Assembly: GCA_006386115.1 (NCBI GenBank)
Contig: VFIW01000012.1
Span: forward strand, 831,128 to 895,127
Length of the DNA: 64,000 bases
Direction of reading: 5' to 3'
DNA from: Globisporangium splendens
Lineage: Eukaryota > Oomycota > Peronosporomycetes > Pythiales > Pythiaceae
How positions within the stretch are numbered: position 1 is the stretch's first letter; every line of letters begins with the position of its first letter. A program made the translations under genes and the position numbers. Positions 1 through 64,000 of the stretch are shown here, in pieces. The notes beneath the pieces are model-generated. The model was not told the origin of the DNA and did no database searches. It saw only the letters and a list, made by a program, of their open reading frames with translations.

Positions 1-1
1 T

Positions 2-1024
2 CGAGACGCAATCGCGAAGGCTCAGGATCTGCAAAAGGAACAAGCAGACAAGAGCGGAAGGAAGAACAAGCAAGTGTATAAGATCAATGATCTTGTATTA
101 CTTAGCGCGGTGAACCTGCCTGAACATGCAGTGTCCAACTTGGGAAGCTTAAAGCTTCTGCCAAGGTTCACTGGACCGTTCAAGGTAGTTAAATGCAATG
201 GTGATGCCTACACGCTAGACATACCTACACGCATGCGTCTACACCCGACATTTTATGTGGGTAGACTAAAGCCTTACCTTCCAAGTGGATCTGCGGATCC
301 TACGAGATCTTCCGCAAACGATCGAGCTGATCGTGGAGCTTCTCCACTTGATTGCGAAGAGCAAACAGCTCATCGCTCTGGAGATTCTTCTCGGCGTACA
401 AGAGTTGCAGGACGTCGAAGGATTGGTCCTTCACTGCCTCCAACGCTTGAAGACGAGAATGGTACTCGCCACGAAGTACCTCGAGTGCCGAACCTGCCTC
501 TTCCACAGAGCGCAAAAGGCGATCGTGAGCCAACTCACGAGACTTCTCGTTCTTCCGGAGTCGAACAAGTTCGTCCTGAACCTGTTGGAACCGTTCCTCG
601 TAACGGGACTCCAAAGCCGAACACTGGGCAGAACCTTCTGTCAGGACGTCGATCTTCGACTCATGATCGGCGACAAGGTTCTCGAGACTCTCGCAGCGTT
701 CCTCAAGCGCCAAACAACGCTGCTGCAAAGCCTCGATTTGCCCACGATGAGCACTCTTCCACTTCCAGAGTCGCTCAATCGTTTTCTCGTTCAGCCCCAC
801 CCCCGTTGTTAGACTCTCAGGGAGAGCATCGCTGGGTGGTTCAGTCGATTGTTGGTCATGAAGATCGACCGACTCATCGTCGAGGAAAGAAGCAGTTGAA
901 CCATCAACGCTTCTACAGAGTTCGGTGGCGTGGATATCCACCGAGCTCGGACACGTGGGAGCCTCGTCAGACATTGGAGTCTGATGTCCCCGACGTGGTC
1001 TGCAGCTATGAGAACTGCTTGTAG
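2..1024 (+). CDS. Gypsy pol C-terminus: integrase tail and chromodomain (partial)
   Basis: The frame is open from base 2 to the stop at 1022-1024; the start is off the window. The first ~80 residues are the typical integrase tail (GPFKVVKCNGDAYTLDIP, then HPTFYVGRLKPY). A Ser/Arg/Pro-rich spacer follows at about 300-800, and a C-terminal chromodomain lies at about 830-1020 (FYRVRWRGYPPSSDTWEP). Chromodomains in this position guide integration to modified chromatin. The spacer lies opposite the antisense coiled-coil ORF at 300-1466. In element B the chromodomain core is unchanged, whereas the spacer carries many replacements. Confidence 0.9.
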   Translation, partial: RDAIAKAQDLQKEQADKSGRKNKQVYKINDLVLLSAVNLPEHAVSNLGSLKLLPRFTGPFKVVKCNGDAYTLDIPTRMRLHPTFYVGRLKPYLPSGSADPTRSSANDRADRGASPLDCEEQTAHRSGDSSRRTRVAGRRRIGPSLPPTLEDENGTRHEVPRVPNLPLPQSAKGDREPTHETSRSSGVEQVRPEPVGTVPRNGTPKPNTGQNLLSGRRSSTHDRRQGSRDSRSVPQAPNNAAAKPRFAHDEHSSTSRVAQSFSRSAPPPLLDSQGEHRWVVQSIVGHEDRPTHRRGKKQLNHQRFYRVRWRGYPPSSDTWEPRQTLESDVPDVVCSYENCL

Positions 1025-1466
1025 CACCGCCAGGGGGGACATTACGACGACCAGAGCTAGGATTCGCTCTGTCGTCAGCGGGAGTTCTTCTTTCGGCACG
1101 GGCATTGCCACGACGAAGAAGACGCTCCATCTTGTTCTCGTTCTCAAGACGAACAAATGTTCGCCATGAGTCTCTCTGGGCTGCGATGTGTTGGTTCGGA
1201 TCATCGCGATCGTTGATCTGACGCCAACTGAAGAACCGCTCCTTGTAGAACTCGAGCTCCCACTTCTTCTTCAGAATGGGAGAAATGTCGAAGAGTTCTG
1301 GAGCTGTCTGCTGTCGCTTGGACGACGGACGTTCTTCACGGTTCACTTGGTCACTTGGTCGCTTCATTGCCGAATGGAAAGTGAACTGCTCCGAAAGGTC
1401 TGCAAAAGTACGCAAGGTACTTGTGACTTTAAGGAGGGGATGATGTAGTGGGCCATAACCAGCCAT
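300..1466 (-). CDS. Antisense ORF of gypsy element A: basic coiled-coil protein (388 aa)
   Basis: This uninterrupted ORF runs opposite to pol. Its ATG (1466-1464) lies 23 bp inside the 3' LTR, and its TAG is at 302-300. The N-terminal third (from MKRPSDQVNREERPSSKRQ) is basic with an NLS-like cluster. A Ser/Thr/Asp-rich linker lies opposite the chromodomain. The last ~165 residues are a strong predicted coiled coil with Leu/Glu/Gln/Lys/Arg heptads. About 420 bp of the ORF (1025-1443) have no sense coding. The same ORF occurs in element B with one stop codon. Plant Tat-lineage gypsy elements also carry an antisense ORF before the 3' LTR, but I recognise no homologous domain here. Function is unknown; a retroelement regulator or structural protein is inference. 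Confidence 0.6.
   Translation of the reverse strand: MAGYGPLHHPLLKVTSTLRTFADLSEQFTFHSAMKRPSDQVNREERPSSKRQQTAPELFDISPILKKKWELEFYKERFFSWRQINDRDDPNQHIAAQRDSWRTFVRLENENKMERLLRRGNARAERRTPADDRANPSSGRRNVPPGGATSSSHSCRPRRGHQTPMSDEAPTCPSSVDIHATELCRSVDGSTASFLDDESVDLHDQQSTEPPSDALPESLTTGVGLNEKTIERLWKWKSAHRGQIEALQQRCLALEERCESLENLVADHESKIDVLTEGSAQCSALESRYEERFQQVQDELVRLRKNEKSRELAHDRLLRSVEEAGSALEVLRGEYHSRLQALEAVKDQSFDVLQLLYAEKNLQSDELFALRNQVEKLHDQLDRLRKIS
1431..1443 (+). other. Polypurine tract of element A
   Basis: The purine-rich run AAGGAGGGGATGA directly abuts the first base of the LTR (TGTAGTGG). The same run precedes the LTR of element B at 12743-12755. This is the expected plus-strand priming site of an LTR retrotransposon. 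Confidence 0.85.
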
Positions 1467-2090
1467 TACATGAAGGTGGATCTGTTCCCAGATCTAGTGT
1501 GGCACACACCACCTTCAGCGTGCATTGTGGAGACACAAATAACAAAAGGGATTACGGTAATACAGTCCCCACATGCACGTGTGACGTCATTCGATGACGT
1601 CACGAGTGTTCTCTGTGCTAATCAGTGCAGAATGTTGTTCTCATGTACTAATCAGTACAGAGCAATGACATCCATGTACTAATCAAGTACTGAGTGATGG
1701 TTCCTGCTTGGGAAACTGCACTGGCGACGAGACCGACGTGTCTCTGCCACCTGGAGTGAGTGGCGCGAGCCAATCACTTTGCAGGGATTTTATACAAGAC
1801 TTGAAGTTCAAGCTTCTAGAAGATCCCGTAGGTTCAACCTCAGTGTACCCAAGGTTTTATATATCAGATTCATAGGTTTTATTGTGTATGTTTAGGTTTT
1901 AGTTATAAAACTGTAGGATCCCTTGGGTTCATTTAAGTTAGCGACAGGAACCATAACCATTTTTAATTCAGTTGCAAATTTTCCTCCAAGCCCTCAAGTC
2001 TTCTTCTCCCTCCAAGTCGGGAGATCGCTTCCTCTGGCACAAGCGTGTGTGCCGTGTTTGAGGGACAGTTATTAACAGCGCCCTCTTACA
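1444..2090 (+). repeat. LTR 1 (3' LTR of element A)
   Basis: This is a 647-bp LTR with ends TGTAG...TTACA. The family ends are the inverted pair TGTAA/TTACA. It carries two TGACGTCA palindromes, three imperfect palindromes built on an AATCA core, a TATA-like TTTTATATATC near 1855-1866, and a conserved TTCAGTTGCAAATTTTCC at ~1968 that loosely resembles the oomycete initiator. Closely related LTRs lie at 5714, 12756 and 16225, with a diverged one at 16878. Confidence 0.95.
1582..1602. promoter_or_regulatory. Paired CRE-type palindromes in the LTR
   Basis: Two perfect 8-bp TGACGTCA palindromes are separated by 5 bp. TGACGTCA is the classical CRE/ATF site for bZIP factors. The same pair with the same 5-bp gap occurs in every LTR of the window: 5852-5872, 12893-12913, 16715-16735 and 17006-17026. 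Spacer bases differ (TTCGA, TGGGA, TCGTC), which suggests that the sites and their spacing are what is kept. That a bZIP factor binds here is inference. Confidence 0.6.
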
Positions 2091-4740
2091 TGACGTCCTC
2101 ACACTCCTTCCATTCTTCTCGCACGACTGGTTTCCTTGCTGTCGCGATCATGGTCCATGTCAACTGGGATCGGACAAATGGCGCCATGATGTTCCGTATG
2201 TGCTCCCACAGTCTTGTTGCGAGAACACACTCGAAGAACAAGTGGTGCTCCGTCTCGACTGCGTCACACCCGTCGCGGATGCAGTAGATGATGCGTGGGT
2301 TCGAGTGTTGCAGGAACCAGAACCGCGAGCGCACGGGGAGAAGCCGAAACGCAAGGCGGAACTGCAGGTCTTCGAACACGGGGAGTAGGATCTTGCGAAG
2401 ATGCTTCCCGTACTTCACGAACGACTTGACTTCTTCGTCACCGACACTTTGCGAGTGCAGCGATATCGGATGGGACTTGCTCGGTGTCTTCGGTTCCCAC
2501 ACGACACGAAGAAGCGCGCTCCTCGGGATCGCTGGGACCAGACACACCTTCGAGCCACTTTTGCATCCCAGGTGAGGGAATGCACACTCACTCCATGTGT
2601 CCGAAGACAAAGGTGCAAGCTCACGCACTCCAAGTCGGACCGCGATCTGTGTCGCTTCTCGGTACAGAGAACGCAACCACTGGGATTGCACACCGAGAGC
2701 CACAGACGCGAGAGTGAGGTCGAGGTGCCGTTGGACAAAGTCGGACTCGCTCGGCCAGGAAGCACCATTGCTCATGAAGTCGACCAGCGAACGCAAGCCG
2801 AAGACCCTCGAGATGTGCAGACGGAACCCGCGCTGGGGTTCTGGCACCATCCCGATGCACCGACGGTGTGCAGCGGTGGTTTGCGACCTCGGAGTCTGCT
2901 CGTAGTGGAGGTCTGGATCCGAGTGGAACCAGATCGGCTGGTTCAGACCATACCAGACACGCTTGTCCGTCGGAAGGTCGTGCCACGAGATCTCCCATCG
3001 GATCTTGTACCACCAGACCCACGTCTCCTCCCACCAACCAGAGATCAACTCCCACTTGATCATCGTGCCATGTCGAAGAGGAGAGACCGTGAGGAAGTCG
3101 AGCGCCGTGCGTCGACCGACTCGAGGAAGAACCGCTGTGAGCAGCTCCGCACTCGGTGTCGTCCAGCTTCTCTCGTCTGGCTTGCTCGCCGATCGCATGA
3201 ACTGGAGCAGATGCTGGAGGCGTTGTCGCTTCAGTTGCGCTTCGATGCTTGGGATCTGCAGACCACCCTCACTCCTCGGGAGATACAAGAACTCCTTCGG
3301 AATGAGCTGGATGTGGCTTGCATCTCGATCGTGCTTCCGACTCAAGACGAACCGATTCAGCATCGACTGCCACCTCTTCACGACCGACGACGGGATCGAC
3401 ACGTGCTGGGTGTAGTGCCACAAGCGAGACAAGACCATCGTTTGCGCCACAAGAAGACGACCGCGAAGAGTCCTTGCTCGTCTGTACCACATCTTGAAGC
3501 CGTCGTAGAAGCGCTGGTCGAGGAAGTTGACGATGTCGTCGTTGACTGGCGACTGACTGAAGGGGATCCCGAGGAACTTGACCGACTCGGCTCGACCAAG
3601 CACATGCACACCAGGGAGCTGGGGACAGATCTCGTTCCGACCAAGCACATGCACACCAGGGAGCTGGGGACAGATCTCGTTCCGATTCAGTGCCATCAGA
3701 TTCGACTTGCCAAGGTTCAATTTCGCGCCAGACCCGTTGCAGTACTCCTCCACGAGCTCAAGCTGCGCTTGCACACTCGCAATGGAGCCTCCCAAAAGAG
3801 TCGTGTCGTCCGCGAAGAAGACACTGGTGGATGTGTGATCCTCGGTGAGGCACACTCCGAACTCTTCGTGGGACCGCAGCAGGTTTCCCAGTGGCTCGAT
3901 CGTGAGAAGGAAGAGAAGCGCAGAGAGCGGGTCGCCTTGCTTCACTCCTCTCGTCGGGAACATCGCAGGCTGGATGTTCTGGTTGATGACGAGGTGTGCT
4001 TGCGGCTCGGTGTACAGCAGTCTCACCCACTGCAAAAAGTCCGAACCACACCCCATTCGCTCGAGCACACGGAACATGTAGTCCCAGTTCACTCGGTCGA
4101 ACGCCTTCTCGAAGTCCAAGAACAGAGCATACGCTTCTTCGTCTCGACTCGTCACCAAGTCCTGCAGATCCGCGAGGAACCGCACATGGTGATGAATCGA
4201 TCGACCTTTGACGAACCCTTTCTGATCCGTGTGGACCAGGTCCGGTACGACACTTTGCAGTCGATAGGTGAGAGCCTTCGAGAGAACCTTGACGTCGACC
4301 GGGATGAGTGCGATCGGTCGGTAGTTGCCTGGTTGTGCTCTCGAGCCTTTCTTGTGGAGAAGCACGACGGCAGACTTGCGCTGAGAAGGAAGCAGAACCC
4401 CTCGTCGAAGTTGGTCGTTGAAGACAAGACTGAGACACTCACCGAAGACGTCCGGAGCGACCTGGTAGAAACCAGCAGTCAAACCGTCCATGCCAGGAGC
4501 CGACGTCGCCTTCATGTGTCGAATCGCATCCGCCAGATCGTGAGATGTGACTGGCGCATTCAGGATGTCTCGATCTGTTTCCGACGCGAACCGGACGATG
4601 GAGTCGAGAAGCTTGCGTTGCATGGTTTCGTCGGGTGGAGGAGCTGTTCCTGCTGGACTGTCGGGATCTCCCATCTCGGACCCCCAGTGCTCCAGGAAGC
4701 GAAGCGATATCTCTTGAGGATTCGATCGAGACCCTTCTCA
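2086..4740 (-). pseudogene. LINE ORF2, reverse transcriptase and C-terminal part
   Basis: The open frame covers the RT fingers and palm: a NYRPIALIPVDVKVLSK block, the DFEKAFDRVNW block, GVKQGDPLSALLF and the catalytic FADDTTL. It ends with a zinc-knuckle/RVT-type end (CDAVETEHHLFFEC). The frame upstream of the first Met continues in phase (RFLEHWGSEMGDP) and then shifts by one base against the endonuclease frame near 4710-4730. The stop codon is supplied by the LTR of element A, so the original C-terminus is lost. A 45-bp in-frame tandem duplication lies at 3593-3682. Confidence 0.9.
3593..3682 (-). repeat. 45-bp tandem duplication in the LINE RT ORF
   Basis: Two identical 45-bp units (3593-3637 and 3638-3682) encode the 15-residue block RNEICPQLPGVHVLG twice in a row just after the catalytic palm. 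The duplication keeps the frame. It looks like a recent slippage or unequal-repair event in this copy. Confidence 0.95.
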
Positions 4741-5713
4741 AGCTCGTGTCCAGCGGACGGAAGAAGTGCTTGGTGGACTTTTCAGAGTTGGCCGCTTGGA
4801 AGTCAAACGCACTGTCCTGGTTGTACTGACTTGTCTGCGTGACCGTCTCCTTGTACATCTTCATGGCTTCTTCGAACTCGCTGCGGTTGTTCTCGGTCGA
4901 CGCATCTCGATAGCGAGCAGCCGCTTGGCCCAACGCAGCTTGAGCCTCTTCGATCGCAGCAGTGTCTTGCATCCGCAGTTTCTTCTGCACGTCTTGGAGC
5001 TGGGTCTTGATTCTCGTCTTCCACCTCTCCCAGATTTGGCCAGGATTGATAGAGCCACGGAGCTGATCTCGGACTGCTTCCGCTTCCTTCTCGACCGCGG
5101 AAACAACCACTGGGTACTCCAGCAGGTAACGGGGAAACTTCCAGTACCCGCGTCCATGCAGCTGGGAGCCAGTCTTGAAACTCACACAGTGAGCAAGGTG
5201 GTCACCAGCGTTCTGGGGAACGAAGTACTTGGAGTCGTCGTAGAAGCGTTCATAGAACGGCTCCGAGAGAAGAATATAGTCCAGCCGGTTCTTGCGAGGC
5301 AAGGGACCAGTGAAGACTCGCTTCGTGTCATGGTGGACACGCCACGCATCCACAACGCCAAGACGAGCAAGCCACGCAAGGCAGCTCGACCGCGCCGGGT
5401 CGTAGCGCAGATCTGGAGACGAGGAGTCGAGTCTGGGATCCAAAGGCGTGTTCAGATCTCCCAACACAAGGTGTGTCGCTCGATCTTCAAAGTCTTCGGT
5501 CGAGAGACTCGAGAAGAATTGTTGCTTTTCCTGTCGGTCCACTGGCGCGTACACGTTGTGGATGTAGACGGGAGCGTCGCTCACCATCAGCTTCACAACG
5601 AGGTACCGACCTGGGACAGCGAGGCTTGGTTGTTCCGCAGCCGTTTCGAAACCCGGCACGTCAGAGCGAAGAACAGTGAGAACACCGCCACTACGCCCGC
5701 GTGTGGGTCGATC
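4700..5713 (-). pseudogene. LINE ORF2, endonuclease domain (downstream part)
   Basis: This carries the C-terminal two thirds of an AP-endonuclease-like domain: VYIHNVYAPVD, then LVLGDLNTPLD (a metal-binding GDxN block), then NRLDYILLSEPF (the S/RLDYIL block). The upstream part of the same domain lies at 13405-13670, beyond element B. Joining the two sides at the target duplication leaves a 1-base phase difference (VNDRTPSW / GRSGGVLTVLRSD), so the LINE probably already carried an indel or gained one at insertion. Confidence 0.85.
5709..5713. repeat. Target-site duplication CGATC (second copy 13405-13409)
   Basis: CGATC directly precedes the left LTR and directly follows the right LTR of element B. 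A 5-bp duplication is normal for Ty3/gypsy integrases. It proves the two LTRs belong to one insertion and fixes the LINE target site. Confidence 0.9.
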
Positions 5714-6363
5714 TGTAATGGGCTATAACCAGCCATTACATGAAGGTGGATCTGTTCCCAGATCTAGTGTGTCACACACCACCTTCAGCGTGCATTGTGG
5801 AGACACAAATAACGAAAGGGATTACGGTAAGACAGTCCCCACATGCACGTGTGACGTCATTCGATGACGTCACGAGTGTTCTCTGTGCTGATCAGTGCAG
5901 AATGTTGTTCTCATGTACTAATCAGTACTGAGCAATGACATCCTGTACTAATCAAGTACTGAGTGATGGTTCCTGCTTGGGAAACTGCACTGGCGACGAG
6001 ACCGACGTGTCTCTGCCGCCTGGAGTGAGTGGCGCGAGCCAATCACTTTGTAGGGATTTTAAACAAGACTTGAAGTTCAAGCTTCTAGAAGATCCCGTAG
6101 GTTCAACTTCAGTGTACCCAAGGTTTTATATATCAGATTCATAGGTTTTATTGTGTATATTTAGGTTTTAGTTATCAAACCTGTAGGATCCCTTGGGGTT
6201 CATTTGTAAGTAGCGACAGGAACCATAACCATTTTTAATTCAGTTGCAAATTTTCCTTCAAGCCCTCAAGTCTTCTTCCTCCCTCCAAGTCGGGAGATCG
6301 CTTCCTCTGGCACAAGCGTGTGTGCCGTGTTCGAGGGACTGTTTGGAACAGCGCCCTCTTACA
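5714..6363 (+). repeat. LTR 2 (5' LTR of element B)
   Basis: This is a 650-bp LTR with ends TGTAA...TTACA. It has paired TGACGTCA sites at 5852-5872, a TATA-like TTTTATATATC near 6125, and an initiator-like TTCAGTTGCAAATTTTCC near 6240. It differs from LTR 3 by about 20 substitutions or small indels. Confidence 0.95.
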
Positions 6364-6404
6364 CCTGATAGCAATTCGAGCGGTCCTTCCAACGACCCAG
6401 TGAA

Positions 6405-7532
6405 GTGAAGAGGTTTGACGACGCGGCTTTAAGCACGTCGCGCATTCCTGTCCAAGACCCTGCGAGCATCCTTGTTCGGAACATGGATGCTACAGGAACC
6501 CCACTCGGTCCAGCAGTACCGGAAACTGTCGAGTTGGCTATTGAGGGTTTCCCTCATTTGTCTTCTCATGAGTGGATGGCGCTTGAGCGCATGCGAGATG
6601 TCATCGGAGAGGCTGCTGTGGTCAGTCTGCTTCGGTCGGCATCTCCGGAGGACCAGAAGAGCGCGGTGGTCAGTTTCATGCACCACGAGATCATGTCCTC
6701 CCGGAAGCAGGTCGCAACCCCTGTTTCATCACTCAGGACGGTGCCACTGAAGCTTGACGTCTCTCCGTATCGCGGCGGAGAGAACGAACCCCTCTCACGA
6801 TGGTTCGTCGAGTTGGATGCAGCCATCGCTGCAAGACAACTGCGAGACCCTTCACAGCAAGTGTTGTTCGCGATGTCCAACCTTGCGGGTCGTGCGAAGA
6901 GCTGGGCGTATGGCAAGCGTTTAGTCGATCTAAACTGCTTCCCCAGCTACGATCATTTCAAGACCGAACTCAAGAAGGTGTTTGAACCTCCACAGAGTGA
7001 GTTCCGTGCACGCGCCGAATTCCCCAAGCTTCGTCAAGGCCGTTTCGACCTTCACTCGTATGCACAACGTGCTCGCTACTTGGTGTCGAGCATCGTTGAC
7101 GAGCCGATTGACGTTCCGACGCAAGTCGTGACGTTCGTGACGGGTCTGAACGATGGTCCGATTCGGAACCAATTGTTCCGCGAGTACCCCAAGACGCTGG
7201 ACGAAGCCATCGAACGTGCGATGCAAGAATAGTTCAGCATCAAGCAAGCAAAGTTCCATGGGTTTGCGTCGAGACCGATGCGGCAATCGAATGCCGTGCA
7301 TGATGGTCCCGAGCCCATGGACATCTCGTACATTTCCACGCCTGGAAATGAGCGTCCTCGCAACGATGGGAAGTGTTTCCGTTGCGGGAAGCCAGGTCAC
7401 ATTGCTCGGAACTGCAAGGTGTCTTTGCCGGGTCGGCAAACGACACAAGGTGCTCGTTCGAACAACCACGATCTTTCTTACGGTCGTCGGTTCGAGCGGT
7501 CACCTGGGCCAAAAAACGGGAATGGACAGTAG
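6405..7532 (+). pseudogene. Element B gag with one in-frame TAG
   Basis: The capsid-type region (residues ~110-270; LDVSPYRGGENEPLSRWF, LAGRAKSWAYG) matches the retrotransposon gag family. A TAG at 7230-7232 interrupts the frame. The same frame then continues to a CCHC zinc knuckle (CFRCGKPGHIARNC, ~7375-7418) and stops at 7532. The first ATG of the frame is at 6483; the frame is open further upstream from a GTG at 6405. Confidence 0.85.
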
Positions 7533-10500
7533 GGGAGAGGCCTCCTACTGGCCCGGAAAAGAGGACTGTGGACGTTGTAGAGACACAGGACTCTGGCTCC
7601 TATGTGCATCAAGCACATGCAGTTTCCACTATGAGTGAGAAGAGTGTCAGTCAAACGTCAAGTTTGATCGTTCACAAAGTTAATGTAGACGGTATTGCAA
7701 CGCCTCTACGAGCTTTGGTTGACACTGGTGCGTCGAACAACTTTGTTCGAAATGAAGTGACCGTCAGGCATGGCGTCTTCGTGCCTGATGCGAATGAAGA
7801 GAAGACAATGATTGTCCGGTTGGCAAATGGGTCGACTGTGAAGATGCCGAAGGTGTGGTGCGCTTGGCAATCGAGTGTGAAGATTTCCGAGGTGAAGACG
7901 AGTTCATTTTACTCGACCTCGATGACAAGTTTGATGTTATCCTGGGAATGCCGTGGTTGAAGCGTTACCAACCTAGCATTGACTGGATGAATATGAAGAT
8001 CTCCGTTGGCAAGTTACGCGATGCTGACTTGTGCTGCACAACAACGGATGAAGTGGCATGGGTGTACACATCTGTGGAAGAGATCCCAGATGTCCCTTGT
8101 GATATTGCGGTGTGCGATGGCCCCCCATGTTCACAAGTGGTACCCATTTTGAAGACGACGAACGGAGGTGGAGCAGTCAGGCGCCAGAAAAAGACTGTCT
8201 CCTTTGCCATCGACGACGAGAAGATTCGTGATGGCGTCGACAAGAGTGAATGGAAGTGGAATAGACACCCTTCCCAAGACAAGAAGAAGAAGACCAGCAA
8301 GAGAAGTGTTTCGTCAAGAGTTTTGAGTACCCCTGATCAAGGTACAAGTGGTGATGACGAAGGGAGTGTCCAAGCACAAGACACTCCAAGCGAGTTTATG
8401 AATATCGCGGTCTACAATGAAGAAGGTGACGTGGATGTAATCCGTCACGTGAAGATTGAAAATCCTCCAAGTTCAGTCCAAGAGTTGATTTCCTTGCCAT
8501 CGATGAGCAAGAAGACACTGGAGCGCAGCCTAGCGAGAGGCGATATTGCGCAGAGTGTGTGTGATCGTCGAAATGGTCGACGAAGGCTTCGTCAACAGCA
8601 TCGTCGAGTGCGGATGCAGATGTGTTGGACGAAAAGACACGGAGGAAAGGTTCGAGGAGCAGTCGTGGGACGCCCTCAAGAAGAACCCCGTGTATGCGCT
8701 TGCCAGGGAATTTGAAGACATTTTCCCTGACAAGGTGCCGGACGAACTGCCATTCGATAGAGGCATTCGTCATGAGATTGATGTACTTCCTGGCACGAAG
8801 TACTGCATCCAAGACAGTGGCCGTTGCCAAAGGAACAAGTCGAGGCAATCGACGAGTTCTTTGCACAACGGTGCTAAGCTGGTCATGTGCGGGAGAGCAA
8901 GTCTCCGCATTGCAGCCCCACTTTCTGTGTGAAGAAGGCAACTAGAGGTTGGCGCATTGTTCATGCTTTCAACAAATTGAATGATGCGACAATTCCGTCC
9001 CAGACTCCGGTTCCACGCAAGGACATGATCCTTGATGGAATGGTTGGCAGCACCGTCTTTAGTGCTATCGATCTGAAAGATGGGTTCTGTCAGATTCGAA
9101 TGCGCGAAGACGATGTTCCACTAACCGCAGTGAGTACCCCGAGTGGTATGCTGTGGGATGTTTCGTGGTGCCACGAGGACCTGAAAGAATGGCTCCTGCG
9201 ATACCTTCAATCGAATGGTCACGAACACGTTTCTTCGGCCTTTGCGGTAGACATTTCACCAAGTTACTTTGCCGATATTTTCGTTCTGGTAAAGACCCCG
9301 AATGGGAATCGGATGTCGATGTTCATCTCGATCATCTTCGTCAGTTTTTCCCGGTCATGCGTGAGAACAAACCTCTAAGCGCAAACTGTAAGAAGTGCAT
9401 GTTCTTCGCGCCCCGAGATCCCTGTTCGCGTTTGTTTTGGTGCAAGAGCGGTGTTCGAGTCGGATCCGGAGAAGGTCCAAAGCTATTGACGATTGGCCAG
9501 TGGCCTCAGAATTCAAACAGCCTACGACAATGGTTGGTCTGCCCAACTACTTGCACCGAAACGGCGCAATTATGCAGCGTTGGTGCAACCCCTCACACAG
9601 TCTCTTGAAGGAAAAGACGTTGAGTGGAAGTGGCGAAAGACATGAGAGGCATTCGAAGAAGTCAAGAGAGGTCTTCGAGAAGCTCCCGTGTTGGCTCTGC
9701 CAAACCACGACAAGCCGTTCCACGTCGTCTGTGATGCGAGCGACTATGCCATCGGTTGCGCATTGATGCAACACGATGATGAGGGTCACGAGCGAGTTGT
9801 GTCATATCAGTCACGACAACTCCGACCCGCAGAGCGGAACTGCCCAGTTCATGACAAGGAACTTCTGGCGATGAAGTATTCTTTGGTCAAGTTCCGTGTG
9901 TATCTGCTTGGCGAGGAGCACTTTGCTATCTACACTGATCACGCATCTCTGCGTACGGCAGTGAAGACTCCTCATTTGTCGCAAAGAATGGCGAGATGGT
10001 TCTCCTTCTTTGCAGAGTAACAACTTTGTGTACACGTACAAGCCAGGCAAGGACGAACATCTTAGCCGCTGCGCTGTCAAGACGGTCCGTATTACGAGTC
10101 CGAAGACCAAGAGTGAAGGCACGGACGGAGCGTGTCAACTCTGTGAAGATGTTCAAACGATCGCGGTGCAAGCGACGACTACAGTGCGAGAAGAGATCGT
10201 CGAAGGGTACAAGTCTGACGAAACATGTCAGGACTTGTTGAAGTACTTCAAGGACCCTTCCGACAAAGCACTGCAAGGTCTTCCGTCGCGCACAAGATCG
10301 CGAGTTCACCACTTCCGAGTACACAAAGGGTTGTTGTACTATGCGGTTGAACAAGGGGATACAGCCGGGCTGTGATTCCAACGACGAAGGTCTGTGCGGT
10401 TCATCGACTCTTGTAATGAGTACCATGACCGTCCTTCGGTGGCCATCTCGGCGTGAGAAAACGTTTCTCAGTCTTTCCCGGTTATTACTACTGGCCACAC

Positions 10501-11200
10501 TGGACAGTGGGGTACGCAAGTAATGTGAGGACTTGCGAGATCTGCCAACGAGTGAACCCTCTGGTGCACGCAGGCACCACTTCGTTCATTGGCTGTCCCA
10601 TCGGACATTTGGAAGTCTGTGATTATGGGTTTCATATTCTACTTCCAGACGACACACATGGACGCAAGGCAATACTTGTTGTTTGTGGTCGATTCATCAA
10701 GATGGTTCATCTTGCCGCCGTGTTTCGGACAAGAATCTCTGCTGAGGAAGACTGCCATGTCTTTGTAGACGTCGTATTCCGTCTACACGGACTACCAGTC
10801 GAGATCGTGTCTGACCGTGACACCCGTTTCACGTCCAAGTTCTGGCGTTCGGACTTCTGGACACCAAGTTGTCCATGTCAACAGCGGCACACCCTGAAAC
10901 GGACGGTCAAACAGAGCGAGTGAATCGCGTCCTCGAAGACGTGTTGCGCAGCTACGCAACGTCTTTCAAAGAGTGGAGTGAGTTTCTCCCTCTTGCCGAG
11001 TTTGCGTTGAACAACTCCACGCATGTCTCGACAGGTCATACCCCGTTCTATGTGAACTACGGACTCCATCCGAGAGTGCCTGCTTCCATAATGGGCGAGG
11101 TCTCTACCTTGAGTGGGGGAGGGACTACGGCTCATGGAAACAAGCCGAAGTCGTCTTATGACCTGAATGCTGCGGTCCGAGTTGAAAGCAATTTTTGACT
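7533..11200 (+). pseudogene. Element B pol: protease, RT, RNase H, integrase (frameshifted)
   Basis: Recognisable blocks occur in order but in different frames. These are the aspartic protease LVDTGASNNF (~7718) with ILGMPWLKRYQPSIDW (~7940), the RT start FEDIFPDKVPDELPFDRGI (~8712), the RT block TVFSAIDLKDGFCQIRMRE (~9053), RNase H DASDYAIGCALMQ (~9731) and YTDHASLRT (~9933), the integrase zinc finger (…CEICQR, ~10530), the core VSDRDTRFTSKFW (~10809) and HPETDGQTERVNRVLED (~10887). The catalytic YxDD block of RT is not intact. The element cannot move by itself. Confidence 0.85.
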
Positions 11201-11442
11201 CGGAATTACAACCCCTCGCCGACCTCACAAGTCGTGAAAAGCAGCAAATCGATGACGGTATCGTAGGGTACAACCGTTGTGAGGTTTTGTTCTCGACGCA
11301 ATCGCAAGGCTCATTATCTGTGCAACCGGGAACAAGCAGACCGAGCGGAAGGAAACAAGCAGTTTATAAATACTCCAATATGAAAAAAAAATATACCTGA
11401 AATCTTGTATTACTTAGCACAGCGAACCTGCCTGAACATGCA

Positions 11443-12336
11443 GTGTCCAACTTGGGAAGCTCCAAGCTTCTGCCAAGGTTCATTGGACCGTTCAAGGTAG
11501 TGAAATGCAATGGCGATGCCTACACGCTAGACATACCTACACGCATGCGTCTACACCCGACATTTTATGTGGGTAGACTGAAGCCTTACCTTCCAAGTGG
11601 ATCTGCGGATCCTACGAGATCTTCCGCAAACGATCGAGCTGATCGTGAAGCTTCTCCACGTGATTGCGAAGAGCAAACAGCTCATCGCTCTGGAGATTCT
11701 TCTCGGCGTACAGGAGTTGCAGGACGTCGAAGGATTGGTCCTTCACTGCCTCCAACGCTTGAAGGCGAGAATGGTACTCACCACGAAGTACCTCGAGTGC
11801 CGAACCTGCCTCTTCCACAGAGCGCAACAGGCGATCGTGAGCCAACTCACGAGACTTCTCGTTCTTCTGGAGTCGAACAAGTTCGTCCTGAACCTGTTGG
11901 AACCGTTCCTCGTAACGGGACTCCAAAGCCGAACACTGGGCAGAACCTTCTGTCAGGACGTCGATCTTCGACTCGTGATCGGCGACAAGGTTCTCGAGAC
12001 TCTCGCAGTGTTCCTCAAGTGTCGAACAACGCTGCTGCAAAGCCTCGATTTGCCCACGATGAGCACTCTTCCACTTCCAAAGTCGATCAATCGTTTTCTC
12101 GTTCAGCCCCACCCCCGTTGTTAGACTCTCAGGGAGAGCATCGCTGGGTGGTTGAGCCGATTGTTGATCATGAAGATCGACCGGCTCATCGTCGAGGAAA
12201 GAAGCAGTCGAACCATCAACGCTTCTACAGAGTTCGGTGGCGTGGATATCCACCGAGCTCGGACACGTGGGAGCCTCGTCAGACATTGGAGTCTGATGTT
12301 CCCGACGTGATCCGCAGCTATGAGAACTGCTTGTAG
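11443..12336 (+). pseudogene. Element B integrase tail and chromodomain
   Basis: This corresponds to 74-1024 of element A with about 95% identity. The chromodomain core (NHQRFYRVRWRGYPP...) is identical at protein level. Just upstream (~11330-11440) the sequence diverges from element A and contains a run of A residues, so this part is no longer joined in frame to the integrase core. Confidence 0.85.
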
Positions 12337-12778
12337 CGTCGCCAGGGGCGACACTACGACGACCAGAGCTAGGATTCGCTCTGTCGTCAGCGGGACTTCT
12401 TCTTTCGGCACGAGCATTGCCACGACGAAGAAGACGCTCCATCTTGTTCTCATTCTCAAGACGAACAAATGTTCGCCATGAGTCTCTCTGGGCTGCGATG
12501 TGTTAGTTCGGATCATCGCGATCGTTGATCCGACGCCAACTGAAGAACTGCTCCTTGTAGAACTCGAGATCTCCCTTCTTCTTCAGAATGGGAGAAATGT
12601 CAAAGAGTTCTGGAGCTGTCCGCTGTCGCTTGGACGACGGACGTTCTTCTCGGTTCACTTGGTCACTTGGTCGCTTCATTGCCGAATGAAAAGTGAACTG
12701 CTCCGAAAGGTCTGCAAAAGTACGCAAGGTACTTGTGACTTTAAGGAGGGGATGATGTAATGGGCTATAACCAGCCAT
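11612..12778 (-). pseudogene. Antisense coiled-coil ORF of element B, one stop codon
   Basis: This is the second copy of the antisense ORF. The N-terminal frame (ATG at 12778, inside LTR 3) reads 91 residues to a TAA where element A has CAA (Gln). The same frame then stays open from 12502 to the TAG at 11612, including the whole coiled coil. In the coiled-coil part 14 bases differ from element A, and 10 of them fall on third codon positions of this frame. The single nonsense change suggests loss in this old copy rather than that the frame never coded. Confidence 0.55.
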
Positions 12779-13404
12779 TACATGAAGGTGGATCTGTTCC
12801 CAGATCTAGTGTGTCACACACCACCTTCAGGGTGCATTGTGGAGACACAAATAACAAAGGGATTACGGTAATACAGTCCCCACATGCACGTGTGACGTCA
12901 TTCGATGACGTCACGAGTGTTCTCTGTGCTGATCGGTGCAGAATGTTGTTCTCATGTACTAATCAGTACAGAGCAATGACATCCATGTACTAATCAAGTA
13001 CTGAGTGATGGTTCCTGCTTGGGAAACTGGACTGGCGACGAGACCGACGTGTCTCAGCCATCTGGAGTGAGTGGCGCGAGCCAATCACTTTGCAGGTATT
13101 TCAAACAAGACTTGAAGTTCAAGCTTCTAGAAGATCCCGTAGGTTCAACCTCAGTGTACCCAAGGTTTTATATATCAGATTCATAGGTTTTATTGTGCAT
13201 ATTTAGGTTTTAGTTATCAAACCTGTAGGATCCCTTGGGGTTCATTTGTAAGTAGCGACAGGAACCATAACCATTTTTAATTCAGTTGCAAATTTTCCTC
13301 CAAGCCCTCAAGTCTTCTTCTCCCTCCAAGTCGGGAGATCGCTTCCTCTGGCACAAGCGTGTGTGCCGTGTTTGAGGGACTGTTGTGAACAGCGCCCTCT
13401 TACA
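12756..13404 (+). repeat. LTR 3 (3' LTR of element B)
   Basis: This is a 649-bp LTR with ends TGTAA...TTACA, preceded by the polypurine tract at 12743-12755. The paired TGACGTCA sites are at 12893-12913. It is followed at once by the CGATC duplication. Confidence 0.95.
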
Positions 13405-13670
13405 CGATCCAACTGGGAGTTCGGTCATTCACGAAGACTTGGTGCTTGAAGCTTGAGTCGAGGTGAAACTTGAAGGTCGAGAGGTGTTGCTTGTCGCTGA
13501 ACTTGGTTTCCTGGACACACGATATCGAGTGCTTCGATACCATGTTGTCGATAAATAAGTGACCGTTGTCTTTGATGCCGTTAGTGTTGACGGTCAAGGC
13601 ACTAATGTTGTTCCACGAGGGCTGAGTCGAGGTTGGTTTAGCAACTGACAGCGAGGCTGCCCGCTACCAT
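13405..13670 (-). pseudogene. LINE ORF2, endonuclease N-terminus
   Basis: The minus-strand frame reads LTVNTNGIKDNGHLF ... ISCVQETKFSD, the start of an APE-type endonuclease (Asn- and Glu-containing first blocks). It runs into the LTR of element B and is the missing 5' half of the domain at 4700-5713. No convincing ATG lies upstream before a TAG, so ORF2 may start at the Met at 13597 or by another mechanism. Confidence 0.8.
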
Positions 13671-16136
13671 CACCACGCTTCCATCGACCACCCGGAGCTT
13701 CAAGACCGACGCGTCATCTGGGTAGTAGTCTTCGAGGTCACGAAGAGCTTCCAGGTCCTCAAGAATGCGTCCTTGCCACTGCACTTCGGCCCACTGCTTC
13801 ATGCACAACGCTCCAAGCTCTGAGCGCAGCAGCATCAACAGCGTGTTGGGATGCAGCAGACGGGTGTGGTGTGCAGGGATCCACGGCACCGGCATCCCAG
13901 TCAGGTACTGGATCCAGTGGTCATTCGCGAAGATTGTCGGGGCGATGGACATCAGCATGAGCTCAAAGAGACTCAGTGCCTTGGTCGCTCGCGACAGTTC
14001 TCGGACTGGCTCCGACGTTGTCCACCACTTTGCAGCGGTGTGGAACAGATCCCCTCGCGTCGATGGAACCTTGGTTTACATGAACTTCTTCCACTTCGTG
14101 CTGAACGTCGTGTCCTCACTTGGGTCGGAAGCACTCAAGACGCGGTTGATCATGTGAAGCTGAGCGAGCTCCTGCATCTCGTGTCCAGTCCCTGCCATCT
14201 TGAGCGACAGAGCACTGTTGAACGCGAGCGGGTTCTCGACAGCGTGTTTGGTCACATGATCTGCGTTGGTGGCATTCGCAACGATCTTGCACGCAGCGTC
14301 AACCTTCGTGTCGGCGTGAGTCAATCGGTCTGGGAGAACGCTGAGAAGAGCAGTGTTCTCATCGTTCGCCATCGACTCGGCCACTTCCACGATGTGAGAA
14401 GCTTTCGGCGACTTCCTCACTTTCGTGTGGTGCTTCTCGATGAAGAAAGCCGATTCCTTGGACTCCTTCAACGCCTCTGGTCGTTTGACTTCAGTCGGCA
14501 GGACTTGGTATCGAATGCCGTACTTCTTGTCCGCGGTCACTTTCTTCGCTTCGAAAGCCGCCTCCACCGATTGGAGTACGTCGAAGTAGTTGGACGTCGC
14601 GATTCCGTCAAGAGGCTGCGGCTGTTGCTTGGCAACCATGTTGGCGAAGTCGGCGCCGTTCCTCGATCGCTTCTTGTTGCTCTTCTTGGTCACGGGTTGG
14701 AACCCATCGCTGTCGCCGTTGGTCAAGAGAAGAGGCTTCTGCGGACCAACTCGAGGGCTGGCAGGCGGTGTGATCTTCCCCGTTGATCCGTTGAAGGTAC
14801 CCACGGATAAACCCGAGGCAGTACTGCCAGGTTTTCTCGGCACAATTAGACCAGAAATCTGGCCATGCTGGGCTCCTCGCTGGGGCTGAGAATCTCCATT
14901 CACTTGTCCCTTGGTCGCACTCGGCGGCGAAGGTTGCTTCGGAGTAGCTGCTGCGGCTTGGGCGTACGATTTCTCAGAACCGTGCTGGTTTGGCTTCTGA
15001 CTTCTGAGGGTTGGCTCAGACAACGAGCCAGGGAACGGAAACACGCCACCTGGCACTCCAAGCTCAAGAGCCTGTGTAGAGCGATAGCCGAAAGGCAAAC
15101 GCTCCGAGCGGAACGGCGCATTTTTGCCGTGGGCAGGGTGAAGCTTGTTGTCGAAGATCACTTGATCGCAGACACCGCTGTTGATGATCAGCGCACTTGG
15201 ACACGAACTTGACAAGAAGTAGACACGCCACGTCGCTGACGTTACACCCGTTGCGAGGTTCACTTCGCGGAAGGTGTCGTACATAGGCTTGCATCCGAGA
15301 ATGAACAGACGTTCAAGGATGAGGTCTGTGTTCGTGTCCGAGTCGACGTTCGAGATGTCGAGGTAGTACTTGTCACCGAGGATGTCGAACTCCTTGAAGG
15401 TGAAGACACCTCCAAGGATATTCACCTTGGTGCGCTCCAAACGCACGCAGGCATCCTTCGACTTGACCTTGACGCGCAAGTTGCCACCAGGAAGCTTGGA
15501 GATCTGACCGATCTCGAATCGCTTGTAAAGCTCTTCGAGCGCTGCATTGCCGTGACCGGAACTCGCAAGCGACGCCAAGATCTTTTGCACTGGAGTCTTC
15601 GCGAGGGCCCTACCAGTCTCGATCACCATGTCATACTTGGCTCTCGGAAGCTGGTAAGGACGCGCTTGCTCCAATCGCGAAGCAATGTTGGACCAGTCAC
15701 CACCAGCGGCATACTGGCGTTCAATGGCCTCGATGTCGACAGCGAGAGGCTTCGGAGTTTCCACGCGGCGACGAGAAGCGTCAACGACGGCTCGGTCGCG
15801 GCGGATATCTTCTTGCAGGCGAAGGATATCGGCCATGCTCAACCGCGTGTCCGTAGCAGGAGACGAGGGTGCAGGAGGAGTCGGCACGGAATTGCCGGCA
15901 TGGCTGCCGGCACCAGTCGAGTCCGCAGACGGAGGCAACATCGGGACATCGCCAGAGCCGTCGTCGTTCGACCCGCTTGCATGAACAGCAGGATCCATCG
16001 TCTCGTCCACTTTTTCTTCCGAATCAGTGGAAGTGCCGACGGCTGGGTCGGTCACGGGAGAGTGGTCGCAAGAAACAGGATCCGTCGCCAGGAGCGCAAA
16101 CACGTTTTCGCTTGGGCGAGGATCGGCGGGATCCAA
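13638..16136 (-). pseudogene. LINE ORF1 (gag-like protein), interrupted
   Basis: A 686-codon frame starts at the ATG at 16136 (MDPADPRPSENVF...) and stops at 14076. A second frame at 13958-13638 (…FANDHWIQYLTGMPVPWIPAH…) appears to be its continuation after a frame change. The first part has an acidic/Ser-Thr-rich N-terminus and a conserved middle containing VKSKDACVRLERTKVNILGG and KYYLDISNVDSDT. I see no CCHC knuckle. ORF1 proteins coat LINE RNA; the assignment rests on position upstream of ORF2. Confidence 0.7.
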
Positions 16137-16224
16137 ATTTTCGGACGGGGATGGGTCGACAGTGGTACCAGTCGAGGTACTGGGTGTGAACCCAGAAATC
16201 GAGGCTGGTGCGACAGTCGAGGAT

Positions 16225-16872
16225 TATAAGAGGGCGCTGTTCACAACAGTCCCTCAAACACGGCACACACGCTTGTGCCAGAGGAAGCGATCTCCCGACT
16301 TGGAGGGAGAAGAAGACTTGAGGGCTTGGAGGAAAATTTGCAACTGATTAAAGATGGTTATGGTTCCTGTCGCTACTTACAAATGAACCACAAGGGATCC
16401 TAGAGGTTTTATAACTAAAACCTCAACATACACAATAAAACCTATGAATCTGATATATAAAACCTTGGGTACACTGAGGTTGAACCTACGGGATCTTCTA
16501 GAAGCTTGAACTTCAAGTCTTGTTTAAAATCCCTGCAAAGTGATTGGCTCGCGCCACTCACTCCAGGTGGCAGAGACACGTCGGTCTCATCGCCAGTGCA
16601 GTTTCCCAAGTAGGAACCATCACTCAGTACTTGATTAGTACATGGATGTCATCGCTCTGTACTGATTAGTACATGTGAACAACATTGTGCACTGATCAGC
16701 ACAGAGAGCGCTCGTGACGTCATGGGATGACGTCACATGTGCATGTGGGGATTGTCGTACCGTAATCCCTTTGTTGTTTGTCTCTCCACAATGCACACTG
16801 AAGGTGGTGTGTGGTACACTAGATCTGGGAACAGATCCACCTTCATGTAATGGCTAAGTATAGCCCATTACA
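16225..16872 (-). repeat. LTR 4, solo, inverted
   Basis: This is the reverse complement of the same LTR family, with TGTAATGGGC reading from 16872 leftwards and the far end near 16225 (TATAAGAGGGCGC, one base off TGTAAG). No internal element sequence adjoins it. I see no matching 5-bp duplication (AGGAT left, CGGAG right). It marks the right end of recognisable LINE sequence. Confidence 0.9.
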
Positions 16873-16877
16873 CGGAG

Positions 16878-17483
16878 CGTAAGGCTAAGGCTGCCATTAC
16901 ATGCAAGGTGGCTCTTTGTGTGTGTCACACACCACCTTGTGGAAGTGCATTGTGGGTGCGAAGATATTGGGTGAAACACATAATAGTGATCCCCACATGC
17001 ACTTGTGACGTCATCGTCTGACGTCAGAGCAATCTGTGTCTGAGTTGAGTGTTGGTCGCTCGCAATCATTGAGATTCGGCGTGATTACGCACAACAGTAC
17101 TCTAGACATGTGAATGATGGTTCCTACTTGGGAAACAACACTGGCGATGAGATCGACGTGTTTCTGCCACCTGGAGTGAGTGGCGCGAGCCAATCACTTT
17201 GCAGGGATTTTATACAAGACTTGAAGTTCAAGCTTCTAGAAGATCCCGTAGGTTCACCCTCAGTGTACCCAAGGTTTTATATATCAGATTCATAGGTTTT
17301 ATTGTGTATGTTTAGGTTTTAGTTATAAAACCTCTAGGAGCCCTAGTGGTGTTTTACATGTAGTGTCAGGAACCATAAGCTCATTTCAATTCAGTTGCAC
17401 TTTTGCCAAGTTCCCCTCAAGTCTTCCTCTTCAAGCGCAAGCGTGCGTGCCGTGTTTGAGGCTGTCTCGGATAGCCTCTTACA
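16878..17483 (+). repeat. LTR 5, solo, diverged
   Basis: This is a 606-bp degraded LTR on the plus strand, starting at CGTAAGGCTAAGG and ending TTACA. It keeps the paired TGACGTCA sites (17006-17026), the TTTTATATATC block (~17274) and the TTCAGTTGCA block (~17390). It has lost most of the three AATCA-core palindromes. It lies head to head with LTR 4, 5 bp apart, and ends 85 bp before the tRNA gene. Confidence 0.85.
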
Positions 17484-17568
17484 GTAGCGCAGTGTGCGGG
17501 TTGCGTTTGTAGTGTAGTGTGTGTTTTTCGAGTGGGTGAAAAAGGTGTGTGTCGAGTCTGTTTGGCAC

Positions 17569-17640
17569 GGCCACGTGGTCTAGTGGTATGATTCTCGCTT
17601 CGGGTGCGAGAGGTCCCGGGTTCGATTCCCGGTGTGGCCC
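17569..17640 (+). tRNA. tRNA-Pro (CGG)
   Basis: This 72-nt cloverleaf has acceptor GGCCACG pairing with TGTGGCC (one G-U), an anticodon stem CTCGC/GCGAG with loop TTCGGGT giving anticodon CGG, and a T arm CCGGG-TTCGATT-CCCGG. The discriminator base is C. There is no intron. The B box (GGTTCGATTCC) is canonical. Confidence 0.93.
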
Positions 17641-18282
17641 GCTCTTTTCTTTCGCTCTGCTTTTGCGCTTGTGTCCCGTCCCGTCCCCTGTGTGCAGGAG
17701 GCGGACAAGGTTGAAAGGCAAGTACAGACTGGCTGAAGACGAAAGTGGATGCAGTACGAGAGGGGGTGACGGACGGAAGTGAGAGCAATTCACGATGCTT
17801 GACGGAGGTCGACGGGCGAGGACAAGGACAGAACTGAGACCAACAAGTGCTACCATATGTGGTGGCACAAGGTAGGTTTGAAGGTGTGTGTTCATGCATG
17901 TCGTTTAGCACATCGGTTTGCCTAGGATAACTATGCAATATATGCGCCCCCCTTGGGGTGTTACTGACGTAAACTGTTTACGCAGGTCCAGCTTTGTAAG
18001 GAGGCGTGTGTGTTTGATGGCTAATTGAGAAGTGAGATTGAAAAAACTGTTTGAGAAATAACTCATCTACTTCGTCGCTAGTCCTTGGCCCCCTTCGGCC
18101 CTTCCTACTCGTGTTCTTTCAGTTGTGTGCTGCTTGATCTTTTACTGGATTTTTTACTGGATTTTCTCATATCTGATTTTTCTTCCTTTTTGTGGACAGG
18201 TCTTCTGAGATAACAGCTGGATTCCCGTCCTATCTTTACCTATGCATAAACATACAATCATTCCTAAAGATGTCGTAATCAT
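17641..18282. other. Intergenic, no gene seen
   Basis: I find no coding frame or RNA gene that I can support between the tRNA and the zinc-ribbon fragment. ORFs antisense to the tRNA here are artefacts. Confidence 0.6.
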
Positions 18283-18799
18283 CTACCAACATTCCGATGT
18301 ACCGAAATATTGGTACACTGTAACATCACGGTACCTTCGACCCTTACAAGCATGGTCCGCGATCCACACGCAAGGATCGTGGCGGCATGTTGGGCAGAAG
18401 TAGGTAAGATCGGCAGCGCGTGGGTTGGATCTGCTGTGCGGTCGGTTGGCTAGGCACGTGGTGCATGTGCGCATCGTGGCGCAGCATGCGTCATCGTCGT
18501 GGTTGAACTGTCCCTGCGTGGGGTGATTCAACCATGACAAAGGAGACCCAGTTGGGCCGCCTCATGTGCGGCTTGCGATCACATTTTAAGCAGAATACGA
18601 GGGCAGCTTGGAGGCCAAAGCAGCAGCATGTATTCAAGATGCGATTACTGAGTCTGTTTCCCAACGGCACACAGGTGACCGACGAAATGCTGCCGATGAA
18701 TAGCCTGTGCTTGGAGTTGTTGATTACAAATAACTGAAATCCCGCCGCGTCCCCAATTTCCTTCCAACAACAATTATCAACTATTTGCCGGAATCTCAT
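18283..18799 (-). pseudogene. Cys-rich zinc-ribbon-like fragment, two frames
   Basis: Two overlapping minus-strand frames (18799-18491 and 18540-18283) have evenly spaced Cys pairs (FCLKC; CTTC ... YFCPTC). They resemble the C-terminal zinc-ribbon region of piggyBac-like transposases or small zinc-ribbon proteins. A frame change falls near 18500-18540. I cannot show a start or full domain, so this is most likely a remnant of a transposase or a decayed gene. Confidence 0.3.
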
Positions 18800-18994
18800 C
18801 TGTTCTTCAATCCAACTCGCAAATTGCTTCGGTTCCTTTTTCTCTCTTTTGCTGCAATCACGTATTTATAGCCAAGCATCATGGATCAGACTGACCCAGA
18901 CTGCGATCAACATCTGCCGTACACACACATACCATCAGTGAGCCTCTGATGCGCTTGGGTTGCGAGTCTTGCGACGTGCACACCCTCGCGTCGA

Positions 18995-20947
18995 ATGGAA
19001 AAGTCTCCAGTGCCTCCTGCTTCGTCCGTAGTGAAACGCCAGTCATCGATTCGCAATGTGCTGCGCGTGAGCATCACAAAGTCCGACGCTGTGAGCACCA
19101 CCGAGGCGGGTATGAGTGGAGCTCGTGTGGATGGCATGGATAAAGAAGCGGGACTGGGATCTCCGCCGTCTTCACCTGTGTCCAGCACTGTTTCCAGTGG
19201 ACTTCCCAGCAGTGCTGCGAATGCAGCAGCGTCCGGTCCTCGGATCGATCGTTCGGTAGCAAGTCGGACTCCAAATCACACTTCCGTTGCCCACTGGATC
19301 TTGTTCTCAAGGAGCGCCTGATACTGGGAGTACTGGCGATACCGACTCGCCATTTGATTAGTGTGGGTGGAGCAGCCCGCATGGGGGCCATTGGGGAAGC
19401 CTGATCTGAATCTAAAGTTCTCTCCTCGGCTCGCGGATGGCTCGAGTCTACTGCAGAATGCCCACCGCATGAAGGTGTTCGAGGACAAGGACGCAGGTGA
19501 CAACGACAACAAAGGCGGCAGTGAGCTGCATCACGCTATGGGGACCCACTCACACTCGGCAGTGGGTGGGTCTGGTGGTCCCAGTGGCCACGGACCAGGA
19601 AGCGCGTCTCGACCAGGACTCTTTGAGATGTTCCCATTGAACTTTGCAAACAAGAAGCGGGCGCTAGATGAACGCCAAGTGAAACTCGCACACCGACTGT
19701 ACGCGAGCATGGCGAACTACTCTCCCGACAAAGTGCGTGGCCATCGACGCAATCTACAGAACCACCATTTCGAGGAACAGCAACACACACATTTTACTGC
19801 AGCGCTACCACTCAGCGGTACTCAGTTTGATCGCACACAGCAACTGAGTTTCCACCAAGGAGACGAGTCAGTGGAACTCCTTCGGCACGCGATCCGAGAG
19901 TGCTCCAGTCGGCTACTGTCCGTGAAGAATGGCGCGAGCTTCCTCGCACAGGTGCCGTCAAGTGAACACCTCAATTTGCTTCACTTGCAAGAAGAGTACC
20001 ACTGCGAACGCGCGCGGATGCATGCAACGCACGAGGTGACGAATAGCCCACGAGCAGCGGCAGGAGGAGGAGGTGCGAGATTTAAAACCTTTCAGCAGCT
20101 CCATGACGACAGCAAGGGACCAGGCTTCAACGAACGAGTAGATTTTGACACCCAGGATTCGGGATCTTCCACTCGGCCACAGTCATCCGTTGATGGCAAC
20201 GACGACTTCTACTTGCCGTACACGACGCGGAGGCCGCAGAGATCGCCGCACAAACAACTTCCGACCCTGAGTGAGTTCAGGTCCAGAGCTCGCGAAGAGA
20301 AGACGCCACGTCCGCTGCTTTCGCTCCACAACAGCAGCACAGTGATAACACCCGCTTCTTCTCCACCATCAGGCCGCCGCCGAAGTGTTCGGGGGAGTCA
20401 GATCAGCGGGGTCATGGGGCTGCACCCACCTCCATCCAAAGTCGACACCACTCCATCTCGAGTGTCCTTGGCGGCGTTACCTCAAGTGAACGAGAGAAGC
20501 ACGGCATTTGACCTCGAGTTTCTGCCTTCAGCAGTGCGAGGGGTCAAGCAACATTCTACGTCCAAGACAGCGGCCTCCCAGCCATTGCACTCAGTCGAGC
20601 GGCTCCAGGCAGCAGTGGACGCGATCGACACCACGAAGCGGAGCCACTCGGAGGTCCTCGCCAAGACGGTCGACTCGCTCAACCAGAACCGACGCGACTG
20701 CATGGCCATCAAGTGCAAGCTCTTCGTCGTGCAGCACCACCTGGACGTCAATGTTGTGCCTTTCCCAAGACGGTCGCACACGATCGTGATGTGTTTCTTG
20801 AGCTTCTTGATATCGTCAGGCATCACTAATTCGCTGGTCTGGTTCGAAGTTGACGCCATGTTGGAGGCTGCATCTTTCAATTGCGGCTGCTTGGCTAAGA
20901 GTGTGCGCAGCAGTTCTGTCATCGCGCTGTCCGTGCGCTCTTCCTAG
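18995..20947 (+). CDS. Unknown Ser-rich protein with C-terminal coiled coil
   Basis: I do not recognise this gene. A two-exon model is phase-consistent: 18995-19255, a 120-bp intron (GTAGCA...GAGCAG), then 19376 onwards. It starts with ATG (MEKSPVPPASSVVKRQ). The N-terminus is Ser/Pro/Ala-rich. The middle contains ANKKRALDERQVKLAHRLYA and several charged helices. Residues near 20590-20750 form a short coiled coil (VERLQAAVDAIDTTKRSHSE...). The last ~65 codons (from ~20755 to the TAG at 20945) are antisense to the conserved C-terminus of BBS9 and look unnatural, so the true end may be earlier or spliced. Confidence 0.55.
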
Positions 20948-23620
20948 CCCTGTTCGACGGCGCCGTTGCCGTTTTCGTTCACGATTGGGGATAAGTACGA
21001 CTGCAAAATATGCGCGCTCTCATCGTCCAAGTGGAAACGGAATCGGATGAGCATGAGGATCAAGTGTACACAGCACGATAATCGGTTTGCAGCGACCACG
21101 AGCTTGGCTTCGACATCTTCCATCCGATGGGAAAGCGTAACAAGCTGGTCGTACGTGCCATGCAGCAGCACGTCCAAGCAATTGACGGCTGCGGGATTGC
21201 GGTCTTTGTACCGCACTAGCAGTCGTTTCTGGATCACGCGGAACTGGTGCGCACGGTCGTTCAGCTGCGCCGAGAGCTCAAGCTTCTCCTTGCGCAATAG
21301 GAAGTGCGTATCGATTGTGCCAAAGAAATCTGCAAGTGGCAGCGGCTCCTGGTAGAAAACCTCTAGCGGTGACGATGATGCGTTGCTGTCGTCGCTGTCC
21401 TTGCTCTCGGCGGACCGTGAGTGGCCCTCGAATACACTTCGCAGGCGCTCGACGAGCTCCTTCGAGACCATCCAAAGTGCTTCGAGTTCGTTCGACTGAA
21501 TTCGGTATCTTCCAGCATTCTTCGATACAAGGATCGTGGCGTCGACGCCATTGTAGTATTGAAAGCTCATCACATTCGTGCCTGTACCACCGCCGCCGAC
21601 CTGTTTGGCCACTCAGGTGTGCAATGTGGCTGATGGAACATCTCTTCAAACAGACTGGTCAGCTCGAGCTGCTCTTGGTTTGTCTCCAGCGTGAACTTAA
21701 ATGTACTAGACTTGACTGGCGGTACGAGACGACACATCATGGCCATGGGCAGCTTGACGCGGCATTGCGAGACCCGTGGTTGCCCCGTTACGAGCGTGTA
21801 CGATGCTGAAATGGTCACGTCCAACGACGTCGGCATCACGGACCCATTTGGACGCAACACTATGGGAATGATCAGCGGTGTTGACGCCTTCCCGTCAATG
21901 CACGCGATCACGACTGACGAGTCGCTCGCAACGATGTTGTCCGGTGTCAGAATCGACAGCGACACGTTTGAGACCCGCGTCGCGCCAGTGTACGTCACGT
22001 ATATTCGCATCGTGAGCTGAATGCCTTTGGTAAGCGGTGCGTCCACTGCATCTTTGTGTCGCTGAAAATCGTCCTGGCCACCACGCTCTTGGATTGTGTC
22101 GAGAACCGTCGGCACTTGAGCACGGATCAGCACGCGGTCTTTTGGCTCTGTGCGACGCTCTCCTTGCGACCGACGAATCACATTGAGTAGCTGCCGGTGT
22201 TCCTCGTCCATCTCTTCGTAATTGACTTCCTTTGTATCGGGCGTGACGACCGACGTCGACGGAGGGTCCGTGCCCATGTAGTTGATGCTCAATGCACCGT
22301 CGGCATCGAGACTCACGATCATGCCGTCGGTGTGCCCGAACTCAGCGACGCGGGCGGCAACTGGCACTGTCGATGCACACGCAGAACAGATCAGCGTCTT
22401 GTCTTTGAAGACGCTCCATAACTTCGAGTGAGTTGTCACGAGCAGATTCTCCATCATGGCAGTTCCGCTGGAGTCACCATTGCTGTTGCTGTGGCTACTC
22501 AGACCTGCTGATCTGGGGAACACGCACATCGCCGACGGGTGGCATCCGAGCCGCTTTTGCATGAGCAGCTCGCCGTGGGGCTTGATCCCAAACAGCGTAA
22601 ACTCACCGAGCACGAGCACATCAAATGTCGTACGGTTCTCTTGCGAGTAGCACCGCCCGATACGAATGTCCAGGGTTGTTTCCCCCAGATTGATTTTCCA
22701 GTCGCAGTGGATGTTGTGCTTTGCTTCCTGTCGATCATCGACGTCGAGCGCGTTGGCTTTGGCTTTCTTGAGCGACGCTGACGCCAGGACCTGATACCGA
22801 TAACACTCGACTTGAAGGTCTGAGGTCGCGGCGATAATTGCGTCCATCCCAGGAGCATAGCACAGCGCACCAGGAATAAAACTGTGATTCAATGGCTGGA
22901 GGAACGCGAATCGATCTTGCTCAAAGACTTGCAGCCTTCCATCGAGCGATTGCACACAAAGGTGGTCGCGATCCGAGCGTGTGGTCGCACCGCTGCCAAA
23001 CGGACCGCACACCATGTTGTAAGCCGTGAAATGCTCACCATCGACGCCGAGCAGGTGCTCGTAGCGCAGCGTCAATTTGAAATAGCTCGCAGCCATGCCG
23101 CTGCCACCAACGCCGTCAATCACGTACACGCTCAGCCGTCGTGGGTGTAAGATCGCCAGCGCCGTCATGTGCTGATTGCTAATAAAAAAACCAAAACCAC
23201 AGTGTCAAGCCAAGGCAATTGGCCAACTACACACTGGTTGAGAAACGCATAAAACGCATACGTACGGGATGAACTTGCCCATCTCAATCTGCAAGATCGG
23301 ATAGTGCAGGTTTTCTTCCAGCAGCAAATGCTCAATCTTGAACTCGTTGTGGGTCGGCGAGTACATGCGCAGCATCCCATTCAGACTCCCCGTCACGATT
23401 TTCACTGTTGTATATCACACAAATCCACACAAAAAGACACATGTCCATTCGACTCAGTCAACCACCGATTGCTTGGGTATGGAAAAATGATTTCGTAAGC
23501 GAGCACACCTTGTCCTGTGGCATCGTTGTCGACGTTCCCGACCACGAGCGCGCCGTGCGTGCACTCCTCGCAGCTCTCGCCTTTCACGCTCCACCACTCG
23601 CGCACCTGGAACAGCGACAT
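20482..23620 (-). CDS. BBS9: BBS9 / PTHB1, BBSome subunit (possibly defective)
   Basis: BBS9 is a subunit of the BBSome, which moves membrane proteins in and out of cilia or flagella. Exon 1 starts at the ATG at 23620 (MSLFQVREWW). Exon 2 (~23404-23270) gives KIVTGSLNGMLRMYSP. A long third exon gives the beta-propeller (VCGPFG..., LCVQSLDGRLQVFEQ) and the GAE domain. The C-terminal part at 21600-20946 has FQYYNGVDATILVSKNAGRYRIQ. An in-frame TAG at 20946-20944 sits where animal BBS9 has Trp before the EERTDSAMTELLRTLL block; that block and KKLKKHITIVCDRLGKG continue in the same frame after it. There is also a frame change near 21,600 that could be a 74-bp intron. After ~20,750 the frame to 20482 is doubtful. 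Confidence 0.85.
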
Positions 23621-24621
23621 CTTCTTGTTTTCTCTATGGATCTACAGCTTACCCCTTCGTCTCTCTTTCGCGCACGGCGGATCCGAAAGCGACTGCTGCT
23701 GTTAGAGCGCTGATCACCACAACGAGACGCACACGCTTATGACGCTACGGGGGACGCACTGCACACACGCAGAGGAGGCAATAGCGAGTCCAACAGACAG
23801 GAAGACGCAGGGAAACGAATGCAGGAAGCGCCGCTGCTTGTGCTTTGGTCTCCAATGCGGAATGCACCGGTTTGCCGCGTCGTTTCGGGTGATCCGACCC
23901 AATTAGTGGCCCTTGGTGGATTTAATACGGCTTTCTATCCAATCAAAAGGCAGAATTGCTTATTGCGGTTTGCGCATTGTTGGCTGCAAAGGTGTCGTTT
24001 CGACCAATCACATGGTGTCAACGCATCCAGTGTTCTTTTTACAGCCAATAGTATCTATTTCAATCGACATTTGACCAATGAATAGTCTCCTTAGCCCTTT
24101 CCCGCGTCGCTTGAGGAGGAGCAGGCGGATAGGGGTTGCGCACACTCACTCACAGAAATTTTCTTTTGGATAAGGACGTCAGCCACGTACAAAGGAGGGG
24201 AGAAGAGCGAAATCCCATTGTGACACCACCACGCGCGCGCGCGACGCTCTCTCTACGTGACTCCTGTGCAAACTCTGCGTGCGTCTGCTGCATCCGATCG
24301 ACACGTCTGCGCAGTGTCAGTGTGTGCAGCTTTGTTGGTGCGGCATTGTGAACGCGCTGGTCCCTGCGTGTCTACGTGTCTGTGGCGTGTTTTGCTGTGG
24401 AGATTCCGTCGTGTGAGCATTGAACGCGTCGACGAGAAGGGCATTGCCGTGTTATCTTGGTCGACAGCGTGGTGCTAGTTGCAGTGGTAAAGTGCCGGCT
24501 TTGAGCGTCTCGATATTCGCGTTGTGCTGGTCCCGAGGCGCAGCGTTGGAGTGCAAAGCATTTGTGCGCACTTTTGTCGTGTGAGGGGGACATTGAAGAG
24601 CTACGCGTCAAATAGCAAAGG
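23621..24621. promoter_or_regulatory. Divergent promoter region with five CCAAT boxes
   Basis: This 1-kb gap separates the starts of BBS9 (minus) and the kinase gene (plus). Five plus-strand CCAAT pentamers lie within 181 bp: 23899, 23939, 24004, 24045 and 24075. About 0.2 would be expected by chance in that length. CCAAT is the NF-Y site. No coding frame is convincing here. Confidence 0.5.
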
Positions 24622-26917
24622 ATGTCTCATTCGTTGCCGGAAGGGTGGTTCGAGAGCGGCCATGGCTCGATTGTCGTGTTCGTGAAGGATTTCCGCGACC
24701 CACTGGAGCGAAAGAAGAAGCTGATGTTGAAGCCGTGGGCGAGCATCAAGGACATCAAAGATCAGCTGCAGGTCGTGTTCAACGTGCCCACGAACGCGCA
24801 AAAGCTCTTTTACCAGGGCCGCGAATTGAAGAACGTGCATAATTTGCAGGAGTGCGGCATCTATCAGGACAGCGCCGTGATCGATTTCGTTGCAAGGCGT
24901 CAGCAAAACTTTATTTTGCTTTATGGCGCGAATTCGGATGCTACGACGGGTGCCAGCAATCCGGTAGTGACGCTCACGCCCTCCACAATGTCCATGAAGA
25001 AGATGAATACCAGCAGCAGCAAGTTGCCAATGCCACCGACGCGACTGAGTAGTAGCACCAGCAAGCCGCGAGAGAATGTGCTGCCGCACCAAGCCCCTGT
25101 GATCAACATCCACCCGTATGGTGCGCATTTGCTACCGATTTCGCTGATGAAAATCACACACCAGGTAAGCGTTTGAGTTTGATTTGACTTATCATTGACG
25201 TGGATCGTATTTTGGATTAACGTATCCATTGGATTCCTTCTCTAGGCTCTGCAAGGACTCGCATTGGGGCTTGCACCCGTGCTCGCGATGGACGGCACTG
25301 GCGGCACGTACTTTTTCAAGGATCCATCGCACCGCAACGTCGGATGCTTCAAGCCGCAGGACGAGGAGCCTTTCGGTCCGCACAACCCGCGAGGGCTTGT
25401 GGGCGAACTAGGACAGGTATGCATTGATTACGCTTGATTCTGGTGATTGCCATGGTTCATTTTATGCCAAGTGATGATGCTGATTGTGGGTGGGTGCGAC
25501 ATTTTGTGATTTGTAGAGTGGTCTTCGACGAGGAATTCTGTCAGGTGAAGCCTGTGAACGAGAGCTGGCAGCGTATCTTCTTGACAAGGTACGCCGTTCA
25601 AATTCCTTGTATTCGGTGCGTTGATGCTTCAGGCACTGACCTCGACTTTGCTGCTACAAATGCGCCATATAGGATCATTTCGCAGGCGTGCCGGCGACGT
25701 CGCTTGTCGAGGCTCGACACCCGGTGTTCAAATACGGCGATGGCGGACCGCATCACTTCAAAGTCGGGTCGTTGCAAGAGTTTGTTCGCCACGATGACGT
25801 CGTGAGCGATCTCGCGCCAAACCAGTTTACGCTCCACCAGGTGCACAAGATCGTGCTGCTCGACATGCGGCTCCTGAATACGGATCGGAACGACGCCAAC
25901 ATCCTTGTTCGCAAGAAGCGCTCGGCGACAACGGGGCAAGTCGAATACGAGCTGATCCCGATCGACCACGGGTACTGCCTGCCTCAGTACCTGGAGATCG
26001 CATGGTGCGACTGGTGCTGGTACAATTGGCCGCAGCTTCGTCAACCGCTGAGCAGCGAGGACCGAAAGTACATCTTGTCGCTGTCGGCGTTCGAAGACAC
26101 AGAGAACTTGTCTAAGAAAATTCCGCTTCGACGAGCATGTCGGCGGAACATGATCATTGCAGGCATGATCGTGCAGAAAGGAGTGAGAGCGAACCTCGTG
26201 CTCTACGACATAGCTCGGATCATGTGCCGCGAAGACTTGGATGCACCGTCCGTTCTCGAGACAATGTGCATCGAAGCGTTTCATCAAGTGATAGCGCAAC
26301 GCAAGTTGAACGAGCAACCACATTCCTCCTCGCCGCCACCTGTGTCGAGCGCACCGCCATCACCACCGAACGGCAGGAAGCCGAATCTGCGGCTCTCTAT
26401 CGATATCTCGGCGCCAAGAGAGTCCTTCTCAGGTGGACAATCGCCAGTGGGCTCAGGCGCGCAGTCGCCTCCTGGGTTCTGGGCCAGTTTTGCGCCATTC
26501 AGTGCCTTTGATGATGACGACGAAGATGAAGACGAGGACGACTCGGATTCCTCACTGAATGACAAGCTGAAGCAGAAGCAACCACACGCAGACCTGAGTT
26601 GGGACCAACTGGCATCGAATGCACTCTCGGATGCCGTCAAGCACGTAGGAAACGAGCGCATGACGAATGGCACGGCATGCTCCGAAAATGGAGTCGACCA
26701 TGGCACTTCCAATGGCCACCACTCCCCGGGGAGTTCGTTTGGTGCTGAGCCTGACAAGGACGAGTTTGAGGTGCTGAACGAGACACTCGACGAGAGCGTG
26801 CAGGACGAGAAGGTCTTCTTTGGGATCCTCAGTCGCTTGATGGACGAGCGCGTCGAGTGCATCCGGCGCCAAGCACAGCAAACGCCGCCTTCCTCGAGCT
26901 CGTCATCCAGGAGATGA
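24622..26917 (+). CDS. Ubiquitin-domain PI3/PI4-kinase-like protein (PI4K gamma / UbDK type)
   Basis: Four exons are phase-consistent: 24622-25164, 25246-25416, 25517-25588 and 25673-26917 (676 aa). The N-terminal ~90 residues are a ubiquitin-like fold (LKPWASIKDIKDQLQ...LFYQGRELKN). The kinase domain follows: a Gly-rich loop GTGGTYFFKD, lysine region CFKPQDEEPFG, catalytic loop DRNDANIL and metal motif DHG in IPIDHGYCLP. These are the hallmarks of the PI4K type-II-gamma-like family; several plant members phosphorylate proteins rather than lipid. The C-terminal ~200 residues are Ser/Pro-rich with an Asp/Glu run near 26510-26545 and are probably disordered. The substrate is unknown. Confidence 0.85.
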
Positions 26918-28289
26918 ACACTGAGCAAAGCAACAACAACGCAACAAGAAAAAAAGACCGAGGCACTACGCTCTCTTTGTACTCTTTTGACAAGCACAGA
27001 AAGACCATTTTCTCGTTGATAGCTGGGCATTCTCAGCCTCTTCCTCGAAGAACCTCCCTCCCACAGTGCCGACCGTACAGCGCATACTGGGAGTAAAATG
27101 GACAGATAAAAATGCCAACCAAGTTCATTCTGTTTGAGAATGGACAACGGAAATGCAATGAACTCGAAAATGGAATTGCTTACCGACAGAAAAGGCGCTA
27201 AATGAGGCATTGCAGTAATTCCAGATCAACTGCTGCGTCACCCCAAGCAGAGTTGAAACCTGCCAAAACCAACCGACCTCATCTAGTCTTTTTTTTCTTC
27301 TGCTCGTTCTTCTCGTTCGGTTACGGCTCTGGAGCTGTGGCCGGCAAACCCCACAAGCCAAACATCGACTCCTTCAGCTTATCCAGATAGTGTCATTTGA
27401 ATGCGTCTTGGGTTAGAATCAATTAAGCTATCTCCTGTAGATGAAAACGTCCTCACACCTCTTCGACGCTGTCGTTGTTCGGCTTCGTCCACCTTTCGCT
27501 GCAAGCTCTCGTCTGGTCTGCCGAAATTGCGAATGGGGGACGTCCAGTATACGAGAGCGTTGCTCACTTCCTGGAGCCGCCTACCAACCCGGGATTGCGT
27601 GAGGATCTTGCCCATGCGCGCGCTCTTGGAGACGCAGACGCCATCTCTTGCCTCGTGGACCTGGTTCCATCAGAGCTGACTGACAACGGAGTCTTCAAGG
27701 TGTGGAAATCGAAAACCTCTCAACTAAACACTATACATATGTAATGCACTATGCATGCCGTCGAGATGAATTTGGATATACTATTGGAAACAACTGCAAT
27801 AATCAATGCGATAGTGGATGGAACTGTTGCAAACAGCCACTTCGCCTAAGATCGAAGATGATGTCATCGGTCCCGAAGAGAAATGCTTGCTTCAATCCCT
27901 GAAAAGAGTCAAACAAGGGATATCGATTTTGTATTGGAATTACAGAGAAACATTGTCAAATTCGGGGCATCCTCCCTCGTTTAAAGTCATTTAATAAGGG
28001 ACGGCGGACTCGTTTCAGAGAGAGCAGGCTGTGACTGCTTTGTCAGAGTTCGTTTTGCAGCTCAAGATTCCACGCACCATGGCAGCCTAAGCGCGCTTTT
28101 TCGCGAGAGGAATCCTCTTTTTTTCGCAGCGGAAAAGGAGTTCGGGGCACAGAGAAGGTGAACGCTGCGAGCCCCTCGTTGTGCGCTTTCCAACGGTACC
28201 TCACACGTTCTTTGTGTGTGTCTGGAAGCAGAGAAAATTGAACTTCAAGTGACGCGAAGAAATCACTCAAAAAGCGATAGTTTACACAA
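26918..28289. other. Intergenic; one unassigned frame near 27475-27720
   Basis: There is no gene I can support. A plus-strand frame ending near 27700 (…PGLREDLAHARALGDADAI…) has protein-like composition and meets a GT, so it could be an exon or a remnant, but no start or partner exon is visible. The rest is AT-richer non-coding sequence. Confidence 0.4.
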
Positions 28290-31200
28290 ATGATGCACGC
28301 GATGGCGACGCTATGGGATGCCACGCTCGCGAACGACGTGGACAGCGTCAAGAGCCTGTTGGAAGACGCGATGGTGCCAGTGGATGACGCGAATGACCTA
28401 GGCGAGACGGCACTGCACCTCGCGGCGACCAATGGGAACGACGACGTTGTGCGCATGCTGCTGCAGCATAACGCCAACCTCATGGCGAAAGATTGGGTGC
28501 GAATGCTATTGCATTTAAGAAGCTTTAAGTCATGTTTTGGCATTGCTTACCTGCTGCCTTGTCTGTGTAGGAATCTGGATGGACCCCGTTGCACCGAAGC
28601 ATGTATAACGATCGCCTGTCAAGTAAGTGTCAACACTGCTACTATTATACCAGCACAACACGATGCATATAGCAGCATTAATAATCACTTCTCTCCTATG
28701 TATTTACGCCTGTGTAATAGCCTCGCTGCTGCTGCTTCGACATGCGCGCTTCCACTTTGGCAAGAAATTCATGAACACATATTTGCACCAGGTCCGCGAT
28801 TTCGCGAATCAGAGCGCGATCGAGTTGCTCTCCGGTCGACTCGCCGATGTTTTCCAACAGGCGCAGACGACGATGTTCGCGCATTACGGGCAAGGAGAAG
28901 GAGGAGCGATGACGCGTGGAGGAGCAGTGTACACGTTCGGCAAAGCGGACTTCCAGGTATGTTTTGCTGGTCGTGTATTCTTCTTCAACTTATTGCCAGT
29001 ATGCTGATCCATGCCGTTCGCTTATTCTCTGGTGATGTAGCTTGGTTATCATCTCCCGAATGCTGATGTGCAGACGTCGCCGCGCCGAGTGGACTTTCCG
29101 ACGGCGTCGGCGATCGTCCAGATCAGCGCGGGCAAGTTCCACACGATCGCGCTCAACGCGCTCGGCGAGTGCTTTGTGTGGGGCTTTGGCAAAGGCGGAC
29201 GACTCGGCACAGGAACAGAGTTTGAGTAAGTGTTAGCTCAAGAATCGCAAGGTGCTGCTGCTAATCGTGATCCACTAACAGTGCGCTGGCTGTGATCTTC
29301 TTATTAACTGCAGCCACGTGGAGCCGATGAAGCTGGTGTCGTTGGACCAAATTCCGATTCTGAAAGTAGCTGCTGGCGAGAATCACACGTTGGCGCTGTC
29401 ACGAAGCGGTCAGATCTTTTCCTGGGGGTCCAATAGCTTTGGGCAGCTGGGTCATAACCTGAAAACGTGCACCTTACAGAGTCGACTGACGCCGAAGCGG
29501 ATCGACGCGTTCCGCGGCAGTTGGATGACTGACATCGCGGTCTCGGGCTGCCACTCGGCCGCGATCCGAGGCGACGACGGCGCCGTGTTCACGTGGGGCA
29601 GCAACAAGAGAGGGCAGCTTGGCCGTAAAGAAGGCTTTGGCACCGACCAGCCGTACCCTACTCCAAAGCTCGTCGACGCATTGCTCCCACACCATCCTGT
29701 GTCGGCGATCTACGAAGACTACGAGAGCGTGCGTGCTGTGCAAGTGGCGCTCTCGGATGCGCATACGAGCGTGATTTTGCAATGCAGCCGCAATGGTCAA
29801 CGCCACGGCCAGGTATGGCAGTTTGGCTACGGCTCAAACTACCCGAGTCGCATCAATTTCAAGGAGAAAGCCCACCGCACGAGCAGTGTGCTGATGAGCG
29901 ACGTGTGGACGCCGACGTGGAAGGTCCGAGGTGTCGATATTGTCCAGATCTCGTGCGCGCAGAACCACTCGATCGCACTGGCCAAGTGCGGATCCGTGTA
30001 CACGTGGGGTCACAACGGCCAAGCGCTGTCGCACCACAAGAAGATGGTCCAAGAGAGCTTTGTGCTGCCCGGAGCTCCGCAACCGGTCTCCCGGCTCGCC
30101 AACTATGGCCGCGTGACGAGCATCTGTGCGTCCCAGGACCATTGCGCCGTCGTCACGGAGGATGGGAACCTGATCACGTGGGGATGCGGCGCCCAGAATG
30201 TGCTCGGCCATGGCCAGGGAAACACGTGGCAACCGAACCCAAAGCGCGTCGCTGGCGTGAAGAAAGCGCTTACAGTGGCCACGGGCCATCAGCACACGGC
30301 CGTGCTTGTCGCGCCTTACAATCCGGCGCCATTGGTAGTCGATGAGGATGCGCTGAGCGGCAGAAGCAGTGTGCCGACGCTGTTGCATTTGGTGCAGCAG
30401 CAAATCTCCAAGTACGTCGATCTCACGAACTGCGTTACGCTATGGAAGTATAGCGTGCATTTCTCTGCCGCCAAGTTGGACAACTTTGTGTTCGAGTTTA
30501 TGCGTTTGAACTGGGACGCTGTCCTGGAAATGATGGGCAAAGAACGCATGGATCTGCTCTTTGAGCTATTTTTGCCGCCCATGGAGCCCATGAAGGCACT
30601 CGAAGTGAAGGCAACGGCACCGCCACAAGCTACTTTGACGGGGGAGAGCAAACAGGTGCCACCGTCGCCAGTGCTCACGGCGTTGCGAGAGTTTACGGCC
30701 GAGAAACGCATGGAAAAGAAGACCAAGCGAGTGCCGTCAAAGCCAGATCTTTTGACTGCGACTGCGGCTGTTGCTAAGAGTCCACCCGTGCTAGACACGA
30801 GTCTACCAGTTCCAGTATTTGCTCAGGAAGAGAGTCACCTGGGCATCCCAGCAACGGCGAAAGTGTCGCGACGCAAGACGTCGAAGTTCGTGTCGTTGGA
30901 TGCGTTTTTGGACACAAAGAAGGCTAGTACCGGCACAAGCAACAGCAAACCAGAGGCAGTCCCTACAAGTCGAGACTTTTTCAGCCCATGGAATGCTCCA
31001 TCGACAAATGCGTCTGCAGGGAGAGAAACCGGTACTAGTGAGTTCTCGACGCAGAAGCCGCTTCGAAAGCCGAGTATGGAGCAGTTGCCATCGCAATCGC
31101 TACGCAAGACAAGCATTTCAGCCAGTCCAAGTCTGTCGTTTTCGTTGTCGTCGCCTGCGCTGACAGCAGCGACGTCGGTCTTGGCACCCGATGGCTCGGA

Positions 31201-32044
31201 AAAGCGATTGCACATGTCGAACTTTTCCTTGGATGCATTCATCAAGAAGCCATCGCGCAACGGACGGAAGAAAGGTGGCGCTGTTGACCCTGTGGAAGAT
31301 AGCAAGCCGTCGTGGACGTCTGTGGCCACGAGTCACCACGCAAATGCGCCAAAGAAGACGCTCAAAGAGATCCAAGATGAGGAAGAAGCGCATGCGGCTG
31401 CCGAGGCTGCAGCGAAAGCACGGAACGGTAGCTTTGCGCGACCAAAGTCGACCGTGAACAGCTGGGGCTTGTGCGAAGGTCCGAGCCACATTTCGCTGTC
31501 GGAAGTGCAAAAGATCCAAGCCGATCAGGAATTCATCGAGCAACAGCACCAGATTCTCGCCCAGATCGAAAGAGAGCGCAAAATGATGGCGAAGCAACAA
31601 GAGAAATCCCAAAATGCGTCCAATAGAAAGAACAAGGCGCAAAAGCCAAAGAAACCAGATGGCGATGCTGCTACTGCTGGCGAGTCAAAGCCAAAGGGCA
31701 ACAAGAAGGAGAAGGCGCCGAATGTTCCAAGTGGCACAAAGGAAAGCGCTAAACCCAAGAAAAAAGCATCGAAACAAGCAAGTGAGAAGGATGGACATGA
31801 CGGACAAGAAGCCCCACGGGGTGACAGATCCAAAGCCAAATCGAAATCCAAGGCTCCACGCCAAGCGCAATCGGAGTCAGCAGTGGACCCACGCGGTGCT
31901 GCCAAGCGTGGCCGCGGTCGAGCTGATGGCGATCGTCAGGCTGCAGGCAGCGCGAATGACCCACCACAGCCACAGGTCCCATTCACCCCTCGCAGGGACG
32001 CTGCGCCATTCGTTCCAACCGGCAATGCCGTTGCAGCTGCTTGA
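28290..32044 (+). CDS. IBTK-like protein: ankyrin repeats, RCC1 propeller, BTB/BACK-like region
   Basis: Five exons are phase-consistent: 28290-28496, 28571-28622, 28721-28956, 29041-29225 and 29314-32044 (1136 aa, ATG start). The N-terminus has ankyrin repeats (DLGETALHLAATNGND; ESGWTPLHRSMYNDRLS). RCC1-type repeats follow from VYTFGKADFQLGY through FSWGSNSFGQLG, FTWGSNKRGQLG and VYTWGHN to ITWGCGAQNVLGHG. A BTB/BACK-like helical region follows (~30370-30570). The long Lys/Ser-rich C-terminus has two related motifs (SLDAFLDTKK, SLDAFIKKPS) and an IBTK-like block TLKEIQDEEEAHAA. Animal IBTK is a BTK inhibitor and CUL3 adaptor. Oomycetes lack BTK, so a ubiquitin-adaptor role is inference. Confidence 0.8.
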
Positions 32045-32211
32045 GGTGTGTATGCATGTATATATCGCCACTATTTGTATCTATCGTGTGAATAGCCAAC
32101 CCAGCCCATGTGGACTCCCCCCTTGCGCGTAAGTTCCGTATAAATGCGCTCAAAACCATCCAAACATCAGCCACATTGCGTTTCGCGTTCGACCTCCGAG
32201 TACTAAAATGG

Positions 32212-32949
32212 CTATGTCCTGTTCTGCGAGAGAGCGCTGCTGATTAGTTTGGCGCACTCGAGTATCAGCTGTCGATTGAGCTCTTGAGCCCGTTCCTCAG
32301 AAGCCAGTCTCGCTTGCGCTTGTCGCTCTTCAAAGGTCAGGCGCGCTTCAAACTGCTGCTGCTGCGCCACGAGCTCTTTCTCTTTTAGTTGGAGCTCCAG
32401 ACAGTGCCGCTTGTGTTGCCAATAGGCTTCTTGCATGAAGGCATTTCGGCGCTTGTTCCCACTTCCTGAGCTCTCTTGGTCTTCCTGACTGTCCGATGGA
32501 GACGCGCTGACGCTCTCGTCGTCGCTCCCGGGTTCGACGGCAAGTGGGGGCCTCATCGCGCGCGATTGAGCGTCATTATCAGCTCGTTTTCTCTTCTTCG
32601 TATCTTGCTTTTCAGCGTCATGACTCGCTTCGAGCTCGATGTAGTGGCGCACCAACGCCGCAAGATCCTCTTCGTCGCCACGGCTCCGTGATGCCGTAGA
32701 TCGAGCGTTCCTGGTCCGCGTCCTCGGAGACGCAGAGAGCGGCGAGGCGCTTTGACCGTTGGCAGCATCCACAGCGTCTTCGTTAGTTTTGTATCTGGTC
32801 TTCAGGATGTGGAGACGATCGCGAAACGAAACACCATTTTGTGATTGCGGCTTTGCGTGCACCTTCAAATTGGAGAAATTGGAGGAAATCGAATACAAGA
32901 CCGGTACTGAATGGAAGTGTGTACCGATATCTCCGGTATCATCATACAA
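32212..32949 (-). CDS. Partial nuclear protein with trihelix-like N-end and C-terminal coiled coil
   Basis: The frame has no ATG at its 5' end (it opens at a TTG near 32949), so an upstream exon is missing or the gene is truncated. The first credible part, GVSFRDRLHILKTRYK, resembles the last helix and linker of SANT/trihelix DNA-binding domains common in oomycete genomes. A basic NLS-like KKRKR and an acidic Ser-rich linker follow. The Gln/Glu/Arg-rich coiled coil near the end contains FEARLTFEERQAQARLASEE. It could be a transcription factor or a domesticated or decayed transposon-derived gene. Confidence 0.35.
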   Translation of the reverse strand: MYDDTGDIGTHFHSVPVLYSISSNFSNLKVHAKPQSQNGVSFRDRLHILKTRYKTNEDAVDAANGQSASPLSASPRTRTRNARSTASRSRGDEEDLAALVRHYIELEASHDAEKQDTKKRKRADNDAQSRAMRPPLAVEPGSDDESVSASPSDSQEDQESSGSGNKRRNAFMQEAYWQHKRHCLELQLKEKELVAQQQQFEARLTFEERQAQARLASEERAQELNRQLILECAKLISSALSQNRT

Positions 32950-34366
32950 AGATCAAGTATAATACACCAATATTTACCGATAATGACTGGTTAAGAGAGC
33001 ACTACGAATGAATAGAAGATCGCTTCTTTGCTGGAGCAGACCCGTTAATTCAAGCCCAGCAACAGCAACCAGCACACCGGTAGGTTTGCACCTGGGAAAC
33101 TAGTGACGCCATACAGTTGAACTCCTCTTCTTGCGCGACGGTGTCGTGGCTGGTTGCTCAATGGTTCCGGTTCTACCATCCCCGAGTTTGCTGCACTGGA
33201 AATCTGACAATCGGCCCAACACCCAGCGATCAGAATGTGCATGAACCATGTCCGAGTGGCCACTTGGTCATGAGTTTACTGGAGGCATCGATCAGATTGC
33301 TCGCGATTTGATGTTGCCAACATTAAGGTGTATGGGTGAAAAACCTTTACTAACCGATAATCTATTTTTGCGAGGCAGTCTCTTTGAGTATTTAACTGTT
33401 CAAAGTGCCTTTACAGATGAATAAATTGTACAAATGGATGTCTGTTCTGTGATTGGTAGGACGTTTAAATGTACCCCCATCCCCAGATCCAGCAACTTCA
33501 ATCGCGTGGGGAAGAGCTGCGTTCGAGTGGCTCAAACGTTCCTGCAGTTGTCGTAAACAGCTTTTGAACCCAACTGGAGATGCGCATTGGCAAATGCACA
33601 TGTCAAACGTGCTTCTGATGTGGTCTCTGGATGATGGCATGGACCATCCATTTAACTGGGGGATCAAATATCCCTTCAAACCCACCATTTCTCAAACGCT
33701 TGACCACGATGACTTGAGACCATTGCATGATTAAAGCGACTGACCATTGTTGTTGTTTTTATTTTGAAGTGACGTTGGGAAAAATGCCACTAAAATGAGG
33801 CTTTCGTGCCAGTTTTTCCACTTTCATAGAACCGGAAAAACGCCTCTGTTTAAAATCGACAGGCGAAAGTTCAACATTCGGAATTTCTTTCAGAGAATCG
33901 AGTACAGTACCAAACGCTCTATAATCCTATTTATTTCACTGGACCTGTTTAAAGTGTATATGGCGATGGATTTGAAAACGATTCGTATTGATGTAGTTTC
34001 TGCAAAAGCACCTCGAAAACGAGTAATAGAGGAACACCTAATTAAAGAGGCATTTATAGCATAAATTCTGACAGGCGGCATCCATGGACCTGTACTATTT
34101 CGTGTGCAAATCGTTGGAAAAACGTGCTTGTCCCACTCTAATTTGCAGCACCAACGTACAAACGTCAGCAGCCTTCTTTCCATCAAAAACACCTTCACTA
34201 TCAACTATCCACCATACTCAACACCAACACCATCCAAGCGGAATACTACTTATCACAGTATGCGCCTTATCACACCACAAACAACTATAAAGAGGTCTTT
34301 AACAGCTGCCTCCCTGCTGCTTGAAAAAAGCAGTGCGCACAGGGTCGCATAGGAAAGCAACACCAC
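32950..34366. other. Intergenic, no gene seen
   Basis: This 1.4 kb of AT-richer sequence has only short frames lacking recognisable motifs or coding-like codon use. Confidence 0.5.
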
Positions 34367-36482
34367 ATGAGGCAGCCATTTCTTTGCTTCGAGCCAAATA
34401 GACAAGCGCCGTCTGCATTATCCCCACGCGCGCGCGCTTCGTTCCTTCAGTTTTGCTCCCGCCGCCAGGAAGCCGCCACCACGATAGACGTGACCGAATT
34501 CGCCGGCGACGCGCTGGTGCTGGACGCGCTCGAGCCGGGGCTCTGGGAGATGTCACTGCTCAGCTGCACGCGCAAGCACCGCTCGCTGCTCTGGTACAAG
34601 TACCACCGCTCCATGGTGCGCCGCCACGCGCTCGCAAGAAAAAAGACCGGAGGTTCGCCGCCACGAAGGGCCAGCAGCAGCAGCAGCGCCAGTAGTACAA
34701 GCGGAATGAATGTGAATATGACAGCAACAGCAGCCAAGAGCGACGCGATCAGCGGCGTGGAGATGGTGCCGCTGTCGACGCTCGCGATGACAGTGCCCAT
34801 GCCGCCGCTCACGACCGTGCCGACCATGAGCGCCGCGAGTATGTCGACGCTGGCCACGAAGGATGTTGTCGCGAATATGGAGGCGCAGAGCAATGCCGCT
34901 GCGGCTGCGGCTAATGCAACTGCTGTTGCTGCTGTACAGAATGAAGCGGATGCGACGACGACGAGCATGCAGAAAGCGGCGTCGCAGTCGTCCCAGTCGA
35001 CGCCGTCGCCGCCGCCATCCTCGTCCTGGCGCGCGATGTTCGTCACGCTTTTTGCCATGATCACTCCCGAATGGGTCGGGGAGGTACGTTATATATGTAT
35101 GCTGTAGTGGCGATATGGAATGACTGATCTGATGATCCATTGATTTATTTCTTGTAGCATGAGGCTGAAAACGACTTCCTGGATGATCTGCGCGTGAAAT
35201 CCGTGCCGCCGCATATCTCGGACGTGTTTAACGGCAAAGACAATGGTATGCGCCTGTATATATTTAAAGTATACAAGTGAGTTTATGTCTGACTGTGTGT
35301 GGCTTTTGTGAATATGCAGACTTGTTTTGGCGCTACGATATGGACAGCTATGCCGCGAACCGCCACAATGAAGACCGGTCCCAGTATATCGAAGACGTGC
35401 TTGAAAACGACGCAACGGGGACGGAGACGTCCGTATTTTTCTGCGCGTGCTACGACGGCCACGGCGGCGAGCAGGCCGTCGACTTTGTGCAGGCGAATCT
35501 CTACAACAACATTAAGGCGCGGCTCCAGACGGGCACCGAGTCCATCGCATTATGCATCATCAACGTAAGTACTCGCGAGAAAGATTATGTACTTTGTGTT
35601 TTGTGCTAAAGAGCACTTTTTGTTGATTAAACTACAGGGCTTTAAAGACACGGACGAGGAGTTTCATCGCCGAAGCCAAAGCAAGTTCAAAAAAGGCGAA
35701 TGGACTGCGTGTTCAGGTATGTTTATGGATACGAGATGGCATATTGAGCATTGGCATTTCAGAATGTTGACATAGGGATTTTATACTATATTGTTGCTGT
35801 AGTTGGTGCATGTGCTGTGATTGCACTTATGGTGGGCAAGAAGTTGTATGTTGCCGGCTGCGGTGACTGCCGCGCGATCATGGCGTTCCGCGACCCTACA
35901 GGTGCGCTCTGCGTCGAGCAGATCACATCGGACCACTCGGCGAACGAGGAGCACGAGCAACGACGGCTCCGCGTGCTGCACCCTGACGACTATGACATTG
36001 TGCGCGAGATCGGTGCACGCAATTATTACGTAAAAGGAAGGCTGCAGCCGACGCGATCGATTGGCGACACGTACATGAAGGTCAAGGACGTCAACAAGGC
36101 GCCGATGCCGCGCGGTCTGCGGATCCACGGGAGCTTCAAACGGCCCTACATCACTGCTGTGCCAGACGTGTTCGAAGTCGATTTGCAGAACCGTCGACCG
36201 GAGTTTTTGGTGCTGGGCTCGGATGGTCTCTATGGCGAAATGAGCAACCAGGAGATCGTGGATATGGTCGCCAAGTTCCGCGACGAAGGTGAGGCGAACG
36301 TGAGTATGGCGCTGCGCACAGCTGTGCTGGAGCGCGTGTCCCAATATTTCGGCTTTAGCGCGTCGGATCTGGAGGACATTTGCCCAGGCGAGCGAAGAAA
36401 CTACCACGACGACATCACGATCGATGTGCTGCACTTTGCGCCTCCGCACTCTGAATCCAAGGCACGCGCAGCAGCCGCGTGA
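34367..36482 (+). CDS. PPM/PP2C-type Ser/Thr phosphatase
   Basis: Five exons are phase-consistent: 34367-35083, 35158-35245, 35320-35564, 35638-35716 and 35803-36482 (602 aa). The first ~235 residues are Ala/Ser/Thr/Pro-rich and low in complexity. The catalytic domain has the metal motif ACYDGHGGEQA, then YVAGCGDCRAIMAF, VKGRLQPTRSIGDTYMK, VLGSDGLYGEMS and the last metal motif NYHDDITIDVL. The insert and KPYITAVPDV-like block resemble the pyruvate dehydrogenase phosphatase branch, but no clear mitochondrial presequence is visible. Metal-binding Asp residues are all present, so activity is likely. Confidence 0.88.
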
Positions 36483-36969
36483 GATGAAGAAAACCAAGAA
36501 AAGAGATAAGTTATGGCGTGTGTATTTGTAAACTGTAGGTGCATGAAGTATGTGAAAGGGGAGGGGAGGATTGAGAAGGATTTGTAAGTGTATGAAAATG
36601 AGCTTTTGGGTGGAGATCTGTTCAGACTAAGTGGCGTGTGTAGCCATGTTCTGGTTGATTTAGCACTATGCAACACAGCGTTAATTCAACAGCTGTGCCT
36701 TCCAGAGGCAGCATGCTTAAAAGCAACAGCCGTCCAAATCTAGTGTGGCTCACGTTAAATTTCATACCGCATCAGTCATTTACATGTAGATTACGTAAAA
36801 TGTAACCCAAATCGTAATTTATAGATCCAAGTTGTGATATCTTACCATCAGATTCAGTTCTGAGTTTGAAAGATAACGCGCTTCTTTTCGTGTGCGCTGG
36901 ACTTTTTCAAAATTTAAAATTTTGACCAGACGCAACAGCAATAGCCTCCCAGTGATTTACGAGGCGAAC
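36483..36969. other. Intergenic between PP2C and the Dsn1-like gene
   Basis: No gene is seen. It probably holds the PP2C 3' end and the promoter of the next gene. Confidence 0.5.
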
Positions 36970-38556
36970 ATGGCTGCGCCTGCGACGTCCTCTCTGGTGA
37001 TCCGTCGCGAGAAGCGGCGGCCGCGCAATCTCAAGAAGAGGTCCGTCCTACGTGTTCTCCTCTTTCTGTGCACACGTGGCAGTTTGTGTTGTCTCGCATG
37101 TCGTCCTCTATTAAGAGTTCTGACCCTCGCAAAATGACTCATCCGGACGCTTTCTCTCTGTTGTTATGCACGCTTGTAGCTCCCGCGGCAATGCGAACGT
37201 CGTTCGCCGCGGGTTTGTGTTCCAGGATGACGCAGACGAGAAGGGAGACGCCTTTGAGTCCACAGCGTCTCAGGGATCGTCGTCAAAGAGCGGTGGGGGC
37301 CGCGCGAAGAAGAGCATCAAGGCGAGTCCAGACGACGCGTTTGTGTTCCGCGTCAAGAAGAAGCCGAGCGGCGTAGAGACGTCCAAGGTGCACAAGCAGA
37401 CCGTGGACGCAGAATCTGTGTCGTCGGCGCTCGTGGCGAAGAAGGAGAAGGCGCAGCGCGCGCGCGAACGCAAGCAGCGGCTCGTGGTGCAGCAGAAGGA
37501 GGACGAGCGTGAGGAGCAGTACGAGAGCGAGCTCCAGGACAAGCTCTCGCCCGACCAGATGCACTTGTACCGGATCGTGCGCGCGCAGATCAAGCGCGAG
37601 GTCCGCAAAACCAAGAAGGAGTTCGCCAACTCGTCGGCGAGGAAAGACATTTTCCATATGAGTAAGTGCTTTTTTTTATATTGAACACGCACTGATGCTC
37701 TCATAAAATATTCACTTTGGGGTTTTATGCTGTTTATGTTTACATAGCGGAGATGAGTCTGCAGGCGCTCAAGCACGAAATGGTCGCGTTTATGATTGAG
37801 AACCCGCCGGCTGATGTCTCGGTGCGCTGACACTATGAGAGTTTTAATTTGCATATATATGGACGTCATGCTTGCGCTAATCATTATGGGAACTGTGTTT
37901 TCTCATATGGCTGTAGGCGAACCTTCCAAATCCAGAAAACGCGCGGTTGCGAGCTCAAATGGATACATACGAGAAGCGGATCAAAGAGTACGTTATGTGG
38001 ATCCAAGAAGTTCTCTTTTGCCTACATGCCTCATCCATGTTGTGTTTTTGTTTGTTTTGTAATGAAAATTAGCCTGGAAGAGGAAGAGCAGCAGTGGACA
38101 TCAGTCAAGTCGAGAATAGAGAGCGAACCGTCTGAGCACGATGACATCGATATGGAAGGCGAGGCGCGACAGAAAGTCACGACCTCGTACGGCTTGCCCG
38201 TCGCCAAAGAGATCGAGCAGCTGCAGCGGAATGCGCTCAAGCATATCGGCACCACAGCGACCAAAGTGCGTCTCCCCATGTTACTGTTTATTCCTTTCAA
38301 CAAAGCACTTTGCTTAATGAAAACGCTGTTATTGTTTGTGAATTTGTAGTTGGACCTGGTGGACGACTCGGTGAAGAGTGTCGACCGCCTGATCCTGCAA
38401 ATCGAGATGAAGAAGCTGCAGCTCTTCGACTCGTTCCACGACGCGGCGTTCAAGGGGTACGCCAACATGGCGCAGCCCAAGGAGAACCTGCGCGCGCTGC
38501 TCAAGTTCGCGTCGCCAGCCTCAACAGCTTCAACCTCAGCGTATGGCGCTTTGTGA
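36970..38556 (+). CDS. Coiled-coil protein, possible kinetochore Dsn1/Mis13-like
   Basis: A six-exon model is phase-consistent: 36970-37040, 37180-37661, 37748-37821, 37917-37996, 38073-38265 and 38350-38556 (368 aa). The N-terminus is basic (IRREKRRPRNLKKR). The middle is a long charged helix (AQRARERKQRLVVQQKEDE). Near the intron-rich part NPENARLRAQMDTYEKRIKEY precedes an EEEEQQW block, then helices to the end. The helix, NPEN-like linker and E-rich W motif resemble Mis13/Dsn1 of the Mis12 complex, which ties kinetochores to microtubules. I rate this assignment as tentative. The donor of exon 4 (AT|GTGGAT) was chosen for phase only. Confidence 0.6.
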
Positions 38557-39742
38557 ATGTGAATACGAACAAATGAATGAATGAAGAGTGAAAGTGGATG
38601 CGTTGATTGGATTTGCTGCTTATCACACGAAAGGCGTGTTTGTATGTTGATTTTATGATTAAGCGATGATCGGATACACTCACACACGTGGCAATCGCCT
38701 TTTCTGGAGAAGGATACGAGAACAATGCGTTAACCCATGGCAGAAATCTCTTTTCTTTTTCTTTTTGGGGATGTGAATTGCTTCATATCCGCTGACTCAA
38801 AGTCGTCATAAAGGCAAATAGAGGATGGATGGCCACAGGACGCGCTCACAAGACGCACATACGCATGCCATATGGAGAGGAAAAAAAGCAATAACACAGC
38901 AAAACGACGCTTTAAAGAAGCGCTTGCGTCTGGATTGCTTGCGTCTGGATTCTTTTAGCGTCGTTACGGCGACTGTAGCCTCCTTCTATACGCATTAATC
39001 ACCATATAAATCCTGTCTGTGTGTTCGCATAAAGGTCCACCATGGCGATCGCGCGACATATGAATATGCGCATGTGAATACGAATATCAGACGCTGGCTC
39101 GAAGAAATATCACAAAAACTACGGTTCACTATGCAACTCTTCACCCAAAAGTGCATGTACACTTTTGCATAAAGAAAATCCAGTGCGAGCGAGCGAGCGA
39201 GTGGCGCGCATATGCGTAATGGGTATCGATGTATATATTCCTAAATAAATAAATAATCATATACGCACATGCATATGCGCCTGCTGCTTCACTCTCTATG
39301 GCGCTTTTTCCATATCCTCTAATACTTTTATATAAAAGCGAATGCGACTTTGCCACATGGGAATGAAGGCTAACCGCACTTCCTTCGGCACGTGCCTCCC
39401 ACCCACAACTACAAAAAAATAACTTACGTACTTGGCTTCTTGAGGGGTCTTGAGGTGTCGTATGGCGGTTAACGGACAAATGTCTCTATATGAGCCTTCA
39501 TTTCCACGACGTGGCTTGTCTTCGTCTCCATATTCGCGACTGCGACGCGTCAACATCGAAACTGCTTCGTCATCGCCCCACGTCCATAAACATCGCACTT
39601 GAATGCCGTGTATGGAGAATCGCTTTCTTGTCCGAGAATCGCTTTCTCCGCTTCCACATAGCGAGCTAAATCGCCACACTCGAAGCTTCTAATCCACGCG
39701 GCTGTCGTTATATAATTCTCTCTTGAGCTGCGGCTGATTCCT
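38557..39742. other. Intergenic, no supported gene
   Basis: A minus-strand frame at 39679-39296 lacks an ATG and motifs. A short GCGA repeat lies at about 39186-39201. Nothing else is recognised. Confidence 0.5.
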
Positions 39743-40036
39743 TCACATGCTGCGCTTGGTCTCGATCACGAACACCTCGTTCTCCATAATCGTTCCCAGC
39801 TTGCCGAAGTGGTTCTTGCGCGAGGTGACCCAGCGGTTGGTGACGCGGCGCGGGTGCGTGAGCGGCAGCAGACTGCCACCGTTGCCGAAAAGGTCCTTCT
39901 CCTCCCAGCCGCGCGCCAGCTTGTACACGAGCGCCACGAGCACCGACACCACGAACACCGTCGTGGCCAGCAGCAGCATCTCCGCCTCGTTCACGTCGCG
40001 CCCGAACGCGTTCGAGCTTCCGAACACCACGAGCAT
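39743..40036 (-). CDS. Small one-TM protein, unknown (97 aa)
   Basis: A single-exon frame starts at the ATG at 40036 and stops at 39743. Codon third positions are strongly G/C (GTG, CTG, CTC, GCG), unlike the flanks, which supports real coding. One membrane segment lies at about residues 20-42 (MLLLATTVFVVSVLVALVY). A polar, basic C-terminal tail follows (HPRRVTNRWVTSRKNHFGK). I do not recognise the family. Confidence 0.65.
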   Translation of the reverse strand: MLVVFGSSNAFGRDVNEAEMLLLATTVFVVSVLVALVYKLARGWEEKDLFGNGGSLLPLTHPRRVTNRWVTSRKNHFGKLGTIMENEVFVIETKRSM

Positions 40037-42459
40037 GTTGACAAAGTTTTCGGTTAATAATCTGCGCAGGCGTCTCGCTAAATTCTTGCCGAGTTTGCCG
40101 GGCTCCTGTTTGCTTGGTGTTCCTGTTTGGCTGGAAATTCAATAGTGAGCGACAGCTTGTTGTCTGTAGGTTTGGAGGTTGTTGGATGTGTAGGTACAGC
40201 GAACCAGCAACAGTGGAGGAACCCGCCAGCTGCACGCTTTGGTTAGATAATCTTTTTGACAGAGCCCTATCCCGCAAACACATCCGTCAGATATGAAATA
40301 AATGACGAAGGAAAAAGTGCAGGTTTTTGACCTCATACAGTAAACAACTGTACACTTTTTGAGAGAGAAAACAAAACAAAACAAAACAAAACAATAAGCG
40401 AGCTTTTTGGAGTGTATTTGTGTAAATACACGCCAACAGTGTGGACACACCCTGGTGTATCTTGACAAGGCTTGTCATATTTGCTGCTGCTTCAAGGTGC
40501 GCTTTTTTGATTGATGGACTAATTATAGAGAGAACCTTCCGCTGCGAGCAAGATACGCTTGTATGTCTCAACGCACAGAACTCGATTCCATACACATGAC
40601 CCAAGATGCGGTCAAGATAAGCAAAACCCGAGAGTAATCAAGGCCACAGCGAGGATAACGAGACCACTTTTTTCTTTCCTCTTGTGGCAGGTAGGCTGCC
40701 TTTATTCAAAAATAGAGTGTTGCAGCCCCCTTGACAAAGACTTTGAATTGCGGCATTGCTGGTCGTTTAGTTGCCACAGTTGGCTCCTACAGGAAGTTCC
40801 GACACTCTGCAAAGAAAAAGAAACAAACAATCCGCGCAACTTCAGCAGAGACCGTAATCATGTCGCGGGGGAAGGGCCGTCGTGCGGTCAGACAAGCGCT
40901 ACAGTTTATAAAACCCGTAATTTACGCAAAAGTGTCGCAACAAAGCGTCTTGTTTGACTGCAAAATAAAGACAACCACTGTAGCCGGGTCGAAAAGCTGT
41001 GTGTATCGCACATTGCGCAGCGGCTTTATAGAATAAACAATAAATAGTCGGCAGCATTTTCCATGTCCAGTGCGCGTAATATGTCATAAACTGCTCGCTT
41101 CGTTTTCAACCACCACGCGGTACTTCCCCATTTGTCACACTTGAGGGTCATCCCAAGTCCAGTTTTATTTTTGCGGGTCATTTATGTTGGCCATGACGGT
41201 AATTTACGAGACCTTTATCGGGAATGTTGGTGACGGTTCGACATTTCGTCCTGGGTTTCCAGAAATGCACAACATCCAGGATTGTGCGCTCTTCTCAACA
41301 ACAGCTAATCCCCATGTCAAGCATAGGTAATATGCCGTTTTTACATAATATGATCCTCTGTACTTGATGTGATAAAACACAAGTTTGTGTGGCGATGGTT
41401 TCTCTATTCGTTTGCTGGGTTCTTTTTATCAGATGGTTCTTTGGATCCGATCTACGAAAGTGGGACAATCACTCGGTTATTTATTGTTGGCTGACAGGTC
41501 GACGACATCGATCCGATCGCTGAAACATGCCATAATTGCGCATAAATTACCCAAAGATAGAAAGGCGACCCGTTCGATGCAAATCAATGGATACGAAGCC
41601 ACCCGGCACAAAAGGGTTCACCATGGGTGAAGCCAGCCACAGAAATCAAGAAATTCGAAGAAGTGCAGCGAGACGCAAGTTGAGCAACTGCGCCGCTTGA
41701 AGTGCGCATCTGATTGGGCAGAAGTTGCAGTCCGCCCTTCAACTCGGCAGATTTATGACTTGAATTTGGCTGGGGAGAGAGAGAAGAGATGGATGGAGGC
41801 AACTGATTGTAATCGACGCAAGTGCATTGTTTCGTTTGTGGCCAAAATGGAATCAGATGGTCGACACAAGTCGTGACAAGTCTGAGCCAAATTGGCGATT
41901 CTGCCATTTCCCCAAAAAGCGCGTCTTGATTAGGATTTTAGTGCCACCTGCACCAATCGCGTAAACGCATGAAGCGTGCCTTTACGGGATGACGCCTGCT
42001 GTTTGTTGGCACATGTCACCGAAAAAGTGTGTTTAATGATCATCATGGTGAGAAAGATATACAACACTGACATGTGACTGCTTTTGAGTTGCGTAAAAAT
42101 CCAATTTGTTGGCAAAGTTGGCACACAACTGTCCTTGTCAGAGAGTGTTCATCGTCCCAACAATAAATGCGATAGAGCAAGCATGCAACATCCACAGGAT
42201 GCGTTGATGCAACTGCACCAGGTGGCAGGGAGTTGAAGCAGTGGTCGGCAGTTGCAGTTGAAGTGGCTAGATTCAGTAGACTGAAGTATTCCTAACACAC
42301 TTCAGTACGTTGATTCAAGAATGCCGGTAGAGTATCGGTATGTGTCGAAAATGATACCGATATCAAATGGGTATTTTGATAGGTGAGACGCGGTATGCAA
42401 TTTCTCAGGCGGTCCATTCTCGACCCAGTCGTGACTGCCACTCAGAGAAACCCGAGAAA
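40037..42459. other. 2.4-kb intergenic region with an AAAAC repeat
   Basis: No gene is supported. A pentanucleotide (AAAAC/CAAAA) array lies at about 40370-40393. The last ~100 bp before 42460 should hold the PreP promoter. Confidence 0.5.
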
Positions 42460-45400
42460 ATGCTGCGTCGCGCGATCCCAGCACCCAAGCGCAGCGTCGC
42501 GCACGCGCTTCGCCAGACCACGGCCGCTTCGTCCTGCGCTACGCCACGGCGTCTGTTCTCAGCGGCCACTGCGCAGTCGCAACTTCCGCAGCTGAAGCGC
42601 GGCGAGGGCTGCAAGGCGCTGCAGGTCGGCGACGTGTATCACAACTTCGAGCTCAAGCGCGTGGCCACGGTGCCCGAGTACAATATCGACGCGCTCGAGC
42701 TCGAGCACGTGCGCACGAAGGCGCAGTACTTGCACATCGATGCCAAGGACTCGAACAACGTGTTCGCCGTGATGTTCCGCACGCCGCCGGCGAGTTCGAA
42801 TGGGGTACCGCACATTCTGGAACACACGGTGCTCTGCGGCTCGCAGAAGTTCCCCGTGCGCGACCCGTTCTTCAACATGATCAAGCGCAGCCTCAACACG
42901 TACATGAACGCGCTCACGGGCTGCGACCACACGATGTACCCGTTCTCCACGACCAACGAGAAGGACTGGAAGAACCTGCTCGCCGTGTACCTGGACGCCG
43001 CGTTCTTCCCGAACCTGCACAAGTACGATTTTCTGCAAGAAGGCCATCGCCTGGAGATCGCCGAGAGCGAGGAAGCGGGTGGCGAAGGCGAGAGCGAGCT
43101 CGTGTACAAGGGCGTCGTGTTCAACGAGATGAAGGGCGTGATGTCGGACAGCAACAACATCTTCGGCACGCGGCTGCAGCAGAAGCTGTTGGATGGTACG
43201 ATCTATGGCCACGTGAGTGGTGGCGACCCGCGCCACATCCCCGAGCTCACGTACGAGGAGCTCCGCGCATTCCACGCCAAGCACTACCACCCGTCGAACG
43301 CGTGCTTCTACTCGTACGGCGATCTCCCCTTGACCGACCATTTGCAGTACTTGGATGAACAGATCCTGCGCAGGTTTGAGTACCGCGCCGACTCTGCAGC
43401 GACACGCGTGGACAGCGCGCCATTCGACATCTTCATGGCCGACAAGACGAAACCCACGGAGCTCCAGGTCATTGAGGGACCATCGAGCAACATGACGGCG
43501 GGTGAGGTCGACCCGAACACCAAGTTCTGCATGAGCAAGTTCGTCAACATCGCGTCGACAGATCCGTTCGACACGTTTGTGATGCGCATCGTCGGCTACC
43601 TGCTCACGAACGGACCGTCGTCGCCACTGTACAAGGCGCTCATTGACTCGAACCTGGCGCAGGACTTCTCCATCGGCACGGGCTTTGACACGTCGACGTA
43701 CTACAGCACCTTTGGTGTGGGCGTCGAGGGCATTGAAGGCGAGAGCTCGATTCCAGCGATCCAGGAGGCCGTGCAGAAAGCGTACGAAGAGGTGCTCGAG
43801 CACGGCTTCGAGAAAGAGCGTGTCGACGGGCTGCTACATCAATTGGAGTTGAGTCTCAAGCACATCGTGGGCAACTTCGGTCTCACGCTCATGCATGGAT
43901 CTAGTTCTGTGTGGACCCACCGTGGCGACCTCATCGAAAATTTGCAGCTCAACCCAATTCTCACCAAGTTGGACGAGGAAATGAAGCGCGACCCACGGTT
44001 CCTGGAGAGCTACGTTCGCGATTACATCATGCCGAACGACACGAAGGAAGTGCATCTGCTCATGAAGCCCAAGGAGTCGTACGTGGAAGACCAGGAGTTG
44101 CGCGAACGTCAGACGCTCGCGGCACTGCTGAGCGAGAAGACCAACGCCGACCTCGACCGCATCGCGCACATCGCCAAGGAGCTTGAAAAACACCAGCAGA
44201 AGCCGCAACCGGTGGACTGCCTGCCGACGTTGACGCTTGCAGACATCCCATTGAAGGAGGACCGCAACTTTGACTTTGTCGACGTGCATCCGATCGGCAA
44301 GAACGGCACGAATGTGGAGTTTGTGCGTGTGCCGACGACTAATGAGATTTCGTACCTGCGACTGATGTTCGATATCACGGACTCGCTGCCACTCACGTAC
44401 CAACTGTACCTGCCGCTGTTCACGACCGTGTTCGGCTCGCTTGGAACGTCCCAACTGCCGTACGATGTGCTCCCGACCGTGATCCAAAACTGCAGCGGCG
44501 GCATCTCGTGCTCGGCGATCTCGAATCCGTCGCTTGTGGACGCGCGGAGCGCGAGCAAGCAGTCTGTTTTGCTCGGCTCCATGTGTTTGCCGCACAAGAT
44601 CGACGAGACGCTGCAGATTTTGTATTCGTTGATGACCGACACGCAATTCCTGCAGCCCGAGAACCTTAACCAGTTGCGCATCCTCATCCAGATGAGCGCA
44701 GCGAACGCGAGCAACTCGATCTCGTCATCCGGTGCCTCGCTCGCAAGCACGCGGTCGCGTCTGGGCCTCACGCACTCGAGCGTGTACCATGAGCTCTACG
44801 GCGGTCTCACGCAGATCGAGCAGCTCCAGAAATGGTCCCAGTGCTCGGACGACGAGCTCCGTGAACTGGCTGTGATCCTCCAGGAGATTGCGCAACTCGT
44901 GTTCGTGCCGGAAAACCTGCGTCTGTCAGTCGTCACGGAAGAGAAACTGCGTACTCAGGTTGCTGGCGCGCTGGAAAAGCACCTGGTCACGCCACTGGAA
45001 GCGAACGCGCCGTCGATTTCACCACGTACCGGTTCGCTGCTGGCAAGTGACCCGTTCGTGGTTCCGTCGCTCGCGTCGTCCAAGAGCTACTTCGGCTTCC
45101 CGATCTCGGTCAACTTCAACGTCAAAACACTGCCGTCGGTGTCGTTTGCGCATCCGGACCACGTGCCGCTGTCGGTACTCGCGCAGATGATGTCGTCATG
45201 CTACTTGCACCAGCAGGTGCGCGAACAGGGCGGCGCGTACGGCTCGGGGGTGTCCCAGGGCGAAGGCTACTTCTCGTTGAGCTCGCACTACGACCCGAAC
45301 ACGTGGAAGACGCTGACGGCGTACGAGAACACGCTCAAGTGGGCGGCTGACGGCAGCTTCAGCGACCGCGACGTGCAGGAGGCACTGCTGTCGATCTTCT

Positions 45401-45657
45401 CGAGCATCGACGCACCCAAGACGCCGTCGTCCACTGGCCGCATGACGTTTCTGCGCGGCATCACGAACGAGATGCGCCAGGCGCGGCGCGAACAGTACCT
45501 GCAGCTGCAGCGCCGCGATCTGGTTGACGTCGCGCAAAAATACTTTGTAGCACCAGCGCAGACGGCGGGCAACACGGTGATCGTCGGCAAGGAAGGCGCG
45601 ATGAAGGAGTTTGAGGACCGGGGCTTCGCGGTCAAACAGTTTTCCACGTCCGCGTAA
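42460..45657 (+). CDS. Presequence protease PreP (M16C metallopeptidase)
   Basis: This is a single-exon gene of 1065 aa. I chose the ATG at 42460 because it opens a mitochondrial targeting sequence rich in Arg, Ala and Ser with no acidic residue (MLRRAIPAPKRSVAHALRQ). The inverted zinc motif HxxEH is HILEH (residues 118-122), with the third ligand in VVFNEMKG (~residue 224). The C-terminal half keeps the GGAYGSGVSQGEGYFS block that completes the active site in this family. PreP degrades cleaved presequences and other short peptides in mitochondria, closing two halves around the substrate. Length fits the family (~1000 aa). It is convergent with the PX-RING gene 250 bp downstream. Confidence 0.95.
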   Translation: MLRRAIPAPKRSVAHALRQTTAASSCATPRRLFSAATAQSQLPQLKRGEGCKALQVGDVYHNFELKRVATVPEYNIDALELEHVRTKAQYLHIDAKDSNNVFAVMFRTPPASSNGVPHILEHTVLCGSQKFPVRDPFFNMIKRSLNTYMNALTGCDHTMYPFSTTNEKDWKNLLAVYLDAAFFPNLHKYDFLQEGHRLEIAESEEAGGEGESELVYKGVVFNEMKGVMSDSNNIFGTRLQQKLLDGTIYGHVSGGDPRHIPELTYEELRAFHAKHYHPSNACFYSYGDLPLTDHLQYLDEQILRRFEYRADSAATRVDSAPFDIFMADKTKPTELQVIEGPSSNMTAGEVDPNTKFCMSKFVNIASTDPFDTFVMRIVGYLLTNGPSSPLYKALIDSNLAQDFSIGTGFDTSTYYSTFGVGVEGIEGESSIPAIQEAVQKAYEEVLEHGFEKERVDGLLHQLELSLKHIVGNFGLTLMHGSSSVWTHRGDLIENLQLNPILTKLDEEMKRDPRFLESYVRDYIMPNDTKEVHLLMKPKESYVEDQELRERQTLAALLSEKTNADLDRIAHIAKELEKHQQKPQPVDCLPTLTLADIPLKEDRNFDFVDVHPIGKNGTNVEFVRVPTTNEISYLRLMFDITDSLPLTYQLYLPLFTTVFGSLGTSQLPYDVLPTVIQNCSGGISCSAISNPSLVDARSASKQSVLLGSMCLPHKIDETLQILYSLMTDTQFLQPENLNQLRILIQMSAANASNSISSSGASLASTRSRLGLTHSSVYHELYGGLTQIEQLQKWSQCSDDELRELAVILQEIAQLVFVPENLRLSVVTEEKLRTQVAGALEKHLVTPLEANAPSISPRTGSLLASDPFVVPSLASSKSYFGFPISVNFNVKTLPSVSFAHPDHVPLSVLAQMMSSCYLHQQVREQGGAYGSGVSQGEGYFSLSSHYDPNTWKTLTAYENTLKWAADGSFSDRDVQEALLSIFSSIDAPKTPSSTGRMTFLRGITNEMRQARREQYLQLQRRDLVDVAQKYFVAPAQTAGNTVIVGKEGAMKEFEDRGFAVKQFSTSA

Positions 45658-45909
45658 CTTCTTTTTGCTGCCTCGACACATGGATATAGAAAGGCTTCTA
45701 GCCTTCCAGCTAAAGCCACGACTGCACATGATAACAAAACAAGGCATCTCACGCATTCACAAAGTAGCTCTTTAGCGCATACACATATAGAAGAACTTGC
45801 TCACCCTACGCTCGCTTTCTCTGTGTGGTTTTCTTGATATTCGTTGGCTTTCTCTGACAAATAAGCTTCATGCATAAAGGCATCAGGGATTCATACCTGC
45901 TCCTTCAAC

Positions 45910-46926
45910 TCAAGACGCGTGCTCCTGGCCCGCGATCGTGCGGCACATGGGGCAGTCGAAGCGCGTGCGGTACCACTCGTTGATGCAGTGCTCGTGGAAA
46001 AAGTGGCCGCACGGTGAGAGCACGAGCTGGTTGCCGTCGAGCTCGCCCCAGTCGCAGAGACAGATCGGACAGGACTCGGTGTCCACTTGCACATCGCGCG
46101 GGTCGACGTACTTGAGTTGCCGGATCGCACGCACGTGCTGCATCTCGTGCTCCAGCGGGAACAGCAGAAACTCTTTCACCATGAACCGCGTCGACGTGAT
46201 CTCAGGACACACGGTCATGTCGCCGTCGCCCGCCATGTACTGACACAGCGCGACGATGAACTCCTCCAGGCCGCTCGTGCGCTTCGCGACGAGAGCGAGC
46301 TGGTTCTGGAACATCTCGAACCGCTTCGGGAATCCAAAGTCCCGCAGTTGGCGGAACAAATGGTCGCAACTCGCGCATCCTCTCGCTTTCTTGTGCGCCA
46401 TCAGCCGCGCCAGCAACTTCTTGCGCAGACGATAGAACTCGGAGTAGCGCTTGCAGACGACCCACTTCTGCTTGTAGAAATCGCTCGTGATCTCGACGTG
46501 GTACACGTGGTAGCTTCCCGAAACGCCGCGCACGACGACGGCCTGACATCTCATCGTCAGCATCTTGAGGGACTGCTCCTGGATATTACGGATCACGATG
46601 CGCTTGGACGCGAGCCCGCCGTTCGCGATCGTCTCGGGCACCATGCGCACCGGAACGTCCTGATACGCCGCCTGCGGATGCAGCTGATGCGCCATAGGCG
46701 CCTGTCGCGACGGGTGCGCGCCTCCATCATACGAGTCCACCGAGTACGAGCGGCCGCCGTTGTACGAGTCCACCGAGTAGTTGGAGTCGACCGAGTACGC
46801 GCGTCCGGGTGCCTGCGCGCCAATCTTGCGCGCGCTGTTGTTCGGGCTGTGGCTGAACATGCCGCCGATGTTGCCGTCGTGGGACATCGGCGAGTCCTCA
46901 AACTCACTGTCGACCCACTCGTCCAT
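45910..46926 (-). CDS. PX domain plus RING-H2 protein (putative membrane-associated E3 ligase)
   Basis: This is a single-exon, 338-aa protein with an ATG at 46926. The N-terminus is disordered with a repeated YSVDS-x-Y motif (three copies, ~residues 44-68). A PX-like phosphoinositide-binding domain follows (~125-255; VYHVEITSDFYKQKWVVCKRYSEFYRLRKKL). The C-terminal RING-H2 reads CPICLCDWGELDGN ... CGHFFHEHCINEWYRTRFDCPMC. The Cys/His ligands are complete. A role as an E3 ubiquitin ligase on endosomal membranes is inferred from the domains. Confidence 0.9.
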   Translation of the reverse strand: MDEWVDSEFEDSPMSHDGNIGGMFSHSPNNSARKIGAQAPGRAYSVDSNYSVDSYNGGRSYSVDSYDGGAHPSRQAPMAHQLHPQAAYQDVPVRMVPETIANGGLASKRIVIRNIQEQSLKMLTMRCQAVVVRGVSGSYHVYHVEITSDFYKQKWVVCKRYSEFYRLRKKLLARLMAHKKARGCASCDHLFRQLRDFGFPKRFEMFQNQLALVAKRTSGLEEFIVALCQYMAGDGDMTVCPEITSTRFMVKEFLLFPLEHEMQHVRAIRQLKYVDPRDVQVDTESCPICLCDWGELDGNQLVLSPCGHFFHEHCINEWYRTRFDCPMCRTIAGQEHAS

Positions 46927-47906
46927 CCTGTTTTAGATTTTTCGTCTTCTGCAGCTCCTCGCTCTCAATCAAACCCTCTTAATTCAGCAAATGACCACAC
47001 ACTCGCGCTGTCAGAACGCGTGTCCGTGTGCCAATGCGACGCGAACGAGAGCGATTCCTCAACCCGCGCGCTTTCTCCTTGAGACTTCTGATGTCTGAAT
47101 GATGATGCGGACTGCGAGACGCTGCGTCCTCGCGCATTGAGCGCAAGCGCAGCTGCTGAGCTCGAAACACCATAAACCACCAGCCTGACTCTTTTTTCCA
47201 AGAACACTCAAATATCTCATAATTGATATCTGTCCTGCTTGCTTCAAATATCATATGATGGATTCTATACAAATTGAAAGGCATTTTAAAGTATTCTGCA
47301 AGAGGTGTTGGACACACAGGATGCAATTTCATTTTGAATAAAGATTAGATTGCAGAGGTCGATTGTCTGAGAGACATGGCACGGGGTTACGCTTCCCAGC
47401 TGGGAAAAATTCATGCACCGTAACCCTCGCGCGGCGCATACTGAGCGCCAGTGACTGAGAAGAGGCGCCGTTTGCCAGTGTGGTGTCGGCAGTCTTTTAC
47501 GTGCGTGTGTGGAGCACAAACTCGCACTTGTTGATGATGTGGATGGCGACTTTGTGGACATCACGACAGAAGTAGGCGCTGAATTGTCCATGTGGTAGTA
47601 GGAGGAGGTTTTGCTATTATAATCCAACTGAAAATGCTGCTACAAGGCTTTGCTTACAATGTCGCTTGTTCGAATTCCAATCAGCGTGGTTGCGCTTCCT
47701 GCATTCTCGAGATTGCGAGTGCACGTCGACTTAACGACCCAAGCACCAACACAACGCAGCAAGGAAACGCAACAAAAAGTAAAGTCGACACAGACTTTGA
47801 TTGGTCAATTTAGTTTCTAGAGTGATATGGTTGGCTAAAAAAATGTTTGATTTGCCAAGTTGGCAACCTACCAACGCTCACAGCACAACTGCAATTGCCA
47901 CTGAAG
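46927..47906. other. Intergenic, no gene seen
   Basis: This lies between the divergent PX-RING and Cx9C genes, so it should contain both promoters. No conserved frame was found. Confidence 0.5.
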
Positions 47907-48313
47907 ATGCCGACCGAGTGCCTGACGTGCAAGCCCGGGGACGCGACGCACCACGAGAGCGCCGTCGCCAACACGGGCTGCGAGACCTCCTACCAGCGCG
48001 TCGACGGTGTGCCTTTGCTCTGCTGTTATGCGCGCGTCAGTATGTGTCAGTATGTGCGTGCTGTTTGCTGACTTGGGTCTCTCGAATGTTGCACAGAATG
48101 CATGAAGAAGCACAACGGCCGCGTGTCGGCGTGCAAAGAGGTGGGTCCTCGTTTGGCTTGGTATTTTAACCTCATACATGCGCTTTTGTGTGCGGTCCTA
48201 ACTGATAGTAATTGTGTGTTTGCCGGGATTGATGGCAGGAATGGGACTTGTTCCGCAAGTGTCACGAAGAAGGCAAAGCCGCCAAAGCGCAGCAGCCAAA
48301 ACAAGACAAGTAA
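47907..48313 (+). CDS. Twin-Cx9C (CHCH) protein, COA4-like
   Basis: Three exons are phase-consistent: 47907-48006, 48097-48140 and 48239-48313 (72 aa). The protein has two CX9C motifs, CETSYQRVDEC and CKEEWDLFRKC, separated by 10 residues. This is the coiled-coil-helix fold imported into the mitochondrial intermembrane space by the Mia40 pathway. The NTGC start and the second helix resemble COA4/CHCHD8, a cytochrome c oxidase assembly factor. The N-terminal CLTC pair is extra. The family is sure; the COA4 identity is tentative. Confidence 0.8.
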
Positions 48314-48319
48314 AAGACG

Positions 48320-48890
48320 AGCCATGACGACCAATAGAGTATCGCTCACTTGCCACCATTCGTCTTAGGCCATTGCATTGCGCGCTTACTCTCTTTGCCG
48401 AGTGCGTTGATGAACAGAGACACATGCAATCCTCGTCGTGCTTTTTTCCCCCTGCATTCCTCCCAAGATAGGCTTCCTGGCGCTGCTGATGCGAGCGATT
48501 ATGGGAGGATTTGTTGCCCTTAACGTCGTCTACTTTGCAGTGCGCGTGCTCTTGCTGGTGCTTCAGTGTCGTGAGGGAAGGCACGAAAATTTTCTCGCTT
48601 TGTTCCTATTTGTGAGCCAGGCGGTCAGACTGGTGCATGACGTAGCGGGGGATTTCTGCGCTCTGAGCCTTTTCGTCTCCATTGTGGTGCTAATGAGGCT
48701 GCATCGGGACCGCCAGGCCGTGCATGTGCTCGTGAGGAAGGTTCATGTTGCTGCAACCCGCGCAATGGAGCGACACAAATGAGAACGGCACGACGACAGC
48801 TCTTTTGCTTCAACGCATTAAGCACACGAGCGTGTGCAGTTCCAATTACTTGGTGGGGACCGTCCTGGGCTCGAATGCGATGCATAAAGC
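48320..48890 (+). repeat. Segmental duplication unit 1 (unit 2 at about 51427-51990)
   Basis: About 550 bp are shared between the two sites, in direct orientation. Unit 1 begins around CGACCAATAGAGTATCGCTCACTTGCCACCATTCG and continues through the small membrane ORF to CCTGGGCTCGAATGC (~48886). Unit 2 has the matching blocks at ~51438 and ~51986. Similarity is clear but patchy with indels, so the duplication is old. Both units follow directly after another gene's stop codon. Confidence 0.7.
48489..48782 (+). CDS. Small hydrophobic membrane protein, paralogue 1 (97 aa)
   Basis: ATG at 48489 (MRAIMGGFVALNVVYFAVR...), TGA at 48780-48782. Three hydrophobic stretches are visible: LNVVYFAVRVLLLVLQ, FLALFLFVSQAVRLV and FCALSLFVSIVVLM. 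A basic amphipathic tail follows (LHRDRQAVHVLVRKV). A paralogue lies at 51599-51912. Differences between the two are concentrated at third codon positions, which supports coding. I do not recognise the family. It starts ~180 bp after the Cx9C gene and might instead be a longer spliced product. Confidence 0.55.
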   Translation: MRAIMGGFVALNVVYFAVRVLLLVLQCREGRHENFLALFLFVSQAVRLVHDVAGDFCALSLFVSIVVLMRLHRDRQAVHVLVRKVHVAATRAMERHK

Positions 48891-49762
48891 GCTGGTGTTA
48901 ACAACAAATTCAGCAGCTTCAGATTTGTGCACGTGCGCAAGCCTTAGAGCTGTTTCCTGGCACAATAAAGTCCTCGCCACACATAAACCAGGTGTAATGC
49001 TTAGCACATCGGCTGTGCCATCATCCAGCAGCCGACAGCACAATCCGATGCCACTGTCGTCTTTGTCAGACGCGACCCAGTGCTGAGAAGACGAGGAGTT
49101 ATCAGCCCTGTTTTCCAGCCATCTTCGGTTGTCGGAAGGAAATGGCTACTGAGTAAAAACTTGCTCGTTGGCCAGGCTTGGAGCATTCGAGAGTGATAAA
49201 TCTAGCTTGTGACAGAATGCGACTAGACCGTTGGTGTTTTGTCGGCCATTGCAGGTATCGTCGTGGAGTTTGAATCGACCACATTCAATCCAAATATCTG
49301 GGCGGAACACTCACACGTTATCGATTATGCGTCGCACAAACACACGTTCGGTTCTCGACGGGTGGCAGTGACTTTGACTGGTTCATGAAGGCAGCGGCGG
49401 GTGTCGAGCACAGGCGCTCGGCCTTACTGCAGACGGCCAAACAAGGCTCGGATGGAACTCCTGGACGGACTGGACAGCGATGTGTCAACGAGATCAAAAG
49501 GTGCATGACGCGAAAAGGAGCTGCGTTTAAAATATGCACTCGTCTCGGCGCTAGCTGAATGCTCAAGTGGAGCTTTGTTCCACATGATTGAAGTAAAATT
49601 AACAAATATCTCGAAGCACATCATCGCCCCCATCCACATGCTCATGTTGACGACTTGGCGCAAAATAGAAAGAAACGGACCCCAAAATACACAACCTCAA
49701 CCGTGAGTTTGCTTTTGAGACTTCGCTCACCACCAGCAAGGCGGACTCCTCGAATAGCGACA
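48783..49762. other. Intergenic, no gene seen
   Basis: Apart from the tail of the duplicated unit (to ~48890), no frame with motifs or coding-like codon use is visible. Confidence 0.5.
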
Positions 49763-50407
49763 ATGAGGCGCGGCTTCGTCGTGAAGCTGCTTTTTCTGGT
49801 GACGCTGGTGAGCTTGGTGCTGACTCCAACAAGCGCAGCGACGACGGCCACTTCCAATTCAACGGCACTATGCAGCTTGAAATGTGTGGCTCCGAAGCGC
49901 TGCTCAGTGGTCGCTGGTCGCGCCATGTGCGTGAAGGACTGGTGCTGGCCCGGCCGGTGCGATCGCGGCGAGACGTGCGTGCAGCGGCAGTGCGCAGGTA
50001 CCCAGACGTCATCTTCGTCGACTCCGTGTGACGGCCAAGTGTTCTGCTTTCAGCAAGTGGAGAGCAACACGCCTACACCCAATCCCGCTGCGCCGGTGAG
50101 TCTCTCTCCAACACCAGCAACATCAGCGCCAGCACCAACACCGAAGGAGGACGTGCTTGGGACGACTCTCGACAACACGGCAGACGGCAGCACGGACGCT
50201 GATCCCGTCAGGTGCTCAGCGACACAAGGTTCACGTCCCTACGGCGCATTCCAAGTGTGCATCCAGGATGGCAGCGCCATGAATGGGATCTGCATGGACG
50301 CGTGCCGCCCCAAGCGATGCCCGCCGAGTCGCGTCTGCCGCACGCGTATCCCAGTTTGCAATGCGAGCTCGGCGGCGGCGTGTCCCCCCGTCGCTACGTG
50401 CAACTAG
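49763..50407 (+). CDS. Secreted Cys-rich protein with Pro/Thr linker (214 aa)
   Basis: ATG at 49763 opens a signal peptide (MRRGFVVKLLFLVTLVSLVL, cleavage near TSA-A). The mature part has a first Cys-rich module (~12 Cys: CSLKCVAPKRC ... CWPGRCDRGETC), a Pro/Thr/Ser-rich linker (~residues 130-160) and a second Cys-rich module (CRPKRCPPSRVC ... CPPVATC). I recognise no family. Secretion and disulfide-rich modules fit an extracellular oomycete protein. It lies in the block of secreted-protein genes. Confidence 0.75.
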   Translation: MRRGFVVKLLFLVTLVSLVLTPTSAATTATSNSTALCSLKCVAPKRCSVVAGRAMCVKDWCWPGRCDRGETCVQRQCAGTQTSSSSTPCDGQVFCFQQVESNTPTPNPAAPVSLSPTPATSAPAPTPKEDVLGTTLDNTADGSTDADPVRCSATQGSRPYGAFQVCIQDGSAMNGICMDACRPKRCPPSRVCRTRIPVCNASSAAACPPVATCN

Positions 50408-50898
50408 GTAGTTGTCGCTTATGTCAGATGAAACAAACAATACATTGAAATTGGATAGCCACGACACCTGATCAATGCATGAACCGCACTCGCTAACTAG
50501 AGATACGCTTGGGGCTTGCAAACGGGTCCCTCTTTCTCTTGAACTTGAAGAGCTGCGATCAATCGATCGGTTGCCGTTGAACAGCAGCAACTTCAACTTG
50601 ATCTGCGACAAATAGTGTTATACAGGTATCTGAATTAGTCAAGGCTATACTGAAATATATGAACCCATGGCAACATATGTAGTTTTGAAGGTAGTACTTG
50701 AACAATCCTTTCTCCACTTCTTCCCAGCATACACAAGCATGTTATCTTGGTAAAATTAGACGGAAGCCTGAACGCGACGTGTGTGCAGCAGTAGCTCCGC
50801 AGCTTCTCGGTGATAGCACAAGCAGGTTCATTATCAAAGAAGCACCCAGCAAGCCTCTCACGGCTTCGTCCTTGTCTAGACAGAAAGCCGCTCACAAC
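50408..50898. other. Intergenic upstream of the Kazal gene
   Basis: The frame of the Kazal gene stays open upstream to ~50698 but lacks a convincing start other than the one before the signal peptide. Nothing else is seen. Confidence 0.5.
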
Positions 50899-51357
50899 AT
50901 GCACGCGATTGTCCTCGCCGCTCTCTTGATTGCAGCGCTGCAAGTCTCCAGTCTGCTTGTGCAAGCCGCGAAGCCTGCGAACCGCGCGCTGTCCAAGTGC
51001 GACCGGACCTGCGAGGCGACGGACGCGGCCGTGTGTGGCGACGACGATGTGACGTACGCCAACTACTGCTTCTTCAGCGTCGCCGCGTGCAAGAACAAGA
51101 CGCTCGCGCTCGCGTACACGTCGCCCTGTGTGACCAGTGACAAAGCGGACGACGCGGCGGCCTCCAAGAATACGTGCGGCAGATTCTACACGTGCGAGTA
51201 CGAGCCCGTGTGCGGCTCGGACGGCGTCACGTACGGCAACGCGTGCACGTTTGACGAGGCGAACTGCCGCGCCGGCGGGACATTGACGATAAAAGCAGTA
51301 GGGGTATGCCCGCCTTCTCGATGCGTTGGCGCAGGGTGTTCGGCCGGGCAAGCGTAG
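50899..51357 (+). CDS. Secreted two-domain Kazal-type protease inhibitor (EPI-like, 152 aa)
   Basis: The ATG at 50899 opens a signal peptide (MHAIVLAALLIAALQVSSLL, cleaved near QAA-K). Two Kazal domains follow, each with six Cys: CDRTC...VCGDDDVTYANYC...C...C and CGRFYTC...VCGSDGVTYGNAC...C...C. By the OMTKY3 rule (second Cys +2) the P1 residues are Ala in domain 1 and Tyr in domain 2. Oomycete EPI proteins of this class inhibit host serine proteases in the apoplast. Targets here are inference. Confidence 0.9.
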   Translation: MHAIVLAALLIAALQVSSLLVQAAKPANRALSKCDRTCEATDAAVCGDDDVTYANYCFFSVAACKNKTLALAYTSPCVTSDKADDAAASKNTCGRFYTCEYEPVCGSDGVTYGNACTFDEANCRAGGTLTIKAVGVCPPSRCVGAGCSAGQA

Positions 51358-51598
51358 CAGAAAAGGATACAAGCAACGTGAGAGATCGTATCGGTCCATC
51401 AGCACCATCTCTATGCCATGTACTGTTCACCAGACCGACCAATCGAGTATCGTTCACTTGCCACCATTCGATGCGTTGCGCTTATTCTCTTTGCCCGATG
51501 GCTCTGATGGACAGAGACGCACATCCACACGTCGTCGTGCTGTCCCCCCTCCCCCGCATTCCTCCATTTGCACAGACAGACACATTTACGAGCACAGC

Positions 51599-51912
51599 AT
51601 GAACGTCCCGGCGCTGCTGATGCGAGCGATTATGAGAGAGTTCTTGCTGTCAACGTCGTCTACTTTGCGGTGCGCATGCTGTTGCTAGTGCTGCAGCATC
51701 GCCAAAGAAGGCTCGAACATATCGAGGGTCTGTTTCTGTTCGCGAGCCAAGCGGTCGCACTGGTACGAGAAATCTTTGCTCTGAGCTTCTTCGTCTGCTT
51801 CGCGGTGTCTGCAAAGCTGCATCGGGATCGCCAGTCCGTGCGTGCGCTCGCAAGGAAGGTTCACATTGCTGCAGCCCGCGCAATGGAGCGATGCAGAACG
51901 AGAACGGCATGA
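51599..51912 (+). pseudogene. Small membrane protein, paralogue 2 (frameshifted)
   Basis: This is the paralogue of 48489-48782. The aligned ATG starts MNVPALLMRAIMRE, but one base is missing relative to paralogue 1 just before the NVVYF block, so that frame ends early. The hydrophobic body (NVVYFAVRMLLLVLQ ... FLFASQAVALV ... LHRDRQSVRALARKV) is open in the next frame to 51912. Either it is a pseudogene or it starts elsewhere. Many third-position changes in the body suggest it coded for a long time after duplication. Confidence 0.5.
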
Positions 51913-52925
51913 GACGGTTGCTTTCGTATTGCAGCATGCGCTGAACAATCGTGTGGATGCAGGCAGTTCCTGGGCTCGAATGCCATATAGATGGCGGTAA
52001 GAAGTTTGTAATATTGCTTCATGCCGTGAAGATTCGAAATGCAGCTGCATATGCGCTTGTTTTTGTGTGTTCTTTTCCCTCTAAATTGCACAATCTCGTG
52101 CATGTTGCTGAAAATTTGCATCTGACGAACCAAGGTACTAGTACTGCGTTTGCGATTGGCTTGGAGCTTGCTACAACCGCCAGACTCCATGACGTCATTT
52201 GATGAGAACACAGACGCGTAGCGAGCAACGTCCAATGATCCATTCACGTAGCCGAGTCTAACGACCTCTATGCCTCATTTACCTCACACAGGCTGTGACA
52301 GACCGCAGTGTCCACTCAACCGACTGCACACTGATGACAGCAAAGGAAGAGGAACAAACAGAAGAGAACCAATGTGCTGCAGATGTCCCCGCAACTAGGA
52401 AAGTTCTGGTATGCATTAACTGTATGAGATTTGCACTTTATTGGAGCAATCCTCTAAACAAAAAGCACAAGTTTTTCAGTTCATCAAATTAAGATGCGGC
52501 ACACACCATTGGGAAACAGGCTTCAGGACACTGGCGATTTTAACGGGACAGCATGCTTCATATACTTTCCCAGTTGCGGAGACATCTGCACAATAGAAAC
52601 GCATCCAAAGCCATCCTCAAGGTCTGAAAAAGCGCATGCAAAGCGCTGCCACAAGCAATCCCAACAGCTCGGAATCTGTCTGTGATGATGTCAGAGCTCC
52701 GTTTATACACCTGATTGCCGTGCCTCAATCCGAAACAGTGCCTATGCAAAACGTCACATAAAGAACGCAATGGTCAACCATGCCCATCACGCAGTGGTAC
52801 AAAGTTGCCTTTTGGACCTCCGCAAAGCGCAAATCAGCAGATCTCCACGAGTGTCGGCACTCCCGCGCACGCGCCATTCTCGTATCGACGCTCAGGAACT
52901 CACACTGAGAAACTCCCCCACCAAG
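51913..52925. other. Intergenic, no gene seen
   Basis: This contains the end of duplication unit 2 (to ~51990) and the upstream region of the CoA ligase. No supported gene. Confidence 0.5.
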
Positions 52926-54758
52926 ATGATCTTCTCGTCGCCGTTCCCGGACGTGCCGATCCCCGCGGACAAGGGCAGCTGGAGCTACCTGGAGCTCCAC
53001 GCGCACAACGAGAACGCGCACAAGCCTGCGTTCGTCTGCGCCGTCACGCGCCGCGAGGTCACCTTCGCGCAGGCCCACGCTCAGGCCAGGCAGATCGTCG
53101 CAGGGTTGCACGCGCGGGGCATCCAGAAGCACGATGTACGTATATTATATAAGTGCTGAATGAGTGGATGCGTGAGGCTGACTTCAGATGCCACTGTATT
53201 AAAGGTCGTGGTGCTGCACTCGTTCAACTGCATCGAGTACCCGATCGTGTTCCTGGCGCTCAACCGGCTCGGCGCGATCTGCTCGTCGTCGCCACCGACG
53301 CTGGACGCGGCGGGGCTGAGTGTCCAGGTCAAGACCGCGGGTGCCAAGGCCATCATCGCCCACAAGACGCTGGATCAAGTCGCCCTGGACGCGGCGCAGT
53401 TGGCCGAAGTGCCCGCAAACCAGGTCTACACGATCGCTGACGCTGATGGTCTCGAGGCGCTGCCAGCGCAGTCAATCGAGTACGGTTGTCGTCTATGCCT
53501 GGCTGATGTTATCCTTTCTCTCACGCATTTGATTTTGATTTTGCATCGTTTACAATTATACCAGAGAGCTCATAGCCGAGGATCTCCCGTTCCCAGAGTT
53601 GCCGCCTCTCAACCCAGATGACGTTGTGTTCCTGCCGTTTTCCAGCGGCACTACGGGCCGTTCGAAGGTGCGCATTTATGGATTATGAACATGCCAATTA
53701 AGCGCTTTGTTTCTTACTTCTTATCCATAATATCTATGTAGGGCGTCCAACTGACGGGCCGCGGGATGCACGCCGTAGACCTCGAGTTCTCGTCCATTGC
53801 GCCTGTGGGGCCGTATTCCCTGGGTCTGGCGCCGTTTTTCCGCACGGGCGTCATGATCTTCCACTTGAGCGTTTACAACGGCACGGCGACCGTCGCGATG
53901 CCGCATTTCGAACCCGAACTGTTCCTGTCCGTGCTGGAAACGTACAAACTCGAGTCGATCATCGTGCCGCCGCCGCTGATCTTGTTCCTGGCCAACGACC
54001 CGCGCGTTGAAAAGTACGATCTCTCGCACCTCAAGGTCGTCGCGTGCGGCGGCGCGCCGTTGAAGCTCGAGGCTGAGCTCATCGCCGAAAAGCGACTGAA
54101 CGTGACGATCACGCAGGGCTACGGTTGCACGGAGCTCGCTGGCGCGGCGACTTTTTCGACTCCATTCGCCAAGCGCCATGGCTCGACGGGTGTGCTGGTG
54201 CCGAACGCGCGCTTGAAGGTGGTGTCGCTCACGACGGGTGAAGAGCTGCCGCGGAACGAGCCGGGCGAGCTGCTGTTCAGCACGCCGTCGGTCACGCCTG
54301 GGTACTGGCGATACCCCGAAGCGAGCGAGATGCTGTTCGATGCCGACGGATTCCTGCGCTCGGGCGACTACGGGTACATTGACGACGACGGCTTCGTGTT
54401 CGTCGTCGACCGTATCAAGGAGTTCATCAAGTACGAAGGCCACCAGGTCGCGCCGGCAGAGCTCGAGGAGGTGCTCGAGAAGCACCCGCTCGTCGCAGAC
54501 TCGTGCTGCGTGCGCGGCCACGATGACGAATCTGGCGAGGAGATCCCAAAGGCGTACGTCGTGCTGCGAAAGGGGAAAAGTGGAGATGAAGCGTTGAAGG
54601 AAGAGCTGATGCGGTTCGTGAACGACCAAGTCGCGCCGTACAAACACATTCGAGAAGTCGAGTTCACGGACAAGATCCCTCGCAACCCCACAGGCAAAAC
54701 GCTGCGTCGAGAACTGCAGGTTCTGGAGAACGAGAAGGTGCTTCGTGCCAAACAGTGA
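52926..54758 (+). CDS. AMP-forming acyl/aryl-CoA ligase (4-coumarate-CoA ligase-like)
   Basis: Four exons are phase-consistent: 52926-53135, 53205-53484, 53567-53667 and 53742-54758 (535 aa). ANL-superfamily motifs are present: the P-loop SSGTTGRSK, the adenylate motif GYGCTELAG, the hinge region YGYIDDDGFVFVVDRIKEFIKYEG and the catalytic Lys in NPTGKTLRREL. The enzyme activates a carboxylic acid with ATP and loads it on CoA. The acid (fatty or aromatic) cannot be told from the sequence. It ends RAKQ, so there is no SKL-type peroxisomal signal. Confidence 0.9.
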
Positions 54759-54874
54759 GCAGCGGCGGCGTAGCCATAATGCAAGAAGCCGTAATGAGGA
54801 ATGGCTTTTCTGAGTTGCGTCTTTGCTATTTCTTGTGAGTGAATCAAATAATCAAAAAGTACCGTATTGGGTAG

Positions 54875-55395
54875 TTACTTTGGGCAGTTGTTTGCGCTCG
54901 CTTCAGCCAGAGTCGAGTCGCGGCAGCGCGCACTCGCGTACACGCACTTGTTCTCGTAGATGTGGCCGTCCTCAGTGCACACTGGCGCGTAGAACATCGG
55001 ACAGACGAACGCGCACGCGTCATAGCCGTCGGTCCCCGGAGCCGGTCCCCACGGGAACACTGGCCACTCGAGACCGGTGGGACGACCGCTGCCATCGCTG
55101 TGCTCTCCGCTTCCGTCACTCGAACCTTCGTCCAGGTCGTGGGAGGACGCATCACCGTTTTCTTCGCCCTCATTGCCCTCGCTGTCTTCCTCGGACTCAT
55201 CGGAGCCTTCGTCGTCACCATCTTCATCAGAGCTACTGGAACTGCTGGAGCCAGCCTGGACCTGAGTGGTTGCCACGCAGTCATGAGAAAAAACGACCAA
55301 GGCCGCTCGAGCGCATTGAGCGTTTTAGGGACGAAGGTTTCGGACACGTATGCGAAGGAGAGGAGTGAGAACGACGCTAAAATACGACTGAGCAC
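54875..55395 (-). CDS. Secreted acidic Kazal-like protein; start codon GTG instead of ATG
   Basis: Exon 2 (55261-54875) starts VQAGSSSSSS, has a long Ser/Asp/Glu/Gly run (~60 residues) and ends with one Kazal-like domain (CAFVCPMFYAPVCTEDGHIYENKC...C...C; P1 by position Met). A phase-consistent first exon (55395-55348; intron 55347-55262, GTGTCC...CTCAG) would give a good signal peptide (LSRILASFSLLSFAYVQA), but its first codon is GTG and no in-frame ATG lies upstream. So either the start is elsewhere, translation starts at GTG, or this allele has lost its start. Confidence 0.6.
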
Positions 55396-55766
55396 GACGG
55401 AGTTCAGTTTTTTTGTACGTAGTTAGGTGCCTGGGACAGAGTTTGAGCATCCGTACTAGGCGTTTTCTCGTCAAAAAATAGAACAAAAACTGCGTGGGCT
55501 TGCTTTCGCGCCTTGCTCTGCATCCCAGAGTTTCAACATGATAGTGCGTGCAGGCTTGGAGCACATTTCGATGCTTTGCTTTTATAAATATGCATGCTAT
55601 TCATGTCATTTCATGTCAAATGACATTTTGAGGATCAATGAAGCAGCAGCAGACTGGGTGTGATGGCAGTGGCCGTAGATTGCAGCTCCCGCGGTACATA
55701 GGGTTGCGAAGGCGCATTTGGCGTCTTTAGACACGTGCAGCGATGGGCAACCAGCACTCGTTGGGG

Positions 55767-55907
55767 TCATCCGAACCTCACACAGGCTACGCAGTCGGCT
55801 GAACCCATCAGCATATCGACGCCACTTTCCTTTGGATAGTCTCCGAGTACGCCTTGTAGCGCCACGACGGCAGCGAGGAACACTAGGAATCCGCTTGGAA
55901 TCTGCAT
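55767..55907 (-). CDS. Possible small secreted peptide (46 aa)
   Basis: ATG at 55907; signal peptide MQIPSGFLVFLAAVVALQGVLG followed by DYPKESGVDMLMGSADCVACV. It stops 24 residues after the predicted cleavage site. A GTGAGG donor follows the CVAC codons, so it may be the first exon of a longer gene. I recognise no family. It is supported mainly by the signal peptide and its place among secreted-protein genes. Confidence 0.4.
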   Translation of the reverse strand: MQIPSGFLVFLAAVVALQGVLGDYPKESGVDMLMGSADCVACVRFG

Positions 55908-56375
55908 CGCCTTGTCTTGAAGCGAAGCGATGGAGCTGGGGAGTGCGTTCACAACGATGGAGAGACTTGGGTCCACGAGGTGTGCGCTTTGTGGTGCAAT
56001 CTGCAAACAAAGAAAGTGAAGACGACGTCGCACCAGCATTAGCCACGTGCTAACAGACGACAATCCATTTCTTCGGAACTTCAACATGGTCTCACAAGAG
56101 ATGCAGCTCTTTTTATAATCGTAGAAATGTAGCCATTTCGGCTGTCAAGTCTCACGCAACCATCTGACAATCCAAATATCACGTGGGCCACACTAGTCAC
56201 ACCCAAAAACTGTGTGGTCCACGCAATATCGTATCTTTCTGTGACGCGCGACCTTTCGAGTGAAAAGATACGATGACCACTGCATGGCAATGCGCATTCG
56301 CTGTTTTCAACAGCTTGGCTCAAGACGCCGCCGCTGCTGCTGCTTGAGGAAGAGCACGAGACGGTGCTGGCGCCA

Positions 56376-59335
56376 ATGAGGCTGTTGCTGCTGCTGGGCG
56401 TGTCGTACGTGCTGTTTCTGCCGTCGAAGCAGATCGCGGCAGTGGGACTGCGGTGTCCCGGAAGTCCGAACCAGTGCTCGCTGCATGGGTCCTGCATGCT
56501 CAACCGGCTTGGCGAGCGCGTGTGGAACTGCCACTGGGGGTATGCGGGCGACGATTGCTCCAAGAGTAAGTTAAGCTCTATAATTGTGCATTTGTGTGTG
56601 AGGCATGGATATGACTAACGTGTTTGGGCATGTTTTGAATGCCTTAGAAATGTGTCCACATGGTGTGGACCCTGAGACTCCGTTTACGCAAGAAAAACAG
56701 CTGAGTCTAGTGATCGCGTCGAGCAATGGTGCACCGATGGAGGGCAAGTTCGTGCTCTCCTTCCACTCGCACTCGGTCGAGTTCGAGACGCCGCTCGAGG
56801 ACGCGACCAGCAAAGTGTGCACGCGCATCTTCCGCCGGTTCCAGAACATCGCCGATGTGGTGAGTCTCTTTGCCAATGCGCTTATCATTTTCTTGATGAG
56901 AGAGATTCTCACACACACTTCTGACCACTCTGCTGTTGTTGTAGAGCTGCAAGCGCGTCGAGTACGTCGAGGCATCGAAAGCCGTGTTCGAGATCACGCT
57001 GCACTCGTTCCCTGTGTACCCCGTCATGAACAACTTGTACTACCACAACGGGAATCCGCTTGCGACCGACTTTTGGTGTGATGCGTCCAACGTCAAACTG
57101 ACGCGGCCTGGTGACGTCACGTGCACGCTCACGAGCAAAACCGACCGCGATGTGAAGGAGTACGCGCCATGCAGCGGACGCGGACTCTACAGCGAGCGCA
57201 TTGGTGTGTGTACGTGCGATAATGGGTACTGTGGCGAGAATTGCGGCAGCAACAAGGACGAGGAAGACATTTTGGTTGCGCCATCGACGGGTCCATTCTT
57301 CAAGGGCAACATGCTTCGCGTGAGCGCAAAGCGTGCGATGGCGTTCGAGTTCAACTTGATCAAGGCAGATATCAGCGGCCACACGGTGTTCACAGTAAAT
57401 GGCGAAGGCGACACGACGCTGCACAGAGGCTCGCTGTTCGTGAAAGACGGTGACCTCGTGGTTCAGAGCGGCGGTCAGGTGCAGATCCAAGGCGGGAGTG
57501 GCCTCACGATGGACCACGCGGATCTTCAGGTCAAAGACGCGCAACTTCGGATGCAACTGAGAAAGCACAGCAGTCTCTTAAAGCACCATGAGGCGATGCT
57601 TCTTTTGGAGATGACAGCAGTGGGTGATGCGAATACCCCGGATTTCATGCGCTTGATGGCTGAGAACAACCCCGTGTTCCGCGTGACTAGCGCGAGCGGT
57701 GCCGTGATCCATCAAGGCGGTCTCGAAGTGCTCAGCGGTGGCGTCAGGGTACAACGTGGCGGCATCCACGTGCTCTCGGACGGGATCAAGGTCACAAACG
57801 GCGCACTGAGCATCAAGAACGGCGCATTGGGGCTCCAATCGAGCTCACTATAGGTCAGCGATGGCCAGGTGAGTTTCGCGACGGCATCAACGATTCTGCC
57901 AGGGCTCAGTGTATCGAGAACAACGACAAGTGGGTCTCAGCACCAATTTGGCGCTTCGGGGGTCGTCGAGCTGCGCTCTGAGGGCGAGAACGACGTCCTG
58001 CTGCTCGCGAAGGGCAAGCAAGATGCGCCTGTGTTCGAGGTCAAGGCTTCTGGTGACACGATCGTGCACGCTGGCGGGCTTCAGGTGAGCGCTGGTGGCT
58101 TTCGAATCGTCTCGGGCGGCCAAACGATCACGTCCGGTGGTCTCCGCATCGAATCAGGCGGCGCGTTCATCGAAGGTGAGTTGACGGCCACGGGGGGCTT
58201 CAAGATCCAGGATGGCGGCTTCACGGTTCAAAATAATGAGCTGAACGCTCCGTCGCTACGTGTGCGGTCTACGAGCGCGAACTTCGGTGGCGCACTCTTG
58301 TCGTTTGACCTCTCTGAGCAGCTACAGCGAGTGCAAAGCAGAGCCACGAGGACCGCCCATCCATTTCGCCTCTTTGAAGCACTTGATGCGCAGCGAGAGC
58401 CTGTAATCTCAGTCGACAGCTTTAGCAACGTGATCGCACAGGGTGACGTCAGGACGACCCACGGCGGCAAAGTCATTGCCAGCGGCGCAATGATCGCGCA
58501 GGCGCAAGCCGTATTCTCCCATCTGAACCTCAAAGCTGACGCGCACATTGCGATCCCCAGCTCCCACAGTTATGTCAAAATCACGAACGATGGCGCCGTG
58601 CAGGCGAATCGCGCCACACTGGATCGCACGACTGCATTCGCAGGCCAATTGCTCGTGATTCAGAATGACGATGAGCAAAGTCTCGACGGCGATGTCGCAG
58701 TCAAACCTGGCGTCACGGCCATGTTCTTATTTGACGGCTCGATCTGGCGTGCGCTTACGGCGGCGTCGCTGGATGCGGCTGTGATCACGGGTGTAACGCG
58801 CTTTGACGCCGCGAATGACCTCAATTTTGGCGACATCAAGCTCACGGCTAAGAACGTACAGCTCGCTGGCCAAAAGCCTGGGCTCGTCGCGTTCTACGGG
58901 AAAGGTGGAGAACTGGTGCAGGGCTCGACGCTGGGTTTTGATGCTGCGAGCCACACGCTTTCCACGTACAACCTTCGAGCCGAGGTGATCCAAGACTCGA
59001 TCGACATGTCGGAAAGCGAGCTGCGCCACGTGGAGATCGTCGGTGGCCACATCAGCAACGTCAACATGACGAGCATCGAGCGCATGGAGGTCGATGGCGA
59101 GCTTTTCATGGGGCTGGACGCGTTTTTCGGCTCGGGCATCACGGTGGACGGCCAGGTGATGGGGTCTGGCGCGTACGTGGATGCCTCGGACGCGCGGTTT
59201 AAGCGGGATATCACGCCTATCACCAATGCCTCAGCAGTGCTCAGATCGCTACAAGGCGTCGAGTACAGCTACCGCGTGGACGTGTTTCCAGACAAGAACT
59301 TTCCCCGCGAGCGTGAACTGGGCTTCCTCGCGCAG
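56376..59335 (+). pseudogene. Secreted EGF/beta-repeat protein with C-terminal Peptidase_S74 domain, interrupted
   Basis: Exons are 56376-56565, 56648-56859 and 56945-59335. After a signal peptide (MRLLLLLGVSYVLFLPS) come EGF-like Cys clusters (CPGSPNQCSLHGSC...C, later CSGRGLY...CTCDNGYCGENC). A long Gly-rich beta-repeat follows (GGLQVSAGGFRIVSGGQTI...), resembling phage tail fibres. The end is a Peptidase_S74/intramolecular chaperone domain with the Ser-Lys pair in SDARFKRDI (Ser 59186, Lys 59201), then LQGVEYSYRVD and ERELGFLAQ. S74 domains fold a trimer and cut themselves off (phage spikes; MYRF in animals). A TAG at 57851-57853 breaks the frame, which continues in phase. At 59336 the sequence passes into an LTR in the middle of the S74 domain. 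Confidence 0.8.
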
Positions 59336-59824
59336 TGTGACGTTTCGGGGCTTCGATGGTGGTTCTTCTGTAGAGGTTCGGACGGTTGTTGGATAGAGAC
59401 ACTTGTGGGGAAGACGGTAGGTTGAATTATAAATGGTTTATCGACATGTGAATTCCTACGATATGCATGTGCTCTCATGGAGCCCCTCTTGTTTCTCTTT
59501 GTGTCCTACGGCCTACGTCTTTCCCTGTTTCTTCTCTTTTCTCTTCTTCTCTTCTTTTTAGCTTGATATTCATATATGCACTCTTTTTATATTCTTTTTA
59601 CTATTGCTTGAATGCAAGTGTGCTTCCATGTATCCAGGAATATCTGAGAACATGGAAGTTGTGCCCAGCACCCGTATCCTGTGTTCCCAGATACGTCTGA
59701 GAACATGGAAGCTGTGTCCAGCACCTGCTTCTATTTCTGGAAGCATGGGTGCAAAACAGTTGCGAAGGTGCGCTGGCATGCAGTCATTGGTTGGAAGGCA
59801 TGCCAGCCACCTCAGCTCATGACA
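59336..59824 (-). repeat. 3' LTR of gypsy element C
   Basis: On the minus strand it reads TGTCATGAGCTG... from 59824 and ends ...AACGTCACA at 59336. It is preceded by a polypurine tract (GGCCGGGGGGA, 59835-59825). It begins exactly where the S74 gene loses homology (after GFLAQ). This 489-bp LTR is unrelated to the family at 1-17 kb. It contains a near-direct repeat of CTTCCATGTTCTCAGA (~59650 and ~59700). Confidence 0.85.
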
Positions 59825-62800
59825 TCCCCCCGGCCTTGACTTCGCGTTGGCGATTGTGAAAGTCTTGGGTAAGTTGATGCCAGTGCGAAACATGCTTGAT
59901 TGTCCTTTCTCGTTCCCAGGTGCTTTCGTGGGAAGGTAAGCCATGCCACTTAACAAACCACTCTCTCTGACGATTGAAATGTCGGAATTTCAGGAGTTGC
60001 TCAACAATGTGAAGTTCTTCTCCAGTTTCCGTGTCTAAGATAATTGGGGTAGCTTTTGGCAGCGGACGGCCTGGGAACTTCGAAATGTTAACACTGTAGG
60101 GCGACAGAAGATCGATGTTGAATGTCGGATTGAGTCTTTGCATGGATCTTGGTAGCTTGAGCCTTGCAACGTTGTCATTCACCATGTGCTCTATTTCAAA
60201 CGGACCAATTTTCTTCGCTGCCAGCTTCGCTTTTTTCAAATCTGTGTTCACGTTTACCGTTTTCAATGGCAAGTTTTTCGTGTCCAACATCACTAAGTCA
60301 CCAGATTTGAATTTAACATCACGCCGCTTTCTGTCGTAATACTTCTTCTGTCTTTCTTGAGCTTGAAGCAGGTTCCTTCGGGCTTGGTTCACTATTTTCT
60401 GTCGCTCAGTTGCAAACCGTTTCGCATACTCTGCAATTGAAACAGTAAAGTCGGACGAGGCTATTCCGTTTATTTCTTCAGCGATCAAGTTGGATACTTT
60501 ACGCCCGGTGTCCAGCTCAAAGGGTGACATTTTTGTTGACACGTTTACAAGTGTTGCGTGTGCATACTCGATCGTTCCAAGATGTCGATTCCAATCATCC
60601 CCATGGTATGACACCACACATCGCAGTGCGTCTTCCAGTACTAAGTTCTGACGCTCTGTTTGTCCGTCTGCTTGAGGTCTGTGTGATGTCGTCATGCTCA
60701 GCTTGATACCCATAATCTTCATTAGAGATTTCCAGAAGTCGGAAATGAACTTCGGATCTCTGTCACTGATAATGATCTTTGGTACTCCATGATGTCGCAC
60801 AACAGCATCAAAGAAAACTCGGGCAGTATCTTCCGCGTTTGCAGTTGTGTGTGTTGGCGCGTATTTTGCACGCTTTGACAACTTATCAACGGCTACGAAT
60901 ATCGCGTCATAACCATTTGATACTGGTAACTTGACTATAAAATCCATGGACACCACTTCCCAGCATTCTTGAGGAACTGGAATAGGCATTAGGAGTCCAT
61001 TTTTCATCCTGTTACTTGACTTCCATCTTGCGCAGGTTTCACAACTGTTGACGTACTCCTTGATGTCCTTGTCTAGCGTTGGCCAGTAGTACCATTGCGC
61101 TGCTTTCAATTGTGTGCGGCGAATACCAGGATGTGCTGAAGTCGGAGCATCATGGAATTCCATAATTACTTGCGTAATGAGCTTCTTATCGCTTGGTACA
61201 CAGAGTCGAAATACTGAGTTAGAAGTCTTCAAAAACAACAGACCGTTAAATTTCACGAATGTTGAGTCTGGTGTCAACGATTTCCATACTTTCTCAAATG
61301 CCGGGTCTTTTGCATACCCACTTTGAAACTTTTTCTTCACTTCCGGCGATAAGTGCACACGGACAGAGTGAATATCGACGCTGTGCACTTGCTCTTGTTG
61401 AACTCCGATCAAGCGACATTCCCCCAGTAAGTGCACATCGTCGAGAAGAAGCGATGAAACATCGACAGGCATATGGCGAGCAGCAGCAGAACCAACGCGA
61501 TGTTGATTAGTCGCCAAGGCGTGCGTGATACATTCGTCATCACAATTATGCACCTTGTATTTGACATCAGGGATGTCAATTTCCTCGTTTGCACACTCAT
61601 TTCCACTCTCTTGTGGTGGACGAGACAATCCATCCGCAACGACGTTTGAAGTCCCTCGTACATGGTGAAGCACGAACTCAAATTGAGAAAAGAAAGTCAA
61701 AAATCGAGCCATCTTTGGCGACACTTTTGGATGATGAAGCATCCAGCTGCAAGCGGAATTATCCGTGTAAACGTCGAAAGGACGCCCATGAAGGTACGGT
61801 CTCCACTTCTCTAAAGCCGTTTTGATCGCAAGAAGTTCTTTCTCGTGCGCTGGCCACTTCGCTTCATATGGACCAAATTTCTTCGAGTAAAACGCGATTG
61901 GATGTTCTCCATCTTGGAATTTCTGAGACAGCACTCCTCCCATGCAATAACCGGATGCATCAGTTGTGACGATAAATTTCTGAGAAAAGTCGGGCAACTT
62001 GAGTGTGGGTGCCTGTTGAAGAGCAAGCTTGAGAGCACGAAAGGCTTGTTCTTCATTATTCCCCCATTTCCACATTACGTCTTGCTTCGTCAATTCCCGC
62101 AGAGGACTTGCAATTTTCGCGAAATCGCAAATGAATCGCCGGTAGTATCCAGCTAAACCCAAAAAACTCAACAGTGTTTTTCGAGAATTGGGTGTTGGAT
62201 ACTTTGATATTGCTTCAGTCTTCCTTGTGTCAACGCTTAGACCTTGATAGCAGACAGTGTGGCCGAGAAATGCAACGCTTGGTTGACCAAATGAACACTT
62301 GGATATTTGAGCAAAAAGTTTCTCCTTGCGCAAAACTTCACAGACCGCTCGTACATGTAATACATGATCTTCCATTGTCTTTGAAAAGATGCAAATGTCG
62401 TCGAGATACACAACGACAAAGTCGAACTTGTCGAATAGTGTTCGCATTAATCTTGACCACACCCCAGGCATTCCGGCAAGTCCCATTGGCGCGACGCACC
62501 ACTGATAGGTCTCTTTTTGAGTGCGAAAGGCAGTGTATGGACGACTCTTAGACTCGACAACCGTCTGATGGTACCCTTGTGCTAGGTCAAGCAACGTGTA
62601 TACCTTGCAGCCCACCATTTGGTCGAAAAGTTCTTCAATCAACGGCAATGGAATTTTCGCCACCACTGTCGAACTGTTCACATAGCGATAATCGATTACC
62701 CATCGAATAGGGATCTTCGAGTTTCCACTGCGCAGCCACTCTGCGCGACGTGGAAATGACCCTGTCACTGGATCTTTCTTCAGAATTCCAAAAATGTTCG

Positions 62801-63998
62801 AAACCCATGGAGAGTTTGAGACTTCGATCCAGCCTTTCCGCAAGTTTTCTTCAACAAATTGCTGCAAGGCTTCTTGTTCCACTCTTGAGAGACGAAATGG
62901 CGCCCTGGCGCTCGGTACCGCATTTGGTTTCATTTGCAATTCAAAATTCACAGAGCGAGACGGTGGTAAACCGTCTGGAAGTTTGTCTGGGAAAATATCC
63001 GCAAATTCCTCAAGAAGGACAGGCTTCAAGATATCTGGAATTGTTGATTTGTCCACATTCACAGAACTCATTTTCATGCGATAGATTTCGGCAAATGCGC
63101 CTGAGTTCATTCGACGAGAGAACGTTGACCCATCAATGTAATCCAAACAAGTTTGGTCTGGGAATGCCAATGTATGGGAACGCCAATCAATTCTCGGGTT
63201 GTAGCGCGAAAACCACGGCTTGCCAAATATCACGTCATGGCCATCGGGTAAGTTCCACTCCACGAATTTCATTGCGGGAAATGTTGTCTCACGCAACTTC
63301 ACTGTTGCTTCGACTTCCTTCACGGTTTTAAATGGTGTCACAGTCCCATCAAAACGTTGAGCTTGGATCCGGCGTGAACACAACACTTTACTCGCAATTC
63401 CTGGCTTAATGAGGTTCGAAGTAGCTCCAGTGTCGAGCAGAATCTTCACAACCTTTTTGTCGATCACGGCTTCAACAATAAACAACCGATCAGGTTGCTT
63501 CAAATCCGAATTATGTACTTCCACAGCCGGCCAAAAATTCTCTTTTTGCGATTCTTCCGAGTCTTCCTGAAGTTCAACCGCATTTACAGTTACTCGGTCT
63601 AACACCATCCCTTCGTCTTCGTCAATTTCCTCACCGAGAACCATGTTTATATTCGGCCTTTCTTGATATCTTTCTGGCTGATTATACGGAGGAGGGTGTC
63701 TTCTTGCAACCTGAGAAATGCGCGTATCACGTCGACATTGTGAGGAGCGGTGACCAGCTTTCCCGCACTTGAAGCACAAGTTTTGGCGTCGGCATTGTTC
63801 TCGTGATGGCAGCTGAACATTATCGATCTCCATAGGCACTGGCCCGTCGTACGGTCGTTGCTGACGATTGTTGAAGGAGCGATAGCGTGGTTGGGTCGGC
63901 CCCTGATGTCTTGAAATTTCCGAAGGATAGCGCTGGTGTGATCTCTCGTAATCCAATGCTACTGTGATTGCTTCGGTTAGCGTCTTGCATCGACGATA
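59817..63998 (-). CDS. Gypsy element C gag-pol polyprotein (5' partial, intact)
   Basis: The frame is open from the window edge to a TGA at 59819-59817, which lies 5 bp inside the LTR. In order: gag end with knuckle CFKCGKAGHRSSQC (~63770), protease LLDTGATSNLI (~63440), RT with VVVYLDDICIFSK (~62390; YxDD present), RNase H TTDASGYCMGGVL (~61960), integrase zinc finger (HPGIRRTQ...CETC, ~61130-61050), core ISDRDPKFISDFW and HRPQADGQTERQN (~60760-60650), and a C-terminal chromodomain (EWFVKWHGLPSHESTWE, ~59950-59890). All catalytic motifs are present and no stop interrupts >1380 codons, so the element may be active or very young. No antisense ORF like that of elements A and B is seen. Confidence 0.93.
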   Translation of the reverse strand, partial: YRRCKTLTEAITVALDYERSHQRYPSEISRHQGPTQPRYRSFNNRQQRPYDGPVPMEIDNVQLPSREQCRRQNLCFKCGKAGHRSSQCRRDTRISQVARRHPPPYNQPERYQERPNINMVLGEEIDEDEGMVLDRVTVNAVELQEDSEESQKENFWPAVEVHNSDLKQPDRLFIVEAVIDKKVVKILLDTGATSNLIKPGIASKVLCSRRIQAQRFDGTVTPFKTVKEVEATVKLRETTFPAMKFVEWNLPDGHDVIFGKPWFSRYNPRIDWRSHTLAFPDQTCLDYIDGSTFSRRMNSGAFAEIYRMKMSSVNVDKSTIPDILKPVLLEEFADIFPDKLPDGLPPSRSVNFELQMKPNAVPSARAPFRLSRVEQEALQQFVEENLRKGWIEVSNSPWVSNIFGILKKDPVTGSFPRRAEWLRSGNSKIPIRWVIDYRYVNSSTVVAKIPLPLIEELFDQMVGCKVYTLLDLAQGYHQTVVESKSRPYTAFRTQKETYQWCVAPMGLAGMPGVWSRLMRTLFDKFDFVVVYLDDICIFSKTMEDHVLHVRAVCEVLRKEKLFAQISKCSFGQPSVAFLGHTVCYQGLSVDTRKTEAISKYPTPNSRKTLLSFLGLAGYYRRFICDFAKIASPLRELTKQDVMWKWGNNEEQAFRALKLALQQAPTLKLPDFSQKFIVTTDASGYCMGGVLSQKFQDGEHPIAFYSKKFGPYEAKWPAHEKELLAIKTALEKWRPYLHGRPFDVYTDNSACSWMLHHPKVSPKMARFLTFFSQFEFVLHHVRGTSNVVADGLSRPPQESGNECANEEIDIPDVKYKVHNCDDECITHALATNQHRVGSAAARHMPVDVSSLLLDDVHLLGECRLIGVQQEQVHSVDIHSVRVHLSPEVKKKFQSGYAKDPAFEKVWKSLTPDSTFVKFNGLLFLKTSNSVFRLCVPSDKKLITQVIMEFHDAPTSAHPGIRRTQLKAAQWYYWPTLDKDIKEYVNSCETCARWKSSNRMKNGLLMPIPVPQECWEVVSMDFIVKLPVSNGYDAIFVAVDKLSKRAKYAPTHTTANAEDTARVFFDAVVRHHGVPKIIISDRDPKFISDFWKSLMKIMGIKLSMTTSHRPQADGQTERQNLVLEDALRCVVSYHGDDWNRHLGTIEYAHATLVNVSTKMSPFELDTGRKVSNLIAEEINGIASSDFTVSIAEYAKRFATERQKIVNQARRNLLQAQERQKKYYDRKRRDVKFKSGDLVMLDTKNLPLKTVNVNTDLKKAKLAAKKIGPFEIEHMVNDNVARLKLPRSMQRLNPTFNIDLLSPYSVNISKFPGRPLPKATPIILDTETGEELHIVEQLLKFRHFNRQREWFVKWHGLPSHESTWERERTIKHVSHWHQLTQDFHNRQREVKAGGMS

Positions 63999-64000
63999 CA

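Follow-up and report, generated by a model that had tools for sequence, protein, structure and literature searches.

The window examined here, a stretch of 64,000 nucleotides of Globisporangium splendens, raises the question of whether a long reading frame running antisense to the end of a gypsy-type polyprotein is a gene, and if so where it begins and what its protein may do. An earlier note made from the sequence alone had described this frame as 388 codons long with its ATG inside a 3' LTR, and on both counts it was right: the frame occupies 300-1466 on the minus strand, and the ATG at 1464-1466 falls within the LTR at 1444-2090. The analysis shows that a chromodomain Ty3/gypsy family of G. 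splendens encodes an antisense protein of ~350 amino acids that overlaps the 3' end of pol (Table 1).

Table 1. Coordinates of the features discussed, as positions in the window.
Feature	Position	Strand	Remarks
SH3_Tf2-1, integrase C-terminus of sense pol	89..277	+	aa 30-92
Sense spacer, SH3 to chromodomain	278..832	+	residues drift, frame kept open
Sense chromodomain (Chromo)	833..1012	+	aa 278-337; purifying selection in sense frame
Antisense gene, conserved coding part	300..1367	-	355 aa and stop codon; begins with MKR, 1367-1365
Single long helix, coiled coil, residues 184-354	306..818	-	AlphaFold2 pLDDT 88-98
Predicted disordered linker, residues 94-179	831..1088	-	AlphaFold2; spans opposing chromodomain 833-1012
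Conserved N-terminal helical domain, residues 29-93	1089..1283	-	AlphaFold2 pLDDT about 75-90
Initiator-like motif	1369..1384	-	INR TCACTTT (exact YCAYTYY) 1384-1378, 2 nt, weak FPR-like 7-mer
In-frame upstream extension to LTR ATG	1368..1466	-	start not conserved; out of frame in cluster B
3' LTR of element A	1444..2090	+	by comparison with the LTRs of the second element (element B)
Paired TGACGTCA-N5-TGACGTCA in LTR	1582..1602	.	in all four element clusters
5' LTR of element B	5714..6363	+	
3' LTR of element B	12756..13404	+	
Second antisense gene copy (element B)	11612..12679	-	broken by one TAA

The elements and their antisense gene

The sense frame of element A at 2-1024 is the C-terminus of pol. 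Element B has LTR termini TG...CA, is flanked by the target-site duplication CGATC (5709-5713 and 13405-13409) and has recognisable gag and RT. A single RT_RNaseH was found in it, at 9646-10020, the next open piece of this broken element (9965-10375) matching no family, and no RNase H is contained in the 97-101 residues that precede the zinc finger of the integrase in two copies from two clusters (L002 and L009). In the same two copies H2C2, rve, SH3 and chromodomain lie within one stretch of 739 residues, an integrase make-up shared with chromoviruses; the present elements differ in that about 186 residues separate SH3 from chromodomain and are occupied by the antisense coiled-coil gene, and they are chromovirus-like by their domains alone. 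The chromodomain matches with E values of 4e-10 to 1e-11, and a Chromo family search of the whole genome listed 150 places. Chronos, from Peronosporales and Pythiales, is likewise an oomycete Ty3/gypsy element with a C-terminal chromodomain, but is described with a dual RNase H, a gypsy RNH followed by an archaeal-type RNH (PMC5348765, in excerpt); the word 'antisense' is absent from the main text of that paper. By eye, frames on the minus strand at 2086-5659 resemble a non-LTR retrotransposon, with a reverse transcriptase at 2086-4674 and an endonuclease-like part at 4439-5659, and as the 3' LTR of element A ends at 2090, at these frames, element A may be inserted there.

Copies were sought in the G. 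splendens genome of 53.3 Mb in 195 contigs. With the antisense protein as query the best 106 of 499 candidates were scored, and 85 of the 106 were stop-free, in a list biased towards good copies; a second query, from a subfamily about 60% identical, gave at least 116 scored of 477 candidates and a metagenome homologue at least 107 of 442, the three lists (106, 116 and 107) sharing places and all favouring good copies. A sample chosen through the integrase, taking every sixth of 131 scored matches (805 candidates), comprised 20 copies, of which two had neither frame, three were truncated in both and 15 retained most or all of the antisense region. The antisense frame was open and single in 12 of these 15 (in two of the 12 the alignment begins only at residue 16 or 32) and interrupted in three, by one frameshift and two stops; the sense spacer and chromodomain were stop-free in 14 of the 15.

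By tblastn with references A and B the chromodomain lies opposite the antisense ORF in 69 of 69 records and on the same strand in none, these records being 68 fetched loci plus the window copy WA, whose locus is L001, and hence 68 distinct loci. A first chromodomain motif, RVRWRGY, had matched only 40 of the 69, the sequence of cluster B being different at this point. One record also showed an SH3 match on the antisense ORF's own strand. The codon alignment holds 63 records and excludes those with premature stops (L026, L032, L036 and L038), those in which MKR was not detectable (L054 and L059) and WB, where the motif was missed. These open-frame records fall into clusters A (23, with the window copy twice), B (26), C (13) and D (one), protein identity being 60% between A and B and 81% between A and C; all counts out of 69, 63 or 61 contain the window-copy locus twice.

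Two database searches returned 80 and 91 proteins matching the antisense protein. Those 95% identical to the query carry the name of G. splendens, and metagenome homologues reach down to 41% identity; one scan of viral contigs did not find the gene. In the annotation, 283 member sequences in 62 NCBI-sourced clusters match the antisense gene, nearly all named hypothetical proteins, and part of the 17,350 predicted G. splendens genes are therefore transposon genes. Genes of the published draft (53.3 Mb) were called by AUGUSTUS with earlier transcriptome data as hints (PMC7163027), which makes the deposited models weak evidence of expression. Some deposited models fuse the antisense gene with Copia or pol pieces (P0043, P0051).

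Selection by strand and the age of the overlap

The antisense gene overlaps the sense frame over about 240 of its 355 codons and codes alone, past the sense stop, over about 340 bp (1025-1367); an antisense-only stretch had been noticed earlier and is real, but is shorter than the ~420 bp (1025-1443) then given. The third position of an antisense codon is the second position of a sense codon, so that the two frames predict different patterns. Between clusters A and B the rates of difference at antisense positions 1, 2 and 3, from pairs that are not independent, were 0.31, 0.30 and 0.50 in the antisense-only part, 0.27, 0.19 and 0.41 in the spacer, and 0.14, 0.24 and 0.11 in the chromodomain. 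dN/dS in the antisense frame over many copies, which the earlier note had suggested as a check, had medians of 0.23-0.31 over the antisense-only part and spacer (the coiled coil) and 0.72-1.81 over the chromodomain; sense medians were 0.30-0.34 over the chromodomain, 1.32-1.95 over the spacer, and 1.1-1.95 opposite the coiled coil and antisense-only part together. These medians come from 72, 40 and 45 pairs, likewise not independent, with every third member per cluster, and as simple dN/dS is distorted in overlaps the raw codon-position counts matter.

In such counts the window copy differs from one cluster B copy, over the 176 codons of the spacer, at 47, 35 and 73 sites of antisense positions 1, 2 and 3 (p=3e-5) and from one cluster C copy at 23, 26 and 50 (p=3e-4), a third single-pair test giving p 0.03. 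In the antisense-only part single-pair tests against cluster B gave p 0.003 and 0.01, one pair of A with C showed no significant position bias (p 0.46), and over the short chromodomain the single-pair tests were not significant (p 0.06, 0.67 and 0.21). Within cluster B the spacer has no codon-position bias (0.016/0.015/0.016), which is expected if the differences arose after insertion. Selection alternates by strand, the antisense frame being protected over the coiled coil and the sense frame over the chromodomain.

The antisense ORF is a genuine protein-coding gene. Antisense frames opposite GC-rich genes can stay open, and a chance frame produced by sense-strand codon composition might be imagined on that ground, but the coding signature of the gene persists unchanged for 340 bp past the sense stop, and the protein that drifts in the spacer is that of the sense strand; on these two observations the chance frame is refuted, its probability being next to nil. 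The earlier note had held that random antisense stops beside a sense spacer that stays open would speak against a gene, and what is found is a spacer that conserves the antisense protein while sense residues drift. The antisense coiled-coil frame that it described is borne out as a conserved gene by homologues, many open copies and purifying selection in the antisense frame, and the reciprocal layout that it read from the letters agrees both with the predicted structure (helix 306-818, disorder 831-1088) and with the segment-wise evolution.

The first sense stop stands at its usual place just beyond the chromodomain in 58 of the 63 records. A null that keeps the antisense residues and picks randomly among their synonymous codons predicts 3.4-5.0 sense stops over the spacer, where five of six loci have none and the sixth has one; in the antisense-only part, where sense is non-coding, the same null expects 2.8-5.1 and 2-3 are observed, so that it overpredicts there and the strength of stop avoidance in the spacer is overstated. 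It would seem that the amino acids of the spacer are free and its openness constrained, which fits translation through to the chromodomain, with ribosomes reading from the integrase through the stop-free sense spacer.

The antisense residues permit the hallmarks of the opposing chromodomain better than shuffled residues do in 47 of 48 proteins (p at most 0.003; 48 of 50 aligned proteins were usable, the window protein included), the one failure being P0033. As shuffling destroys homology, a stricter null of random replacements at changed positions was used. In nine distant relatives (41-54% identical) changed linker residues still permit the window chromodomain residue in 322 of 444 cases against 158 expected, with 455 of 959 against 351 in the spacer, and five relatives at 59-67% gave 127 of 162 against 67 over the chromodomain and 263 of 490 against 204 in the spacer; since the spacer also exceeds the null, as single-base changes would cause, only the larger chromodomain excess is signal. 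Judged from the relatives' protein sequences, the overlap is probably older than the relatives at 41-54% identity.

Capture of host genes has been discussed as an origin of extra ORFs in retroelements (PMC7264820, in excerpt), and the antisense gene might on that precedent be host cargo recently acquired. This is very improbable, as no homologue with a cellular name is among the 80 and 91 database matches (unnamed short contigs could not be placed), the chromodomain is linked in 68 of 68 distinct loci and the overlap seems older than homologues of 41-54% identity.

L002 (cluster A) and L039 (cluster C) are about 89-98% identical in the internal region and 74-85% in the coiled coil, the LTR of L039 differs in part from that of L002, and in cluster D (L056) the coiled coil is of A type and the chromodomain region of C type. 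This suggests that the coiled-coil module was swapped between element lineages; template switching between co-packaged RNAs would be the ordinary explanation of such a mosaic.

The start of the gene and the paired LTR site

The earlier note had placed the start of the gene in the LTR, and this part of its account is not supported, the conserved start being the MKR at 1367. An antisense promoter inside the 3' LTR with translation from the LTR ATG, in the manner of retroviral hbz or asp, would suit an ATG that lies in the LTR and is in frame in the printed copies of cluster A, and retroviral LTRs do drive antisense genes (PMC10186651, in excerpt). In cluster B, however, the ATG of the LTR is not in frame, and the stretch from the polypurine tract to MKR has a different sequence; nor is this ATG common to the 21 relatives (41-93% identical) aligned with the window protein, in which the MKR methionine is nearly invariant, distant homologues included. 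The 33 upstream codons lie partly over the polypurine tract and the LTR edge. Directly before MKR, TCACTTTCCAAT is conserved even in cluster B, and several deposited G. splendens gene models begin at the same MKR, for example P0049 with 38 members.

Between the LTR and this start codon sits an oomycete initiator motif. In Phytophthora infestans the initiator is YCAYTYY followed after 2 nt by the FPR MWTTTNC, and INR, FPR and their combination have also been detected in Pythium ultimum (PMC3599244, in excerpt). Here 60 of 63 records, with all four clusters represented, have an exact INR 17 nt upstream of MKR, an FPR-like 7-mer with one or two mismatches is present in 63 of 63, and clusters A and B keep the INR though their surroundings are only about 60-79% alike. 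A broader 12-mer initiator occurs four times in the window against 0.62 expected, two of the four being at the two copies of the antisense gene, and the exact INR with FPR (up to two mismatches) was found on neither strand of the three window LTRs. The predicted start A is 1382, 15 nt upstream of the MKR ATG, and the predicted leader is thereby shorter than the 32-144 nt (median 50) of the leaders of 121 P. infestans genes (PMC3599244, in excerpt). The position of the motif outside the LTR and 17 nt before MKR makes it probable that antisense expression begins outside the LTR, contrary to the LTR-driven expression first proposed. A start within the LTR is distinctly unlikely; on these motifs there is a good probability that the antisense gene is transcribed from an oomycete initiator of its own, just inside the LTR boundary.

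The sequence TGACGTCA, which we take to be the classical CREB/ATF site (CRE), occurs in the LTR as a pair 13 nt apart from start to start, ~137 nt into the LTR in most A and C records and 130 nt in most of B. At least one site is present in 60 of 61 LTRs and both in 51 of 61, 61 of the 63 LTRs having been read (L065 was too short and L029 had no recognised LTR start). The pair pattern, which is its own reverse complement, occurs at 713 genome places, not each checked as LTR, and at none in a backward-read control. Two more paired sites 291 bp apart, at 16715-17026, are possibly LTR remnants of the same family. The LTR opens with an inverted repeat, TGTAATGG-N10-11-CCATTACA (window 1444-1470 and 12755-12783), whose arms, unlike its middle, are kept in the printed copies of clusters A-D; element A has a mutation in one arm.

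Possible role of the protein and comparison with known systems

AlphaFold2 gave the antisense protein a mean pLDDT of 74 and a pTM of 0.30. A bipartite NLS-like stretch, MKR...KRQ, read by eye, precedes the N-terminal helical domain, and TIERLWKWKSAHR near the start of the long helix is nearly invariant. The earlier note had recognised no homologous domain, and Pfam and structure searches likewise recognised no known fold or family and gave no structural match supporting any molecular function. At E<=1 the window protein has no Pfam match to TRP28 (PF04195) or bZIP, nor does TRP28 appear in the 25 families listed, out of 59, for 27 members.

Overall, a tiled overlap with its own initiator, producing a nuclear accessory regulator, is the best explanation, and we hold it with slightly more confidence than doubt. 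The protein would enter the nucleus via its NLS-like N-terminus, self-associate through the coiled coil and help, as an accessory factor, to regulate transcription or integration of the element, most likely at the LTR by way of chromatin or a host transcription factor; this functional part is tentative and falls somewhat short of an even chance. The long coiled coil and NLS-like N-terminus would also suit a structural or transport accessory that joins the particle or the pre-integration complex and aids nuclear entry or chromatin tethering with the chromodomain integrase, and for the antisense ORFs of plants a part in the pre-integration complex has been proposed (PMC7264820, in excerpt). This is an unlikely reading, since antisense expression uncouples the protein from Gag-Pol stoichiometry and the element already has a gag and a chromodomain. 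A further possibility is that the antisense RNA is the functional product, through silencing or dsRNA, and the protein counters or accompanies the silencing; antisense transcripts over pol would indeed pair with genomic RNA, as discussed for plants (PMC7264820, in excerpt). RNA function alone, however, does not explain purifying selection at the protein level and a silencing-suppressor role is without specific support, and we regard this possibility as rather improbable.

The accessory regulator that we prefer invites comparison with other antisense proteins, and the parallels drawn in the earlier note, with plant gypsy elements and with retroviral antisense genes, can be upheld as parallels. 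Antisense ORFs are likewise found at the 3' end of LTR elements in the plant aORF-3R group (Retand, Grande gene23, RIRE2 and PvRetro13) and in Boty of Botrytis; those of plant gypsy elements sit between pol and the 3' LTR, and for Grande gene23 a promoter lying upstream and a product in the nucleus are described (PMC7264820, in excerpt). In Retand, antisense ORFs with TRP28 are present in the majority of clusters (PMC11963269, in excerpt). Plant aORFs are likewise present in most copies of their families, some with relatives in several species (PMC7264820 and PMC11963269, both in excerpt), and a nuclear function is suspected there (PMC7264820, in excerpt), as we infer here. In contrast to them, the present gene overlaps pol itself, across spacer and chromodomain, with selection that alternates; the TRP28 of the Retand/Tat aORF was not matched at E<=1, and whereas Retand is described as a non-chromovirus, this is a chromodomain element in which one RNase H was found.

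HBZ of HTLV-1 and APH-2 of HTLV-2 are likewise antisense proteins near the 3' LTR with an NLS-like stretch, seen by eye in our case, and a C-terminal coiled coil (PMC10186651, in excerpt). The same account places CREB-type sites in the viral LTRs, where here there is TGACGTCA, a CRE on our own assumption; in HTLV-1 CREB-type factors serve Tax and are opposed by HBZ, and APH-2 is without a bZIP and still interacts with CREB (PMC10186651, in excerpt). The present protein differs from HBZ in having no Pfam bZIP match at E<=1, a helix of about 170 residues and an initiator apparently outside the LTR. The paired TGACGTCA permits an HBZ-like circuit by analogy, and may simply serve sense transcription. 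It is conceivable, as a speculation of low probability, that a stramenopile retrotransposon has arrived convergently at HBZ/APH-like feedback, in which a nuclear coiled-coil protein made from its own promoter would modulate host bZIP factors at the conserved paired TGACGTCA of the LTR and curb copy-number growth, the swapped coiled coil setting partner specificity.

A description of an antisense gene in oomycete elements was not found in the open-licence literature searched. With this finding the gypsy elements of oomycetes gain a full-length antisense gene in overlap, apparently equipped with its own initiator. It is a clean case of a long antisense overlap in which selection can be told apart for each strand and each segment and brought into register with the predicted order and disorder, the strand-resolved selection being backed by many copies and by distant relatives. 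It also accounts for 283 mostly 'hypothetical protein' sequences in the G. splendens annotation, and with it the role of antisense ORFs in LTR retrotransposons becomes testable in a new lineage.
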